Both the position numbers and the translations under genes were made by a program. Shown here piece by piece: positions 1 to 64,000 of a stretch of DNA of 64,000 nt. Under the pieces are notes generated by a model. The model did not search any database, had not been told where the DNA came from, and worked only from the letters and a program-made list of their open reading frames with translations. Origin of the DNA: Psychrobacter sp. AH5 (lineage in GTDB: Bacteria > Pseudomonadota > Gammaproteobacteria > Pseudomonadales > Moraxellaceae); contig NZ_JAMBMT010000001.1 of the NCBI RefSeq assembly GCF_040371085.1, forward strand, positions 1,612,001 through 1,676,000, written 5' to 3'. Each line of letters begins with the position of its first letter. Positions within the stretch are counted from its first letter, which is position 1.

Positions 1-671
1 ATTAGTACAAAGTTACGAATCAGATCAGCTTGGCTCAATGCCTTACCAGTAGAGTTCATACTCTCAAAAATCAGCTGTGGATTATCTTGATCTCGGCTTA
101 GAGCGATATCAACAATAATTAGCTTAGCTAAACCACGGCAGAGTTGTTCCAAATTATTATTCAGTTTTTCGATCTTCTTATCAAAGAAATTGAAATTTTC
201 TTCAACACGAAGTGAATGATTCTCTGGAAGTGGCTTCTGTGTTACTAACGCCAAAAGACTGTCTTTATCAGTCTGTGTCAATATTAATTTATATTTGCGT
301 TCACCTTTTTCATAAGGATTAAGCAAATAGTAGTTACGTAACTTTTCTGCTGAGAACCCTTCTATTGGCTCGCTGTCACCAAGATGCCTTGATAAAGCCT
401 CTAACAGTAACATAGCCGTCGTTAAGCGCTGTTGTCCATCTATAACTAACAATGGAGACTGACTTGATATTTGGTATAAACCTTGCTCGATATAAACAAC
501 AGATCCAATAAAATGACCTCCTACAGCGTCATTACTACCTGCTCGAATGATATCATCCCACAGCTGTTGGCACTGTTGCTCGGTCCATGAGTAGGTACGC
601 TGATAAATAGGAATAACAAATTGTGGTGACTTTTGCAGGAATTTAAGGAGTTTGGCTTCTGTTGCTTTCAT
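1..671 (-). CDS. DUF262 (GmrSD N-terminal-like) protein, partial, C-terminus beyond the window
   Basis: An open frame starts at the ATG at 671 and runs off the left edge after 223 codons. The visible part has the hallmarks of the DUF262 / GmrS-type domain: a PIYQRTYSW motif near residues 21-29 and the signature IDGQQRLTT at about 77-85 (DGQQR at 78-82). In this family the domain binds and hydrolyses nucleotides, and is linked to type IV restriction of modified phage DNA (GmrSD, BrxU) and to other defence systems. It lies 132 bp downstream of the type I restriction operon on the same strand, so it may be part of the same defence block. The effector part, for example a DUF1524 HNH nuclease, would be off-window, so the exact system cannot be named. 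Confidence 0.85.
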   Translation of the reverse strand, partial: MKATEAKLLKFLQKSPQFVIPIYQRTYSWTEQQCQQLWDDIIRAGSNDAVGGHFIGSVVYIEQGLYQISSQSPLLVIDGQQRLTTAMLLLEALSRHLGDSEPIEGFSAEKLRNYYLLNPYEKGERKYKLILTQTDKDSLLALVTQKPLPENHSLRVEENFNFFDKKIEKLNNNLEQLCRGLAKLIIVDIALSRDQDNPQLIFESMNSTGKALSQADLIRNFVL

Positions 672-803
672 AGCTGTAAATATTTCCTTGATATTAATTT
701 TGTCATTTATTAATTGATCACTACAATAACTTCAGAATTTGGGTATAGCTTAATTGATTCCAATAACGAGGTAGATTGAACCCTCTATATTGTTACTGTA
801 TGC

Positions 804-1457
804 TTATAAGCTATTCCCGTATTTATCAAGCCAGTTAATCGCCTCTTTATAATCAGGATACAGTGACTTTAATAACGTCCAAAACTTAGCTGAATGATTC
901 ATGATTTTTGTGTGTACAAGTTCATGAATGATAATATAATCTGATACTAGAGTTGGCACCTTAATCAAACGCCAATTTAGAGAAATATTTTTATCACTAG
1001 AACAATTTCCTAGTTTAGTTTTTTGATCTTTAATGTAGACAGCTTTGTAAGTGAAATTCAACCTTCCTGCTAGCTCTTTAGTTCTAGGCACTAAGTATTT
1101 TTTGGCTTCAGCCTTATACCACTTTTTTTGAACAACGGGATCTAGCAGATCTTTTTTGGCTCGAATTGTCTTATATTCATGGTCAATGATGACTTTAGTA
1201 CTACAAGTTTCATCGTAGAAGTAAGAGTACCTGTTACCAAACATTAAGAGTTGGTTACGGCCCAACTCAATCTGGATTTTCTTACTAAAAAAAGACTGCT
1301 GCTTAGTGACCCATTTTGATTTCTTAGTAATTAATGCCTCTATTTCATTATCAGCAAATGAAGTCGGCACAAGAACTCTGACTTGTCCATCTTCTGACAC
1401 CCTTATTCTGGCGTGTTTAACATCTTTTTTCTCTATTATGTAATTCTTTGATGACAT
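804..1457 (-). CDS. YgjP/DUF45-family zinc metallopeptidase linked to the type I RM operon
   Basis: A 217-residue protein with the zinc-protease signature HELVH at residues 178-182 (His178, Glu179, His182) and a third likely ligand His188 in the following NHSAKFW segment. This is the arrangement of the YgjP-like (COG1451, DUF45) branch of metallopeptidases. Genes of this family are often found next to type I restriction genes, but the substrate is unknown. Here it starts 2 bp after the hsdR stop codon, so it is almost certainly translated from the same mRNA. No signal peptide or membrane segment is visible, so it should be cytoplasmic. Family assignment is firm; a role in restriction control or in processing of HsdR is inference. 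Confidence 0.85.
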   Translation of the reverse strand: MSSKNYIIEKKDVKHARIRVSEDGQVRVLVPTSFADNEIEALITKKSKWVTKQQSFFSKKIQIELGRNQLLMFGNRYSYFYDETCSTKVIIDHEYKTIRAKKDLLDPVVQKKWYKAEAKKYLVPRTKELAGRLNFTYKAVYIKDQKTKLGNCSSDKNISLNWRLIKVPTLVSDYIIIHELVHTKIMNHSAKFWTLLKSLYPDYKEAINWLDKYGNSL

Positions 1458-1459
1458 TT

Positions 1460-4400
1460 TTAATTTAATCCAAAATACTTAATAATACTCAGCATAATAG
1501 CATCCATAAGTTGCGAGTCATCTTCAATACCCAACTCTTGGTATTTGTCTGAAGCTGCAAATATTTCAATATAAACCTGCAAACGTGTAACTTCTTTAGG
1601 TATATCCTGCCAACCAATGTAAATTTTCCTTTTAACAATTAATTCTACTATATCCTTAGCAAGCTCTTTGGTTAACTCATCATTAAAGCTAATTAGATTG
1701 GCGTTTTTAATGTGGGCATAGATCTCAAACGTCCCTTTATCTGCAAATCCCATTTTTTGAGGCAAGGTAGCAATATCATCAAGTTCATCGTAAAGCTTTC
1801 CTAGCTCAAGTAAAAGCTGCTCAATCGCCTGATTTTCTTCATTTTTCTTTTTTACTAGCTCATCCAATCGGTTCTGAAACTCAACATATGCTGCACTATT
1901 TACTTCATTCCTGCGGATGACTGTTTCAATATCACGTATAATTTTTTCTGCCTTATCTGATGGAGACAACTTAGTTTGTCTTAACTCATCCAGATAGTTC
2001 GAATCAATAGTGACCTCAGGCAGATGTCCCTTAAAGTCAATTAATTGAGCGCTTTCTTCTATCAGCTTTCTAGTTTTAGCTGCATATATCTCAGCATCGA
2101 AGTCCAAGCGTTTAAATTCTTCCAGATAAATCTCATATATTACATTGAGCCATAGATACTTATTGCGGTACTCTCTTAGTTTAGGATGTGGTGATATTGC
2201 CTCCCATAACTGAAGTACTTCTTTATAATCCTGTTCAAATTTGCCTTGGTCTAATTCATTTAATTTGCGTACAATTGCCATTGAGCATTCGTAACTATCT
2301 TCTAGCTCTATATCTTCAAAAGGCTTTAATGCCGCTTCTAAAACCTTAGGAAACTGATCTACTAAACTCTCAACATCCTCAAACTCTCCGATGTCTTCAG
2401 GATCATAATTTAAAGCTGCTTTATAGTTTTGGAATACGCCAACATAGTCCACAATGCGACCAAACTCTTTAGATAGATTAGATATTTTGTCATCATAAGG
2501 GCGGTTAGTACGAGCAACTGCTTGTAGTAAGTTGTGGTCTCTAATTGGACTATCCAAATACATGGTTTGTTCAATGGGTGCATCAAATCCAGTAAGAAGC
2601 ATATTGCAAACAATAATGATTTTAAGGTTATTACCACTCTTCAATTCTTTAGGAGTAATACGTTTTTTAAAGTTCGTAATTAATTTACGACGTTCTTTAT
2701 CTTCTTTATAATGATCTTTGAACAGCTCGTACTTCTCACCTTCTTCATAATTACCTGTAGAGAAGATAATCGTCATTTCTGATTGATCAAAATAATTTAG
2801 TAGCTCATTATAGTAAAGAACACACGCTTCTTTATCACAGGCTACTAGCTGTGCCTTATAGCCTTGAGGCTCAACACCTTCTTTGAAATCGTGAGCAATA
2901 TCTTTGGCAAGAACTTCGATTCTATCAGGATGTTTTAAAAAAACCTTCCACGCCTGAACTCTTCTCTCTACTAGTCTCTTTTCATCTTCACTTAAATCAG
3001 CCGCAATCTCATCATAGCCTTGCTTGAGCTTATCTTTGTCAAGAAACCATTCTTGCGGACCGAAAGTGTAGCGAATGGGTACAGTAGCTCCGTCTTCGAT
3101 AGCGTCTTGAATGCTATACTTGTCTAGATAATGCTCATGAGAGCCTTCTTCCTTTTTTATACCAAATTCTTGATGAGTCTTGGGGATTGGTGTGCCGGTG
3201 AACGCAAAACGACGCGCGTTAGGCAAAACGTTTTGTAGCTCTATCTGAAAGTTACCATACTGAGTACGATGTGCCTCATCAATAAGTATAATGATGTTAT
3301 CTCGAGAGTCTTGGACATTACCAAGCTCTCTAAATTTTTGCACTGTAGTGATAAACACCCCTGCTGGTGATTTATCAATAATATATTTTAAATCGCCGAT
3401 GTTGTGGACAGGCCTAACATTAGGAAAGTCGCAATCATCGAAAGTCCCACCTATTTGCTCTCGAAGCCCCTTACGGTCGACTACTATGTATACGGTTGGA
3501 TCTTTAAGTGAGGGAGTATTGCGAAGCTTATAAGCGGTATATAGCATGGTCAAGCTTTTGCCTGACCCTTGAGTATGCCATATTACACCTTGCTTTAAAT
3601 CCGACTCTGCAACTCGGTGCACGATTTTATTAGCCGCACGAAATTGCTGATAGCGTGCTACTTTCTTGATAACACTGCTTTCAGCTCGCTCAAAGACCAA
3701 AAAGTTTTTAACAATATCTAGCACTCGAGCTGGTTGTAACAGACCAACTATACCAAGCTTCATCTGCTCTAAGACTTTACCGTTAGGTAAGCGCTCTACA
3801 TCGAAGTGATAAAAACCATCTTCTTCATTTATTGAGGTATGGCATAGATCATTATTTTCATCCAAGATAGGGTTGGGATAATCTGTTTCTAACAAAGTAC
3901 TCTTCCATTCGTTGAAATACGACGAAGATGCGCCTAGAATACCGTATTTTGCAATGCGCCCATTACATGCCACACCAAAGCCGTGACACATATAGAATTT
4001 ATCAGCACGTTGTTTGTAGGTAGAAAACTGCTTAACACCTTCGAGCCAGTTCGTGCCCTTGCGTGCTCGTTGTTTTGCTTCAATAGGCACTAATGGAATA
4101 CCATTTACCAACAGGACGATATCCGTCCTTACCAATTCCAAGCCTTGTACTGAATACTGGTTGGTGACGATAAAGCTATTTTGCCAAATATCATTAAAAT
4201 CAATAAAACAGAAATCTTTATCCTCACCGTCTACTGATAAAGTAATACCCTTTACAAGCTTTTCTAAAAAAGCTTCGTTTCCAAGAGTCGGGTTAAAATT
4301 ATTAAAGTTGTGAGTTAACTGCTCTACCACTCTCTCGGCGATATCGACTGAAACCTGATTGATACTAGCGACTTTATCAATAAGAATTGTGTCGATAATA

Positions 4401-4522
4401 GGATTGGCAACTGGTCGGTTATACCTTTTTAAGTCATTACAACTTTCAAAGACCCAACCCATCTTAGATAACCATTCCGTGACTGGCTTCTCAACACCTT
4501 TAAGTTCTGACAGTTTACCCAT
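1460..4522 (-). CDS. hsdR: Type I restriction enzyme R (endonuclease/translocase) subunit
   Basis: A 1020-residue protein of normal HsdR length. The N-terminal PD-(D/E)xK nuclease region shows Asp134 and the Glu148-Ala-Lys150 pair. The SF2 motor follows, with Walker A TQGSGKS at 317-323, DEAH at 415-418 and TGTP at 442-445. The C-terminal part is helical and presumably docks on HsdM2S. R subunits use ATP to pull in unmodified DNA past the enzyme and cut it at a distance. The gene begins 3 bp after the hsdS stop and is followed by the YgjP-type peptidase, in the order hsdM-hsdS-hsdR-peptidase. All visible catalytic motifs are intact, so the subunit looks functional. Recognition specificity cannot be told from the sequence. 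Confidence 0.97.
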   Translation of the reverse strand: MGKLSELKGVEKPVTEWLSKMGWVFESCNDLKRYNRPVANPIIDTILIDKVASINQVSVDIAERVVEQLTHNFNNFNPTLGNEAFLEKLVKGITLSVDGEDKDFCFIDFNDIWQNSFIVTNQYSVQGLELVRTDIVLLVNGIPLVPIEAKQRARKGTNWLEGVKQFSTYKQRADKFYMCHGFGVACNGRIAKYGILGASSSYFNEWKSTLLETDYPNPILDENNDLCHTSINEEDGFYHFDVERLPNGKVLEQMKLGIVGLLQPARVLDIVKNFLVFERAESSVIKKVARYQQFRAANKIVHRVAESDLKQGVIWHTQGSGKSLTMLYTAYKLRNTPSLKDPTVYIVVDRKGLREQIGGTFDDCDFPNVRPVHNIGDLKYIIDKSPAGVFITTVQKFRELGNVQDSRDNIIILIDEAHRTQYGNFQIELQNVLPNARRFAFTGTPIPKTHQEFGIKKEEGSHEHYLDKYSIQDAIEDGATVPIRYTFGPQEWFLDKDKLKQGYDEIAADLSEDEKRLVERRVQAWKVFLKHPDRIEVLAKDIAHDFKEGVEPQGYKAQLVACDKEACVLYYNELLNYFDQSEMTIIFSTGNYEEGEKYELFKDHYKEDKERRKLITNFKKRITPKELKSGNNLKIIIVCNMLLTGFDAPIEQTMYLDSPIRDHNLLQAVARTNRPYDDKISNLSKEFGRIVDYVGVFQNYKAALNYDPEDIGEFEDVESLVDQFPKVLEAALKPFEDIELEDSYECSMAIVRKLNELDQGKFEQDYKEVLQLWEAISPHPKLREYRNKYLWLNVIYEIYLEEFKRLDFDAEIYAAKTRKLIEESAQLIDFKGHLPEVTIDSNYLDELRQTKLSPSDKAEKIIRDIETVIRRNEVNSAAYVEFQNRLDELVKKKNEENQAIEQLLLELGKLYDELDDIATLPQKMGFADKGTFEIYAHIKNANLISFNDELTKELAKDIVELIVKRKIYIGWQDIPKEVTRLQVYIEIFAASDKYQELGIEDDSQLMDAIMLSIIKYFGLN

Positions 4523-4525
4523 GAC

Positions 4526-5848
4526 TTACGCCTTATCCAATAGCTTATTTATTTTGTCCACATCCACTCGGACTTTTCCTGTTAATAGGTTTTGCATTAA
4601 TGATTTTTTTAAACTTTTAAGAGTTTTTACTTTAGCATTCTTAGAAACTACAATATTGTTTACCTTATCTATATTTTCAGCAATTAAAACTTGCTCAGTA
4701 AGTGACTCAGGTATTACAAATTTAAACTTCCTAAAATCACTTAAAGATAAGTTTGCTCGTGCGGTTTCAACTTGCGAACCAAGAAGCCTTCTCTGTGTTT
4801 TGTCAGTTTGTAGATAATAGGCTAAAAATTTACTATCGTTACCTTCATTAGACCTAAAAACACAAACTGCCTGATTTGTATTAGCACACTTGACATTCAA
4901 ATCATAGACTGCACAGCGTCCGATAGAAGCTCCTACAATATTAATTAAGATATCGCCTTTAATTAACTGACTGTTTTTTATTTTATTATTGAACTCAATT
5001 GGTAGATATTTTGGCTTAGATACATCAATATATCCATCTCTAACGTTTTCACTTGTTATAAACAGTATGCCTGAAGATTGATAGTCAAATCCTTGCCATT
5101 TAGGTGATTGGCCTTTAGCAATTTTTGTAGTAATTATATTTCCTTTTACTACAGACCAGCCTTTTGGGATTTTTCCAAGCTTATCATCATTATAGAACTC
5201 ATCTTCCTTTCGCCAAGTCCAATCAGGCTTCAACTTGCCAATTAGTAAATTTTGCATTAGTGATTTTTTAAGGCATTCTGCTGAAAGAATACTATTCTCT
5301 ATTGCTTCAATAGATTCATCTACTGTAGACAGAATGCCAGCAATAGCTTTTTGTTCAGGAAGTGGAGCACAGGGTAGCTTAAGTTTTGAAAAATAACGTT
5401 TTGATAACTCGATCTGATTTGTTGATCCTGTATAGCAGACCGACTCCAAATATCGTTGACCAAGTTCAGATGTCAAAAAGTAGCGAGCATATGTACTATC
5501 AATGGAATCTTCCGTCGTTCTTAGTACAGTAACATGACTGTCCGCAACTGCCTGAACGTCAGAGTATGACCATTGATTTACTCTACCTATAGTACCTGTA
5601 CCTGTAGAGTTGATTAGAATATCCCCTTCACGCAAATAGAAAGAATCATCTATCTGATTAGGTACTACATGATATTTAACCTTTTCTAAATTAACGCAGT
5701 TCCATCTAATGCAATCTTGATTAACGACAAACAAGCCCTGATCATCTTCACTATAAATAGGAGACTTGCCACGACGCATAAAGGTGTTGTTATCTTTCAA
5801 TTGCTTTTCAGTCCAGCCTATAGGCAAATTTTCAATAACTTTTTTCAT
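4526..5848 (-). CDS. hsdS: Type I restriction-modification specificity subunit S
   Basis: A 440-residue protein with the two-fold layout of HsdS: target recognition domain 1 (about 1-155), a helical spacer (about 160-215), target recognition domain 2 (about 225-385) and a terminal helical spacer. The two spacers end in nearly the same 13-residue stretch, LKKSLMQNLLIGK at 193-205 and LKKSLMQNLLTGK at 413-425, and their coding DNA is also similar. The TRDs read the two halves of a bipartite target and anchor HsdM and HsdR. The start codon overlaps the hsdM stop by one base (TAATG), a sign of translational coupling. The two TRDs differ strongly, so the target should be asymmetric. The sequence motif recognised cannot be predicted by eye. 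Confidence 0.95.
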   Translation of the reverse strand: MKKVIENLPIGWTEKQLKDNNTFMRRGKSPIYSEDDQGLFVVNQDCIRWNCVNLEKVKYHVVPNQIDDSFYLREGDILINSTGTGTIGRVNQWSYSDVQAVADSHVTVLRTTEDSIDSTYARYFLTSELGQRYLESVCYTGSTNQIELSKRYFSKLKLPCAPLPEQKAIAGILSTVDESIEAIENSILSAECLKKSLMQNLLIGKLKPDWTWRKEDEFYNDDKLGKIPKGWSVVKGNIITTKIAKGQSPKWQGFDYQSSGILFITSENVRDGYIDVSKPKYLPIEFNNKIKNSQLIKGDILINIVGASIGRCAVYDLNVKCANTNQAVCVFRSNEGNDSKFLAYYLQTDKTQRRLLGSQVETARANLSLSDFRKFKFVIPESLTEQVLIAENIDKVNNIVVSKNAKVKTLKSLKKSLMQNLLTGKVRVDVDKINKLLDKA

Positions 5849-7887
5849 TATTGAATTACCTCCATTAGTTCCTTAAGTAAGTCATCAAACGAACTTTCAA
5901 TAACTAATGACGACTTAAAGTCTGAAACTGCTTCTTTTAAATCAATTTCTTCTTCAGGCTCAAAAGTATCAACGTAACGTGGAATATTAAGGTTAAATTC
6001 GTTTTCTTCCAATTCTTCCATATCTACTACAGAGAAATAACGCTTACTTAGCTGTGGATCAGCTAGTACAGTTAATAACTCAGTTTCGACCTCATCAATA
6101 GCCAGTCGCTCTTTATTTGCTTGCTCTTGAGCATCTGATATTTTTTGTTCTTTTTCAAAGATCAGCTTTTCGAGTAAATCTTCGCCCTTTACTTTGTTAT
6201 TGATCATCGTTTTAGTTGGCTTTTTATCTTCAGACTCTCGCTTTAATATCTGCTCATCCGCTTCTATTATTTTATTCTTAGCAAACTCAATGTCATCAAT
6301 ACTATCAATCTCTATTTCATTTAGTTTAAAAGCTAGCTCTTCATCAATAAGTTCACGCAGCCGCGTTTTTTGCGAGTCTATCCACGCTTTGGCTATTTCT
6401 ATATCACCCCAGCTCTCTAATATGGTAGATATACGCAGCATATCTTGCGGCATAAGCGTATTCATATTGGACTCTTCTTTATACCAGCCCTCTCTAGCAG
6501 CATAGACCATCAGCACCTTGTTTTTGCGCTCTTCTGGTTTATTTTTATCAATAAGCAAGATTGAGCCAGGTATTGTCGTTCCATAAAACAAGTTGCTCGG
6601 TAATACGACTATGGCATCAATAATGTTGACGCCCTTAACGAACTCACCGTCCTTATTAACTGCACCTTGTAAAAAACCACGACGAATTAAATATTCATCA
6701 TCCGCTTTGCGGTTCTGTCCATCCTCTTCTTCCGTTTTTTCAGGCTGACCACGAAACAATACCCCTTGTGGGCATACTACACCAGCCTTACCATTTTCAT
6801 TGATTGAGGCAACGATATGCTGTAGAAATGCGAAATCACCATTTGAATAAGGCGGAATGCCATAATCAAAACGTTTATATTGATCACTGAACTCTTCTTT
6901 ACCTGGATAGCTCAGTTTAGGAGAGCCATCCTTATTAGTTTCAGGTTTACCCTTTTTGTTCTTCTTAGGTTCACCGTTCTTCCACCAGTTTTCCTGTGAG
7001 AATGGGAAATTAGCAGTGGCATAATCAAATTTCTTTATAGCTAAACTATTATCTTCTTCAGTAAATTTAGGGTCTTTTAGAGTATCCCCTTTTTCGATAG
7101 AAGCGTCTAACCCATGAAGAATCATATTTATATTAGCAATTGCCCAAGTATTCCACACATCCTCTTGCCCAAATAACCGAATGTTTTTTTGAGATCCTGT
7201 GGTTTTTTTGATGTATTTGGCGGCATTAATTAAGAAGCCTCCAGAACCACAAGTTGGATCGTATAATGTAGTGCCTTTTTGAGGCTTTAGATAACGCACG
7301 ATAATATCAACGACTTCTTGCGGGGTATAAAACTGCCCAGCCGTAGTGCCACCTTTATTTTCGTCTGCAAATCGCTTAATCAGGTATTCATAAGCATCAC
7401 CAAGTATATCTACTGAAGCATTTCTATTACTTAAATCTACTGCATCCAAATAGCTAACTAGAAGGCTAACAACCTCAGGATGCAACTTTTTACCACCAGA
7501 ACCATCTGGAGATGGCTCATTCCAGCGTACTGTATTGATGACGCCCTTAAGTGATGGGTTAGCATCAGCAATTGCATTAACGGCTTTATTTAAAGCATCG
7601 TTTTTTCTATCCAATGGTGCGTTTCGGACATCTGTCCAAAAATGACCTTCAGGAATAATAAAGTCGTGTTTGTCCTTAATAATTTTTTGTTTTTGTTTTT
7701 CATTAGGCTCTACGCCATACTCTTTTACAAACTCTTTGATGCCATGCTCAATCTCCCAAGCATAGTTGTCTGATAAGCGCTTAAAGAATAGGAGTGATAG
7801 TATATATGACTTATAATCCTCAACTTTATCTCGTAGAATATCTGCCATTCCAAAAAGAGTACTACCTAATGCTTGCTTACTAATCAT
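5848..7887 (-). CDS. hsdM: Type I restriction-modification DNA methyltransferase subunit M
   Basis: A 679-residue N6-adenine methyltransferase. It has an N-terminal helical HsdM domain, the segment TAGQFYTPQEVVD (residues 182-194), the SAM-binding motif I YDPTCGSGGF at 209-218 and a catalytic motif IV NFPF at 293-296. Motif IV is usually NPPF or NPPY in this class; the Phe in the second position is a variant but keeps the catalytic Asn and the Pro-Phe pair. The C-terminal third is rich in charged helices. HsdM protects host DNA and with HsdS forms the core methylase. A GGAG sequence sits 6 bp before the start at 7887. It is the first gene of the hsdM-hsdS-hsdR operon, so the promoter should lie in 7888-8130. 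Confidence 0.96.
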   Translation of the reverse strand: MISKQALGSTLFGMADILRDKVEDYKSYILSLLFFKRLSDNYAWEIEHGIKEFVKEYGVEPNEKQKQKIIKDKHDFIIPEGHFWTDVRNAPLDRKNDALNKAVNAIADANPSLKGVINTVRWNEPSPDGSGGKKLHPEVVSLLVSYLDAVDLSNRNASVDILGDAYEYLIKRFADENKGGTTAGQFYTPQEVVDIIVRYLKPQKGTTLYDPTCGSGGFLINAAKYIKKTTGSQKNIRLFGQEDVWNTWAIANINMILHGLDASIEKGDTLKDPKFTEEDNSLAIKKFDYATANFPFSQENWWKNGEPKKNKKGKPETNKDGSPKLSYPGKEEFSDQYKRFDYGIPPYSNGDFAFLQHIVASINENGKAGVVCPQGVLFRGQPEKTEEEDGQNRKADDEYLIRRGFLQGAVNKDGEFVKGVNIIDAIVVLPSNLFYGTTIPGSILLIDKNKPEERKNKVLMVYAAREGWYKEESNMNTLMPQDMLRISTILESWGDIEIAKAWIDSQKTRLRELIDEELAFKLNEIEIDSIDDIEFAKNKIIEADEQILKRESEDKKPTKTMINNKVKGEDLLEKLIFEKEQKISDAQEQANKERLAIDEVETELLTVLADPQLSKRYFSVVDMEELEENEFNLNIPRYVDTFEPEEEIDLKEAVSDFKSSLVIESSFDDLLKELMEVIQ

Positions 7888-8130
7888 TTTTGCTCCGTTA
7901 AACTGCTGCCTATAATTGCTTCAGATATATTTAAAAAATTTGATTAAGATGTTTAAAACTAGATCATGATGCCTTACATGTATCATTACATTGTGGTTCA
8001 TTGGATACTAATTTACAATCCTTCCACCATTTAAAACGTCAATTTGTGTCGCGCAATTAAACGACTTATCTATTTAATTACTAATTACTTTATGATACCT
8101 CACCTACTAAAATTCGTAGATCACCAATAT

Positions 8131-9207
8131 TTAAGTATTTGGATTTTCACATCTTAGCAAATTATCCACTCCCAAAAACCATCCTTTCATCGTCATCCGA
8201 TCAAAGCTATATACATGTGCATGAGGCGCTTCTCTACAGCGTCCTACTAGCGGCTGCTTTTGATCAGGCTTGCCATCAGCAAGCTCTATCAATCCTGAGC
8301 AAATTGGACAAGTTGCAGTAAACTCTGTGACTCTCGCTACATTCAGCCTATCTTTGTCCCAATACATCTCGATATCCGCATTTACGACATTAATATTTGC
8401 AAAGAACATAGGCGCTTTAACAACACGGTAATAAGGCAGTCTATATAACGGCACAAAGAAATATCGCCAGTTAAGATAAGCCAGAGGAATGAATGCTACA
8501 AAAATTATGGCTTGCCAAAGCTTAAAATTTGGCAAGTCGCTTAGCAATAAGATGACGAGTAAGGAAAATATAGCAATAAAGATATCCAATAAAAAACTTA
8601 GCATCAGCAAAACCATTAGCAAAACGCCTCGAAAGCTTAAGATCTTTAGCTCACCCTTTTTGAAGAAAAGCCGAGTGAATAAAGATGGCTTAATCTCAGA
8701 AGCCGCTTTTCGCTCATAAGTAACACTACTTAAATATTCATCATCCTCAATGTCATCAGAGTCAATGACGGCAGATCCAGCTATCTGCTCTTCATCTACT
8801 TCCTCATTTTCAATAGCTTTAATGCTCATCCATACGAGGGTTCTGTTCTTGGCACCACCCTCTGATAAAGATGAGATAACTTCTGGCAAATAGCCTATAT
8901 CATTAAACGCCTGTTCACAGTCTGGTTGTGACTCAATAAACTTTACTAACTCTATATTTAATCTATCCGTTTTTATCTTATTTTTAGCGATTTCACTGCT
9001 TACAGTATTTTCATTTACGCCTCTAGCTTTGGCGTAAATAACTTGCCTCGATAGCTTCTCAGGCTCAAACTCTTCATCTGAATATTTTAGTTTGTTGAGC
9101 TGTGCGTCAACTATTATTCTTAGACAATGATCATAAAAAGTATTTCTTGGAAAATTAAGCAATTGTTTTTTGAGCTCTTCAAAAACAACTAAGTGTATGT
9201 TTTTCAT
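8131..9207 (-). CDS. Unrecognised two-segment membrane protein with C-terminal Cys cluster
   Basis: I do not recognise this 358-residue protein. Residues 1 to about 135 are soluble and helical, followed by an acidic stretch near 135-160. Two long hydrophobic segments (about 195-222 and 232-250) form a membrane hairpin, so both ends probably face the cytoplasm. The C-terminal part carries CPIC near residue 299 and a later CREAPHAHVYSFDR segment, resembling an incomplete zinc-binding knuckle. It lies between the hsd operon and a divergent CoiA-like gene, in AT-rich island DNA. No ORF partner is close enough for a clear operon. A membrane-anchored sensor or effector of a defence island would fit the layout, but this is only a guess from context. 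Confidence 0.6.
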   Translation of the reverse strand: MKNIHLVVFEELKKQLLNFPRNTFYDHCLRIIVDAQLNKLKYSDEEFEPEKLSRQVIYAKARGVNENTVSSEIAKNKIKTDRLNIELVKFIESQPDCEQAFNDIGYLPEVISSLSEGGAKNRTLVWMSIKAIENEEVDEEQIAGSAVIDSDDIEDDEYLSSVTYERKAASEIKPSLFTRLFFKKGELKILSFRGVLLMVLLMLSFLLDIFIAIFSLLVILLLSDLPNFKLWQAIIFVAFIPLAYLNWRYFFVPLYRLPYYRVVKAPMFFANINVVNADIEMYWDKDRLNVARVTEFTATCPICSGLIELADGKPDQKQPLVGRCREAPHAHVYSFDRMTMKGWFLGVDNLLRCENPNT

Positions 9208-9318
9208 AGATAAATACCGATTAAAACCCTATTATATCCCCTATAGCAGTCTGTTCCAGAGGCAGAATTCTTCTCATAATTACCTCACTCCTAACCAACT
9301 AACAAGAGGATGGTAACT

Positions 9319-10215
9319 ATGTCAATGTCAATCGCTGTTAATGAGCAAAAGCAAATCGTCAATATTAAGCAAGTCGAGCGAGGGCTGGCTTGTATGTGTT
9401 TTTGCTTTGAATGTGGTGAGCCTGTAGTGGCTCGTAAAGGTGAGAAAAATGAGCATCATTTTGCGCATCTCAACAATAAGGAAAGCTGCACTATCCACCC
9501 TGAAAGTATCCTACACAAGTTTGCCAAGCAAGTCATTATGGAACAGAGGTATTTAACACTGCCATCACTACCTGATGACGAAAATAGCGAGGATAAAACT
9601 TGGGAGTTTGATCAGCTGATTGAGGAACAAGCTGTTGGCTGTATTCGGCCTGATATAGTCGCAACGGTTGACGGGGAAATGATGTTTATTGAAGTTGCTG
9701 TGACTTCTTTCATCGATACCGATAAAGCGGATTTTATTAAGCAATTAGGTATTAAGACCGTTGAGATCGATTTGAGAGGAATCATCACACAAGGTATTGA
9801 GTTGCCAAGTGAGGAAGCCAAAGATTACATTTTAGACTGTGTCAGTAATAAGCAGTGGATATTTCCAGCACCGAAATCGTTAGCAGTACCAATAGCCCCT
9901 GCACCATCACCTGAGCCTCTTTATAATTGCCAGAGCAGTACTGATGAGAATAACAACGGAAGCTTTGATAAAGGCTATACCATCTATCGCTTTACCATCA
10001 AACACGCTTGGGTAGATGTCAGGGTCTTTAATTCAGGCATGGTATCTATTAAGTGTGTGACCTACAACCATGATGTCATTGAGATACTAAAGCAATGGCG
10101 TAACGAAGGCGGTGGTCAGTACAACCAAAAATATAAGTCATGGAATTACTTTAAGCCGTTTTCAGACACCGTCTTGCGACGATTACAAGAGATGGATAGC
10201 TCCCCCAAGCAATGA
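9319..10215 (+). CDS. CoiA-like competence/nuclease-family protein
   Basis: A 298-residue protein that looks like the CoiA family. The N-terminal part has a Cys/His cluster (CFEC, then HHFAHL and a later Cys) like the family's zinc-finger region. A nuclease-like core follows, with RPDIVATVDG and a later FIEVAVT segment, matching the Asp...Glu-x-x pattern of restriction-like folds. CoiA proteins were named for competence in Gram-positive bacteria but are widespread in mobile DNA. Three in-frame ATG codons occur at 9310, 9319 and 9325. AGAGG at 9305-9309 touches the first but lies 9 bp before the second, so 9319 is preferred. It is divergent from the membrane protein gene and ends just before a perfect hairpin terminator. 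Confidence 0.7.
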   Translation: MSMSIAVNEQKQIVNIKQVERGLACMCFCFECGEPVVARKGEKNEHHFAHLNNKESCTIHPESILHKFAKQVIMEQRYLTLPSLPDDENSEDKTWEFDQLIEEQAVGCIRPDIVATVDGEMMFIEVAVTSFIDTDKADFIKQLGIKTVEIDLRGIITQGIELPSEEAKDYILDCVSNKQWIFPAPKSLAVPIAPAPSPEPLYNCQSSTDENNNGSFDKGYTIYRFTIKHAWVDVRVFNSGMVSIKCVTYNHDVIEILKQWRNEGGGQYNQKYKSWNYFKPFSDTVLRRLQEMDSSPKQ

Positions 10216-10232
10216 GCTAATCCAGTGCATTC

Positions 10233-10276
10233 AAGGTAAGGCCTTACTATCAGCATTGATAGTAAGGCCTTACCTT
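10233..10276. terminator. Perfect 20-bp inverted repeat, likely bidirectional terminator
   Basis: Two perfectly complementary 20-bp arms (10233-10252 and 10257-10276) flank the 4-nt loop GCAT. Each arm contains the palindrome TAAGGCCTTA. It sits between the convergent CoiA-like gene and the NCS1 transporter gene. There is no long T-run on either side, so termination is likely but not certain; the length and perfection are unusual for a simple terminator. Confidence 0.65.
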
Positions 10277-10321
10277 ATAACAAACTATAGGAGTTTTTGT
10301 CTAAACTCTATCATATCTAGA

Positions 10322-11734
10322 TTAATTTGAAATAGGAGATAAAAAACCAGGACTTATGACTTGCTTTTGTTCAGCACGCGAAGACATAGCAAAAGATAGA
10401 ACAATATGTAAAACAAAGGTAATTATTAATGCCGCTAGACCTGCGGGGAAATCAAATGGTATAGATATTTTATACTGAAATAAAACTCCCATAATCGCTC
10501 CAACTATGAATGAAATTATGGCAGGCCATCGTACTGGTGGCATATCATTAGGATTTGCTGTCGCATATTCAGAACGTCTAATGATGTAGAAATCTGCTAG
10601 GATTGGTCCTGCCAAGGGCACAAATGCGGCTCCTAGAATTGTAATAAAATCACTGAAAAAATAACTATAAAAGCCTAACGCCCCTAATACACTACCAATA
10701 GCTCCCATTGTAATAACGATTTTACCACGTGGTAATGTAATGCCCATAGACTCAGCTGAAGGGCCGATATATAAAGCATTACAGTAAAGCTCAGACATGT
10801 TAGTCGTCCAAAGAGCTACGACCCATAATGTAACACCCATTACCGTTAAGACAAGCCCATTTTGTACCATCCACGTTATAAAATTCGCATCTCCAGTTGT
10901 TATAGCACCTAAATAACCGACAACATTCAGAAGAGGGTTAGTTAATACGAAGCAGGCCATTGCACCAATAAAAACATGTGACGTACGTTTAGCATAACGA
11001 AAGATATCAACACCCATAATAACGCCAGCGATCCAAGCACCAATCATCACAGTAACTGCAGTACCTCGTGATAACCCTTCTCGTGTTGAAGCCTCAACCA
11101 TCACTTTATCAAAACCGCCAAACTGTTTGACCATTATATAAGAAGCAACTATAGCGATGACCAAAACAAATGGTGCCGCGAAACTTGAAATCTTTTCAAT
11201 TGCAGCTATACCTTTCCATGCAGAATACGTAAAAACAGCTCCCCATATTAAACAAATTAAAATATATTCTAGACTAAGGCCATTAATAACAGTTATTCCT
11301 GTTACATCTCCTAGTGCTACGTTGAAGATATCACCTACCATACCTACAATTGAAGCAAACCAACCTAAAGTTAAACAAGCCATAATTAGCATAGGTAGGA
11401 TCATGCCTTTTTTACCATAGGAAATGCGAGATATAAGAGAAAGGTTCAATCCAGTCTTCATAGCGGCAAAACCAAGTAAAAACGTAAGTACTAGTAAGAC
11501 CCCCTCTCCAACTGATATAGCAATCAGAGCATCAGTAAAAGACATTCCGGGATTGCCGTCTTGGCCTGCTAATAGTCCTCCAATAATAAGTCCCGTAGGT
11601 ACATAGCCAAAACCTACCCAAATCGCAAACATCGCCCACCATGAACGTCTTTCACTGGTTGGCACAGGTGTAAGCATATGTTCTTCATGACTATCTTGCT
11701 CATCCAACTGAGCTGTATGTAGATGATCAGACAT
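10322..11734 (-). CDS. NCS1-family nucleobase/allantoin/hydantoin-type permease
   Basis: A 470-residue integral membrane protein with about 12 hydrophobic segments and the NCS1 (CodB/PurP-like, PF02133) pattern. After a hydrophilic N-terminus with PTSERRSWW the first membrane helix contains FGYVPTGLIIGG. NCS1 carriers bring in cytosine, purines, allantoin, hydantoins or thiamine with Na+ or H+. An upstream in-frame ATG at 11749 exists, but the GGAGGG sequence lies between it and the ATG at 11734 at good spacing, so 11734 is taken as the start. It is divergent from the PuuE-like deacetylase gene, sharing a 140-bp intergenic region, which suggests that the two act on the same nitrogen compound. 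Substrate cannot be fixed from sequence. Confidence 0.88.
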   Translation of the reverse strand: MSDHLHTAQLDEQDSHEEHMLTPVPTSERRSWWAMFAIWVGFGYVPTGLIIGGLLAGQDGNPGMSFTDALIAISVGEGVLLVLTFLLGFAAMKTGLNLSLISRISYGKKGMILPMLIMACLTLGWFASIVGMVGDIFNVALGDVTGITVINGLSLEYILICLIWGAVFTYSAWKGIAAIEKISSFAAPFVLVIAIVASYIMVKQFGGFDKVMVEASTREGLSRGTAVTVMIGAWIAGVIMGVDIFRYAKRTSHVFIGAMACFVLTNPLLNVVGYLGAITTGDANFITWMVQNGLVLTVMGVTLWVVALWTTNMSELYCNALYIGPSAESMGITLPRGKIVITMGAIGSVLGALGFYSYFFSDFITILGAAFVPLAGPILADFYIIRRSEYATANPNDMPPVRWPAIISFIVGAIMGVLFQYKISIPFDFPAGLAALIITFVLHIVLSFAMSSRAEQKQVISPGFLSPISN

Positions 11735-11874
11735 ACGTATTCCCTCCATTGAAGTTTTTTAACATCCTCATTCTCTATATCATTACAACATATAATGACA
11801 AATGTAAAGATTTACTTACTCACTTCTTTGTTATAGGGTATATAGGAAGAATATCTTTATTAAAGGGAGTTAAT
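11735..11874. promoter_or_regulatory. Divergent promoter region of NCS1 transporter and deacetylase genes
   Basis: This AT-rich 140-bp interval separates two divergently transcribed genes and must hold both promoters. GGAGGG (read on the minus strand) serves the transporter and GGGAG at 11865-11869 serves the deacetylase. No regulator gene or clear operator is seen nearby. Confidence 0.5.
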
Positions 11875-12858
11875 ATGTCTAGAAAAGAGCAGCTTTCAAA
11901 AAATCATTGGTATCGTAACGACGATCTACCAAATGTGAGCGGACCCAATCGCGAAATACAAGGTTACGGAGAACACCCTCCAAAAATAAGATGGAATAAC
12001 GGTGCGAAAGTCGCAATTAATATCGTTGTTAACTATGAAGAAGGGTCTGAGAAAACCTTTGCTATGGGCGATGGTATGAATGATGGCATGCATGAGTTAC
12101 CGTTTGAAGTAGATGATCAGCGTGATCTTGCTAAAGAATCAATGTATGAATATGGATCTAGAGCAGGCATTTGGCGTCTATTTAGAATATTTGATCGTTA
12201 TAAAGTTCCAGCAACCTTTTTTGCTGCAGCCGTAGCACTTGAACGCAATCCTGATGTTGCAAAAAAAATGAATGAGCGCAAAGACGAGATTGTTGGTCAT
12301 GGTTATCGTTGGATTGATCATTATGAGTATTCACGTGAAGAAGAAAAAGATCTCATAAATTTAGCAATGGACTCTTTCCAAAAGACACTTGGACGACAGC
12401 CCATAGGATGGTATTGCCGTGAAATGTCAGTTAACACGCGTGAGCTTTTAGTCGAAGATGGACGTTTCACTTATGATTCAGATTACTATGGTGATGATCT
12501 ACCATTCTGGACTTTTGTGGATGGAAAGTCACATTTAGTAATACCCTATTCCTTAGTCAGTAACGACTGTCGATATATCATAGGTACAGGCTTTGGAGCA
12601 CCATCAGACTTTGTTGAAACAGCATCACGTATGTTGGACCAATTGTTAGAAGATGGCGACGACTGTGGTCGTATGATGTCTATTGGTATACATCCGCGCA
12701 TTACTGGAAACCCAGCACGTGCACATGGTTTGGCTGAATTTATTCGCTATGCACAATCTAAAGAAGACGTAGTATTTATGCATAGAGATGATATTGCAAA
12801 AAAATTCATTGAGCAGGTTCCACGTCCTGCATCTCCAGAAGATTGCCTTAATAAGTAA
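11875..12858 (+). CDS. PuuE-like polysaccharide-deacetylase-family hydrolase (allantoinase-type)
   Basis: A 327-residue NodB-fold protein. Features match the PuuE branch (cofactor-independent allantoinase-like) rather than cell-wall deacetylases: the early GYGEHPP segment, VNYEEGSE, then YEYGSRAGIWRL, ERNP and GHGYRWIDH, with no signal peptide. Family members hydrolyse allantoin or related cyclic amides or imides in the cytoplasm. The frame is open from 11749, but GGGAG at 11865-11869 precedes the ATG at 11875, and the upstream residues look non-coding, so that start is chosen. The divergent NCS1 transporter supports uptake and ring-opening of a nucleobase-derived or hydantoin-like compound. 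The true substrate is unproven, since other purine-degradation genes are not in the window. Confidence 0.8.
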   Translation: MSRKEQLSKNHWYRNDDLPNVSGPNREIQGYGEHPPKIRWNNGAKVAINIVVNYEEGSEKTFAMGDGMNDGMHELPFEVDDQRDLAKESMYEYGSRAGIWRLFRIFDRYKVPATFFAAAVALERNPDVAKKMNERKDEIVGHGYRWIDHYEYSREEEKDLINLAMDSFQKTLGRQPIGWYCREMSVNTRELLVEDGRFTYDSDYYGDDLPFWTFVDGKSHLVIPYSLVSNDCRYIIGTGFGAPSDFVETASRMLDQLLEDGDDCGRMMSIGIHPRITGNPARAHGLAEFIRYAQSKEDVVFMHRDDIAKKFIEQVPRPASPEDCLNK

Positions 12859-12918
12859 GTGACATACGTCGGTTTTATACTTTTAGGGTTTAAATATAGA
12901 TAGTTAGTGATATTAGAA

Positions 12919-12950
12919 TAAAACCTCTTAATGAAATTAAGAGGTTTTTT
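12919..12950 (+). terminator. Intrinsic terminator of the PuuE-like gene
   Basis: The arms AACCTCTTA and TAAGAGGTT form a hairpin followed by a T-run, 60 bp after the stop codon. Confidence 0.85.
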
Positions 12951-13364
12951 AGTATATTATTCTGAGATTTGTCTCACTACCCACATAAACTGCCTTAACC
13001 TTTTCGACTGTTCAGTTAGGATCGAAATGTCGTAAACTTTACTCATTACCTATTCTTTGGTTAGTGGATTATAAGCAGTTACACAATTTTCAGGGAAACT
13101 CCATCATCACAAGATTCAACATACTGCTAAGTTGACTTAGTTTCATTTATAGAACCCCTCTTTATTTCAATATAACCATCAACATGTGTATAGCTAAAAA
13201 AATGTTTTCGTATCCCCAGAAACAATAAGAAATGCATACCTGAAAACTAAACAACATCACTCTTAGGCAGTTGAAAAGGCTAATGTTTTCAATCATTATC
13301 CTAAAGCAATCCAATTGAAAGTGAGTATGAATACCATATAGTATCGAGGTTGTAGAATATCAGA
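12951..13364. other. Gene-free AT-rich gap before the IS element
   Basis: About 410 bp with no credible reading frame, no RNA gene and no clear repeat. It may be debris of a gene decayed after IS insertion, but no recognisable protein fragment is seen in any frame. Confidence 0.5.
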
Positions 13365-13375
13365 GAACTGACCCC

Positions 13376-13404
13376 TGCTGTCAAATCCGTACAGTTAAAC
13401 TTGG
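13376..13404. repeat. Left terminal inverted repeat of the IS3 element
   Basis: A 29-bp repeat matching the inverted copy at 14669-14697 at 23 positions; conserved blocks TGCTG, CCGTACA and TAAACTTGG. Confidence 0.8.
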
Positions 13405-13414
13405 GAGATTTTAA

Positions 13415-14377
13415 TTACGCAGCTTGACGATAATAATCAAACCACACCTGTCTTGGCGATTTATAGCCCAAGCCCTTTTGAATTCTCGTTTGGTTGTAAT
13501 ACAGCTCAATATATCCAACGATATCGCTGATAGCTGCAAATCTTGTTTTATAGTCCTGGTGATATACTAGCTCATTCTTCAATATGCCCCAGAAGCTTTC
13601 TATGGGCGCGTTATCAAAGCAATTACCTTTAGCGCTCATTGAACCTGTAAACTGATGCTGCTTGATGATCTTATGGTACGCGTGGCTACAGTACTGACTG
13701 CCTCTGTCAGAGTGGACTATTAGCCCTTGGCTGGGTCGTTTGTTCTTAATAGCCATATTGAGTGCACGGCAGACCAAATCTGCGGTCATGCGTTTGTTGA
13801 TAGCGTAACCGACAAGCTCTTTAGTGTATAAGTCTTTAACGCCTGCTAAATACAGCCAGCCCTCATTTGTCCAGATGTAAGTAATATCACTAACCCAAGA
13901 TTCATTGGGACGATTGGTATCAAACTTCTGATCGAGCACGTTGTCATAGACAAGTTTGTTGTGATCAGAGTCGGTTGTCACTTTAAAACGCTTGTGACGA
14001 CGGCATTTGATGCCGTGTTCCTCTTTGATGCTTCTGACCATGTATAGACTAATATTATGCCCTTGCTCGGTGAGCGTGGCATGCAGTCGATCAACACCAT
14101 AGCGCTCACGAGCTTCACTATGAGCGGCTTTAACTAGTAGCTCGCACTGATTGCGGTGTATCTGCTGACAGCTGATTTCACGACTCAGCCAGTCGTAGTA
14201 GCTTGATGGTTTAACGCTGAGTACGCGGCACATTCTACTGATGCTAAAGACTTGCTGGTTGTCTTTGATAAAGGCGTACTTTACTAACTGTTTTTCGCGA
14301 AGTACGCCGTCGCCAACTCGAGCATAGCTCTCACCTTGCGTCGGGGCGAAGCAGTGCTTCGCTTTATCCCTCCTCAT
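13415..14377 (-). CDS. IS3-family transposase OrfB (DDE integrase domain)
   Basis: A 320-residue protein with the IS3 OrfB order: HTH_21-like region with AFIKDNQQVFSISRMCRVL, then the rve integrase core. The DDE triad is visible: Asp in WVSDITY, Asp in HSDRGSQYC and Glu in APIESFWG. The frame begins in an overlap of 14 bases with orfA. In most IS3 elements OrfAB is made by a -1 frameshift on an A-rich slippery site; here the overlap has no classical slippery run, but contains ATGAGGAGG, so the reading of orfB could instead rely on coupled re-initiation. The first 30 residues of the frame are not typical of the family and may not be used. Confidence 0.92.
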   Translation of the reverse strand: MRRDKAKHCFAPTQGESYARVGDGVLREKQLVKYAFIKDNQQVFSISRMCRVLSVKPSSYYDWLSREISCQQIHRNQCELLVKAAHSEARERYGVDRLHATLTEQGHNISLYMVRSIKEEHGIKCRRHKRFKVTTDSDHNKLVYDNVLDQKFDTNRPNESWVSDITYIWTNEGWLYLAGVKDLYTKELVGYAINKRMTADLVCRALNMAIKNKRPSQGLIVHSDRGSQYCSHAYHKIIKQHQFTGSMSAKGNCFDNAPIESFWGILKNELVYHQDYKTRFAAISDIVGYIELYYNQTRIQKGLGYKSPRQVWFDYYRQAA

Positions 14378-14639
14378 TTAGTATTTCGCGCTCCTCTTCG
14401 GCAACTTTAAGCTGCCGCTTGAGCTGCTTTATTTCCTGAATAGCTGCCATAAGCTCAGGATCATATTGTTCTGTGCCGATAAGTTTGCCTTGATTGGCTT
14501 TACTGTGCCAGTTTGATAAGGTCTGCATGGCGATGCCAAGCTGCTTTGCGGTCGCTGAAATATTGCCGTTATTGTCTGCTATCTTCTTGACGGCTTCTGC
14601 TTTAAATTCTGGGCTGTAAGTTCTAATTTTCTTGGTCAT
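14364..14639 (-). CDS. IS3-family transposase OrfA (HTH protein)
   Basis: A 91-residue helix-turn-helix protein of the HTH_Tnp_1 (IS3/IS911 OrfA) family. It starts with the typical KIRTYSPEFKAEAVKK segment, has the recognition-helix region ATAKQLGIAMQTLSNW, and ends in a leucine-zipper-like helix with IQEIKQLKRQLKVAEEERE, the multimerisation part of such proteins. OrfA binds the IS ends and, alone, tends to repress transposition; fused to OrfB by frameshifting it forms the transposase. An AGGAG-type site lies just before the start. Length is close to the usual 90-100 residues. Confidence 0.92.
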   Translation of the reverse strand: MTKKIRTYSPEFKAEAVKKIADNNGNISATAKQLGIAMQTLSNWHSKANQGKLIGTEQYDPELMAAIQEIKQLKRQLKVAEEEREILNEEG

Positions 14640-14668
14640 GGTAAACTCCTGTTATTGTGCTTAGTTTA

Positions 14669-14697
14669 CCAAGTTTAGGTGTACGGTTTATTCAGCA
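14669..14697. repeat. Right terminal inverted repeat of the IS3 element
   Basis: The inverted partner of 13376-13404, upstream of orfA; 23 of 29 positions match. Confidence 0.8.
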
Positions 14698-14724
14698 TAG
14701 TTCAAACAACCGTACGCTATAATT

Positions 14725-14804
14725 GACAATACCTACTTGTAAGAGATATAGTCTTTAAGAGATATAGTTTTTAAGAGCTATAGCTCTTACAAGCAGATAT
14801 TGTC
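14725..14804. repeat. 80-bp inverted repeat enclosing three 16-bp direct repeats
   Basis: Outer arms 14725-14751 and 14778-14804 (27 bp each) match at 24 of 27 positions when one is reversed. Nested within are three head-to-tail 16-bp units at 14741-14756, 14757-14772 and 14773-14788. All begin AAGAG and contain TATAG; the third, AAGAGCTATAGCTCTT, is a perfect palindrome. It lies 180 bp before the monooxygenase start and just outside the IS right end. Possible readings are a multi-site operator for a dimeric regulator, a small MITE-like element, or a structured leader. There is no T-run after it, which argues against a simple terminator. Confidence 0.8.
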
Positions 14805-14843
14805 CGTAAAAAATATACTTTCTATTTGGTATATTCTTTTTTT

Positions 14844-14862
14844 GAAATGATTCTCACTTATA
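14844..14862. promoter_or_regulatory. Possible Fur-box-like site upstream of the monooxygenase
   Basis: The segment GAAATGATTCTCACTTA resembles half-conserved Fur boxes (GATAATGATAATCATTATC type), matching mainly in AATGAT and TCA. It is a single visual match in AT-rich DNA, so it is a weak call. Confidence 0.25.
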
Positions 14863-14984
14863 TCAACAGATTATACTTTTCGACTCACTTTGAAAAGCAT
14901 GCTATTTAGCGATTAGTAAAATTTTTACTGCTGCATATGGATTTCAGCAATAGAGTAAATAAAAATAACCATGGAGAGGAATTT

Positions 14985-16799
14985 ATGACTATTCAAAAAT
15001 TAGATAGCGAGCTATCTGTAAGTCAACAAGTAACTAATTGGCTGGAAGGTTTTGATCAAGCCTTGCGTGTAAAAGATATAGACAAAGCAGCAGAGTATTT
15101 TGAAGAAGAAGGATTTTGGCGTGATTTAATTTCATTCACTTGGAATATAAAAACGTTAGAAGGTCAAGATGAAATTAAAGACATGCTTTCACATACTTTA
15201 GAAACGACTGAACCGTATAACTGGAAGCTTGATGGAGAAGCGGTAGAAAATGATGGCGTTATAGAAGCTTGGATAAGCTTTAACACTAAGGTGGCGAAAG
15301 GCTATGGACATTTGCGTCTGCGTAACGGCAAAGCTTGGACCTTATTAACGACTATGGTTGAGCTCAAAGACTTCCCTGAAAAGCGTAAAAGATTACGCCC
15401 AAAAGGTGCTGAACACGGTGCTGACCCCAATCGTTTAACGTGGCAGGAAAAACGTGAAGCTGAAGAGAAGAACCTTGGTTATAGCGAGCAACCTTATTGC
15501 TTAATCATTGGTGGTGGACAGGGTGGTATAGGTTTAGGAGCTCGCTTGAGACAACTCGAAGTTCCAACAATTGTTATTGATAAGCAGCCTAGACCAGGTG
15601 ATACGTGGCGTAATCGTTATAAGTCATTATGTTTGCATGATCCTGTCTGGTACGACCACATGCCTTATCTTCCTTTTCCTGAGAACTGGCCAGTATTTAC
15701 TCCAAAAGATAAAGTTGGTGATTGGCTGGAAATGTACACTAAGATTATGGAGTTGAACTATTGGGGGTCAACTGAGTGTATTAGCGCTGAATTTGATGAA
15801 GAACTAAAGCAGTGGAATGTAGAGGTTGATAGAGCGGGTGAGCGTTTAACATTACACCCTCAGCAATTGGTTTTAGCTACTGGTATGTCAGGACTACCAA
15901 ATATTCCAGAAATTACTGGCATGGAAGATTTTTCTGGAGAGCAACATCACTCAAGCCAACACCCAGGTGGTGAGGCTTATAGAGGAAAGAAATGTATTGT
16001 ACTAGGTGCCAATAACTCAGCGCATGATATTTGTGCCGCCCTTTGGGAAAATGGCGCAGACGTAACTATGATACAACGCTCCTCAACGCATATTATTAAA
16101 TCAGACACATTAATGGAAGAAGTATTAGGTGGCTTATATTCTGAAGAAGCGGTTGAAAAAGGAATAACTACATATAAGGCAGACCTCACTTTTGGCTCAA
16201 TACCTTTTAAAATCATGCCACAATTTCATGAGCCCGTTTACCGTAGAGTGGCGGAACTAGATGCTGACTTTTATGAAAAGCTAACCGATGCAGGCTTTAT
16301 GCTTGACTTTGGTGAAGATCATACTGGTCTATTTATGAAATATTTACGTCGAGGTTCTGGTTATTATATTGATGTAGGTGCTTCTGATCTTGTAGCGAAA
16401 GGTAAAATAAAACTTAAATCCAATGTAAGTATCGATCATATCAAATCTAATTCAGTAGTCTTAACTGACGGGTCGGAGTTAGAAGCCGATTTAATTGTAT
16501 ATGCGACCGGATATGGTTCCATGAATGGCTGGGCTGCAAAAATTATTTCACAAGAGGTAGCCGATAAAGTTGGTAAATGTTGGGGAATGGGCTCAGATAC
16601 CGCTAAAGACCCAGGTCCTTGGGAAGGCGAGCTAAGAAATATGTGGAGACCAACGCAACAAGATGCGTTATGGTTCCATGGTGGAAACCTTCATCAGTCG
16701 CGACATTACTCTCAATACTTATCATTGCAACTTAAAGCCAGAATGGAAGGGATAGAAACGCCAGTTTATGGTTTACAGGAGGTTCACCACTTAGAGTGA
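14985..16799 (+). CDS. Flavin-containing monooxygenase with N-terminal SnoaL/NTF2-like domain
   Basis: A 604-residue two-domain protein. Residues about 12-130 resemble a SnoaL/NTF2-like cone domain; the rest is a class B flavoprotein monooxygenase. The FAD-binding GGGQGG lies at 176-181, the FMO/Baeyer-Villiger-type fingerprint region FSGEQHHSSQH at 316-326, and the NADPH-binding turn GANNSAHD at 341-348. Such enzymes oxygenate N, S or carbonyl groups of small molecules with NADPH and O2. An upstream in-frame ATG at 14937 exists, but GAGAGGA sits a few bases before the ATG at 14985, so that start is used. The IS separates it from the transporter/deacetylase pair; whether all three act on one compound is unknown. 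No signal peptide is seen. Confidence 0.85.
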   Translation: MTIQKLDSELSVSQQVTNWLEGFDQALRVKDIDKAAEYFEEEGFWRDLISFTWNIKTLEGQDEIKDMLSHTLETTEPYNWKLDGEAVENDGVIEAWISFNTKVAKGYGHLRLRNGKAWTLLTTMVELKDFPEKRKRLRPKGAEHGADPNRLTWQEKREAEEKNLGYSEQPYCLIIGGGQGGIGLGARLRQLEVPTIVIDKQPRPGDTWRNRYKSLCLHDPVWYDHMPYLPFPENWPVFTPKDKVGDWLEMYTKIMELNYWGSTECISAEFDEELKQWNVEVDRAGERLTLHPQQLVLATGMSGLPNIPEITGMEDFSGEQHHSSQHPGGEAYRGKKCIVLGANNSAHDICAALWENGADVTMIQRSSTHIIKSDTLMEEVLGGLYSEEAVEKGITTYKADLTFGSIPFKIMPQFHEPVYRRVAELDADFYEKLTDAGFMLDFGEDHTGLFMKYLRRGSGYYIDVGASDLVAKGKIKLKSNVSIDHIKSNSVVLTDGSELEADLIVYATGYGSMNGWAAKIISQEVADKVGKCWGMGSDTAKDPGPWEGELRNMWRPTQQDALWFHGGNLHQSRHYSQYLSLQLKARMEGIETPVYGLQEVHHLE

Positions 16800-16848
16800 T
16801 CTGAACGCCACTACTCAAAGTAAATTATAAAAAGTAGTAATTTTAAAG

Positions 16849-16880
16849 GCCATGCTGATGTAATTCAGTATGGCTTTTTT
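16849..16880 (+). terminator. Intrinsic terminator of the monooxygenase gene
   Basis: GCCATGCTGA and TCAGTATGGC pair across a short loop and are followed by six T residues, 50 bp after the stop. Confidence 0.85.
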
Positions 16881-17008
16881 ATTAGGTAAGCTACTATTGT
16901 TAAAAACAGCTTTATCTATACAGATAACATCCTCGTTACACTTTTTTAGGATTTTTAATACCTCTAAAATATCTACTTTTTTATTTTACTAATGCTAAAT
17001 ACAAGAAA

Positions 17009-17041
17009 TAAACCGCCCTACTCTTAGGGCTAGAGCGGTCA
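17009..17041 (-). terminator. Intrinsic terminator downstream of alpA-like gene
   Basis: On the minus strand a GC-rich hairpin (GACCGCTCTAGCCCT pairing with AGGGCGGT parts) is followed by a T-rich run, directly after the alpA-like stop codon. Confidence 0.7.
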
Positions 17042-17048
17042 GATACAT

Positions 17049-17300
17049 CTAAGCTGAACGCTCAGCAATCTTAGTATTAATCCACTCCGCAATCTCACTT
17101 GCCACCCAAGCTACTCTCACTTGTGTCAGTTGGAGCTTTTTAGGGAATGTTGGATCATATTGATCAGAATCTACGTCGCCCATTGCATAGATAGTTGAGC
17201 GGCTGATACCTGTATATTCTATGACTTTTTTGACACTAAGTAGCTGCGGTATATGATTGCATTGCTCGATTACTGGCTGTGCTGCGTTTAAATTATCCAT
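17049..17300 (-). CDS. AlpA-family DNA-binding regulator/excisionase-like protein
   Basis: An 83-residue helix-turn-helix protein of the AlpA family (PF05930). Residues about 22-42 read SVKKVIEYTGISRSTIYAM, the typical helix-turn-helix, followed by the wing with FPKKLQL and VAWVASEIAEWI. AlpA proteins in P4-like elements act as activators of the integrase or as excision factors. AAGGAG stands 7 bp before the ATG at 17300. It is the last of a row of minus-strand single-gene units in the satellite-like module. The presence of AlpA without an integrase in view suggests that the integrase is elsewhere in the island or lost. Confidence 0.88.
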   Translation of the reverse strand: MDNLNAAQPVIEQCNHIPQLLSVKKVIEYTGISRSTIYAMGDVDSDQYDPTFPKKLQLTQVRVAWVASEIAEWINTKIAERSA

Positions 17301-17410
17301 TGTTTTCTCCTTGTAAGTTAATGAGAGCGTTATCTCTCATACAGTTAGGGAGTCCTATATTTTTTTACGGCATCCTATACAGTCCGACCGTTAGCCTTGA
17401 ACGAAACTAT

Positions 17411-17442
17411 AAAAAAAGGAGCAGAATGAATCCGCTCCTCTT
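17411..17442 (-). terminator. Intrinsic terminator after the putative RDF gene
   Basis: On the minus strand GAGGAGCGGATT and the complementary CTGCTCC form a hairpin followed by seven T residues. Confidence 0.85.
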
Positions 17443-17468
17443 TATGTCACCTATTTGGCTTGATAGGT

Positions 17469-18380
17469 TTAACTCACCGCTGTCACGCTTTGTCGTAATC
17501 CTTTCTCAATGCTATTCACGTTACGAGTGGCTAACCCATTCTGATAATTACCTTGCTGATTGCTACTGATGTCATCTGTTTCTACTGGATAAAACTCTTC
17601 AACCACATCAAGCAGACCATCGCTATCAACCTCAAAGCACGAGTTCACATAACCAAGCTTTGCTGCTTCCTCTAGTGCCGCTTGATCAAAGCCGTGTTCA
17701 CTTAGCTCATTATCAATCACTCTGGCATGTTGTACCGCATCTTTAAGTGTTACCCCATCACGCAAGGTCAGGTCCACAAAGTAAATCGGTGTGCGATAGC
17801 TTTGCGTGGTGCTTTTGCCTCTTAGCGTTAATTGCAGTGGTAGACATGACAGCTTATTGCCTGATACCGCAGCAAAGTAGCTCAGCCTTGCTGCAAGCGT
17901 TCTAATACTATTAAAGCCTGTGGTGCGAAAGATGAATGTTCCTAGCTCATCATCTTCACTGAGATTAACGTATAGCCTGCCATACGGCTTACAAGCACCG
18001 CCTTGTGCTAATGGGCAACGATCAGGTGATGGGCAAGGCAATTGCTCAACGCCACCATTCGTTCGACGTTGACACTGCTCACCGTCACCGACGCAGAGTG
18101 GTCGTCCAGTTTGTCGATCAAACAGTGTGTACTCAGCTCTCAGGTTTAGTGTCGGATCGTTAAACAGCATGCGTACTGGTATTTGCCTCAATTTACCGTC
18201 ACTATTTGCGCGTAGCTTTGCATCAAGTGGATGATTGATCCAGCCATCCTTGTTTTGAACTTGGCTGGTAATGGTGAATTGATCGTCTTTAGCAGGTAAG
18301 CGTTTGCCATCTTTTACAATGACACGCCCAATGCTGATACGACCTAAAACTGGTGGGGTAATAGTTAGACCTTTAATCAT
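17469..18380 (-). CDS. Putative recombination directionality factor (phage Gp3-like, Cys-rich metal-binding)
   Basis: A protein of 303 residues resembling the 'hydrolase or metal-binding protein' / recombination directionality factor-like family found in integrative elements beside YqaJ and DUF932 genes. A Cys-rich centre (roughly residues 98-131) contains CVGDGEQC, a spaced CPSPDRCPL and a following Cys, typical of a zinc-binding site in this family. RDF proteins turn a serine integrase from integration to excision, but functional proof for this subfamily is limited. Two in-frame ATG codons occur at 18386 and 18380; AGGA touches the first and is about 8 bp from the second, so 18380 is preferred. 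It has its own terminator at 17411-17442. Confidence 0.65.
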   Translation of the reverse strand: MIKGLTITPPVLGRISIGRVIVKDGKRLPAKDDQFTITSQVQNKDGWINHPLDAKLRANSDGKLRQIPVRMLFNDPTLNLRAEYTLFDRQTGRPLCVGDGEQCQRRTNGGVEQLPCPSPDRCPLAQGGACKPYGRLYVNLSEDDELGTFIFRTTGFNSIRTLAARLSYFAAVSGNKLSCLPLQLTLRGKSTTQSYRTPIYFVDLTLRDGVTLKDAVQHARVIDNELSEHGFDQAALEEAAKLGYVNSCFEVDSDGLLDVVEEFYPVETDDISSNQQGNYQNGLATRNVNSIEKGLRQSVTAVS

Positions 18381-18418
18381 AGTCATGTTCCTTTTGTGTT
18401 TGATAGGTTTTGTTTAGC

Positions 18419-18451
18419 CATAAAAAAGCCCACCTATGACGGATGGGCTAT
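18419..18451 (-). terminator. Intrinsic terminator after the YqaJ-like gene
   Basis: On the minus strand AGCCCATCCG pairs with GGTGGGCT and is followed by a T-run. Confidence 0.85.
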
Positions 18452-18520
18452 TATGTGCTTACTTTGATTGATTGGCTTTGAGTGGTTGATGAATGTGTTA
18501 ATAATTAAATGACTGATAGC

Positions 18521-19660
18521 TTAGTCATTAAGAATAACAAATCGACGGCTGCCTTGACGGGTTTTACTAAACCGCTCGAGTAATTCCGGATGGGCTTTAA
18601 TGACCGCCTTGCTATCCAAGCCAATACTGTCTTTAGAGCGCTTCCACGAGATAGCCCCTTTCTCGAACACTGCGACCTCATTATCTTGAATTAAGCTTTG
18701 CAGCTGATGCTTCACTTGGTCATGACGCTGCTCTAGCTCTTGCATATAGTCACGGTAGCTAAGCAGTTGCTCAAATAACTTATTGGCACCATCGTCCTCT
18801 CGCAGATCAACCTTGCTTGATGGCTCAGGGGTTGGATACAGCTGCTTTAATGCTCTCGCTGCGGATTCAGAATGATCAGGCGTTGGCGGGGTATCGGCTT
18901 CCACATACTGCCAGAATAACCGCTCATGTTCGATGATGGATGCAATCAAGCGCTCATCACGCTCAACCTTATAAATCTTCGCTTCATGACCACAAAGCAG
19001 CACGCAGATATGAGCAGCCTGTTTACCTGTGACTGCCAACTGGTGCTGTACTTGGCAGGTGACATATAAAGGCACGCCATGCTTCCATAGCTTAGCACCA
19101 TGTTCACCAGCAGTTTTACACTCTAGTATCTGCGCCTCTGTACACCCTGTAATAGCATAGTCTAAGTTCACCAGAATAAAGGCTTTGTCAGGATCAGGAT
19201 GCTGCAAGATCGCGTTTACGCGGCGTACCTTATTACCTGTATGCTCTTGATAGTATTTAGCGACCATTGGCTCTAGGGTATTGCCCCAATACAGCGGTGA
19301 GTAGCCCTCTAAGCTCTCATCGATATCTGAGCTCATACGTCCTGTCTTAATCATCCATAGCTCAAGCATGGAAAGGTAAGGATGAATACCACAGGCAGCA
19401 GCAGCATCCGAGCTGCCAATACCTTGCTTACGAAATTGCAGCCAGTCTTCACGACTTAGGTTTTTGGTGTTGACCAAACGTTTAGCTGTGGTTGATGTAT
19501 TTGCTTGAGTAGGTCTACCAACCGTTTCATTTTGCTTTAGCGTTAGCTCTGCTGGTTTACCCTTGGTTTCAGGCTTAGCAATTCGCGATGCTTTGCCCTT
19601 AACGGTTACACGTTTAACTCTTGGCTGAGTAGTTGTATTGTTTAATGCGATCATGTTCAT
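18521..19660 (-). CDS. YqaJ-family viral recombinase/exonuclease
   Basis: A 379-residue protein. After a basic, low-complexity N-terminal tail of about 65 residues comes the lambda-exonuclease-like YqaJ core: WLQFRKQGIGSSDAAAACG, then YWGNTLEPMVAKYYQEHTG with its Glu, an Asp in VNLDYAITG and ILECKTA as the Glu-x-Lys motif. These form the metal-binding site of the PD-(D/E)xK fold. YqaJ nucleases resect DNA ends for phage or plasmid single-strand-annealing recombination, usually beside a RecT or Redbeta-type partner; no obvious annealase is adjacent, unless one of the unknown neighbours does this. GGAG lies 6 bp before the start. A coiled region near the C-terminus (about 285-320) follows the core. 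Confidence 0.88.
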   Translation of the reverse strand: MNMIALNNTTTQPRVKRVTVKGKASRIAKPETKGKPAELTLKQNETVGRPTQANTSTTAKRLVNTKNLSREDWLQFRKQGIGSSDAAAACGIHPYLSMLELWMIKTGRMSSDIDESLEGYSPLYWGNTLEPMVAKYYQEHTGNKVRRVNAILQHPDPDKAFILVNLDYAITGCTEAQILECKTAGEHGAKLWKHGVPLYVTCQVQHQLAVTGKQAAHICVLLCGHEAKIYKVERDERLIASIIEHERLFWQYVEADTPPTPDHSESAARALKQLYPTPEPSSKVDLREDDGANKLFEQLLSYRDYMQELEQRHDQVKHQLQSLIQDNEVAVFEKGAISWKRSKDSIGLDSKAVIKAHPELLERFSKTRQGSRRFVILND

Positions 19661-19725
19661 AATGAACTCCTTCGTTAGATTTATTATTGGTAATTAGTTA
19701 ATTCAAATAACCTTGCTGACGGCAT

Positions 19726-19755
19726 AAAAAAACCACGCTTAAAGGCGTGGTTGAT
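19726..19755 (-). terminator. Intrinsic terminator after the DUF932 gene
   Basis: On the minus strand ACCACGCC and the complementary GGCGTGGT form a hairpin followed by seven T residues. Confidence 0.88.
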
Positions 19756-19783
19756 TCATCAAGTAAACAAAGTCATTAAGAGA

Positions 19784-20779
19784 TTAGGCAATTAAGCGCA
19801 GCGCTTCATCCAAGCTTTTATCTTTAAGCTTTGCCCCGGCACCAAACCAAGCTGAGTCAAGGCGATGATCTTGCGACATGGCACGGCGTTCATGATCGAC
19901 AAACTCTGTCATCGCAGAGAGTAAGCCATAAGCGGTGTCTTTAGCAGAATCTAAATCCGCACCGCGTCCTTGACCGTTAAACATCGTCATCACCTGATTC
20001 ATGGCGCGAGCATTCGGAACCGCTTCTTTCTCCTTCTTAGCGGTATTAAACAGAATAAGGCCATCGTCTTTGACATCGTTAAACACCCGATTTAAATAAT
20101 TGGCGGCTTCTGCTTGGGTTACTCGTCTATTGGTGAGCTGCTTCATCTCATAATTAAAGTCATCCCACTGGCTAACGGATACGCCTAATTGCTGTTTGAC
20201 TTTGTCGGCATCAAAGGTAGTACTATGCGGAACTTTGACCACGCCTCCTGAGCCATCAGCTAAGCTAATCGCTAAGGTGTTATTACATACCACACGGATA
20301 TTAGTAAACTGTGCTGTGGTCGCTAATGTCCCATCACAGGCGGTTGCTAATAGCAAATAGCCATGACTGACATCGCCGCCACGTAGTGTTGCTGATTGAC
20401 CAGTTCGAGCGAGGGCCCAGAACTTACGACCACCTTTTAACACACCTGCCGTTTCCAGCTCAAAGTCTGCTTGCTCGGTCAGATCCCGATAAAACTCTAG
20501 AATCTCACTGGGTTGTACTTCTTGATAGCGTTGACTGACTACTGATAACGGCTCTAAATTATCAGAGCGATACAGTACCTTGTTATTGTCAAAAGGCATG
20601 ATCAGGTTTTGACCTTTATCATTGGTTGCCATGTAGCTGACATCCGATGATTCAATACGCCAATCCATACCCGCCTCACGTGCCCAGACTTCGATAGGCT
20701 GCTTGGGTGACAACTCTTGCCCTAGTCCATGCCAAGGGGTATCGCCAACGTATGCCATTGATTCGATTAAATGTGCCAT
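19784..20779 (-). CDS. DUF932 (phage/plasmid-like TIGR03299) protein
   Basis: A 331-residue protein of the DUF932 family: it begins with the typical MAYVGDTPWHGLGQ segment and has WRIESS, RYQEVQPSEILEFYRDL and a central GGRKFWALARTG region, then VVCNNTLA. DUF932 proteins are common in phages, plasmids and satellite elements and have no proven biochemical role; association with RecT/YqaJ-like recombination genes suggests DNA metabolism. AAGGAAA precedes the ATG at 20779. Here it is upstream of the YqaJ gene on the same strand, but a terminator lies between them, so the two are likely separate transcription units. Length is normal for the family. Confidence 0.88.
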   Translation of the reverse strand: MAHLIESMAYVGDTPWHGLGQELSPKQPIEVWAREAGMDWRIESSDVSYMATNDKGQNLIMPFDNNKVLYRSDNLEPLSVVSQRYQEVQPSEILEFYRDLTEQADFELETAGVLKGGRKFWALARTGQSATLRGGDVSHGYLLLATACDGTLATTAQFTNIRVVCNNTLAISLADGSGGVVKVPHSTTFDADKVKQQLGVSVSQWDDFNYEMKQLTNRRVTQAEAANYLNRVFNDVKDDGLILFNTAKKEKEAVPNARAMNQVMTMFNGQGRGADLDSAKDTAYGLLSAMTEFVDHERRAMSQDHRLDSAWFGAGAKLKDKSLDEALRLIA

Positions 20780-20834
20780 GATTAATTTCCTTTTTATTGT
20801 TTAATGGTTTTACTTAATGGGTTGTAGGGGTACT

Positions 20835-21125
20835 TTAGAACGTAAAGGTTGATAAGCAGGTATGACATGAATAACGGGGTCTTTCAGATAAAGTGATCAA
20901 CGGTGGCTGCTGTCGCTTGTCTTTAGCCAAGCTGATTGCAGATGCCATTGCTGACCCTATCACCACACCGATCGTTGAATTGATTTTGTAGTACTTGCAG
21001 ATACTCACGCCAAGCCCTGAAAGGGTAGATTGTGAACACAGTTGCTCAAAGATAGTAGATGAACTTGCACTAGGTAGATTACTTGTGACGTTTGATGAAT
21101 GACAGTGAGGGCAGATCGGTCTCAT
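20835..21125 (-). CDS. Small zinc-ribbon protein with hydrophobic core, unknown role
   Basis: A 96-residue protein with CPHC near residue 5 and CHTC near residue 88, so the two halves of a possible zinc ribbon are at opposite ends. Between them lies a hydrophobic, Gly/Ser-rich stretch (about 35-70, with GVVIGSAMASAISLA) that may be a short membrane hairpin. GGAG stands 7 bp before the start at 21125. It lies in the satellite module between the DUF932 and Gp2-like genes. I do not recognise the family beyond its zinc-ribbon look. A membrane-inserting role is possible but unproved. Confidence 0.6.
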   Translation of the reverse strand: MRPICPHCHSSNVTSNLPSASSSTIFEQLCSQSTLSGLGVSICKYYKINSTIGVVIGSAMASAISLAKDKRQQPPLITLSERPRYSCHTCLSTFTF

Positions 21126-21149
21126 AGAGAACTCCTTTTTTATTGCGCA

Positions 21150-21182
21150 TAAAAAAAGGCCTGCAATGAAGCAGACCTTTAA
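21150..21182 (-). terminator. Intrinsic terminator upstream of the zinc-ribbon gene
   Basis: On the minus strand AAAGGTCTGCTT pairs with the GCAGGCCTTT side and is followed by T residues. It ends transcription coming from the Gp2-like gene and lies between that gene and the zinc-ribbon gene. Confidence 0.8.
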
Positions 21183-21237
21183 CTAGGATGAATGAGTGAG
21201 TGTTAAACAGACAGGTAAGCGAGGCTACCTGTCTTAT

Positions 21238-21286
21238 CTCATAGGGGTACTATATACCTAAGATTACTTTGCTATGAGATAGTACC
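21238..21286. repeat. Interleaved inverted repeats in pseudoknot order
   Basis: Arm A 21238-21244 (CTCATAG) is complementary to A' 21272-21278 (CTATGAG), and arm B 21246-21253 (GGTACTAT) to B' 21279-21286 (ATAGTACC). The order A-B-A'-B' cannot form two nested hairpins but fits an H-type pseudoknot in RNA of either strand, or overlapping protein sites in DNA. It lies between the Gp2-like and zinc-ribbon genes. Confidence 0.6.
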
Positions 21287-21322
21287 TCTACGCTTTTCCT
21301 ACATTGATTCCCTTTTACTAAG

Positions 21323-22210
21323 CTATTGAAGCATGCTTTGCCCAAAGGTATTCATGTTGGGTACAGACACCTTAAGACGTTGATAACTTTTATCACGCTT
21401 ATCAGGACGGGTTAAATACAAAGCAGCATTAACCGCATTCTCGACTTCTTGCATGTTGTTACGATGGATCATCCCGATACCAAGTTTGCCGTAGCGTGCA
21501 AGACCTTCCTTATATTCTTTAGTATTTAAGATAAAGCAGTAGCCAACGCCCTCAGTAATCTCTCGCCATTTTTGTCCAACTTGATCAGCCAAATAACTGT
21601 CCTTGTAATGTTTTGAACCATCAAAGATCAATAGCAGATGACAGTGAAAGCCACCATTGTCTTCACCATGTTCTAATGACCAAGCATGGTGAAGTAAATG
21701 CTTAAAACAAGTATCGCCATTATGAATGGCATCTCTTAACTTTTTCATATGAAAGTCAAAATCACGGATAGTAATGTGATGACTGATCTCTTGTATGTAT
21801 TTTAAATCCACTCTCACAAACAACAATCTTGGATGATCTGCGATAAGGGTTCTGATATTAGGCTCTAAGCTTTTGCTGTTTTGATTACTTTGATAACGCC
21901 ACGCATTGTAATCTTGCTTAATGGTCTTTTTATAATTTGGTAGTAACTTAATAAACAGCCCTGTTTTTTCATCATCCCAAAAGACGTTGTAAGGATAATC
22001 GTTACCAATAATCATATTGGTGGTTTCTATAAATGCTTGGAGTGGTTTTGAGTATCTGTCTTCAGAATTAAGGCTGATCATAAACGAATAATAGAACTCG
22101 TTCAACTGACTTTTGATTTGTTGGAAATTGATGGTACCAAATAATACATCTCTAACCAGTCTGTCGACGTTAGAGATGAGTTGAGACTGATTAACAGGTG
22201 AATAGATCAT
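21323..22210 (-). CDS. Inovirus Gp2 / YagK-YfjJ-family replication-like protein
   Basis: A 295-residue protein that fits the 'inovirus-type Gp2' / YagK-YfjJ C-terminal family. Diagnostic parts are the late GGFHCHLLLIFDG segment, holding the His-x-His-type pattern, followed by WREITEGVGYCF and ALYLTRPDKRDKSYQRLKV. Members occur in filamentous phages and in P4-like satellites and are thought to be replication proteins related to HUH-type Rep proteins. The start at 22210 follows AGGAAA at good spacing. It is the first of the minus-strand row; the 517-bp upstream gap with several hairpins is a candidate origin or control region. Family assignment is good, exact biochemical activity is inferred. 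Confidence 0.82.
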   Translation of the reverse strand: MIYSPVNQSQLISNVDRLVRDVLFGTINFQQIKSQLNEFYYSFMISLNSEDRYSKPLQAFIETTNMIIGNDYPYNVFWDDEKTGLFIKLLPNYKKTIKQDYNAWRYQSNQNSKSLEPNIRTLIADHPRLLFVRVDLKYIQEISHHITIRDFDFHMKKLRDAIHNGDTCFKHLLHHAWSLEHGEDNGGFHCHLLLIFDGSKHYKDSYLADQVGQKWREITEGVGYCFILNTKEYKEGLARYGKLGIGMIHRNNMQEVENAVNAALYLTRPDKRDKSYQRLKVSVPNMNTFGQSMLQ

Positions 22211-22739
22211 GTCTTGTTTTCCTATGAATATAAAGTTGAATGGGTGCTACATATATTCATAGGGTTGTATATTTTTTTACTGTTAAGTGCGGATAGCATC
22301 CGCCTTAGTTAAGCAGTACTTAATATAACCTATATTATCGTACCGTCTTTCCATGAGTATCCAAAATCAAGTTTTCTGTAAGCTAGCCTTGGGTTTATTA
22401 AAAACCCAACACAGCAAATTACTGTGTTTTAGGTAAGACTGTGAAGATGGAGTTAGCTAATTGCTTGCAATTGAAACAGTTAAATCAAATCCTGATTTTG
22501 TGGTTTAGTAATTGATTGATAAAAAATTACCACTATTCATTAAAGATATATAATTAGCAGATTGCTACGTAAGTAGAGTATATCCGCAATTTATAAGGAT
22601 CATAGTTGGAATAGTATTACTATAAATACTACGATAAAAGCACTGATATGATATTATAATGTCTTATGGTATTTATTCTGATATCACTTAAATACTTACA
22701 ATTTATAAGTAAATCGACCTCAACTATATGGAACTTCCT
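22211..22739. other. Intergenic control region of the satellite module, possible origin
   Basis: A gene-free AT-rich region between two divergent genes. Visible structure: inverted arms CCTATGAATATA / TATATTCATAGG around 22223-22264, a GC-rich hairpin GCGGAT-AGC-ATCCGC near 22288-22302, arms TAGTATT / AATACTA near 22614-22632 and two direct copies of CAATTTATAAG near 22589 and 22699. Such a cluster beside a Gp2/Rep-like gene suits an origin or regulatory region, but nothing here proves replication. Confidence 0.4.
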
Positions 22740-23672
22740 ATGTCAAGTGATCAAACTACTAAAGATAAATTGCTACATAAAGTTAATGAATTAACAGAAC
22801 GAGAGATAGCTATTTTTCTGAGTATTCTACAGTTCCATAATAACGAAATTATTATAATTAGGAATAAAGACTATCTGCTCAGAGCAATTGATCAAGTAAA
22901 CTTAGATGAAGAAGATTTATTAGATCTACTTAATGATTTGAAAGGTGTTTTATTACCTCAAGACAACATAGACTGGATAACGAAAGACTTAAGAACATCT
23001 CTATGGTTCTATAACTATTACCAAGAACATCTTATGCCAATGATACATTTTGCTAGTAATGATATTAGCAACTATGAGGATTACTTAATAACTGGCATAG
23101 ACTGCTCTTTCATATTGTTAGAACAAAATGATCAAATTAACCTGCCATTTGATTCAAATGATAGTAAAAAACCACGCCTTATTAATCGTCATAACTTTTA
23201 TTTAGAAAATAAAATAAAAATTATTAATAATACGAAAGCACTTCATCATACAATACTTACGGAAAATAAATATATAGATTGGATTGATGTTAAAAATACA
23301 GATCAACTATATTGGGCTACAGATTATCTTCGTAAGGCTGGTATGCTAATAGGCGCTAAGCTATTTTTGGCTCAAACTAATGAAGATATGTTTGCCAGAG
23401 TTTGTGCAAGCTTAGATGCAATGGATAATTTTCATAATTTAAATCTCCAATATATACCTACTGCTCATAAAAAATACTTTATCTCAAGTATGCGTAAGGC
23501 ATGGAGTCAGAAAAAATTCAGAGACAAAAAAGACGTAGAAGCAGCACAGGATCTTCTTCTAACAAGAAAAGCTAAAAAGCAGTTGTCCGAATTATCCAGA
23601 GCTTACGGTATAAGCTCAGTTGAAATGCTTACTGATATTATTGAGACAGCTCATCAGACTGCTAATATTTAG
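22740..23672 (+). CDS. Unrecognised 310-residue protein with RHH-like C-terminus
   Basis: I do not recognise this soluble, helical, charged protein. Residues 1-85 are short amphipathic helices (LTEREIAIFLSILQFH). The middle is AT-rich in codon use, with many Asn, Ile and Lys residues. The last 59 residues are basic and end in KKQLSELSRAYGISSVEML, which resembles the ribbon-helix-helix/MatP-like pattern, hinting at DNA binding. A first ATG at 22728 lies before GGAAC, whose spacing favours the ATG at 22740. It is the only plus-strand gene in the right part of the island and is the last one before the tRNA-like attachment remnant, a place where mobile elements often carry cargo genes. Function unknown. 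Confidence 0.65.
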   Translation: MSSDQTTKDKLLHKVNELTEREIAIFLSILQFHNNEIIIIRNKDYLLRAIDQVNLDEEDLLDLLNDLKGVLLPQDNIDWITKDLRTSLWFYNYYQEHLMPMIHFASNDISNYEDYLITGIDCSFILLEQNDQINLPFDSNDSKKPRLINRHNFYLENKIKIINNTKALHHTILTENKYIDWIDVKNTDQLYWATDYLRKAGMLIGAKLFLAQTNEDMFARVCASLDAMDNFHNLNLQYIPTAHKKYFISSMRKAWSQKKFRDKKDVEAAQDLLLTRKAKKQLSELSRAYGISSVEMLTDIIETAHQTANI

Positions 23673-23810
23673 TATGTTGTGATAAAATTTATTTATCTGA
23701 TCACTATTAACAAATAATGAAGTAATAATCTCATGTACACCATTGTGTACACTATAGATCCAGCGTTTTAAAATATTTATAAAAATCAATTGCTTAAGTA
23801 TAAAGCATCG

Positions 23811-23828
23811 TTCCGGCTCCGGGTACCA
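23811..23828. other. tRNA 3'-end fragment, probable island attachment (att) site
   Basis: The 18 bases TTCCGGCTCCGGGTACCA divide as the end of a tRNA: two T-loop bases, a 5-nt T-stem strand CCGGC, a 7-nt acceptor strand TCCGGGT, discriminator A and CCA. The bases before it (GCATCG) do not continue as a tRNA, and no anticodon arm is present. Duplicated tRNA 3' ends of this length are typical of integrase target sites. A terminator follows at once, and core genes start just after. The isoacceptor cannot be named by eye. Confidence 0.5.
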
Positions 23829-23843
23829 TTATAGTAGTAAATA

Positions 23844-23877
23844 AAAAGGCTTCCAATTATTTGGAAGCCTTTTTTTT
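23844..23877 (+). terminator. Strong intrinsic terminator next to the att remnant
   Basis: AAAAGGCTTCCAA and TTGGAAGCCTTTT pair perfectly over 13 bp with a 4-nt loop, followed by more T residues. It suits the original terminator of the tRNA gene and also works for the convergent ldcA side. Confidence 0.9.
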
Positions 23878-23952
23878 GGCTAAAAATTCTTTAATATCTC
23901 ACAGCTAGGCTGATGAGCTTGAGCACAAGTTTGGCTACTAATACCACCTTAT

Positions 23953-25170
23953 CTAAGCCCACAACCCCTCAACATTAATAGCACTAGCATTAATAGTCGG
24001 ATAGTCCAAAAAGCTTAACTGATAGCCGCCAGTCAAATTAGCACGGATCTGACAAGTCGCTCCCAACGGGAAGCTTGCCTTTTGGGCGATATGGCCGAAG
24101 CGCATACCGTTATAAATCGGTAGCCCAGTGAGCTTATGCAGCTGATGAACTACGGTTGCCACATCAAAACGCTTGTCATAGCTGTCCTCACCCGTACCAG
24201 AAAACGCGCCAAACACTATCGCTTGTTGATTTTTAAACACCCCTGCTAGATACAACTCATAAAGCATGCGCTCGATACGATAAGTCTGCTCGCCAACATC
24301 CTCTAAAAACACAATACCGCCATCGATACGGGGTAGATACTCACTTCCAGTCAAAGCAGAAACGACGCTGAGATTGCCACCCCAGATGGTGCCCGTTATC
24401 GTTTGCGTTTCTTTATTGGCCAAGATAGTAGGCAGTTTGGGATTGGTTAATTCAGCACTATTAATATCGATAGTCAGGCGAGGATTGCTGAGCGCTTCTA
24501 CAAAATTGCGACAGCTGAGTTGATCAGGATTATTTTTACCAAACTCGCTATACAGCATAGGGGCGGCAAGCGAGCTCATGCCCCCTTTGGCAAGTAACGC
24601 ACATTGAATAGCCGTGACATCACTGAAGCCTGCCAATATAGTGCCGCGCTCTTTCATAACACGACCAAGCGTCGTCCAGTCAATCAATGGTAATATGCGC
24701 GAGGCCCCATAACCGCCGCGCACTCCGAGCAGTAGCTTAGGCGCTTTGATCGCGCCGGTAGCGATATTTTGTAAGTCGCTTGCCCGCCGCGTATCGGTAC
24801 CTGCAAAGCGCAAATACTGGCGGCTGACTACCTCAGGGTTTTGTACTTTAAATCCAGCGCAGGCCACCCGCTGCAAGGCAACTTTATTACGAGCCTCATT
24901 ACTACCGACATTGGAGCTTGCAAATAGCCTAGTATCAATACTAGCAGCAATACATTGGTTAGTCTGAGCAACTTGCTGATAGCTTGAATTTTCACTTACC
25001 GTAACGATTGGCAGCTCATCTTTAGTAAACGCGGCAGTATTATTGCCTAATAAATCCTCGTCCGCCCAAGCACTGACCATACTTTGACTAGCCAGCAAAC
25101 TGGCGCTTACCCCTACTCCTATGTGCCGCAAGAACTGTCGACGATTAAGCTCAAAAAAGGTATTGCTCAT
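23953..25170 (-). CDS. ldcA: LD-carboxypeptidase (muramoyltetrapeptide carboxypeptidase) with Tat signal
   Basis: A 405-residue S66-family peptidase. The N-terminus NRRQFLRHIGVGV is a clear twin-arginine export motif, followed by a hydrophobic part and an AWA cleavage-like site near residue 36. The S66 serine region is GVRGGYGASRILP; GFSDVTAI, FLEDVGEQTYRIERM (catalytic Glu region) and RFGHIAQKASFPLG (catalytic His region) follow. The enzyme removes the terminal D-Ala from L-Ala-D-Glu-meso-DAP-D-Ala tetrapeptides during peptidoglycan recycling. The E. coli enzyme is cytoplasmic; the Tat signal here predicts a periplasmic one, as in some Gram-negative relatives. It is the first core gene to the right of the island boundary. 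Confidence 0.9.
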   Translation of the reverse strand: MSNTFFELNRRQFLRHIGVGVSASLLASQSMVSAWADEDLLGNNTAAFTKDELPIVTVSENSSYQQVAQTNQCIAASIDTRLFASSNVGSNEARNKVALQRVACAGFKVQNPEVVSRQYLRFAGTDTRRASDLQNIATGAIKAPKLLLGVRGGYGASRILPLIDWTTLGRVMKERGTILAGFSDVTAIQCALLAKGGMSSLAAPMLYSEFGKNNPDQLSCRNFVEALSNPRLTIDINSAELTNPKLPTILANKETQTITGTIWGGNLSVVSALTGSEYLPRIDGGIVFLEDVGEQTYRIERMLYELYLAGVFKNQQAIVFGAFSGTGEDSYDKRFDVATVVHQLHKLTGLPIYNGMRFGHIAQKASFPLGATCQIRANLTGGYQLSFLDYPTINASAINVEGLWA

Positions 25171-25364
25171 TGTTTTTACTCTATAAAAATAGTCTATGTA
25201 AAGCCGCTGTTGGTACTAATAGTAAGCTTACTGACGCAGTATCTAATAATAACTACAGCACTAAAACGCTACATTTTACCTTACCCCTTTATTTGGCGCT
25301 TGCCATTACTCTTGCTATAGTAATAAAAGCAGTAACAAGCCCATCATAAACAAGGATTATAACT

Positions 25365-25859
25365 ATGAGTGATAAAGACAAACCACAAGATGAAAAAGGT
25401 CTGATCGACAGTATTAAACTGATTGTCAGTAAAGAGGATAAAATAAACGATCAGCTGGAGAATGGCCGCGGACTTGAGCGCTACGCGAAGGACTTATTAC
25501 TGCTAGTAAGCTTAGTCAAAGACTATTATCAGGGTCATTATCGCGATATTCCTTATAAGACCATCTCAGCGGCGGTAGTCGGTTTATTGTACGTGATAAA
25601 TCCTATTGATATCATTCCAGACTTTATCCCATTTATTGGCCAAGTGGATGACGCCTTAGTATTAGGCTTTTGTCTCAAGCTAATAGAAAAAGACTTATTA
25701 AAATACAAAAAATGGAAAGACAAGCAGTCAGAGACGACCAAGGATAAAACAAAAACTACGAAAAAAAGCTCAAAATCAGACACGGACGAGGAAGAAAAAA
25801 GCGCAGAGGTAAAAGATAAAGAAAATAATAACAGCAATGATGGCAAACAAAAAGCTTAA
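25365..25859 (+). CDS. YkvA-family (DUF1232) small membrane protein
   Basis: A 164-residue protein with the DUF1232/YkvA signature in the middle: VGLLYVINPIDIIPDFIPF, then IGQVDDALVLGF, one hydrophobic hairpin. The C-terminal 45 residues are an extremely charged Lys/Asp/Glu/Ser tail of low complexity that is presumably disordered. DUF1232 proteins are widespread, and their role is not established. It is transcribed divergently from ldcA, with a dedicated terminator at 25915-25949. The start at 25365 is preceded by an AAGGA motif at the right distance. Confidence 0.85.
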   Translation: MSDKDKPQDEKGLIDSIKLIVSKEDKINDQLENGRGLERYAKDLLLLVSLVKDYYQGHYRDIPYKTISAAVVGLLYVINPIDIIPDFIPFIGQVDDALVLGFCLKLIEKDLLKYKKWKDKQSETTKDKTKTTKKSSKSDTDEEEKSAEVKDKENNNSNDGKQKA

Positions 25860-25914
25860 CTCACTTTGTTATTGAGTTTGTTAAGGCTTTGACAAAATAA
25901 ATATTAAATCAAAA

Positions 25915-25949
25915 AACACGCTCAACAAGCTATTGTTGTTGAGCGTGTT
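25915..25949. terminator. Bidirectional intrinsic terminator
   Basis: AACACGCTCAACAA pairs with TTGTTGAGCGTGTT over 14 bp with a short loop; A- and T-rich flanks on both sides suit the two convergent genes. Confidence 0.85.
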
Positions 25950-25975
25950 ACTTTTATTATCGTTTTGATATGCCA

Positions 25976-26278
25976 CTATTTTGGTAAATCATAACGTGAC
26001 TTTTCTGGATTAACACCAAAGGAGAAAACAAAAGTCGCCACCAAACTATTGACGATAATAAAGGGCAAATCAATAGTAATATGACCTAACAAATAGCGGC
26101 CAATCAACCAAGAGATGATTAGCATAATAATAAAAAACCCGCCCATATAACCCAAGATAGCCGGATGCTTCAAACTGTAAGGCTCATCTGGAGTGGTTTC
26201 ATCTAATACTTTAGTGCGAATGAGCCAACCAGCGCCATAAGAGAGACCACCTAATATTACATAACTCAAAAAATTCAT
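25976..26278 (-). CDS. Small hypothetical inner-membrane protein
   Basis: A 100-residue protein with two to three hydrophobic segments (about 3-20, 42-65 and 72-90) and a charged, Pro-containing loop between the first two. No conserved catalytic residues are visible and I do not recognise the family. It lies convergent with the ykvA-like gene and 76 bp downstream of the lipoprotein gene on the same strand, so the two could be co-transcribed. The reading frame is supported by normal codon use and absence of overlapping better frames. Confidence 0.6.
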   Translation of the reverse strand: MNFLSYVILGGLSYGAGWLIRTKVLDETTPDEPYSLKHPAILGYMGGFFIIMLIISWLIGRYLLGHITIDLPFIIVNSLVATFVFSFGVNPEKSRYDLPK

Positions 26279-26354
26279 AACGTATGCTCTAGACTTATTA
26301 TTTAAAGATTAGCTTGTACCGCTTAGGCTATATTACTTGATTTACATTCAAACT

Positions 26355-26924
26355 TTATACGCTCTCATTGACATTATCTATGACGATATCGGCGTGTGGA
26401 TCAGCTAATATATCAGTATTGACCTCATCGCATTCTACGCGGTAGATAGTGTTTGCGCCTTTGTAGATATAAGATAAATACTCGCTATCAAGTAGCGGAT
26501 CGATATTGGCATAAGCGCTTTTGACATGTGCTAATACTAACACTCTATCAGGACGAGCGATCACCGCATCGACATTATCCGGATCAATAGAGAAAAACTT
26601 GGGAATCTCGCTATTGTCAATCAGCTCCAAGGCTTCTGGATCATCCCAAACTCGATTAGCGCTAGCTGGCTCCTTCATTTGCATCACCCAATTACCATCT
26701 TGTTCGCTGACTTTAATCTGCGCAGGCTCGTCATAGCTCACCGTATAGCACCCTGCAAATAATGACAGATCTGTCTGCGTTGCCACTGTAGCTGCTTCCA
26801 TTTCGGTATCAGTACTACTATTATTACAGCCGCTTAGCGCGAGTATTAGTAGGCTACTAGCTATAGCAGAGCAGATAAGATTGAAAAATGAGCGATTAGT
26901 GACCTTTGAGCGTCTAGGCATCAT
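26355..26924 (-). CDS. Hypothetical lipoprotein
   Basis: A protein of 189 residues with a basic N-terminus (RRSKVTNRS), a hydrophobic stretch and the lipobox LALSGC, so the mature protein starts with a lipidated Cys followed by Asn-Asn-Ser-Ser. This predicts membrane anchoring on the periplasmic side. The mature part is acidic, has few aromatic clusters and no motif I recognise. An in-frame ATG exists at 26939, but AGGAA is located between it and the tandem ATG codons at 26924/26921, so the latter region is preferred for the start. The role is unknown. Confidence 0.7.
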   Translation of the reverse strand: MMPRRSKVTNRSFFNLICSAIASSLLILALSGCNNSSTDTEMEAATVATQTDLSLFAGCYTVSYDEPAQIKVSEQDGNWVMQMKEPASANRVWDDPEALELIDNSEIPKFFSIDPDNVDAVIARPDRVLVLAHVKSAYANIDPLLDSEYLSYIYKGANTIYRVECDEVNTDILADPHADIVIDNVNESV

Positions 26925-27136
26925 GAGGTATTCCTGCATTAGGGAGTGAAGTGGTATTTGGTTTTAGCTTCTTTGGTTTGAGCTTAAAGCGGCGTCAAAG
27001 AGTAGAGATAAATTGTCAAAAAATTGGCGTTATTTTGCTCAATAAGCGTTATTTTAACTCAAAAACCCAAGCCTTGCTTTTTAGATATGTGGTATTACAG
27101 TTTTATGTATTGTAATCGCCCTATCAAGCCCAGATT

Positions 27137-27145
27137 TGCTATAAT
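27137..27145 (+). promoter_or_regulatory. Extended -10 promoter candidate for the rnhA-dnaQ gene
   Basis: TGCTATAAT is a perfect extended -10 element (TG-N-TATAAT), about 88 bp before the start codon. No good -35 is present at 17 bp, which is usual for extended -10 promoters. Confidence 0.45.
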
Positions 27146-27232
27146 CGTGAGCACCTTTTATAGTAAATAGTGGCACTATTTTTGCCATCGATTTTGCCAT
27201 TGATTTTGCCTTTGCCAGAGCCTTGAATTTAT

Positions 27233-28825
27233 ATGTCCGATTATCCTTCTATCCGCCCTAACTCTCTCACCGCCAAATCAGCTGACCTGTTGGCAGCTAA
27301 AGCTAATACTACTATCGCTTTTACTGACGGCGCTTGTAAAGGCAATCCTGGCGCAGGTGGTTGGGGCGCGCATCTTATCTTTAGTGATGGACACACGCAG
27401 GATTTGTATGGCGGTGAAGCCATGACTACCAATAACCGTATGGAATTGATGGGCGCGATAAAAGCTTTAGAGCACAGTCCGATTGAGACAACTTTAGAGA
27501 TTTGGACCGACTCAAGCTATGTACAAAAAGGCATTACTGATTGGATTGAGGGCTGGAAAAAACGCGGCTGGAAAACAGCGAGCAAAAAACCAGTCGCTAA
27601 TCAAGATCTTTGGCAACAGCTAGATACTCTGCGCCAACATCGTAATGTAGAATGGCACTGGGTCAAAGGTCACGCAGGTCACGCGGGTAACGAAAAAGCC
27701 GATGAGCTGGCCAATCTTGGAGTCACAGCTAGTAGCGAGCCCTCCTCTACGGTTACTATCAGCCAAACACATACTGATACTGATAAAAAAAAAGCGCTTG
27801 CTAGCGCGCCAGTAAATAATGCAGCTATTAATAAGGTTGATAAAGACGATTGGCTGAGCTTTGATCCTTTAGGTCTGGATGAATTTGACGATGTTGAAGA
27901 TATTGAAGATATTGAAGATATTGAGGATGAAGAGATCAATGAAGTGGCAGATAAAGATCAACCACCTAACTTTGTAAGTAACACGACTACAGGCCATGCT
28001 ATGACTGATGATACTACTTTGCAGCACTCTGCCGCTCAAGAAGCTGATTTACCAAAATTCGATGGTGATACTAGCCGTGCCAATCCGTATTTTCAGCCGT
28101 TACTGCCAAAGCCTATTCACAAAGGTGAGAGTAATCGTCAGCTAATTATGGATACCGAGACTACCGGACTTGACGCGCTAAAAGGCGATAGAGTGATAGA
28201 GGTCGGTATCGTAGAGCTAGTCGGTCGTAAGTTTACTGGTGAGAAGCTGCATGTCTATATCAATCCGCAGCGCGGGATGGATGAAGAGGTCATTCGTATT
28301 CACGGTATCTCTGAGGCTTTTTTGGCAGATAAACCGACCTTTGATAAAGTGGCACAAGCGCTTTATGATTTTATGGATGGTGCTGAGATTATCGCTCACA
28401 ATGCTTCGTTTGATATGAACTTTTTGAACATGGAATTTGCTAAAGTTGGCCTGAACGATTTTGCTGAGCGAGTGCAAGTCACTGACTCCCTACTCATGGC
28501 AAAACAGCAATATCCGGGGCAAAAAAACACTCTTGATGCGCTAGTTCGCCGCTTAGATGTCGGTAAGCAAGACCGTACTTTTCATGGCGCTTTACTGGAT
28601 TCGGAGATTTTGGCTGAAGTCTATTTGGCGATGACCGGTGGTCAGGTGTCATTAGCGATTGAAGAGGATAGTATCAGCGAGGATGGTCAAACCACTCATG
28701 CCAACTTTGCTAACCTAGCGGCACTACTATTAGAGTCTAGTAAAGATGAGCAGGCCAATCAAGATTGGTTTACTAACCTTGCCGCTGATTATCCAGTAAT
28801 GAGCGACAGTCTAGCTCATTGGTAA
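27233..28825 (+). CDS. Fusion of ribonuclease HI and DNA polymerase III epsilon (proofreading) subunit
   Basis: A 530-residue fusion. Residues about 25-165 are RNase HI with the full catalytic set: Asp32 ([10 protein letters not shown]), Glu71 (NNRMEL), Asp93 (WTDSSYV) and Asp157 (NEKADELA). A linker of about 130 residues follows, including a low-complexity acidic repeat of ED-I units (220-235). From about 300 comes a DEDDh exonuclease: Asp307-Thr-Glu309, Asp394 in HNASFD, His451 and Asp456 in HGALLD. QVSLAI at 471-476 looks like a sliding-clamp-binding motif as in E. coli DnaQ. RNase HI removes RNA from RNA-DNA hybrids; epsilon proofreads replication. In E. coli rnhA and dnaQ are separate, neighbouring divergent genes. 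Both domains look active. Confidence 0.93.
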
Positions 28826-28895
28826 GTACGACAAGATAGCACAGGGAAAGTTATTCACTCTAAACGGTATTATCTATAATTTATAAGGGAAAACT

Positions 28896-30578
28896 ATGAG
28901 TCAATCCGAAAAAACCACTTTAAGCGCCCCTACGCTTAGTATCACTAATTTTGACTTACCTTCCCTACATTTATTGCATAGTGAGATTATAGTCACTCTA
29001 AAAAACGCGGAGATTCATCTAAGCGATTTTAATGATAACAACTCGCAAGCACCGCTGCTTCTTGATTCAATAGAAGTACTAACCCAGCTATCAAACATTT
29101 TTCAGCTAATCTCCCTCAAAGGCGGTCAGTTTTTAAGCACCGCTATTGCCCAAGGCATGCAGCAGCTTTATGACAGTCAAGATCACCACCATGACGCGCT
29201 TATTATGGATCTCTCAGAGGCCATAATCACGCTCGATCGCTACATAGAGTTTGTGCTATTGACAGAAACGGTAGAGCCCTCTTTATTGCTGCCTATCATT
29301 AATAAGCTAAATGCTTATAGTAATAAACAGCCTATTGCCGCAGATCACTTTGCCAATTTTGGTAGTAGTAGCGTCATCATCGCTAATCCTGAAAATAACT
29401 TTCAGTCGCTAGACTCGCTAGGGCTAGATAGTCATTTGCTCACTAACGTCTATCGTAGCGGTCTGAGTGTATTATTAACCAATAAAGACGGCAAGATATC
29501 TGCAAGCGATGCCGAAAAGCTTAAGGCTATGAGCAGCGCTTGTGCTTTGATAGCCGGATATAGTAACAGTCTATTTTGGCAAGCAGCTTTGGCAGCCGTT
29601 ACCGATATCGAGACGCTGCTACCACTCTCTTTGAGTCAAAAACATCTGTTGATCTATCTAGAGCAGCAGTTTAATAGCTATCTGCCGGTGATGGATATTC
29701 GCTTTGCCGATCTTGTCAGCTTTGCTTGTAGTCGTGAAAATGCTCCATCGCTTAAACTACGTGAGCAGTACGCCAATAATCAGCTCGACTTACCGCAGCT
29801 TGAACAGATGAAACGCTTCTTATTTGGCCCTAATCGTGCCATAACAGATATCTCTAATGACTTAATTCAACAAAAAATCAGTATCATCAAAGAACAAGTC
29901 GATAGCTATGCTCGTAGAGATGATATTAGTATTACGCCTATACAGCCCAAGGATATTGCAACCAACATAAAGGAGCTAAGCTCCACATTAAGCCTGTTTA
30001 ATCTAAACGATACCGCCGCTTTATTGACTCAGGCCGCTCAAGCAGTAGCAACTTGGCATAATCCTATCTCTGAGGATTTTGATGACTTGTTATTGGCTTT
30101 GATGGCTGCCGAAAACGCTGCTATCGCAATGGCAAAAATGCATACGCCTGGCGCTATTAACTTATCGCTCAATAGTCAGCAAATCTCTTTGCATCAGCTT
30201 GATACTGCTTATGATATTTTAGTACAAGAAAGTCGCAGTAATATTATAAAAGCTGAGCAAGCGATTATAGATTATTCAGCAGAAGGTAATAATCAGCTAG
30301 CGCTGCTAACACCGATACCAGAGCTGATCCATCAAGTGGCAGGAGCTTTACGATTTTTGGCGCTACCTACATTATCTTACATGTTTAGTCAGCTCGCCAG
30401 CTTTATACAGCAGCAATTATCAGCTGAGCAGCCATTTGATGAGCAAATGCTTAGCCGTATAGCAGATGTGCTAATGTCCGTGGACTACCGATTAGATGGT
30501 TTTGAGCATAATAGACCGGTGAATAAGCGCTCGCTAGATGTCGGTCAGCACAGCTTGAGTCAGCTACTAGCCGCCTAA
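28896..30578 (+). CDS. FimL-like scaffold protein (ChpA N-terminal homologue)
   Basis: A 560-residue, mostly helical, soluble protein close in size and composition to Pseudomonas FimL, which is related to the N-terminal part of the ChpA histidine kinase. It lacks kinase, receiver and obvious functional Hpt motifs. In Pseudomonas FimL links the Pil-Chp chemosensory array with FimV and adenylate cyclase and controls type IV pilus twitching and cAMP. AAGGGAAA stands before the ATG. The next gene, nudC, starts only 19 bp after its stop, so the two may be co-transcribed although functionally unrelated. The assignment rests on overall shape and length, not on a short diagnostic motif. Confidence 0.55.
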   Translation: MSQSEKTTLSAPTLSITNFDLPSLHLLHSEIIVTLKNAEIHLSDFNDNNSQAPLLLDSIEVLTQLSNIFQLISLKGGQFLSTAIAQGMQQLYDSQDHHHDALIMDLSEAIITLDRYIEFVLLTETVEPSLLLPIINKLNAYSNKQPIAADHFANFGSSSVIIANPENNFQSLDSLGLDSHLLTNVYRSGLSVLLTNKDGKISASDAEKLKAMSSACALIAGYSNSLFWQAALAAVTDIETLLPLSLSQKHLLIYLEQQFNSYLPVMDIRFADLVSFACSRENAPSLKLREQYANNQLDLPQLEQMKRFLFGPNRAITDISNDLIQQKISIIKEQVDSYARRDDISITPIQPKDIATNIKELSSTLSLFNLNDTAALLTQAAQAVATWHNPISEDFDDLLLALMAAENAAIAMAKMHTPGAINLSLNSQQISLHQLDTAYDILVQESRSNIIKAEQAIIDYSAEGNNQLALLTPIPELIHQVAGALRFLALPTLSYMFSQLASFIQQQLSAEQPFDEQMLSRIADVLMSVDYRLDGFEHNRPVNKRSLDVGQHSLSQLLAA

Positions 30579-30597
30579 TTATTCCGGATTGATTTAA

Positions 30598-31572
30598 ATG
30601 AGTCATACCTTTGTTTTTGAAAAAGAAGCTATCTTATGTCGCCATACTTTGGATGGTTGGCAGCCTTTTGCTCTCCCTCTAGCAGCTGAGCTAACTAGTG
30701 AGCAGCCCCGTTATCAATTAGGCCGGGTTGAGCTGCTAGAGAGCTTAGCGCCTAGTTACTGGCAACAGGATGATAAAGATTGTGCAATCAGCCAAGCTCA
30801 GCTTAGCAGTGCACCGGCAACCAGCGCTATAAGTTATGACTATGCTCGCCTGCATCAATTAACGCTGCCAAAGATAACCGCCAGTGCTGATCTACAAACT
30901 ATAGTAGAGACGGCTTTAGAGAGTGAGAGTGATAAAGTAGCGCCTATATACGCTTTTATCTCCTACCGTAAGCTCGTCACTCAGCTTGCGCCTGCGCTAG
31001 CCGATCAGCTCAGCCAAGCCATTCAGCTGCTGCGTTGGCAAGCGGATACTCGGTTTTGTAGTCGCTGTAGTGCGCCTGTAGCTGCAGCCGAAACCGGTGA
31101 GCGGGCGATGGTTTGTAGCGTTTGTCGCTTACGCCAATATCCGCGTGTACAGCCTTGCATTATTACCGCTATTACCCGCCCCAATCCGCAAACAGGCGAG
31201 ATGCAAGTACTACTCGCGCATCACCATCGTTATGGTCAGACTAGCCTGCCGCTACAATACGGGCTGATTGCTGGGTTTGTCGAAGTCGGTGAAAGCCTAG
31301 AGCATGCCGTGGTTCGTGAAGTCTATGAAGAGGTGAATATACACTTAACTGATATTCGTTATGTTAGTAGTCAACCTTGGCCCTTTCCTTCAAACTTAAT
31401 GCTAGGGTTTCGAGCTGACTACGCCAGTGGCGAGATTGTTTGGCAAGAAGATGAGCTCTCTCATGCCGATTTCTTTGATTTATCAGACTTGCCGAAGATA
31501 CCTTTTAAAGGTAGCATCGCCTACGAATTGATTGCTCAAATCGCTGAGGAACAAGGAGTTGAGCTTTGTTAA
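30598..31572 (+). CDS. nudC: NAD+ (NADH) pyrophosphatase / RNA decapping Nudix hydrolase
   Basis: A 324-residue protein; it is longer than the 257-residue E. coli enzyme because of an extended N-terminal domain. The zinc ribbon is seen as CSRCSAP and CSVCRLRQYPR near residues 157-180. The Nudix box reads GFVEVGESLEHAVVREVYEE, and the NudC-specific motif SQPWPFPSNLMLGF follows. The enzyme cleaves NAD(H) to NMN(H) and AMP and removes NAD caps from RNA 5' ends. All expected metal-binding glutamates are present. It follows the FimL-like gene by 19 bp. Confidence 0.95.
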   Translation: MSHTFVFEKEAILCRHTLDGWQPFALPLAAELTSEQPRYQLGRVELLESLAPSYWQQDDKDCAISQAQLSSAPATSAISYDYARLHQLTLPKITASADLQTIVETALESESDKVAPIYAFISYRKLVTQLAPALADQLSQAIQLLRWQADTRFCSRCSAPVAAAETGERAMVCSVCRLRQYPRVQPCIITAITRPNPQTGEMQVLLAHHHRYGQTSLPLQYGLIAGFVEVGESLEHAVVREVYEEVNIHLTDIRYVSSQPWPFPSNLMLGFRADYASGEIVWQEDELSHADFFDLSDLPKIPFKGSIAYELIAQIAEEQGVELC

Positions 31573-31664
31573 CTATGAACTGCCATTAGTATTAGTCTCA
31601 TCCTAATCCTTTTATTCCCATTATTATTTACTGCTATTTATGTCCGCTTTAAGGTCAGTATTCA

Positions 31665-32519
31665 ATGTCTGATAACCACGCTAAGCCCTTATTAACACGC
31701 TTGACGAATTTGCCTATTTTATTCGATACCCTGACGATTGAGACGCTACCGGCGGCTACTCAAAATAAGATTGCGCGTATTGATAGCTGCTTACCGCAGA
31801 CTCAGTGCGGCCTTTGCGATCATCCTGATGGCTGTCTGCCTTATGCGGCAGCGATTGTGGTCGACAATGAGCCGTATAATAAATGTGTGCCTGGTGGACA
31901 GCCAGTGACTGACGCTATTGGCAGCATTATCCACTCTGATGAAAGCAGCGATAGCAGTGCACCGGTCATTGCTGAGCCATCAAAATGGCCGATAGATATT
32001 GCTACTAGCCGCCCAACTGAGGTGCGCGCTATCATTCGTGAAGACGACTGTATTGGCTGCACAAAGTGTATTCCTGCCTGTCCGGTCGATGCTATCGTCG
32101 GTACTGGTAAGCATATGCATACTATCTTTACCGATCTTTGTACCGGCTGCGAGCTATGTATAGCGCCTTGTCCGGTGGATTGCATTGATTTGGTGACCGT
32201 CCATCGTCAGCTGTCCGAGACTGAACGCGAAGAGGAGCAACAGGATCTGCGTCAGCGTTATCATACGCATTTGCAGCGCGTGACCAAGCAGCTAGCCGAC
32301 AGTAGTAATGCCAAGCCAGTCGTTAGTATGGTGGAAGCCAAACTCAATAATGTAGCGAGCCAAGCTTTAGATATCAGTGAGCAACAAGCCAAGCAAACTA
32401 TTGCAGCTGCCAAGCTGCGTAGCAAGATTAAAAAGCTAGAAAAACAGCTGAGCCTCCGGCCTAATGATAAAAAACAAAGCGAGCTTATCGCTCTGCAAAA
32501 TGAGCTCGCCGGCTTGTAA
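31665..32519 (+). CDS. Stand-alone RnfB-like iron-sulfur protein
   Basis: A 284-residue protein. An RnfB-type [4Fe-4S] cluster region lies near residue 45 (CLPQTQCGLCDHPDGC, followed by PYAAAIV). Two ferredoxin-type sites are at about 127-165: CIGCTKCIPACPVDAI and CTGCELCIAPCPVDCI. The C-terminal 90 residues form a charged coiled coil. Unlike true RnfB it lacks an N-terminal membrane anchor and has no rnfA, C, D, G or E genes beside it. In several gammaproteobacteria such a gene is a neighbour of nth, as here (67 bp gap). An electron-transfer role, possibly in loading or reducing clusters, is an inference. Confidence 0.85.
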   Translation: MSDNHAKPLLTRLTNLPILFDTLTIETLPAATQNKIARIDSCLPQTQCGLCDHPDGCLPYAAAIVVDNEPYNKCVPGGQPVTDAIGSIIHSDESSDSSAPVIAEPSKWPIDIATSRPTEVRAIIREDDCIGCTKCIPACPVDAIVGTGKHMHTIFTDLCTGCELCIAPCPVDCIDLVTVHRQLSETEREEEQQDLRQRYHTHLQRVTKQLADSSNAKPVVSMVEAKLNNVASQALDISEQQAKQTIAAAKLRSKIKKLEKQLSLRPNDKKQSELIALQNELAGL

Positions 32520-32586
32520 AGCCTCAAGCTACTTTCTCCCTAAAGCTTTTACACTAAGAATTCACAGCAAATAAAGACCCCCTTTT

Positions 32587-33282
32587 ATGAGTAAAACTGT
32601 CAAACATAAAACCGCCGATACGCCGCCCTCAAGACTGATGCCAAAGCGTAATGTACGACCTTTTTTTGACAAACTAGCGGCGACTATAGAGGAGCCTGTC
32701 ACTGAGCTGCAGTTCAATAGTAACTTTGAGCTATTGATTGCAGTTATCCTCTCCGCGCAGGCGACAGATGTCAGTGTCAATATCGCTACCCAGCAGCTCT
32801 ATCCGGTAGCCAATACTCCCGAAGCGATTTGGGAATTAGGGGAAGAAGGTCTAAAACCCTATATTAAGAATATTGGCCTTTATAACGCTAAAGCCAAAAA
32901 TGTTATCAAGACCTGCCGTGATCTGATCGATAAGTTCGATAGCCAAGTGCCTGATAATCGTAAAGATCTAGAATCTCTTGCCGGCGTTGGGCGCAAAACG
33001 GCTAACGTGGTGCTTAATACCGCTTTCGGTCAGCCCACTATGGCGGTCGATACTCATATCTTCCGTGTCGGTAATCGCACTGGCCTAGCGACCGGTAAAA
33101 ACGTGTTAATTGTTGAGAAAAAGTTAGTGGCGCGTATTCCAGAAGATATGCTGCTAGACGCTCATCATTATTTGATTTTACATGGGCGTTATACTTGTCA
33201 GGCGCGCACGCCAAAATGTGGTCAATGTCCGGTTTATGAAGAGTGCATGTTTAAGGATAAGGCTAAATTTTTGGAATTATAA
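32587..33282 (+). CDS. nth: Endonuclease III (DNA glycosylase/AP lyase)
   Basis: A 231-residue base-excision repair enzyme that removes oxidised pyrimidines and nicks at AP sites. The helix-hairpin-helix is LESLAGVGRKTANVVL with the catalytic Lys in it, and the catalytic Asp is in VDTHIFRVGNR. The C-terminal [4Fe-4S] loop has the C-x6-C-x2-C-x5-C spacing (CQARTPKCGQCPVYEEC). Compared with E. coli Nth (211 residues) it has a short basic N-terminal extension. The only ribosome-binding site is poor, so translation may depend on the upstream gene. Confidence 0.96.
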   Translation: MSKTVKHKTADTPPSRLMPKRNVRPFFDKLAATIEEPVTELQFNSNFELLIAVILSAQATDVSVNIATQQLYPVANTPEAIWELGEEGLKPYIKNIGLYNAKAKNVIKTCRDLIDKFDSQVPDNRKDLESLAGVGRKTANVVLNTAFGQPTMAVDTHIFRVGNRTGLATGKNVLIVEKKLVARIPEDMLLDAHHYLILHGRYTCQARTPKCGQCPVYEECMFKDKAKFLEL

Positions 33283-33558
33283 TCATTTAGGTTTATAGCT
33301 TTTTAAGGGTATAAGTGCTTAGATTTACAACCCATCATAGCAATTTGTAATGCACTACTATTCAATAATTTTGAAAATTTAGATTTGTTTATCCCGATCA
33401 AGAGATTTGCTAGTTTGCTTGAGTCGCAAAGACACCCTAGAGTTTTGGGGCAAATCACGGTAAGATATGGTAATTTTTTTGAGCCACTTTTTTTATTTTT
33501 ATAACATTTAATAATGACTGATTTTTTGTAACAGTCCCTGCCATTAAGCGATCCCATT

Positions 33559-34725
33559 ATGCGTGAATATAGTTTATTTACCTCAGAATCTGTCAGTGAA
33601 GGCCATCCCGATAAAATGGCTGATCAAATCTCCGATGCCATACTTGACGCCATTTTGCGTGAAGATCTGCATGCTCGTGTGGCCTGCGAGACCTTAGTAA
33701 AAACGGGCGCAGTAGTGCTAGCCGGCGAGATCTCAACCACCGCCAATATCGACTTTGAACGTATCGTCCGTGATACCGTCAATGGTATCGGCTATCATCA
33801 TTCAGACTTAGGTTTTGATGGCGAAACCTGTGCGGTTATCAATATGCTTGGCAAACAGTCGCCTGAGATTGCGCAAGGCGTTGATCGTAGCAGCCCAGAA
33901 GAACAAGGCGCTGGCGATCAAGGCTTGATGTTTGGTTATGCCAGTAACGAGACCGAAGTGTTAATGCCCGCCCCTATTGAATACGCTCATCGCTTGATGC
34001 AGCGTCAATCTGAGCTGCGCCGCGCCGGTGAGCTGCCGTGGTTACGTCCTGATGCTAAGGCGCAAGTCACGCTAAACTACGAGGGTAATCGCCCTGTCGC
34101 TATCGATGCGGTAGTGCTCTCAACCCAGCATGATCCAAGTATTTCACAAGCGGATCTACAAGAAGCGGTGATGGAGAATATCATCAAGCAAGTGCTACCC
34201 GCCGAGCTACTGCACAAAGGCACACGCTATCATATTAATCCAACCGGTAAATTTGTCATTGGTGGTCCGGTAGGTGATGCCGGCTTGACAGGTCGAAAAA
34301 TCATCGTTGACACTTACGGCGGTATGGCTCGTCATGGCGGCGGCGCTTTTAGTGGTAAAGATCCCTCTAAAGTCGATCGTAGCGCGGCTTATGCGGTACG
34401 CTATGTCGCCAAAAACATTGTCGCTGCTGGCATTGCTGATCGCTGTGAAGTTCAGGTCAGTTATGCCATCGGCGTAGCAGAGCCGACTTCTATCTCTATC
34501 AATACTTTTGGCACCAATAAAATCGATAACGATGAGATCATTCGCCTGATTCGTAAGCATTTTGACTTGCGCCCTTATGGTATCACTCGTATGCTTAATC
34601 TATTGCAGCCTATGTATCAGCAAACCTCTACTTTTGGACACTTTGGTCGTCCTGGTTCTGAGACGGCCTTTACTTGGGAAAAAACCGATAAAGCTGAGAT
34701 TCTAAAGGCCGATGCGGGTTTATAA
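33559..34725 (+). CDS. metK: S-adenosylmethionine synthetase
   Basis: A 388-residue protein of full length. It starts with the family N-terminus [16 protein letters not shown] (containing the catalytic His), has [12 protein letters not shown] near the ATP site, and the [19 protein letters not shown] and [11 protein letters not shown] segments in the C-terminal third. It makes SAM from methionine and ATP, the methyl donor for, among others, the HsdM methyltransferase in the same window. The 276-bp region in front has no recognisable SAM riboswitch. It is most likely an independent transcription unit. Confidence 0.98.
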
Positions 34726-34829
34726 TTGCCAGTACTAGACCCAGACTGACAACATTGGCATTGCACCACTTAACTTGCACCATTTAGATAAGACACGATT
34801 TAATTAATATCACCTAATAGGAGTCTTTT

Positions 34830-35189
34830 ATGTCCGATAATAATGTACAAAACGATACGGAAAACACCGATAACAGCGTTGAGATTACTCCTGAAATGCA
34901 GTCTTTTTATCAACGAGCTGATGAGATTATTGGCGTGGCAAATAGTCAACTGGGCGAAAAAGCGCATTCCGGACAAGTTGGCGCATCTCTACTATATGCC
35001 GCGGCGCGTTATAGCGCTTCAGTTGCTTCTATTGGCTTTGTAAAAGGTGAGGATTTTGCCAAAGAAAAAGAAGATATTATTGAATTTTATGTCAAGCAGT
35101 ACCGTCAAATGCTAAGTGACAATTTGACCGATTATGCACAGAACTTTGATAATTATGTACAGCTCAATAAAAACGGCAATGCTGAATAA
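34830..35189 (+). CDS. DUF3144-family protein
   Basis: A 119-residue acidic protein whose centre matches DUF3144: FYQRADEIIGVANSQ, then GASLLYAAARYSASVAS and ENLTD-like helices. The family is common in gammaproteobacteria, with no established function. No signal or membrane segment is seen. AGGAG lies 7 bp before the start at 34830. It follows metK by 104 bp on the same strand, with a good terminator after it. Confidence 0.85.
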   Translation: MSDNNVQNDTENTDNSVEITPEMQSFYQRADEIIGVANSQLGEKAHSGQVGASLLYAAARYSASVASIGFVKGEDFAKEKEDIIEFYVKQYRQMLSDNLTDYAQNFDNYVQLNKNGNAE

Positions 35190-35276
35190 AACTGTTTAAT
35201 AAAGTCTTTATAAATAAAAACAGCCTATCCTCCAAAGCTAAGTACAAGCGAGCCCTAGATTATTATCATTAAAATA

Positions 35277-35312
35277 AAATGCCTAGCTTATCTAGATAAG
35301 CTAGGCATTTTT
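35277..35312. terminator. Bidirectional intrinsic terminator
   Basis: The palindrome AATGCCTAGCTTATC / GATAAGCTAGGCATT is perfect and followed by a T-run (plus) or preceded by an A-run (minus), between the convergent DUF3144 and BCCT genes. Confidence 0.9.
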
Positions 35313-35370
35313 TATTGAAATCTTATAATCAAGCGACTAATTTTTGGGCAACGAATTATTAAATTAACAC

Positions 35371-37026
35371 TTATTCATCCGTCTTTTCAATAGCTGGAGG
35401 ACCAGTTAACAGCTCCTCATCACGGAACTCATTAGCGGAGTTATGCTCTGCTGACTCTTCGGTGATAAACCACTGCTGATTGCGATAAAGAATCAGATGA
35501 TCTCGGCTCAAACCACGCAGCAGCGAGTACATCATAATCATAATCACAATAGCGAATGGAAAGCCTGAAACAATGGAAGCGGCTTGTAAAGCGCCTAAGC
35601 CGCCCGCTGCTAATAGTACCGCAGCGATAACGCCTTCAGTACCTGCCCAAAATAGACGCTGTATCTTTGGTGGGTTAGTATCACCGCCAGAGGTTAGCAT
35701 ATCGATAACGAAACTAGCAGAATCCGAGGAAGTCACAAACCAAAGTACGATCATAACCACAATGAGCAAGTTTACCGCTGAGGTTAGTGGATAAGATTCC
35801 ATTAGCTTGAAGATAGCGCTACCAGTATCAGCTTTTACTGCTTCGATCAAACCTGGGCTTGCTATGTTAGGATCGATTGCTGCCATCAACTCCAAGTGTA
35901 CTGCTGAGCCACCAAAAGCGGTGAACCATAAAAATAAAATAGTAATAGGTATAAATAACACGCCTAAGATAAACTCGCGAATAGTACGGCCACGTGAGAT
36001 GCGAGCGACGAACACACCAACAAATGGCGACCAACTGATCCACCAAGCCCAATAAAAAATAGTCCAAGACGACTGCCAGTTTTCTTGACCCTCATAAGAC
36101 TCAGTCCACAGACCTAACGGAATCACTTGATGTAAATAATTACCGACGTTTTCAACGAAGCTATTAAAAATAAACTGCGTAGGCCCTAAGATAATCACGA
36201 AGCTTAACAGCACAGCGGTGAATAAAATATTGATATCACTTAAACGCTTGATGCCTTTATCTAATCCTAAAAACAGCGACATCCCTGCTAATACTGTGAT
36301 GAAGGCAATTAGAATAATCTGTACGGTGATGTTGTTTGGAATACCAAATAAGCTCTCAAGGCCTGAGTTAATCTGTAATACCCCAAGGCCTAGCGTGGTC
36401 ACTACCCCAAACATAGTACCGAATACCGCTAGCGTATCTACCGTATGCCCCATAGGGCCATAAATCTTTTTACCAATGAGCGGATATAGTGTTGAGCGAA
36501 TAGCCAATGGCAAACCGACCCGATAGTGAAAATAGGCCAAAGCTAACGCCACCATGCCATAGATCGCCCAGACATGAAGACCATAATGTAGAAAGGAGAT
36601 GTTCATCGCAAGCTTAGCTGCTTCAACGCTTTCAGGCGTCCCTAAAGGCGGCGCCATAAAGTGATAAAGAGGCTCGGCAGTACCCCAATACAGCAAGCCA
36701 ATACCGATACCAGCTGAGAACAACATACCAATCCAAGAGACTAAATTATACTCAGGCCTCTCGGTTTGATGACCTAATCTGATATCTCCATATCGGCTAA
36801 ATATCATGTAAATACTCATGACTAAAGCTAAGTTCACCACCACAATAAAGAACCAACCAAAGCGCAAAGAGACAAAGGCTTTTGCGGCATTAAAGAGCAC
36901 TTCAGCTTGGGCATTAAAAAAAGCACCAAAGATAATGAAGACTAAAATCAAAATCGCTGAGGTCAAAAACACCGGTTTACTTACCCGTGGAAAAGGGCCT
37001 AAGCGGCCAACTTTTACGTGATCCAT
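35371..37026 (-). CDS. BCCT-family osmolyte transporter (copy 1)
   Basis: A 551-residue, 12-helix carrier of the betaine/choline/carnitine family. The Gly-rich helix shows MLFSAGIGIGLLYWG followed by TAEPLYH, and the tryptophan-rich substrate site region shows WTIFYWAWWISW, then FVARISRGRTIREF. It takes up quaternary ammonium compounds with Na+. The C-terminal tail is short and acidic, unlike long-tailed BetT choline carriers. It is a paralogue of the gene immediately upstream (37282-38931) and shares its N-terminal MDHVKV and most motifs. The two genes are separated by 255 bp with a terminator, so they are transcribed separately. Substrate (glycine betaine, choline, carnitine) is not determined. 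Confidence 0.93.
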   Translation of the reverse strand: MDHVKVGRLGPFPRVSKPVFLTSAILILVFIIFGAFFNAQAEVLFNAAKAFVSLRFGWFFIVVVNLALVMSIYMIFSRYGDIRLGHQTERPEYNLVSWIGMLFSAGIGIGLLYWGTAEPLYHFMAPPLGTPESVEAAKLAMNISFLHYGLHVWAIYGMVALALAYFHYRVGLPLAIRSTLYPLIGKKIYGPMGHTVDTLAVFGTMFGVVTTLGLGVLQINSGLESLFGIPNNITVQIILIAFITVLAGMSLFLGLDKGIKRLSDINILFTAVLLSFVIILGPTQFIFNSFVENVGNYLHQVIPLGLWTESYEGQENWQSSWTIFYWAWWISWSPFVGVFVARISRGRTIREFILGVLFIPITILFLWFTAFGGSAVHLELMAAIDPNIASPGLIEAVKADTGSAIFKLMESYPLTSAVNLLIVVMIVLWFVTSSDSASFVIDMLTSGGDTNPPKIQRLFWAGTEGVIAAVLLAAGGLGALQAASIVSGFPFAIVIMIMMYSLLRGLSRDHLILYRNQQWFITEESAEHNSANEFRDEELLTGPPAIEKTDE

Positions 37027-37214
37027 AGACTTTCCAAAGTATAAAATTGCGTCACCATATCAAGATATGGCCTAATTATCAAATGCAACGCTGTTGCAAG
37101 CTTTTTTAATATACAGATATATTTGGGTGATAATCAAATTTAATTTGTGAAGCTGAGTTGGTTTTTGAGGTTTAAAAAGTGAGATTAGCTAGCGTTAGCT
37201 ATTAGCTCATTTGA

Positions 37215-37249
37215 TAAAAAAAACCCCAACCTAGTTATAGATTGGGGCT
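37215..37249 (-). terminator. Intrinsic terminator between the two BCCT genes
   Basis: On the minus strand CCCCAATC pairs with GGTTGGGG across a small loop and is followed by eight T residues, downstream of the second BCCT gene. Confidence 0.88.
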
Positions 37250-37281
37250 TGTAGCTCTAGCATTTAGCGCAAGATGAAAGA

Positions 37282-38931
37282 CTAATCACCTTGCACAATC
37301 TTTGGCGGACCTTTTAGCAGATGCTCATCTGTAAATTCGTCAGCAGTATTATGATCGACTGACTCGTCAGTTATAAATTGCTGCTGCGCGCGATACAATA
37401 TCAAGCGATCACGGCCAAGGCCGCGCCATAGCGCATACATCATCACAAAAACGACGATAGCAAAAGGTAGACCAGCTACGATAGCCGCCGCTTGTAGCGC
37501 GCCTAAGCCTCCTGCTGCTAATAATATAGCGGCGATAAGACCCTGCATGATGGCCCAAAATAGACGCTGGATCTTAGGCGGATTAGTGTCGCCGCCCGCG
37601 GTCAACATATCAATGACAAAACTGGCTGAATCCGATGACGTCACAAACCATAAGACAATCATAATGACAATCAAAAAAGTAATCGGCTTGGTCAATGGAT
37701 AGTACTCAACCAGCTTAAAGATAGCGCTACCGGTATCGGCTTGTACCGCTTCGACTAGACCCGGGCTAGCCAACAAAGGATCCAAAGCTGCTAATAGCTC
37801 CATATGGATAGCAACGCCGCCAAAGGTGGTGAACCAAAAAAACAAAATAGTCATAGGAATCAGTAGTACCCCTAAGACAAACTCGCGAATAGTACGGCCA
37901 CGGCTGATACGAGCGATAAACACACCAACAAATGGAGCCCAGCTGACCCACCATGCCCAATAAAATATCGTCCAGCCTGCCTGCCAATCTGTACCGCTAT
38001 AAGCCTCACCCCAAAAGCTCAGAGGAACCACCGCCGCTAAGTAATTACCGATATTCTCAAAAAAGCTATCAAAGATAAATAGCGTTGGGCCAAGGATAAC
38101 CATAAAGGCTAACAATACGCCAGTAAAGCCCATATTAATATCACTCAGGCGCTTGATGCCTTTATCCAAACCTAGCATCAGTGAACCACAAGCCAGCAGC
38201 GTCACAAAGGTAATAATGACAAACTGCACGCCGATACTATTAGGAATGCCAAACAAGCCTTCAAGACCTGAGTTGATCTGCATCACCCCTAAGCCTAAAG
38301 AAGTGACTACCCCAAACATTGTGCCAAATACCGCTAAAATATCGACCGTATGACCCCAACGTCCGTATATTTTTTGACCTAAAATAGGATAAAGAGTGGA
38401 GCGAATAGAGAGCGGTAAACCGCGTCTAAAATGAAAATAAGCTAGCGCTAAAGCAACAATAGTATAGATCGCCCAAGCGTGTAGACCCCAGTGCAAAAAG
38501 GAGATATTCATCGCTTGCTTGGCGGACTCTATAGTTTCCGCGTCTCCCACTGGCGGCGCCATGTAATGATATAGCGGCTCGGCGGTACCCCAATACACCA
38601 GTCCAATACCGATACCCGCTGAAAACAGCATAGCAATCCAAGAAAATAGCGGATACTGCGCGCGCTCCGTTTGCTTACCTAAGCGAATATCACCATAGCG
38701 ACTCGCAATAAGATAAATACAAAACGCCAAAGCGACGTTCATTAGTAAAATAAAAAACCAACCAAAATTGGTAGTGATAAAGCTTTGTAAAAAGCTAAAT
38801 AGTGCGCCGGCTGTTTCGGTAAAAAACGTACCAAAGATAATAAAACCGACAATTAACAGACCTGAGGTGATAAAAACAGGTTTATTAACTCTTGGAAACG
38901 GGCCCAATCTTTCGACCTTGACATGATCCAT
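37282..38931 (-). CDS. BCCT-family osmolyte transporter (copy 2)
   Basis: A 549-residue carrier, co-linear with copy 1 along its full length. It has MLFSAGIGIGLVYWG, then TAEPLYH, the tryptophan-rich WTIFYWAWWVSW region and FIARISRGRTIREF, plus 12 hydrophobic helices. The conserved short tail ends in DEHLLKGPPKI. The tandem arrangement points to gene duplication with possible specialisation in substrate or osmotic set point. An 8-bp inverted repeat at 38961-38979, 30 bp upstream of the start, may be a control site. Sequence differences from copy 1 are spread over the whole protein, so the duplication is not recent. Confidence 0.93.
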   Translation of the reverse strand: MDHVKVERLGPFPRVNKPVFITSGLLIVGFIIFGTFFTETAGALFSFLQSFITTNFGWFFILLMNVALAFCIYLIASRYGDIRLGKQTERAQYPLFSWIAMLFSAGIGIGLVYWGTAEPLYHYMAPPVGDAETIESAKQAMNISFLHWGLHAWAIYTIVALALAYFHFRRGLPLSIRSTLYPILGQKIYGRWGHTVDILAVFGTMFGVVTSLGLGVMQINSGLEGLFGIPNSIGVQFVIITFVTLLACGSLMLGLDKGIKRLSDINMGFTGVLLAFMVILGPTLFIFDSFFENIGNYLAAVVPLSFWGEAYSGTDWQAGWTIFYWAWWVSWAPFVGVFIARISRGRTIREFVLGVLLIPMTILFFWFTTFGGVAIHMELLAALDPLLASPGLVEAVQADTGSAIFKLVEYYPLTKPITFLIVIMIVLWFVTSSDSASFVIDMLTAGGDTNPPKIQRLFWAIMQGLIAAILLAAGGLGALQAAAIVAGLPFAIVVFVMMYALWRGLGRDRLILYRAQQQFITDESVDHNTADEFTDEHLLKGPPKIVQGD

Positions 38932-38960
38932 CTGTTTAGTAACCTTAATTTTTTAGGAAA

Positions 38961-38979
38961 GTTACTTTAACAAAGTAAC
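38961..38979. repeat. 8-bp inverted repeat upstream of the BCCT copy 2
   Basis: GTTACTTT and AAAGTAAC are perfectly complementary with a 3-nt loop. It may be a weak terminator for the upstream sugar dehydrogenase gene or an operator of the transporter gene. Confidence 0.4.
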
Positions 38980-39076
38980 CCTTTATTATCAATAGATTAC
39001 CTACTATAACCAAATAGGAATACGTCAGTAGCCTTCGTATTATTCCACCATTTTGCGGCTTTAAACCGCTGTATAA

Positions 39077-40351
39077 TTAACTAGCTATCAGTTTTAATAA
39101 TCTACTATTATTACCATCCTCCAATAAAAACACCTCGCCATCGACCGCTAAAACACTGCGAATGCGTTCATTCATATCATAACGATAGCGCTCTGACACT
39201 TGATTAGTAGCGTCCATAGTCACTACAATCAGAGCTTGTGAGGACAGACCGCTAAGTAGCGCATTGCCCTCCCAAGTAGGAAAGTCGTTATGGCTGCCTG
39301 CGCTATAGATACTCATTGAAGAGGGAGAGATGACTGGTGTCCAACTGATTTTGGGCGCAGCGAATTCAGGACGAGTGTCGTGATCTGGAATATCAGTACC
39401 TGAATAATTGCGACCATTGGACACTAACGGCCAACCATAATTAGCGCCTTTATTAATCAAGTTAAACTCATCCCCGCCTCTTGGCCCCATTTCATGCGCC
39501 CAAAGCTGAGCTTTATTATCAAAGCTCATTCCTAATACATTACGGTGTCCTATACTCCAAAACTGACTACTAATGTCTTTATTACTGGCAAAAGGATTAT
39601 CCGCCGGTACAGAGCCGTCAGGATATAGGCGAATGATCTTGCCTAAATTGACGCTCATATCTTGCGCTGGATCTTTCTGCTGACGATCGCCTGAGCTGAT
39701 ATATAGATATTTGCCGTCAGGAGAAAACAGCAATCGATGACTATAGTGACCTTGGCCTTCAACCTTAGGTGTCTGCTGCCAGATGGGGGTTATCGCTTGT
39801 AGACTTGGGTTGACGCTGTCTACTCCGGCAAACTTTGCTTTGATAACTTTGGCGCCATATTTATTACTCTCGCTGACTGTACCTGCTTCGACATAACTAA
39901 GGTAGACGTTATTAGTAGTGGCAAAGTCCGGAGCTAGAATGATATCGCCAAGTCCGCCCTGCCCGCCATAAGCGACCTTTGGCACACCTGCGATTGCTAC
40001 TTTTTTGCCAGTTGCGGTATCAACGATAAATAGCTCGCCTGTTTTTTGGGTGACTAGTAGTTTTGGCTCATTCTCACCTGCGCTTTTAGGCAAAGCGCTC
40101 ATCGCCCAAGGCTCATCAAAAGTGGCGATGGTTTGCGTAGTAAAGCTAGGTTTGCTAGCGCTCGATTGCTCATTAGTTTGCTTGTTAGAACTATTAGAAC
40201 TATCACTAGCGCTGGCTATATGTGTAGCATTATTGGTCGGCTCAGAACAAGCTGACGTGCTAAATAGTAAGGCGCTTATAGTCAATGATAAAATAGTTTG
40301 GCTTTTTTTAATACTTAGGCTATTTATTAACATAATATTCATCCTTTGCAT
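39077..40351 (-). CDS. PQQ-dependent aldose sugar dehydrogenase-like lipoprotein
   Basis: A 424-residue exported protein with a lipobox STSAC near residue 34, followed by a Ser/Asn-rich linker to about residue 70. The main part is a six-bladed propeller of the soluble glucose dehydrogenase (GSDH/YliI) family: GGQGGLGDIILAPDF, YSHRLLFSPDGKYLYISSGDR, then IGHRNVLGMSF and WAHEMGPRGGDEFN. The Arg/His residues of the PQQ site are present in these segments. YliI-type enzymes oxidise aldose sugars with PQQ at the cell envelope. PQQ synthesis genes are not in this window, so a cofactor supply from elsewhere is assumed. Confidence 0.87.
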   Translation of the reverse strand: MQRMNIMLINSLSIKKSQTILSLTISALLFSTSACSEPTNNATHIASASDSSNSSNKQTNEQSSASKPSFTTQTIATFDEPWAMSALPKSAGENEPKLLVTQKTGELFIVDTATGKKVAIAGVPKVAYGGQGGLGDIILAPDFATTNNVYLSYVEAGTVSESNKYGAKVIKAKFAGVDSVNPSLQAITPIWQQTPKVEGQGHYSHRLLFSPDGKYLYISSGDRQQKDPAQDMSVNLGKIIRLYPDGSVPADNPFASNKDISSQFWSIGHRNVLGMSFDNKAQLWAHEMGPRGGDEFNLINKGANYGWPLVSNGRNYSGTDIPDHDTRPEFAAPKISWTPVISPSSMSIYSAGSHNDFPTWEGNALLSGLSSQALIVVTMDATNQVSERYRYDMNERIRSVLAVDGEVFLLEDGNNSRLLKLIAS

Positions 40352-40525
40352 TTTTATAATCGCACTTTTAGCATCGCACTGTTAACATTGTAGCTATCTG
40401 AAGCAGGCAGTGTCTTTAGCTCAGCGTTTTGTCACTTTATCCCTGTAAAAGATAGCTCGGTGCTGGTACACGCAGCCTAAAGAGAACAGATAAAGGCATC
40501 CTTAGATACAATATACGCAACAAAA

Positions 40526-40557
40526 AACCCTTTATCTACTATGGCAGATAAAGGGTT
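40526..40557 (-). terminator. Intrinsic terminator of clpB
   Basis: On the minus strand AACCCTTTATCT pairs with AGATAAAGGGTT and is followed by a T-run, directly after the clpB stop. Confidence 0.9.
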
Positions 40558-40586
40558 AGATTAAAAATTAGTAAGCTAAAACGCTA

Positions 40587-43184
40587 TTAACTCATTCTAA
40601 GCTTATCAAAAGTGAGTTTGTCATCTTGACCGACATCGACCTTGATAATGTCACCAGCGACAAAATCACCGGCCAGCAGTCTTAGCGATAGTGGGTTTTC
40701 GATCTCTTGCTGGATGGCACGTTTAAGCGGACGCGCGCCATAAACCGGATCATAACCTACCGCCACTAGCTGATTCATCGCTTCATCAGATAAAGCGATA
40801 TCAAGCTCACGATCTTGCAAACGTGTGCGTAGACGATCGATCTGAATATCAGCAATACCTGCCATTTGCGCTTGACCTAAGGCATGGAAAACCACAATCT
40901 CATCGATACGGTTCACAAACTCTGGACGGAAATGCTCGCCCACTGACTCCATCACCTCTGCCTTGATATCCTCGTAGCTCTCACCAACCATCTCTTGAAT
41001 CTTATGCGAGCCCAAGTTACTGGTCATGATAATAACGGTATTTTTAAAATCCACGACTCGGCCTTGCGAGTCAGTCAAACGGCCATCATCGAGCACTTGC
41101 AGTAAGATGTTAAAGACATCGGGATGCGCTTTTTCGACTTCGTCAAATAGCACCACGCTATAAGGCTTACGGCGTACCGCTTCTGTTAAAGCACCGCCTT
41201 CTTCATAGCCTACGTAGCCAGGAGGCGCACCGACGAGACGGCTAACACTATGCTTCTCCATATACTCGCTCATATCGATACGGATCAGCGCGTCTTCACT
41301 ATCAAATAAGAAATTGGCCAATGATTTAGTCAACTCAGTCTTACCCACGCCCGTTGGTCCAAGGAACAAGAACGATCCTGAGGGACGATTCGGGTCTGAT
41401 AATCCCGCGCGGCTACGACGTACCGCGTTTGCCACCGACTGTACCGCTTCGTCTTGACCGATGACGCGCTCATGCAGCTTGTCTTCCATCGCTATGAGTT
41501 TATCGCGCTCGCCTTGCATCATTTTACTAACCGGAATACCGGTGGCGGCGCTAACCACTTCGGCAATCTCATTATCAGTGACCTTATTACGCAGCAGCTT
41601 AATACCACTATTCTCACCTGTCTGCTCTTTTTGCTCAGCCAAATCTGACTCAGTGATACGGCGCTCTAGCTGAGGAATGGTTTCATATTGCAGGCGACTC
41701 ATGGTCTCATAATCACCTTCACGACTGGCTTTGTCATAAGCGATACGTGCTTTATCTAGCTCGTCTTTGAGCTGCTGACTACCTTTAACCAGTGCCTTCT
41801 CAGCTTGCCAAATCTCATTGAGATCGGCGTATTCTTTTTCAAGCTCTTCAATTTGCTGATCCAAAGCTTTACGTTCCGCTTTTGCGCCAGCATCTTCTTC
41901 GTTTTTGAGCACTTCGCGCTGCATTTTGAGCTGAATCAGACGGCTATCAAGCTTACCTAAAGACTCAGGCTTACTATCCATCTCCATCCGTAAGCGGCTT
42001 GCTGCCTCATCGACCAAATCAATGGCTTTGTCCGGCAGCTTACGATCGGTGATATAACGATGACTCATGCGCGCCGCTGCAATAATAGCGCTATCTTGAA
42101 TATCGACGCCGTGGTGCAGCTCATAGCGCTCTTTGAGACCGCGCAAGATAGCAATGGTATCCTCAACGCTTGGCTCATCGACCAGCACCTTTTGGAACCG
42201 GCGCTCAAGGGCGGCATCTTTTTCGATATACTGGCGATACTCATCAAGAGTGGTTGCGCCAACACAGTGCAGCTCGCCGCGAGCAAGAGCAGGCTTGAGC
42301 ATATTACCAGCGTCCATTGCGCCATCGGCTTTACCTGCGCCCACCATGGTATGCAGCTCGTCGATAAATAAGATGACATTACCTTCTTGCTTAGCCAAAT
42401 CACTAAGCACGCCTTTGAGTCGCTCTTCAAACTCACCGCGGAACTTCGCCCCGGCAATTAAGGCGCCCAAATCTAGCGACAATACTTCTTTATGACGTAG
42501 ACCTTCTGGTACGTCCCCATTAATAATTTTTTGTGCCAAACCCTCAACGATAGCGGTTTTACCCACCCCTGGCTCACCGATAAGCACGGGGTTATTTTTG
42601 GTACGGCGCGAGAGGACTTGAATAGTACGGCGGATCTCTTCATCACGACCAACCACTGGATCAAGCTTACCCATCTCCGCGCGTTCAGTTAAATTAATGG
42701 TATATTTATTTAGCGCATCACGCTGATCTTCAGCGTTTTGGTTATTGACAGTTTCATCACCGCGCAACTGCTCGATCACCGCTTTTAATTTGGCAGCGGT
42801 CACCCCTGCACTTTCAAATATTTTTTTGGTATCGCCCTGCTCTGCTAAGGTCAATAATACCCATTCAGTCGCGATAAAGTCATCGCCTTCTTTTTGTGCT
42901 TGGCGATCGGCAAGGTTCAATACTTTAACGGAGTTTGGGTTTAGATTGACATCGCCCGTCGGTTCGCTAATAGTTGCTTGATTGTCCAATGCTTTTGCCA
43001 CACCGTTTTTCAAAGCTGGAATAGAAGCGCCTGCTTGCTGGCAAATCGATATATTAGACTCATCTTGTAGTAGCACGGCTAATAAATGCACCGGATCAAT
43101 GCCAGTATGGTCACGACCTAACGCTAGACTTTGCGCCTCTTGAATGGCAGATTGCAGTTTTTGCGTAAACTTCTCAAATCTCAT
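40587..43184 (-). CDS. clpB: ClpB disaggregase chaperone
   Basis: An 865-residue Hsp100 ATPase. It has the Clp N-domain (1 to about 145), NBD1 with GEPGVGKTA (near 208) and [10 protein letters not shown], a coiled-coil middle domain (about 410-525), and NBD2 with GPTGVGKTE (near 607) and arginine-finger regions. There is no IGF/IGL ClpP-binding loop, as expected of ClpB. The hexamer pulls proteins from aggregates with the help of DnaK. A sigma-32-type promoter lies about 80 bp upstream (43265-43293), consistent with heat-shock control. A strong terminator is placed after it, so it is a single-gene unit. Confidence 0.98.
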
Positions 43185-43264
43185 ATGTTATCCTCTGATA
43201 ATTTGTAATTGGCAACCGATTTTTATAAGTACTAGACTCATCTGTTTGCCTTTGGTTGCTATCT

Positions 43265-43293
43265 ATATAAGGGATACGGCTTAGCATTTCAAG
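43265..43293 (-). promoter_or_regulatory. Sigma-32 (RpoH) heat-shock promoter of clpB
   Basis: Read on the minus strand: CTTGAAA (43293-43287), a 13-nt spacer, then CCCTTATAT (43273-43265). This matches the RpoH -35 consensus exactly and the CCCATNT-type -10 well. Distance to the clpB start codon is about 80 bp. Confidence 0.85.
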
Positions 43294-43519
43294 CAAATTA
43301 AATATAAAACCTTACTAATAGCAGTGGTATAAATCCATGACAATTAAGTAACTATTAATGACCAATATTTCAAGACCAAATTAAAAAATTACCTATAATT
43401 TAAAAGGCTCTTATTCTATTTAGCTCCTGATTTAGCTGCTGTCAGTATAGTTCAATCACTATAAACTGATATAATGCTTAAAAGTACGCTACCTCGACTT
43501 ACCTCAAACCCTTTTATCT
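43294..43519. other. Intergenic region upstream of clpB
   Basis: Beyond the heat-shock promoter the clpB-ldt gap (335 bp in all) is AT-rich and I see no gene, RNA or clear repeat in it. Confidence 0.5.
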
Positions 43520-44080
43520 CTACTCGACAATCTCAATAGGCATACCCGCTTTATAAACTGCCATAATCTCATCCATCTCAGCATTGGTAACGGCAATACA
43601 GCCATCGGTCCAGTCGCGCTGCTGGTTAAACCATGCCAAATGACTAAAACCATTCATCTGACCATGGATCATAATATTGCCGCCGGGACTGACGCCAAGC
43701 TCTTTGGCACGGGCTTTGTCAGTAGTATTGGGGTAGCTGATATGAATGGAGCGATGAGCAATAGAGTTCTCATTTTTATAATCAAGGATGTAATGACCAG
43801 TAGGCGTACGCTCATCGCCTTGTTGCTGCTTGTGACCGACCGGACTATCCCCTAAAGCAACGTGGTAGGTTTTGATTACCTTGTCGCCGCTCAATAGCTT
43901 TAATACGCGCTCAGATTTATCGACATAGACTTTGTCGATTGTGACACTAGCAGGAATGGTTTTAGCAGCGTCCTTTGCAACGGCTAGCGCACTCACACTT
44001 AGTACACCAATTACCATAAGTGTCAGCATAGCCAAACAGATAAATATGGTTTTTCGGGAAGTTAGATAAGAAAATGACAT
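43520..44080 (-). CDS. YkuD-type L,D-transpeptidase-family protein, exported
   Basis: A 186-residue protein with a hydrophobic N-terminal signal (about 10-35) and a YkuD domain. The active-site motif is HGQMNG..., then DWTDGCIAVTN, with catalytic Cys in TDGCIAV and His upstream in IMIHGQ. Such enzymes cross-link peptidoglycan by 3-3 bonds or attach lipoproteins, in the periplasm. The small size without LysM or other binding domains is like the ErfK/YafK subgroup. It is a monocistronic gene on the minus strand between clpB and the SDR gene. Confidence 0.9.
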   Translation of the reverse strand: MSFSYLTSRKTIFICLAMLTLMVIGVLSVSALAVAKDAAKTIPASVTIDKVYVDKSERVLKLLSGDKVIKTYHVALGDSPVGHKQQQGDERTPTGHYILDYKNENSIAHRSIHISYPNTTDKARAKELGVSPGGNIMIHGQMNGFSHLAWFNQQRDWTDGCIAVTNAEMDEIMAVYKAGMPIEIVE

Positions 44081-44294
44081 AGTTTTAGCTTCTTATAGTT
44101 TTATTAAAGGTAGCAAATAACTATGTCAAATTTGTGCAGAGATTATGAATAAATAAAGAACGCGATAATAAGTACAGTTTAAAAACAACGTAGCGCTACT
44201 GGCATGATTATTGCGCAGCCTGTGGGGACGTAGCAAACAAGGTTTATACCAGTAGCACTTTATAATCTTAAGCGTTTATTTTACTAAATATTTA

Positions 44295-45080
44295 CTATAC
44301 CATCCGAATCGCGCCATCTAAGCGAATGACTTCACCATTGAGATAAGCATTATCGATAATATGGCTTACTAGTTTGGCAAACTCATTTGGGACACCTAAG
44401 CGTTTAGGATAAGGAACCGCACCCTCTAACTGCGTACGCGCTTTTTCCGGTAAGCTCTCCATCATTGGCGTCGCAAATACGCCTGGGGCAATAGTCATCA
44501 CGCGGATACCATGACGAGTCAGCTCACGCGCTAGCGGCAACATCATCCCGACCACGCCCGCTTTGGAGGAGGCATAACTGGCTTGCCCCACTTGCCCATC
44601 GAAGGCGGCGATAGAGGCAGTATTGATAATAATGCCATTATCCGCGTTTTGTTCCGTGTTCGTGCTAGCATTAGCCGCGACACGCTTAGCGATACTTGAG
44701 GCCACCAAGCGCGCAACATTGAATGAACCGACCTGATTGATAGTGACGCCGCGAGTAAAAGCCTCTAAATCGGCGGGATTATTGTCTCGATCTAACAGCT
44801 TTTGTACCACCGCTATACCCGCGCAGTTGATAGAGCCTTGAAGTCCGCCAAAGTCTTGTTCCGCTAAGTCTACCGCCGCTTGCACCTCATCAGCGCTAGT
44901 GACATCACAGCGCACAAAACGCACTTTGTCCCCTAATTCGCTGACCAAAGCCTTACCCGTCTCTTCATTAAGATCAGCGATAACCACCTTGCCGCCTTGC
45001 GCAGCAATAGCGCGAACCACTGCTTCTCCTAACCCTGACGCCCCGCCTGTCACCAAAAAGCTATTGTCCTTAATTTGCAT
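44295..45080 (-). CDS. Short-chain dehydrogenase (3-hydroxyacyl-CoA dehydrogenase type)
   Basis: A 261-residue classical SDR: the NAD-binding VTGGASGLGEAVVRA, then RCDVTS, the NCAGIA segment and the catalytic YASSKAGVV (Tyr-x-x-x-Lys) with Ser upstream in NTASIAAF. Overall it looks like the type II 3-hydroxyacyl-CoA dehydrogenase (HSD17B10-like) group. It lies 57 bp downstream of an acyl-CoA synthetase gene on the same strand, which suggests a shared fatty-acid or branched-chain acyl degradation step. Substrate chain length is not visible. Confidence 0.87.
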   Translation of the reverse strand: MQIKDNSFLVTGGASGLGEAVVRAIAAQGGKVVIADLNEETGKALVSELGDKVRFVRCDVTSADEVQAAVDLAEQDFGGLQGSINCAGIAVVQKLLDRDNNPADLEAFTRGVTINQVGSFNVARLVASSIAKRVAANASTNTEQNADNGIIINTASIAAFDGQVGQASYASSKAGVVGMMLPLARELTRHGIRVMTIAPGVFATPMMESLPEKARTQLEGAVPYPKRLGVPNEFAKLVSHIIDNAYLNGEVIRLDGAIRMV

Positions 45081-45137
45081 AAATATTCCTTAAACCTTTT
45101 TGAAAGTTGCTATCAATAAATGGCTGAAACTGCTGGT

Positions 45138-46808
45138 TTAACCTTCGGACAAGCTGCGTAATAAAAAGCGCTGTATTTTGCCGCTTGGGGTTTTGGGCAA
45201 AGCCTCAACAAACTCAATCTCACGCGGATAAGCATGAGCCGATAGTCGCTCTTTTACCAAGGCTTTGATTTGCTGTGCAATCTCATCACTGCCTACGATA
45301 CCCTCTTTGAGCACCACAAAGGATTTTATAATCTGGCCACGCGCTTCATCAGCTATGCCCACCGCCGCAGATTCAGCGACCGCTTCATGCTCCATGACAC
45401 TGTTTTCGACATCGGTCGGCCCTACGCGGTATCCGGCGGTAGTAATAATATCATCGTCGCGGCCTGAGAACCAATAAGTACCATCGCTATGGCGCTCAAC
45501 CACATCGCCTGTCAGGTAATAATCGCCAAAAAAGGCTTGCTTCTCATTCCAGCTATAACCTTGGAAATAAAAGGCTGGCGACTGACTAACCACTACCGCC
45601 AGCTGCCCCTGCTCGCCATCTGGGAGTACTTGCATCTCCTCACCTAAGACCGCCAAGCTATGACCAGGCAGCGCCAACCCCATCGAACCTACCGGACACT
45701 TATGCTCAAGTGCATGATGCTCACAGCAAGTCATGCCCGTCTCGGTCTGTCCGTATTGATCGCAAACTTTGCAGCCCAAATGACTCTCAACCCAGCCGAC
45801 GACTTCGGTGTTCAAAGTCTCGCCTGCAGAGTTGGCGACACGTAACGAAGGGTGCTCATCGCTATGCTCATCAGTGGGTTTTTGGAAAACCCCGCTTGAT
45901 TTCATCATACGAAAAGCCGTCGGTGATGAGGCCAAATTGGTAATTTTATGACGCAGCATAAAGTCGCGGGTATCAGCAGCATCAAAGCCTGCTTCATTAA
46001 AGTGAGTAGTGATACCTAATAATAATGGCCCTGTAATCGCATAATAAAGACCATAAGCCCAGCCCGGATCGGCCATATTCCAATAGTTATCCGACTCCTG
46101 TAAATCAATCGCATAACGCATATACAGATAGAACGCTGGCAATGCGGCTAAAGGTACGCTGACGCCTTTCGATTTGCCGACGGTGCCTGAGGTAAACATC
46201 TGCAAAAACGGCGCATCAGTCTTAAGTTCTACTGGCGCAAAGCTTTGCGCCTGGCCTGCGACACTATTATGATAATCATCGTCAGGCCACTGCTGATCTT
46301 CATTCTCTCCAACCAATACCATCTTTGCTTGCTTTGCTAAATCGGCAAATTTGCTACGATTCTCACTATTGGTAAAGACAATTTTAGTATCAGCTTTATC
46401 CATGCGATACTTAATCGAATCATAGCCAAAGGCGGTGAATAGCGGCTGATACACTGCTCCAATGCGCCAAGTTGCCAGCACAATAACCAATAGCTCAGGG
46501 GTGCGAGGCAACATCGTAGCGACTTGATCGCCTACTTTTACGCCATAAGACTGCAATAGATTAGCCACCTGAGCACTGGCTTTATCAAGCTCAGCAAAAC
46601 TCATACGAGTAATGTTATTGGCGGTATCTTCATGTACTAGCGCTATTTTATTGCCTTGTCCTGCTCGAATATGACGGCCACAACAAGCCATGTAGGCATT
46701 AAGACGATCCTCAGGATAATCGCCAAATATCTCTGTCAGTAGTGACGACATATCAAAATTATTATAATACTCGTAATAGTTTTGGGAAGTGAAGGTGGTA
46801 GAGGTCAT
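45138..46808 (-). CDS. AMP-forming acyl-CoA synthetase
   Basis: A 556-residue ANL-superfamily adenylate-forming ligase. The P-loop is FTSGTVGKSKGVS (with Val in place of the more common Thr), followed by the motif YGQTETGMTCCEH and the YLTGDVVERHSDG hinge region; the catalytic C-terminal Lys is in KTPSGKIQRF. These enzymes activate a carboxylic acid to acyl-CoA by an acyl-AMP intermediate. Together with the downstream SDR gene (57 bp away) it forms a likely two-gene acyl-degradation unit. A cluster of Met/Tyr around the acid pocket suggests a medium-chain or branched acid, but this is a guess. Confidence 0.88.
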   Translation of the reverse strand: MTSTTFTSQNYYEYYNNFDMSSLLTEIFGDYPEDRLNAYMACCGRHIRAGQGNKIALVHEDTANNITRMSFAELDKASAQVANLLQSYGVKVGDQVATMLPRTPELLVIVLATWRIGAVYQPLFTAFGYDSIKYRMDKADTKIVFTNSENRSKFADLAKQAKMVLVGENEDQQWPDDDYHNSVAGQAQSFAPVELKTDAPFLQMFTSGTVGKSKGVSVPLAALPAFYLYMRYAIDLQESDNYWNMADPGWAYGLYYAITGPLLLGITTHFNEAGFDAADTRDFMLRHKITNLASSPTAFRMMKSSGVFQKPTDEHSDEHPSLRVANSAGETLNTEVVGWVESHLGCKVCDQYGQTETGMTCCEHHALEHKCPVGSMGLALPGHSLAVLGEEMQVLPDGEQGQLAVVVSQSPAFYFQGYSWNEKQAFFGDYYLTGDVVERHSDGTYWFSGRDDDIITTAGYRVGPTDVENSVMEHEAVAESAAVGIADEARGQIIKSFVVLKEGIVGSDEIAQQIKALVKERLSAHAYPREIEFVEALPKTPSGKIQRFLLRSLSEG

Positions 46809-47001
46809 AAGCTAATCCTTTAGCAAAAGCCGTCAAGCTTATAAGCTTGAGCGATCATTATTAAAAATTATAAGCTACCAAGTGCTTTGCCATACTTTGA
46901 TAACTTGCTCTATTAGTAACGTATTTTGATTATTAATTCAATACGTAGCGTATCGGTTTTAATAAATGTATGACACTAACTGCGACAGTTAGTATTAAAA
47001 A

Positions 47002-48135
47002 TTAATTTATACTAGATAAGAAACCAAGCAGCGCTTTTTCCTCCACGCTTTGATAGTTTTTGGTACGTCCACGTCGCGCCTGTTTATACGCCTCAAAGAA
47101 CTCGCCCGCCAAGAACTTATCAATAATGATGGGGTTGATATAAGAGCTGCGGCACACTGTCGGCGTATTACCCAGCTCTTCTGCGACACTTTTTACCATC
47201 TCAGTGACTAGATTTTGACGCAATTTGCTATCAGGCGCACTGGCTAAAATCTTTTCGCCTTCACCGTTCTGCAGCTCGTCATATAAATAACTGGCCGCCA
47301 GCACACTAGCCATCCAAGTGCGAAAGTCTTTGGCGCTATAGAGTCTATTCGTGCAGTCCGATTCAGTCTTAATATCCTCACAAAGATGCTGACGCAAATA
47401 ACTATTAACATCGGAGCTGTCAACCACTTGCTTATCGCCATTATCGTCTAGATATTTAAAAATCTGATAGCCTGGCAGCTCTGAGCAGGCCTGGACAATA
47501 TCGATTAAACGCTCATCTTGCAGCTCGATATGATGAGCTTTGGCGCTTTTACCGACAAAATCAAAAGCAAGACCATTATCAGTCTCAGAGACATGCTTGC
47601 TACGCAGGGTGCTAAGACCATAGCTTTTGTTTAGCTTAGCATAGCGACTATTGCCGATACGGATCAAAGTGGTCTCGAGCAGCTTGACCACTGCCGCTAG
47701 TACATTATCATGCGATAAGGTTTGTGCCTCTAGATCCTTTTCAACTTGCGCCCGTAGATTAGGGAGCGCGGCTGCAAACCCTATCATCGCCGCAAACTTG
47801 GCCTGATCGCGCACGCTATCCCACAGCTTGTGATACAAATACTGCTTGCGTGCTTTATCATCACGCCCTGTCGATTGCAAATGACCGTTTTCATGACGAC
47901 AAATCCACACCTCGGACCACATAGGCGGAATCACTAAAGCCTCAAACCGCTGGCGCAGTTTTTTATCCTTAACCGTCTGGCCATTTGGATCACGATAAGT
48001 AAAGCCGCGTCCATGACGACGACGGGTGAAGCCTGGTTCATCATCACTGACATAACGCAGTTTTGCTCGCTTGGCTAAGCGCTCATAATCGTGGCGCAGA
48101 TCTACAGCAGCCTTTGCTTGAGCCTTATTCGCCAT
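47002..48135 (-). CDS. Type IB DNA topoisomerase (poxvirus-like)
   Basis: A 377-residue bacterial topoisomerase IB. The N-terminal domain has GFTRRRHGRGFTYRDPNG; the catalytic domain shows RIGNSRYAKLNKSYGLSTL (with active-site Arg and Lys), SAKDFRTWMAS with Arg, and SSYINP holding the catalytic Tyr. It relaxes supercoils through a 3'-phosphotyrosine bond without ATP. It has no signal or membrane segment. The stop codon is followed by a short inverted repeat at 46974-46992. The enzyme is of the type found in part of the proteobacteria rather than universally conserved. Confidence 0.92.
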   Translation of the reverse strand: MANKAQAKAAVDLRHDYERLAKRAKLRYVSDDEPGFTRRRHGRGFTYRDPNGQTVKDKKLRQRFEALVIPPMWSEVWICRHENGHLQSTGRDDKARKQYLYHKLWDSVRDQAKFAAMIGFAAALPNLRAQVEKDLEAQTLSHDNVLAAVVKLLETTLIRIGNSRYAKLNKSYGLSTLRSKHVSETDNGLAFDFVGKSAKAHHIELQDERLIDIVQACSELPGYQIFKYLDDNGDKQVVDSSDVNSYLRQHLCEDIKTESDCTNRLYSAKDFRTWMASVLAASYLYDELQNGEGEKILASAPDSKLRQNLVTEMVKSVAEELGNTPTVCRSSYINPIIIDKFLAGEFFEAYKQARRGRTKNYQSVEEKALLGFLSSIN

Positions 48136-48277
48136 AAGTGAAAATCCTTAATATTTCTCGTTGCCTATGATAACTGCTAAGGCTTAAGCATAATGAATAA
48201 AAGCGCTTTTTACTGTTAAATTGACGCCGATAATATATAGCGCTATGTAAAGGTAAACTTCTCTAATAGATCGCCAT

Positions 48278-48310
48278 AAAAAAACGCCAAACGATGAGCT
48301 TGACGTTTTT
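48278..48310 (-). terminator. Intrinsic terminator of ppnP
   Basis: On the minus strand AAAACGTCAAG pairs with GTTTGGCGTTTT (one or two mismatches) and a T-run follows. Confidence 0.65.
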
Positions 48311-48337
48311 GGTCATATTAGTTTTGGTTTAATAGCA

Positions 48338-48622
48338 TTATTTACCGTAAGTGCATAAATAAGCGGACTCGACTTCGACTTTAACGTTAAATTTTTGATT
48401 GGCTTCAACGGTGAATTGCTCGCCAGCGTTAAAGGTTTGCCACTCTTCGCTATCGGGTAGCTTAACGGTTAATGCGCCACTAACCACACTCATAGTTTCA
48501 AACTCGCTAGTGCCAAATTCGTACTCGCCTATCTCCATCACCCCGACAGTCGCAGGCTTCGTTGCCGTTTGAAAAGCAATAGAGGTCACTTTATTATCAA
48601 AATAGTTATTCACGCTTGGCAT
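48338..48622 (-). CDS. ppnP: Pyrimidine/purine nucleoside phosphorylase (DUF1255 cupin)
   Basis: A 94-residue cupin. It has the characteristic beginning with [14 protein letters not shown], then [29 protein letters not shown] and YLCTYG at the end. PpnP splits several ribonucleosides with phosphate to ribose-1-phosphate and the free base. AAGGAAA precedes the start at 48622. It is monocistronic between topoisomerase IB and prfB. Length is the same as in E. coli (94 residues). Confidence 0.95.
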
Positions 48623-48714
48623 TATTTTTCCTTAAGGTTTATTAAACAGTTAATATTAAAATTTAATTATTGTAGGCTGGTGCTTTAGCCCAGCATTTTA
48701 CTTTGTAATAAAGT

Positions 48715-49810
48715 TTACAAACCTGCTTTGAGACTAGCCTCAATAAATTGATCTAAATCGCCGTCCAATACCGCGCCCGTATTAAAAGTCTCAACGCCAG
48801 TGCGCAGATCTTTAATCCGCGAATCATCGAGCACATACGAGCGGATTTGGCTACCCCAACCCACATCGGATTTATTATCTTCCACCGCTTGTTGCGACGC
48901 CATCCGCTTTTGCATCTCTAGCTCATAGAGCTTGGCACGCAGCATTTTCATCGCCGTGGCTTTGTTACCGTGTTGGCTACGCTCGTTTTGACACGTCACC
49001 ACCACCCCGCTTGGCTCATGAGTGATACGTACCGCCGAATCCGTGGTGTTGACGTGCTGACCACCCGCGCCTGATGAGCGATAAGTATCGATACGTAGAT
49101 CAGCGGGATTGATATCGATCTCAATATCATCATCAATCTCAGGCGACACAAACACCGCAGCGAACGAGGTATGACGACCATTATTACTATCAAACGGCGA
49201 CTTGCGTACCAGACGGTGTACGCCAATCTCAGTACGTAGCCAACCAAAAGCGTAATCGCCTTTGATCTCAATAGTGGCAGATTTAATACCGGCAACGCTA
49301 CCGGAAGACACCTCAATGACGTCTACCTTAAAGCCGTGCGACTCCGCCCAGCGCGTGTACATGCGTAGTAGCATCTCCGCCCAATCCTGCGCTTCCGTGC
49401 CGCCGCTACCCGACTGGATATCTAAATAGCAATTGTTTGGGTCCATCTCGCCGCTAAACATCCGGCGAAACTCCAAATCAGCGACGCGTTTTTCCGCATC
49501 GTCTAATTCTGATTGCACATCTTTAAGTAGCGACTTATCATCCGCTTCGACCGCGAGCTCTAGCATAGCTGCTGCGTCCTCAAGCGTGGTCTCAAGTGAC
49601 ACCACCACATCGATGACACTATCGAGCTGGCTTTTTTCTTTACTGATTTTGGTCGCGCGCTCGGGATCGTTCCAAAGATCGGGACTCTCCATCTCTAAAT
49701 TGACTTCTTCTAGGCGCTCTTGCTTACCATCGAAGTCAAAGATACCTCCGCAGGTCCTGTCCACGCTCGGATAAGTCTTTGATTTGCTCTTGGTAGGGGT
49801 TGATTTCCAT
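48715..49810 (-). CDS. prfB: Peptide chain release factor 2, with programmed +1 frameshift
   Basis: The true start is the ATG at 49810. The first 24 codons (MEINPYQEQ...) lead to CTT TGA C with the TGA at 49738-49736; a +1 shift on CTT continues with Asp-Phe-Asp in the main frame. GGAGG lies just before the shift site, in the position of the internal Shine-Dalgarno of E. coli prfB. The product is 364 residues, very close to E. coli RF2 (365). The SPF tripeptide (stop-codon recognition) and GGQ in [10 protein letters not shown] (peptidyl-tRNA hydrolysis) are present. RF2 ends translation at UGA and UAA, and the in-frame TGA makes its own synthesis self-limiting. Confidence 0.98.
49736..49758 (-). 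promoter_or_regulatory. Programmed +1 frameshift site of prfB
   Basis: On the minus strand the order is CGGAGG, TAT, CTT, TGA, C: a Shine-Dalgarno-like hexamer, the slippery CTT codon and the in-frame UGA stop, as in other bacterial prfB genes. Confidence 0.97.
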
Positions 49811-49885
49811 CGGGGTTCCTATTTTGAGGTTATATAGTTTTCATTTTAATAAAAGGTATAGCTTGTAGAGTACTTTTAAATAGCT

Positions 49886-50593
49886 CTAAATCGACCAATC
49901 CTCAACCGCCCAGCGATGTGCTAAAGCGTGCGCATGTAATGCATCATCCGGCGAGACACAAACCGCGACATCCGCCCACTCCAGTAATGGAATGTCGTTT
50001 TTGGAATCAGAATAAGCATAGGTTTTATCGAACTTGTTACCATCTATTTGCTGCTTACCCAGCCATTTATCAAGATGATAAATTTTACCTTCTTTGAAGT
50101 TCGGCTTATCGGTGAGTTTTCCGGTGTAGCGCTCATCTTTAATCTCTAATGGCGTTGATAATACATTAGCCGCCTCAATACCAAAGCGCTTAGCAATCGC
50201 TGAGACCACAAAATCATTGGTCGCTGAGATAATCACCACCTCATGACCAAGCTCAACGTGTTGACATAATACCTCCATCGCTTTGGGGCGGATATGCGGC
50301 TCAATCTCAGACTGGATATAATCCTCTCGTAGCGCGTGTAGCCTGTCCATCGGTAAACTTGCTAAAAACTGCGCGACAAACTCATTGTACTCAGTCGCAT
50401 CAAGCGTGCCTTCTATATAGTCATTATAAAATTTCTGATTAGCGGTGCGATACTCCGCTTCATCAACTAAGCCGTGCTTGACAATATACTCGCCCCAAAG
50501 ATAATCACTATCGACATCGAGCAAAGTATGGTCGAGATCAAATAACGCTAAGATGCGCTCATCATTGAGGCTTGGGGTAGAAGGCTTATTCAT
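49886..50593 (-). CDS. HAD-IB family phosphatase (SerB-like)
   Basis: A 235-residue HAD-superfamily hydrolase: motif I LFDLDHTLLDVDSD, motif II with VIISATNDF (Ser/Thr region), a Lys in the following helix and motif III DSKNDIPLLEWAD. The four-helix cap after motif I places it in the HAD-IB (phosphoserine-phosphatase-like) group. Substrates of these uncharacterised members include phosphorylated amino acids or lipids; none can be fixed here. Monocistronic between prfB and the gamma-carbonic anhydrase gene, both on the same strand. Confidence 0.88.
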   Translation of the reverse strand: MNKPSTPSLNDERILALFDLDHTLLDVDSDYLWGEYIVKHGLVDEAEYRTANQKFYNDYIEGTLDATEYNEFVAQFLASLPMDRLHALREDYIQSEIEPHIRPKAMEVLCQHVELGHEVVIISATNDFVVSAIAKRFGIEAANVLSTPLEIKDERYTGKLTDKPNFKEGKIYHLDKWLGKQQIDGNKFDKTYAYSDSKNDIPLLEWADVAVCVSPDDALHAHALAHRWAVEDWSI

Positions 50594-50707
50594 AAAATAG
50601 ACTCGCTGGGGATAAGGGATAACGTGCTCATTTAAGCGCCTTAAATTAAGACGCTTGCTTACATTTAGAAACTATAAACATTTAAAAACTATAAAAGTAT
50701 TTTGGCT

Positions 50708-51244
50708 TTATTCTGGCTGCTGCATCTCAATCAGGCCGGTTTTGAACTTTTGACAACGATCCGCGTAATGCACGGCTGATAGCTTGAGCATCGCCGCTTG
50801 CTCATCAGTTAAGGTTTTCACTACTTTAGCAGGTGCGCCCATCACCAGCGAATTATCAGGAATCTCTTTACCTTCGGTGACTAAGGCCTTAGCACCGATA
50901 ATACAGTTTTTGCCAATTTTGGCTTTATTCAAGACTACCGCACCAATACCAATTAGGCTGTTATCACCGACTTCACAGCCATGCAGCATCGCTAAATGTC
51001 CAATGGTGACATAATCGCCGATTTTTACTTCGATACCAGCATCAGTATGGATAACGCTGTTTTCTTGTACATTACTGTAGTCGCCGATATGAATGCGCTC
51101 GTTATCACCGCGAATTACCGTGCCAAACCAAACGCTGGCCTTGTGACCTAAGTACACATCGCCAATGACGCGAGCGGTATCAGCGACCCAACCGTTAAAG
51201 GGAGAAGCAAATTCAGGTTTTTTATCTAAATATTGATAAATCAT
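50708..51244 (-). CDS. Gamma-carbonic anhydrase-like hexapeptide protein
   Basis: A 178-residue left-handed beta-helix protein with hexapeptide repeats throughout (such as VKIGDYVTIGHLAMLHGCEVGDN split over turns). The three metal-binding His are seen in SVIHTDAG and in HLAMLHGC. It resembles YrdA/PaaY/CaiE-type gamma-carbonic anhydrases, trimeric zinc or iron proteins. The family includes true carbonic anhydrases and thioesterase-associated members, so activity is uncertain. Cytoplasmic, with no signal. Confidence 0.88.
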   Translation of the reverse strand: MIYQYLDKKPEFASPFNGWVADTARVIGDVYLGHKASVWFGTVIRGDNERIHIGDYSNVQENSVIHTDAGIEVKIGDYVTIGHLAMLHGCEVGDNSLIGIGAVVLNKAKIGKNCIIGAKALVTEGKEIPDNSLVMGAPAKVVKTLTDEQAAMLKLSAVHYADRCQKFKTGLIEMQQPE

Positions 51245-51386
51245 AACGATCCTTGTTAATTATAAAAATTTTATAGGTTTTATGAGCCAGTTGTCCTAAA
51301 ATAAGGCCGCTCAAGACTCACTCACTAACGCTGCGAATAATAGCACTTTGATAGTGATAGTGAAAAGCCTCTTTGGAAATCCTGCC

Positions 51387-51950
51387 ATGACTCTTCGTGT
51401 AACAACTCGCTCTTCTGTCTTGCTGCTGCTATTGGCCAGTAGCCCTTTTTTACTGACAACCAGTTATGCAGGCAGCGACTCGAGCTTAGAGAAAGCAGGA
51501 AGTGTCGTTGCCATAGCGATACCAGCTATCGCTTATGGTAGCACTTATTATAAGGATGACAAGCAAGGCCGTGAGCAGTTTTATCAGGCTTTTGGTACTA
51601 CTGTGGCGACCACTTATGCGCTAAAAGCGGTTATTGATAAAGAGCGACCCAATGGCGACGGTGATAATTCTTTTCCTTCTAGTCATGCCTCAGCAGCTTT
51701 TCAGAGCGCAAGCTTCATCCATCAGCGTTATGGACTTGAGTATAGCATTCCGGCCTATTTAGGCGCAGGTTTTGTCGCTTATAGTCGGCTAGAAGCAGAT
51801 GAGCACGATACAGTAGATGTGTTAGCGGGAGCGGCTTTGGGCATGGTAAGCAGCTGGTATTTTACCACCAACTATAACGATCAGCTGCTCATTGCGCCTA
51901 ATTTATCGCCCGATTATTATGGCTTGACGGTCAACTATCAATTTAAATGA
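51387..51950 (+). CDS. PAP2-superfamily phosphatase, exported
   Basis: A 187-residue protein if started at the ATG at 51387, which gives a clean signal peptide (basic start, hydrophobic LLLLLASSPFLL, AYAG-type cleavage); GGAAA stands upstream at 51374. The acid-phosphatase motifs are present: KERPNGDG, SFPSSHAS and SRLEADEHDTVDVLAG. There are no further membrane helices, so it looks like a periplasmic or outer-membrane-associated phosphatase, similar to small PAP2 proteins of Acinetobacter. Substrate may be lipid phosphate or pyrophosphate; not decided by sequence. Confidence 0.8.
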   Translation: MTLRVTTRSSVLLLLLASSPFLLTTSYAGSDSSLEKAGSVVAIAIPAIAYGSTYYKDDKQGREQFYQAFGTTVATTYALKAVIDKERPNGDGDNSFPSSHASAAFQSASFIHQRYGLEYSIPAYLGAGFVAYSRLEADEHDTVDVLAGAALGMVSSWYFTTNYNDQLLIAPNLSPDYYGLTVNYQFK

Positions 51951-52221
51951 TTTACTTTAATAATAGTACTAGCTCTCATTATCAAAGTTTAGTACAATGC
52001 TCAAAATCTGTGCCTAAGCGAGTGGACATGATGTAAGTTACTCTTCACCAATATGTGAACCAAGTATCTTTTCATCTATTTGTCTTCTCGCTTTTTTGTG
52101 GAAAAATTTTGACTGTAGTTGATTTTATCGCTTCATAAAAATAAGCATAAATTATCGATTCATTACCAAATTCACTTCTACAAAAATGACGGCAATCAAC
52201 ATAAATAGCGGAGGCAAACCC

Positions 52222-53463
52222 TTGAATTCATCGACACAAACACAAGCAATTTTGGCATTAGCAGATGGGACGATTTTTCGAGGGGTAAGTATCGGTAGCA
52301 GCGGTCATAGGGTCGGTGAAGTGGTTTTTAATACCGCCATGACTGGCTACCAAGAAATCCTAACCGACCCAAGCTACGCGCGTCAATTGGTCACCCTCAC
52401 CTATCCGCATATCGGCAATACTGGTACTAATGATGAAGATGGTGAATCGGGTAACGTCGATTATAAGCATCAAGTCTGGGCTGAAGGCCTAATCATTCGT
52501 GATGCGACTTTATCCACTTCTAACTTTCGCAGCACCGAATCGCTTAGCGACTATTTACAGCGTCACGATACCGTCGCTATCGCTGAGATTGATACTCGTC
52601 AATTGACTCGTTTACTACGTGAAAAAGGCTCGCAAAACGGTTGTATCTTGACCGCCTCTAACGGGAATGAAATCAGCCCTGAAGACGAGCAAAAAGCTCT
52701 ACAACTGGCCAAAGAATTCGCTGGTATAGAAGGCATGGACTTGGCAAAAGAATGTTGCCATCCTGAAGGCTTTGAGTGGACAGCAGGCACTTGGGAATTA
52801 TCAGACACCTTGCTTAATCGTGATGCGCCGGGCAGCCATGACAGCGGTACCGGTGGCTTCTTCAAACAGTTAGGTACGCATATTGAGCATAAATATGACG
52901 TGGTAGCTTATGACTTCGGCACCAAGACCAATATCCTGCGTATGCTAGTAGACCTCGGCTGTAAAGTCACCGTTGTGCCGGCGCAAACGCCTATTGAAGA
53001 CGTCATCGCGATGAATCCAGATGGTATCTTTTTATCAAATGGCCCTGGTGATCCAGCGGCGTGTAGCTATGCTATCGATAGCGTCCGTCATATCATCGAA
53101 GAAACCGACATTCCAACCTTTGGCATTTGCTTAGGTCATCAGCTTGTCGGACTTGCCAGCGGTGCCAATACTATCAAGATGAAAACCGGCCATCATGGTG
53201 CCAACCATCCGGTACAAGATCTTGAGACGGGCGTAGTCATGATTACCAGTCAAAATCACGGTTTCGCAATCGATGAAGACACTTTGCCGGATAATGTAAA
53301 GTCCACTCATCGCTCACTCTTTGACGGTACTAACCAAGGCATTGAGCTAACCAATAAGCCAGTATTTAGCTTCCAAGGCCATCCAGAAGCCAGTCCTGGC
53401 CCGCATGATGCGGCTGAATTGTTTGCTAAGTTTGCTGGGATGATGGAAAAGGCTAAGAAATAG
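52222..53463 (+). CDS. carA: Carbamoyl-phosphate synthase, small (glutaminase) subunit
   Basis: A 413-residue protein. The open frame reaches back to an ATG at 52186, but GGAGG at 52210-52214 lies 7 bp before the in-frame TTG at 52222, and translation from there gives the family start ([18 protein letters not shown]); the TTG is preferred. The C-terminal class I glutaminase domain has FGICLGHQL with the catalytic Cys and the His/Glu pair in FQGHPEAS. The enzyme frees ammonia from glutamine for the CarB subunit, making carbamoyl phosphate for pyrimidines and arginine. The next gene, 2 bp away, is not carB but an mrr-like gene. Confidence 0.95.
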
Positions 53464-53465
53464 CA

Positions 53466-54431
53466 ATGAGTATTCCACATTTTGATGACTTGAGAAAGCC
53501 TATACTGATGCTTCTAAATGATGGTGAAGTATGGAAAAAATCTGAGTTTACAGAACCTCTTATAAAACATTTTAACCTAACCAAGGAAGAAGCATCCGAG
53601 GAATATGAATCAGGTAATGGACTTATATTAGTTGATAGGATTTCTTGGGCATTAAGTTATTTCGCTCTTACAGGAATGTTACATAGACCAAAAAGGGGTT
53701 ACTACAAACTCAATGGTTTAGGAAAATCCTTTTTAAATAAGAGTAACGAAGATATTAATATCTTTGTTAAGCAAAAAATGGCAGAAAGACAAGCGGAGAA
53801 ATCAAATCAAACCTTGTTAACACGAGATATTCAAGATAAGCATCCTAATCAAAACACCAATACACCTCAAGAACAGTTGTATGCTTCTTATGAAACTATT
53901 CGCCAAGAAACTTATGACGAAATATTAGATACTATTTTAACTAAAACGCCTTTATCTTTTGAGCGTCTAGTTGTTGAGCTTCTACAAAAAATGGGATATG
54001 GCGGTGCAGTTGAAAAAGCAGGCCGAGTGACACAGTATGTCAAAGACGGTGGTATTGACGGTGAAATTTATGAAGATGTATTAGGCTTAGGAAGAATACA
54101 TATTCAAGCAAAACGTTATAACAAAGCCAGCGCTATTGGACGTCCAGACATTCAGAGTTTCGCCGGTGCCTTGCTTGGTGATAACGCAAACAAAGGCGTA
54201 TTCATAACTACTTCAAGATTTTCTGCCGATGCAATTGCTTACGCGCAAAATTTATCTAATGCAAGAATTGCTTTAATAGACGGTCAAAAACTTGCTGAAT
54301 ATATTTATAAATATGGATTAGGTGTTCAGGTTGAACAAACTATTAGCATAAAAAAACTTGATACAGATTATTGGGATAATATGCCTGATGATACCAATTT
54401 AACTAAATCTGAACACACTATTTTAAATTGA
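53466..54431 (+). CDS. Mrr-like type IV restriction endonuclease inserted between carA and carB
   Basis: A 321-residue protein with a winged-helix Mrr N-terminal domain (about 1-95, with [21 protein letters not shown] in two halves) and an Mrr catalytic domain (about 160-275). Catalytic residues are visible: Asp in [11 protein letters not shown], then IQAKRY as the Gln-x-Lys form of the PD-(D/E)xK site typical of Mrr. Mrr enzymes cut methylated DNA. The start is 2 bp after the carA stop and carB begins 35 bp after its end, so it must be read from the carAB mRNA. Its codons are visibly richer in A and T than those of carA and carB, suggesting transfer. No strong ribosome-binding site precedes the ATG. 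Confidence 0.85.
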
Positions 54432-54466
54432 AATCCCCACCCGCCAAAATAGGACTTAAAAACATT

Positions 54467-57400
54467 ATGCCAAAACGTACCGACATAAAAAGCATTCTTA
54501 TCATTGGCGCCGGCCCCATCGTCATCGGTCAAGCTTGCGAGTTTGACTATTCAGGCGCGCAGGCGTGTAAAGCCCTTCGCGAAGAGGGCTACCGAGTGAT
54601 CTTAGTCAACTCAAACCCAGCCACTATCATGACCGATCCGGCAATGGCTGATGCCACTTATATCGAGCCGATTACTTGGCAAACCGTTGAGCAAATCATC
54701 GATAAAGAGCGCCCTGATGCTATCTTGCCAACCATGGGCGGTCAGACCGCACTCAACTGTGCCCTAGAGCTGGACCGTAATGGCGTGTTAGAAAAATACG
54801 GCTGTGAGCTAATCGGTGCGACCAAAGACGCCATCGAGATGGCAGAAGACCGCGACTTATTTGACAAAGCGATGAAGCGTATCGGCCTTGAGTGTCCGCG
54901 CGCTGAGATCGCAAATACCATGGAAGAGGCGTTTGCCACTCAAGAAAAAATGGGCTATCCGTGTATTATTCGTCCCTCTTATACCATGGGCGGCTCAGGC
55001 GGCGGTATCGCTTATAACCGCGAAGAGTTTATCGAGATTTGTGAGCGCGGTTTTGACTTATCGCCTACTCATCAGCTGTTGATTGATGAATCACTAATCG
55101 GCTGGAAAGAGTACGAGACCGAAGTAGTACGTGATAAAAACGACAACTGTATCATCATCTGTACCATTGAGAACTTCGATCCGATGGGTGTGCATACCGG
55201 CGATTCTATCACTGTGGCGCCCGCGCAAACTTTGACCGATAAAGAATATCAAATCATGCGTAATGCTTCACTGGCAGTACTGCGCGAAATTGGGGTTGAG
55301 ACCGGCGGCTCTAACGTGCAGTTTGGTATTAACCCAAAAAATGGTCGCATGGTGGTCATTGAGATGAATCCGCGCGTGTCGCGCTCATCAGCACTAGCCT
55401 CAAAAGCAACCGGCTTCCCGATTGCCCGTATCGCGGCGAAGCTTGCGATTGGTTATACCTTGGATGAATTGCAAAACGATATCACTGGCGGCGCTACTCC
55501 TGCTAGCTTTGAGCCAACGCTTGATTATGTCGTTACCAAAATTCCACGCTTTAACTTTGAGAAGTTCCCGCAAGCGGATAATATCTTATCGACGCAGATG
55601 AAATCAGTCGGTGAAGTGATGGCTATCGGCCGTAACTTTCAAGAGTCGATGCAAAAAGCGCTGCGCGGCCTTGAGACTGGCGCCGATGGTTTCGATGAGC
55701 AAATTGACTTAGCGGCAGTGAAACCTGAAAAAGCCCGTAGCGAGATTATCAATCGTTTGACGGTACCCACCCCTGATCGTATCTTCTATATCGGCGATGC
55801 TTTTCGTATCGGCATGAGCGTCAATGAAGTGTTTAAATTCACTAACGTCGATCCTTGGTTCTTGGTACAAATCGAAGACATTATTAAAACCGAAGAGCAT
55901 ATCAAAGCGCTTGGGTTTGGTGATTTAAATGAGAAAAACCTGCGTAGCTTTAAGCGCAAAGGCTTATCTGATCTGCGTTTAGCCAAACTACTGGGTATCT
56001 CGCAAAAGCAGCTACGTGCCAAGCGTTGGGATTTGAATATCCATCCGGTCTATAAGCGCGTCGATACCGCAGCGGCAGAGTTTGCCACCAGCACCGCCTA
56101 TATGTACTCAAGCTACGATAGCGAATGTGAAGCCAATCCAACCGATAAAAAGAAAATCATGGTCATAGGTGGCGGCCCGAATCGTATCGGTCAAGGCATT
56201 GAGTTTGACTACTGCTGCGTCCATGCGGCTCTTGCCATGCGCGAAGATGGCTATGAGACCATCATGGTCAACTGCAACCCCGAAACCGTCTCGACCGACT
56301 ATGATACCTCAGATCGCCTCTACTTTGAGTCCATCACCTTAGAGGACGTATTAGAGATTGTCCGTATTGAGCAACCTGATGGCGTTATCGTGCAATTCGG
56401 TGGACAGACGCCACTGAAACTTGCTCGCGCGCTAGAGCAAGCTGGCGTCAACATCATCGGTACTAGCCCTGATGCTATCGACCGCGCTGAGGATCGCGAA
56501 CGCTTCCAGCACATGATTCAGCAGTTAAACCTAGTGCAGCCAACCAACGCTTTGGCCACTAGCTTAGAGGATGGTTTAATCAAAGCCAAAGACGTCGGTT
56601 ATCCGCTAGTAGTACGCCCCTCTTACGTATTAGGCGGTCGGGCGATGGAGATCGTTTATAACGAAGACGAGCTTAAGCACTATTTGCGCACCGCAGTACA
56701 AGCGTCGAACGAAGCGCCAGTACTCCTTGATCGCTTCTTAGATGATGCTGTTGAAGTCGATGTCGATTGTGTCTGTGACGGTACTGACGTAGTGATCGGC
56801 GGCATCATGCAGCATATCGAACAGGCTGGCGTGCACTCTGGTGACTCAGCGTGTTCATTACCGCCTTATTCATTATCGGATGAGCTGTGCGATGTGATGC
56901 GCGAGCAAACGGTTGCTATGGCAAAAGAGCTTGGCGTCGTCGGTCTGATGAACGTGCAGTTTGCGGTCAAAGGTGAAACCGTCTATATCTTGGAAGTCAA
57001 TCCACGCGCCGCTCGTACCGTGCCTTTCGTTTCAAAGTGCATCGGTACCTCATTAGCACAAGTGGCCGCTCGCTGTATGGCGGGTACTTCTTTAAAAGAC
57101 CAAGGATTTACTACTGAGATTGTGCCGTCATTTTATGCGGTAAAAGAGTCAGTCTTTCCCTTTGCCAAATTCCCAGGCGTTGATCCTATTCTAAGTCCTG
57201 AGATGAAATCGACTGGGGAGGTCATGGGCGTAGGTAAAACCTTTGGCGAGGCCTTTTATAAAGCCGTTATCGGTAGTAATGAGCGCCTGCCCGGATTGCC
57301 TGTTGAGGGCGAGACCAAAACGGTCTTTATCTCGGTGCGTGATAGCGACAAAGAACAAATCGTCCCTGTGGCGCGTCAGCTTAAAGACTATGGCTTTGAG

Positions 57401-57724
57401 ATCGTCGCGACGACGGGCACGCAAGCGGTGTTGGCGGATAATGGTATTGAGTGTAAGCAGATTAATAAAGTCACCGAAGGTCGCCCGCATATCGTTGACG
57501 CGGTCAAAAACGGCAAGATTGATTTGATTATTAATACCACTGAAGGTAAGCAAGCGCAAGAGGACTCCTTCTCTATTCGCCGTAGCGCGCTACTTGGTAA
57601 AGTGTTTTATGTCACCACACTAGGCGCAGCAGAAGCGGTCTGCAAATCTTACGCTATTGACTTGCCGTTTGCGGTTTATAAGCTACAAGACTTACATGCA
57701 CAAGCTAAGCCTGTCGCTCAGTAG
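54467..57724 (+). CDS. carB: Carbamoyl-phosphate synthase, large subunit
   Basis: A 1085-residue protein with two homologous ATP-grasp halves and a C-terminal MGS-like allosteric domain (from about residue 940). The N-terminal start [20 protein letters not shown] is canonical, so the ATG at 54467 is used although the frame is open from 54428. [10 protein letters not shown] and the second-half [12 protein letters not shown] segments are intact. The enzyme makes carbamoyl phosphate from bicarbonate, ammonia and 2 ATP. An AGGA motif at 54451 suits its translation. It is part of the carA-mrr-carB arrangement. Confidence 0.97.
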
Positions 57725-57828
57725 CGCTTTGAGGGGTAGTTATATTCTATTGACTTAACTTGATAAATTCAGTAGATTAGAGCTTATTGTAAATCGTACT
57801 TCTTAAAGTTTTGTAAAGAGCATAGTGG

Positions 57829-57862
57829 CATCACTGCTACTATGCTTTTTATTAGGTCGTTT
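57829..57862 (+). terminator. Intrinsic terminator after carB
   Basis: AGCATAGTGGCA and TGCTACTATGCT form a hairpin (one mismatch) followed by five T residues, 105 bp after the carB stop codon. Confidence 0.8.
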
Positions 57863-57907
57863 TACCCCCATATTATGCCTATATTATATGGCACACTCAT
57901 TGTCATA

Positions 57908-57959
57908 ATAACAGCACCATCTCACTATTCACTGGGAGTAGGAGATGGTGTGCTGTTAT
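57908..57959 (+). promoter_or_regulatory. Long hairpin in the greA leader
   Basis: ATAACAGCACCATCTC (57908-57923) pairs with GAGATGGTGTGCTGTTAT (57942-57959), with a 2-nt bulge, only 17 bp before the greA start. Such a leader hairpin could be an attenuator, as is known for the E. coli greA leader, or an mRNA-stability element. Confidence 0.6.
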
Positions 57960-57976
57960 TGGTTTAAGGAAAAAAC

Positions 57977-58453
57977 ATGCAACGTTACCCTATGACTCCA
58001 GAAGGACACGCCGCTCTAGAAGCGGAACTTAAACAATTAAAAACGGTGGATCGTCCGCGTATCACCGCCTCTATTGCTGAAGCTCGTGAACATGGCGATC
58101 TCAAAGAAAACGCGGAGTATCACGCCGCTCGTGAGCAACAAGGCTTTTGTGAAGCGCGTATTCGTGATATCGAAGCCAAACTTGGCGGCGCTCAGGTAAT
58201 CGACACCTCAACCTTAAAACAAGAAGGTCGAGTGGTTTTTGGCGTGACCGTGGTTATTGAAAACATGGACACTGAAGAGGAAAAACGCTACCAAATCGTC
58301 GGCGACGATGAAGCAGACTTTAAGGCTGGCAAAATCTCAGTCAACTCGCCTATCGCTCGCGGCTTAATCGGCAAATTTGAAGGCGATGAAGTGCGTATCG
58401 AAACCCCTAAAGGTGTGGTCGAGTACGAAGTGATGAAAGTGATCTATAGCTAA
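57977..58453 (+). CDS. greA: Transcript cleavage factor GreA
   Basis: A 158-residue protein of normal GreA length: an N-terminal coiled coil with the tip acidic residues ([20 protein letters not shown]), and a C-terminal FKBP-like domain with [14 protein letters not shown] and [16 protein letters not shown]. It rescues backtracked RNA polymerase by stimulating RNA cleavage. AAGGAAAAA stands 5 bp before the ATG at 57977. A large hairpin lies right in front. It is independent of carB, which has its own terminator. Confidence 0.97.
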
Positions 58454-58624
58454 TTTAGCTCAGCCTTTCTTAAAATACCTCAACGGATTAAAGGCATTCT
58501 CCTTTATCATTTGGGGTCTTTTTTATTCCAATTACACAATGCTACTGTTCTAGCCCTCTATATTTAGCAGATAATCAGTTAGATTTTCATCCAATAGCTG
58601 AGTATTTATTTTGAGGACTTTATT

Positions 58625-59380
58625 ATGAGCGTAGATAATATTATCAAAAAGACGGTTTTGGCGGCTGGCGTGACCGGCTTGATGCTATTGAGTTTTAGCG
58701 CTAGCGCCGCCTCTGAGATTACTATTAATCAGCCGGTCACTGGCAGCACTACTGTCGTTGAGCAATACTCTGACGGTAAAGTTGCGACTATTACTAGTAC
58801 GCCAAGCGGTATTAGTATGCGTGACGGCATGCCTTATGCTGTGACGCAAGTGACTACTGTGCCGCGCTATACCCTTCATCAAGGCTCATCGACCATGATC
58901 ACTACCGATGTAGTTACTACCGGCCCCGTGACTAGTCAAGTGATTACCAGTCCGTCTACGACCACGCTAACTTTGGACGCTTTGCAGTTAAATCCAACTT
59001 TTAGCACTCCTGGTATCGTTAATGCCAACACCAAAGTGATGAAGATTCTAAAAGATAGTAATGGCCGTGATGTGGCGGTGCCTGCCAATAGTATTAAGCC
59101 AGGTGACATCATCGAATACCACACCACTTATACCAATAGTAGCACGCGACCTATTAGTGATATCAATGCTATGGTCTCGCTGCCCAATGGCGTTAGAGTG
59201 GTGTCGCTAAACAGTCCGCTACCTACTTTGGCGACGACTGGCGGCGATAGCTATCAAACCATTCAACAAGTCGGCAATACTGTCGTAGTGCAAGAGAATT
59301 ATTCTGGTCTAAAGTGGAACTTAGCTAGCTTGCCTGCCAACTCTCCACAGACGGTAGTTATTCGCGCTAAAGTGCAATAA
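58625..59380 (+). CDS. Exported DUF11-like repeat protein
   Basis: A 251-residue protein with a signal peptide (LAAGVTGLMLLSFSASA, cleavage about residue 30), then a Thr/Ser/Val-rich extended beta part and a DUF11-like segment near residues 150-220 (PGDIIEYHTTYTNSSTRPIS, then MVSLPNGVRVVS). DUF11 domains occur in surface and envelope proteins, often several in a row; here only one is visible. The role is unknown, probably periplasmic or surface. A rho-independent terminator follows at 59415-59446. No sortase or lipobox is present. Confidence 0.75.
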   Translation: MSVDNIIKKTVLAAGVTGLMLLSFSASAASEITINQPVTGSTTVVEQYSDGKVATITSTPSGISMRDGMPYAVTQVTTVPRYTLHQGSSTMITTDVVTTGPVTSQVITSPSTTTLTLDALQLNPTFSTPGIVNANTKVMKILKDSNGRDVAVPANSIKPGDIIEYHTTYTNSSTRPISDINAMVSLPNGVRVVSLNSPLPTLATTGGDSYQTIQQVGNTVVVQENYSGLKWNLASLPANSPQTVVIRAKVQ

Positions 59381-59414
59381 TGACTTGTGTTAAATAGCTT
59401 GCAATAAAATTAAT

Positions 59415-59446
59415 AAAAGGTCTTGTTGGTTCAAGGCCTTTTTTTA
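59415..59446 (+). terminator. Intrinsic terminator of the DUF11-like gene
   Basis: AAGGTCTTG and CAAGGCCTT pair with a small loop, followed by T residues. Confidence 0.8.
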
Positions 59447-59563
59447 TATGCCATCAAGCGACAACAGTTGTCGCATATCTTTACCAATTCTTCAATAATT
59501 ACAGTGACTTACAGAGCCATTTGCTAAAATAGTATTCTATTAATGAATGGGTAATTTGCACTT

Positions 59564-60832
59564 ATGGCAACCATCAATTACGAAAGACTTCAAGGTAAGC
59601 TCAATATTTTGGCCGATGCCGCTAAGTATGATGTTTCTTGCTCCTCCTCTGCTGGCACGCGCAAAAACCAAGGCGGCGGTCTTGGCGATGCCTCAGCCAC
59701 CGGTATCTGCCACAGTTATACCGAAGACGGACGCTGCGTCAGTTTGCTTAAGATTTTACTGACCAATCATTGTATTTATGACTGCGCTTACTGTACTTCT
59801 CGCAAAAGTAACGACACGCCGCGCGCCGCTTTTAGTGTAGAAGAAGTGGTTGATTTGACCATGCAATTTTATCGCCGTAACTATATCGAAGGGTTATTTT
59901 TAAGCTCAGGTATTTTTAAAAGTGGCGACTACACCATGGAGCGCTTGGTGGAAGTGGCAAAAATCTTGCGTACTCGTGAGCGCTTTAACGGTTATATTCA
60001 CCTGAAGACCATTCCTGGCGCCTCCAAAGAATTACTACTAGAAGCCGGACTTTATGCCGATCGCTTAAGCGTCAATATTGAAATTCCGACCAAATCAGGA
60101 TTGGCTCTATTAGCGCCAGAAAAGTCGCACGATGAGCTTAAAGCGCCGATGGAGACGGTCAAAACTGAAATCATCACCATTAAAGAGAGCCGTAAAACTC
60201 ATAAAAAAGCGCCAAAATTTGTGCCAGCAGGGCAGACTAGCCAGATGATCGTTGGCGCGAGCAACGAGACTGATTTGCAAGTGATTCAGCTCTCAAGTCA
60301 CTTTTATAAACAGTATGATCTCAAGCGCGTTTATTATTCCGGTTATGTACCGATGTTGACGGATTCACGTCTGCCAGCGATTGGGACGCCGGTGCCAATG
60401 ATACGTGAGAATCGTCTGTATCAAGCAGACTGGCTGATGCGTTTTTATGGTTTTGGCGCGCATGAAATCGTTGAGCCTGACTCACCATTTCTGGATCTAG
60501 ACTGCGACCCCAAACTAGCTTGGGCGATTCGTCATCGCGAGCATTTTCCGGTGAATATCCAAACCGCTAGTTATGAGATGATTGTGCGCATTCCGGGTAT
60601 CGGCACGAAGACGGCTAAAAAGATTGTCAAAGCGCGTAAGTTTAATCAGCTTACTTTAGAGCATCTCAAAAAAATGGGCGCGGCGGTCAATCGCGCCAAA
60701 TACTTTATCGCTACAACTGGCAAAAACGAGCACCTCGCGCATCTAACCCGTAATAATTTTCGCCAGTACGTGCTGGCGCAAACGCAAACGAAGTATAAAG
60801 ATCAGCGGAGCGGACAGATGGCGTTGTTTTAA
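59564..60832 (+). CDS. Radical SAM protein, putative DNA modification/repair (TIGR03916-type)
   Basis: A 422-residue radical SAM protein with the signature CIYDCAYC (C-x3-C-x2-C) near residues 71-79 and later segments (YIEGLFLSSGIFKSGDYTMERLV). Close to the C-terminus is a helix-hairpin-helix, RIPGIGTKTAKKIVKARKF, typical of DNA-binding repair proteins. This matches the family called 'putative DNA modification/repair radical SAM protein', usually followed by a DUF4130 gene, in some species fused to a uracil-DNA glycosylase. Here the partner starts 28 bp downstream. The reaction is not established. Confidence 0.85.
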   Translation: MATINYERLQGKLNILADAAKYDVSCSSSAGTRKNQGGGLGDASATGICHSYTEDGRCVSLLKILLTNHCIYDCAYCTSRKSNDTPRAAFSVEEVVDLTMQFYRRNYIEGLFLSSGIFKSGDYTMERLVEVAKILRTRERFNGYIHLKTIPGASKELLLEAGLYADRLSVNIEIPTKSGLALLAPEKSHDELKAPMETVKTEIITIKESRKTHKKAPKFVPAGQTSQMIVGASNETDLQVIQLSSHFYKQYDLKRVYYSGYVPMLTDSRLPAIGTPVPMIRENRLYQADWLMRFYGFGAHEIVEPDSPFLDLDCDPKLAWAIRHREHFPVNIQTASYEMIVRIPGIGTKTAKKIVKARKFNQLTLEHLKKMGAAVNRAKYFIATTGKNEHLAHLTRNNFRQYVLAQTQTKYKDQRSGQMALF

Positions 60833-60860
60833 TTCACTACAAAAAGCTTTGGGATAAACT

Positions 60861-61733
60861 ATGTCGCAACTTGCCTTAAAAAACAGCTTTGCCGTCGGTA
60901 ATCTAACGCCAAGTATTTTATTATATGAGCCAAGCTTTGAGGGTTGGCTCACAGCCGTCTACCAAGTCTATGAGCGCAAAATGCAACATGACGAGTCTTT
61001 GCAGCTTATCGCTGAGGATAAATACATTCCCTCCTTAATTAGCAGCGCTGCTAGCGTTATCACGAATGATGAACAAGCTCAGCGCGTACTTATCAAACTC
61101 AATAAACTCCTTGGGCGCTCCGGTATGCGCCAAATGTTATGGGGGTTTTTGTCTGAAAAAGATAATATCGGCACTACCCTATTTCATATTGTCAAATATG
61201 CTATTGACTATCCTAAGCGGCAGGTATTAGAAGACTTGGGACATTTAGACGTGTTGGAGCTGGCGCAAACGGTCAAGTCCGTACATCGTGAAAATCATCG
61301 CATGGAAGCTTTTGTACGCTTTGAGCACACCACCGATGATATTTATTTTGCGCGTATTGAGCCTGATTTTAATGTGTTACCGATCATAGGTGAGCATTTT
61401 CGTCAGCGCTATCAAGATCAGCACTGGGCGATTTATGATTTGGCGCGTGGTTATGGTATTTATTATGATAAAAGCCTTAGCACCCCTTCGCGTCCTGCCG
61501 AGCTACAAACCATTACTGACTTAGATGAGGCAGTGCTGCGCAACCCCGCTAGCATTCATAGTGACGATGAGCAGCGCTATCAGCGTTTTTGGCAAGGCTA
61601 CTTTACCAATATCAATATTAAAGAGCGTAAAAACAACCGCTTGCATAGACAGCACATGCCGCAGCGTTATTGGAAATATCTGAGTGAAAAACAGATTTTG
61701 CCTAATGCTGATTATCTTGAAAAAAGAAGATAG
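60861..61733 (+). CDS. DUF4130 / TIGR03915 putative DNA repair protein
   Basis: A 290-residue, mainly helical, basic protein matching DUF4130: FEGWLTAVYQVYERK, IVKYAIDYPKRQVLE, EAFVRFEHTTDDIYFARIEPDFNVLPIIGEHF and a C-terminal RQHMPQRYWKYLSEKQILP, each of these being a family feature. It nearly always accompanies the radical SAM gene just upstream, as here (28 bp). In other bacteria the protein is fused at the C-terminus to a uracil-DNA glycosylase domain; this copy ends without one. The two are inferred to act together on damaged or modified DNA. Confidence 0.85.
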   Translation: MSQLALKNSFAVGNLTPSILLYEPSFEGWLTAVYQVYERKMQHDESLQLIAEDKYIPSLISSAASVITNDEQAQRVLIKLNKLLGRSGMRQMLWGFLSEKDNIGTTLFHIVKYAIDYPKRQVLEDLGHLDVLELAQTVKSVHRENHRMEAFVRFEHTTDDIYFARIEPDFNVLPIIGEHFRQRYQDQHWAIYDLARGYGIYYDKSLSTPSRPAELQTITDLDEAVLRNPASIHSDDEQRYQRFWQGYFTNINIKERKNNRLHRQHMPQRYWKYLSEKQILPNADYLEKRR

Positions 61734-61868
61734 CAAAAAAATCGCTAACCTTATTGACTATATTTATCTGAACTTATTTATCTGACTCGGCCAAGTTATA
61801 AGGTTGAGTTTTTTGTGTTTATGACTGACAATATAAGCTTAATATAATCTAGAGTTATCTTTTTTATT

Positions 61869-63227
61869 ATGATAGTAATGCGCTTATTATCGTCTTTGAA
61901 ACATGATGAATCCGAACGCGGTATTTTTCATCTTGGGCGGGCTTTGGTCAAAAACGGCCATACCTCTATTATTGTCTCTAGCGCTGATGATGATAATGAG
62001 CTGGTAAAGCGTTTAGAGCGCGACGGTAATTTATACCATCAGCTTCATATGAATAAGAAGTCTTGGTTATCGCTATTGCAAGTGGCTCCCCTGCGTCATT
62101 TGATTGAGAATTACAAACCAGACGTCATTCATGTGCACTCACGTACGCCGGCTTGGATACTGCATTTAGCACTCAAACGCGCCAAAGTAAAACGTCGGCC
62201 CAAGCTGGTCTCAACGATGTACGGCTTTTATCCGATTAATAAGTATTCACAAGCGCTATTGGATGTCGATACGATTATTACCGTCTCTGATAGCGTAACT
62301 AATTATTTGGTAAAAGGTATTCGCCGCGAAGAGCTTGGCCCCAGACATATCAAACGTATTTATCGAGGTATTGATACGCGCCGCTATCCTTATCGGCATA
62401 ATCCTTCAGTCTACTGGTTACGGCGCACTTTCGCTGAATATCCTGAGCTTGAGCACAAAAAATGGCTGGTGTTTCCTACTATTATCGGTAACGAGTATGG
62501 GCAAGAGTGGCTTATCGATATCTTAGGTAATCTAAAAGAGCAGTTTCCAAACATTCATGCCATCATTATGGATGAGGACTATCGAGAAGGCGATGTGGCC
62601 CATGAGGATTTTCGTCAGCGTACCAATGCTTTGGGCTTAGGGGAATACATTACTTATGTCGGTAGCAAGCGTAATGATATGCGTGAGTGGTTATCAGCGG
62701 CCAATATCGTTATGGCCCTAGCCAATCAGCCGGAGTCTATCGGTATTAATGCGCTACAAGCTATCCATTTAGGTACGCCGGTTATTGGCTGGGATCAAGC
62801 GGCTTTTAGTGAGATTCTGCAGCCTTTGTATCCGCAAGGACTGGTGAAAAAATATAATGCTCAAGCGCTATGTAAAGTGGTTAGAAGTCAATTAGAAAGC
62901 GTAACTCGTCCTGAGATGACTAATAAATTTACTATGCGCGAGATGATCGCTGAGACCCTTGCTGTCTATCAAGAATTATATGAAGAGTCGTTGATGCAGG
63001 AGCAAGCAAAGCCGAATAGTGATTCGGCGAAGAAGCTGAGAAAACATCTCAAGTCCGCCGTGCAAACTTTGAGTAAACCCTCCAACCATCTTGTTGAGCA
63101 GTCACCGATTAAGACTATTGGCTCTAACAAGCAAACAAGTCCGATTACTGTTACTAAAAACTCGATTCACAACGCTGAGCACAAAAAAGCTACCTCAGCC
63201 ACTACTGGCAAAGATATCGATAAATAG
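61869..63227 (+). CDS. GT4/GT1-type glycosyltransferase (GT-B fold)
   Basis: A 452-residue protein. The N-terminal half has a GT-B Rossmann pattern (RLLSSLKHDESERGIFHLGRALVKNGH in two parts, then PDVIHVHSRTPAW, VSTMYGFY and DTIITVSDSV). The C-terminal half has YREGDVAHEDFRQR, YVGSKRNDMREWLSAANI and the nucleotide-sugar site QPESIGINALQAIHLGTPVIG. This is typical of glycosyltransferase family 4, which builds lipopolysaccharide core or capsule. The last 60 residues are a polar tail of low complexity. No strong RBS is seen; ATG at 61869 or 61878 could be used. Confidence 0.85.
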   Translation: MIVMRLLSSLKHDESERGIFHLGRALVKNGHTSIIVSSADDDNELVKRLERDGNLYHQLHMNKKSWLSLLQVAPLRHLIENYKPDVIHVHSRTPAWILHLALKRAKVKRRPKLVSTMYGFYPINKYSQALLDVDTIITVSDSVTNYLVKGIRREELGPRHIKRIYRGIDTRRYPYRHNPSVYWLRRTFAEYPELEHKKWLVFPTIIGNEYGQEWLIDILGNLKEQFPNIHAIIMDEDYREGDVAHEDFRQRTNALGLGEYITYVGSKRNDMREWLSAANIVMALANQPESIGINALQAIHLGTPVIGWDQAAFSEILQPLYPQGLVKKYNAQALCKVVRSQLESVTRPEMTNKFTMREMIAETLAVYQELYEESLMQEQAKPNSDSAKKLRKHLKSAVQTLSKPSNHLVEQSPIKTIGSNKQTSPITVTKNSIHNAEHKKATSATTGKDIDK

Positions 63228-63262
63228 ACAGGCTAATTTTATATTTAGTGCTATTCAATGAT

Positions 63263-63305
63263 AAAACACCAGCCCAATATAATCATTATACTGGGCTGGT
63301 GTTTT
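63263..63305. terminator. Bidirectional intrinsic terminator
   Basis: AAAACACCAGCCCAATATA and TATACTGGGCTGGTGTTTT pair over 19 bp with one mismatch and a 5-nt loop; A/T-rich ends serve both convergent genes. Confidence 0.92.
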
Positions 63306-63332
63306 ATCTGCTGGTTGTTATCAAAGTGAGCT

Positions 63333-64000
63333 TTACTTTTTGGTAAAGTTGTCCTTTAGCCAAAGCTGGTTGACTACTTTTAATTGGAGTAGCTCCTCGG
63401 CCATGATAGCTTCACTTTGACCTGGATATTTAGATTTTGCATAGCCAAATAGTATGACTCCTAGTACCGTCCAGCCAAAGAAGATCCACCATTCAACAGG
63501 GATAAGTGCTGATGGCATACCGGGCATATATAGAACCAGTAGACCAAAACTTAAGACGATAGTGACTATACCTACCAACTTGCCTGCAGGTACTCTAAAG
63601 GGCCTTACCATATCAGGCTCACGATAGCGCAATACTAAAAATGAGATAGCAACACAAGTATAAGCGATAACGATACCAAAGCCGCCGGCATCCACGATCC
63701 ACACTAGCATTTTGCGACCAAACAAAGGTGCTAAAGTCGCTAAGCCGCCTATTAATAAAATAGCGTTGACCGGCGTATTGTATTTGGGATGTAATTTACC
63801 CAAAAACGCTGGCAGCATTTTTGCTTTTGACATAGCATAAAGCAAACGGCTACCCCCGATCAAAAAAGCATTCCAGCTTGATAAAATACCAAGTACTCCG
63901 CCGATAACTAGCAAGATGCCCGCCCATTTTCCTTGCCAGGCATTGGTCATCGCATCCGCTGTCGCTAAGGTTGAATTCTCAGCTTGTACCAAAGGTAGCG
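63333..64000 (-). CDS. Amino acid/polyamine (APC) family permease, partial (N-terminus beyond the window)
   Basis: An APC-superfamily membrane protein cut by the right edge; the frame is open at position 64000, so the apparent start codon at 63992 is not the true one. Visible helices carry GVLGILSSWNAFLIGGSRLLYAMSK in two parts, HPKYNTPVNAILLIGG, FGIVIAYTCVAISFLVLRYREPD and a C-terminal pair ending in charged residues. The pattern suits the amino-acid transporter group with KYNTP loop. Roughly the last 220 residues are present. The substrate cannot be deduced. Confidence 0.87.
   Translation of the reverse strand, partial: LPLVQAENSTLATADAMTNAWQGKWAGILLVIGGVLGILSSWNAFLIGGSRLLYAMSKAKMLPAFLGKLHPKYNTPVNAILLIGGLATLAPLFGRKMLVWIVDAGGFGIVIAYTCVAISFLVLRYREPDMVRPFRVPAGKLVGIVTIVLSFGLLVLYMPGMPSALIPVEWWIFFGWTVLGVILFGYAKSKYPGQSEAIMAEELLQLKVVNQLWLKDNFTKK

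Follow-up and report, generated by a model that had tools for sequence, protein, structure and literature searches.

The carA–carB junction of Psychrobacter as a probable minimal-mobile-element-like slot for accessory genes

The junction between carA and carB in Psychrobacter, and in a second genus of the same family, probably constitutes a slot resembling a minimal mobile element (MME), the content of which is replaced by homologous recombination. Genome comparison indicates that everything between the carA end and the carB start, one or two genes together with the carB leader, is replaced as a single unit. Near-identical units occur at the car site of species whose core genes differ by 16–20%, with some cassettes being 97–99% identical, and the predicted cargo is co-directional with the operon, usually starting at the carA stop or no more than 6 nt from it. 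The mrr gene found between carA and carB of Psychrobacter sp. AH5 is then one of several interchangeable alleles of this slot, which in the genus is filled by 11 unrelated gene families.

The mrr gene in the car locus of Psychrobacter sp. AH5

The stretch analysed here (the window) comprises 64,000 nucleotides of the Psychrobacter sp. AH5 genome, and the features of its car locus are collected in Table 1. An intact Mrr-type gene with AT-richer codons had been predicted between carA and carB from the letters alone, and both points hold: the 321-aa frame carries an Mrr_N and an Mrr_cat domain, is separated from carA by 2 bp and from carB by 35 bp with all three genes on the plus strand, and has a GC content of 0.345 and a GC3 of 0.227, compared with 0.476 and 0.455 for carA and 0.495 and 0.525 for carB. 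A repeat search of the window found no repeat pair bounding mrr.

Table 1 Features of the car locus in the window
Feature	Position	Strand	Description
carA	52186–53463	+	GATase and CPSase_sm_chain (Pfam); left flank of the slot
Slot as filled in the window	53464–54466	+	carA stop to carB start; gap of 1003 bp
mrr (321 aa)	53466–54431	+	Mrr_N winged-helix-type N-terminal domain and Mrr_cat nuclease domain (Pfam, PADLOC, conserved D198, Q214, K216)
carB leader, type L1	54432–54466	+	Common to cassettes with unrelated cargo
carB (ATG at 54467)	54467–57724	+	CPSase large chain domains (Pfam); right flank of the slot

Pfam placed Mrr_N at residues 6–91 (2e-18) and Mrr_cat at residues 161–279 (7.3e-32), both above the cut-off, and the best PADLOC match was mREase_IV (3e-61, residues 1–304). 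A weaker Pfam match was obtained for NA-iREase1, an inactive relative (1.2e-7), while NCBIfam gave nothing at 1e-3 and no solved structure was hit in a PDB sequence search (E ≤ 1). The catalytic residues of Mrr-type endonucleases are Asp and Gln/Glu-x-Lys, and those named in the original prediction (Asp ... Gln-x-Lys) are present as D198, Q214 and K216 and conserved across the aligned relatives. In this alignment of 30 Mrr relatives, hand-picked from the best 120 of 7015 matches among 8000 scored candidates, Q214, A215 and K216 show no variation and D198 reaches at least 90% conservation, with the Asp missing in one of the 30 (P0052). The same domains and residues characterise Mrr-type (type IV) restriction endonucleases such as E. 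coli Mrr, from which the window protein differs in its carAB location, methyl-dependence being a prediction only. Judging by family and residues, the window allele most likely encodes a type IV restriction enzyme directed against incoming modified DNA.

Between positions 51900 and 54700, seven promoter-like sites were found where a mean of 7.5 is expected by chance, the sole terminator-like site lies on the minus strand, and Rfam returned no family matches. Since only 2 bp separate carA from mrr, mrr is likely expressed from the car transcript, and the single carA–mrr–carB mRNA that had been proposed remains likely with promoter-like sites at chance level and the lone terminator-like site on the opposite strand. 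In E. coli, arginine and pyrimidines repress carAB (PMC6245113), and the same compounds control it in Pseudomonas (PMC4997734).

Elsewhere in the window, three minus-strand frames at 1460–7887 resemble, by eye, a type I restriction-modification set (HsdR-, HsdS- and HsdM-like). These are AT-rich (GC 0.34–0.38), and the genome that carries them also bears the mrr cassette. Another minus-strand frame, at 13415–14377, resembles an IS3-type transposase by eye.

The slot and its cargo in Psychrobacter and beyond

In 99 of 100 genus genomes, carA and carB were found on one contig. G079, which is marked as the window's own species and is 77% complete, lacks both car genes, and the occupancy counts compare species and not strains of one. 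G077 was dropped from the gap counts, as its carB frame is broken and its carB start lies earlier, making its 634-bp gap an artefact. Counted from the true carA stop codon, 26 of the 98 gaps are occupied (483–2021 bp), and 72 are small (47–296 bp, median 153). Each occupied gap holds one or two AT-rich genes, the main frames being on the carAB strand throughout the 26 genomes; minus-strand frames of 60–111 aa are also present and were treated as chance. Mean GC is 0.334 in occupied gaps and 0.482 in the flanks. The first cargo gene starts from 4 nt before to 6 nt after the end of the carA stop (−4 to +6) in 24 of the 26 genomes and overlaps the stop in 10, the exceptions being G082 (35 nt) and G076 (34 nt). 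At the carA–mrr junction of G076 (L039), a tandem duplication of ~32 bp has left two mrr starts: the first leads into a stop, and the intact one lies 34 nt beyond the carA stop.

BLAST at 1e-3 separates the cargo proteins into 11 clusters that do not hit one another. Pfam matches above the cut-off were obtained for two of ten cargo representatives, namely AAA_21/AAA_15 and PIN, and for none of the other eight; by PADLOC, the AAA_21/AAA_15 cargo is PtuA-like (2e-36). Several of the Pfam-less proteins have starts that read like those of exported proteins. A family of about 183 aa (170–184 aa; L047–L051, L053–L056) occurs at the car locus only (9/9), and one of its members gave a very weak PtuB match (0.019). 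The ATPase family has two close members in the slot (100 and 63%) and relatives at 43–52% elsewhere in 17 other genomes, so that the family as a whole is not bound to the slot. The small gap of G055 ends in a remnant of the end of a G072-type PIN gene, apparently a trace of loss. The cassette genes of G083 (L044) and G089 (L038) share signal-peptide end and tail around unrelated bodies, a pattern that suggests exchange inside a cassette gene.

In the 26 occupied genomes, none of the gap frames was seen to be an integrase, transposase, recombinase or other mobility gene, and Pfam found none in the ten cargo representatives scanned. An integrase-carrying element, be it an island, a transposon or an integron, was considered and rejected on the lack of integrases and transposases in these frames and of bounding repeats in the window. 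Neighbouring gaps were compared in 41 loci, i.e., the window and 40 others chosen mostly for occupied slots and their kin, five of them from the second genus. Gaps above 450 bp were counted for carA–carB in 20 of 41, carB–greA in 4 of 41, HAD–gCA in 17 of 34 and greA–DUF11 in 17 of 31 cases, and for gCA–PAP2 (0/15), radical-SAM to next gene (0/16) and PAP2–carA (0/21, including four wrong hits with negative distances) in none. The car neighbourhood is hence not rigid, making this comparison a weak control for slot occupancy.

Matches to the window Mrr at E ≤ 1e-3 were found in 29 of the 100 genus genomes (own included), and are full-length in four: the window's own, G031, G043 and G076, the latter three at 85–86% identity to the window Mrr. 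The remaining matches, at 29–40% identity, extend at most over approximately residues 105–307 of the window Mrr and involve chiefly its nuclease part. All four full-length copies sit inside the carA–carB gap, and with such copies in 4/100 genomes, mrr is not ancestral to the genus as a whole; the refuting case named with the original prediction, the gene at one and the same site in all relatives, does not apply. At the family level (149 genomes), three genomes match at 1e-60, namely the own genome, G145 of another genus (66%), where the Mrr gene begins 3 bp after carA, and G159 (40%), where no car gene lies near the Mrr gene. At the class level (369 genomes), the four matches at 1e-60 are the own genome and three at 50–54%, for which neither carA nor carB was found within 0.7–1.5 kb on each side.

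These counts bear on the original suggestion that a toxic Mrr gene is kept stably by its place in the operon and expressed in step with growth via the car promoter. In favour of this, the position and direction of mrr and promoter signals at chance level agree with shared transcription, and carAB of E. coli is repressed by arginine and pyrimidines. However, the position is common to unrelated cargo, most of which shows no nucleases or toxins by Pfam and PADLOC, and most relatives are without mrr and give no sign of its substitution by a similar gene. As most cargo is unrecognisable as nuclease or toxin, a landing place tolerating co-directional genes fits better than toxic-gene control, and a role of the latter kind is very improbable.

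The second genus (group g7, same family) was represented by six genomes, five of which have a carA–carB gap above 450 bp. The slot of G145 holds Mrr followed by HEC-01A (3e-139) and HEC-01B (5e-76; DUF4276), that of G105 a PtuA-like ATPase and a frame resembling the PIN protein of G072, those of G138 and G130 a PhzF-family protein (Pfam run on one of the two), and that of G150 an exported-looking protein together with an ICMT-family protein. In G120, a 77-aa frame lies in a 384-bp gap. Both putative defence-like cargo types of Psychrobacter thus recur in the second genus.

A wider scan of named genomes with carA, a patchy sample, covered at least 80 loci. Among the loci listed, carB lies downstream in 77, with a gap above 450 bp in nine of these; outside Psychrobacter, the listed loci with carB downstream have such gaps in 8 of 73 cases, and one of the four Psychrobacter loci listed does so, with the 183-aa family. 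By eye, the gap of Moraxella catarrhalis contains two frames, one PIN-like (56 aa) and one ICMT-like. Four Pseudomonas loci and one Aquitalea locus listed have a LysE-type frame of 217–218 aa in the gap (Pfam checked on one), filling the same junction as in Psychrobacter. Yet the Pseudomonas cases seen involve one conserved gene per lineage, whereas Psychrobacter has alternative cassettes. The Arenimonas and Lysobacter loci listed show gaps above 450 bp with other frames, and in all nine Acinetobacter loci listed the gap is −1 to 15 bp. The carA–carB region of Neisseria gonorrhoeae is variable, and a literature search found nothing on that variable region.

Exchange between species and the ends of the units

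Slot states were mapped on a ClpB tree, a single gene's tree, of 60 genomes (all 26 occupied ones and 34 chosen others). Slot state changes at least 24 times on this tree (mean of shuffled labels 26.1, range 24–27), occupied and empty states change at least 19 times (19.7, range 15–24), and the 183-aa family requires seven changes (8.5). The numbers lie near those of shuffled labels, and slot occupancy thus hardly tracks the ClpB gene tree. The tree pairs G043 with the empty G097 (SH-aLRT 100) and G031 with the empty G012 (98).

By identity at four-fold sites, cassettes can be much more similar than core genes. For G009–G026, it is 1.00 in the cassette (50 sites) and 0.57 in clpB (345 sites), and the corresponding values for cassette and clpB are 1.00 and 0.39 (G035–G069), 0.98 and 0.53 (G035–G062), and 0.98 and 0.42 (G069–G062). 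Altogether, 24 of 61 same-family cassette pairs exceed clpB by more than 0.1 in this measure, and the AT-rich make-up of the cargo may account for part of the small excesses.

In the case of mrr, four-fold-site identity is 0.82 for G076–G043 and 0.72 for G031–G076, compared with 0.44 and 0.42 in clpB. The window mrr has 0.52–0.53 with the other three copies, and clpB 0.44–0.46, which is no clear excess. A recent insertion into the window's genome, as originally supposed, is therefore unsupported, the window mrr being about as diverged from the other copies as clpB. That divergence, together with the occurrence of one Mrr family directly after carA in two genera (66% identity), would suit an ancient vertical gene that the shared ancestor of these genera already had in carAB and that was then lost often, with other cargo arriving later. 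Such a history is nevertheless improbable: the four mrr carriers need four changes on the ClpB tree, one per carrier (shuffled mean 3.9), and as the copies of G076–G043 and G031–G076 are much closer than the core genes, at least those copies have moved.

The ends of the replaced units can be located in the near-identical pairs, with the end of the actual carA stop codon as the reference point. The last carA mismatch and the first carB mismatch fall at −14 and 57 for G035–G062 (cassette 98.2% identical), at −5 and 18 for both G035–G069 (97.4%) and G069–G062 (98.2%), and at −5 and 120 for G009–G026 (99.4%), and carA differs at 17–42 of 206 sites in these pairs. Relative to the empty G029, G009 is identical in carA from −41 to −17, differs from −16 to the carB ATG, and is then identical over 167 nt of carB; it carries the G029 base at carA −51 and the G026 base at −42. 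From this base switch and the carB mismatch, the left crossover of G009 would lie in the conserved end of carA and the right one within carB 1–119. Several left ends of units fall in the variable carA tail. Flank identity profiles of close pairs did not differ from those of empty–empty control pairs and contained no long imported tracts. Among same-cargo genomes, sharing of carB nt 1–50 is marginal (85/2000 shuffles), and no sharing was found for the carA end (240/2000) or carB 100–200 (820/2000).

The carB leader appears to travel with the allele. Leader L1, the type seen in the window, accompanies four kinds of cargo and occurs in 12 of 26 occupied gaps and in 0 of 71 small gaps, whereas L2 is found in 63 of 71 small gaps, and this small-gap leader is absent from all 26 occupied gaps; the leader classes were defined after viewing the sequences, and G055 was counted apart. 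In 13 small spacers that were aligned (L069, L082, L084, L088, L099, L101, L102, L110, L111, L117, L119, L121 and L067), a hairpin-like inverted repeat, GCTTGAA ... TTCAAGC, is common along with a fixed carB leader; the stem sequence of the L111 spacer differs yet still pairs.

Downstream of the leader, the first dozen codons of carB (54467–54502 in the window) are near-fixed at the nucleotide level across 98 Psychrobacter genomes, with a mean major-codon fraction of 0.95 in codons 2–12 compared with 0.75–0.81 later. In G031 (L031, ~1215–1240), a 24-nt copy of the carB start lies between mrr and the second cassette gene, matching at 27 of 30 nt where the best of 30 shuffles reached 19. Both observations could be accommodated by site-specific integration, in which the near-fixed first 24–36 nt of carB would serve as the attachment site where a recombinase acting in trans inserts or exchanges small non-autonomous cassettes: such a copy is what integration would leave there, and in each of the three near-identical species sets the units stop at carB. 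It remains an unlikely explanation, however, as G031 alone has such a copy among 27 gaps above 450 bp and no recombinase was found in the gap frames or, by Pfam, in the ten representatives. The right ends moreover vary (18, 57, 120), and the left end of G009 can be placed inside conserved carA. In Pseudomonas, the carB start is similarly conserved, in an AT-rich form, and the gaps are small, which argues that the conservation has another cause. Homologous recombination is the best reading of the unit ends, short of proof.

Proposed exchange by homologous recombination and relation to known systems

Under homologous recombination, DNA from related car loci would bring in the units, probably through natural transformation, and the resident allele would be replaced through the conserved ends of carA and carB, the conserved carA 3' end being the presumed left and the near-fixed carB 5' end the presumed right recombination arm. 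The window's genome has a ComEC-type gene (PF03772, 156.9 bits), as do 10 of 14 control genomes; such genes are widespread in bacteria, so its presence merely permits natural transformation. The cargo is predicted to be promoterless and to be made from the car transcript through read-through and re-initiation, and only co-directional cargo would persist because carB must remain expressed. More speculatively, promoterless accessory and defence genes (Mrr, ATPase–PIN, HEC-01 and exported proteins) may be exchanged across genera as exact carA-end-to-carB-start units that include the carB translation signal, with an arginine/pyrimidine-controlled promoter driving, and perhaps timing, their expression and each allele resetting carB translation; this full set of proposals is possible, although doubtful.

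The car slot offers a small but unusually clear case of defence and other accessory genes settling in a core operon without the help of a mobile element. Its units can be followed at single-base resolution from one species to another, many alleles are empty, and two genera have cargo types in common. The 183-aa family and several exported-looking families share the site with defence-like genes and may merit testing as such. In addition, the slot offers a natural test of what happens to an important enzyme when genes are inserted between those for its two subunits.

Integron gene cassettes are small unidirectional units relying on an outside promoter, and the car cargo is like them in unit size, single direction and, presumably, reliance on an outside promoter. 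It differs in that no integrase is seen at the site, at most two genes are present, and the recombination ends are not fixed.

The closer parallel is the MME of Neisseria, reportedly treated by Saunders and Snyder in 2002 and by Snyder et al. in 2007. The first described MME (pheS–pheT) also sits between two subunit genes, and the operon placement of the car slot may therefore not be new. An MME is defined by different whole-gene cassettes that lie between two conserved genes according to strain and are incorporated through homologous recombination (PMC3082526, PMC3898611, PMC4269198), and most neisserial MME cassettes are restriction-modification systems, as cited in PMC4269198. The car slot likewise has conserved flanking genes and different whole-gene cassettes, with no mobility genes seen among its gap frames, and homologous recombination, the explanation given for the MME, is the one proposed for the car slot. 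Restriction genes are typical cargo in Neisseria, whereas most cargo of the car slot is not restriction-modification. The car slot further belongs to another bacterial family and another locus, the leader of the downstream gene is part of its unit, and its cargo starts at the carA stop and presumably relies on the operon transcript. A literature search covering few subscription papers did not turn up any paper that deals with a gene slot in carAB or with Psychrobacter carAB. Slot swapping of this kind is known, and within the literature searched the carAB junction is a new and very clear example of it.
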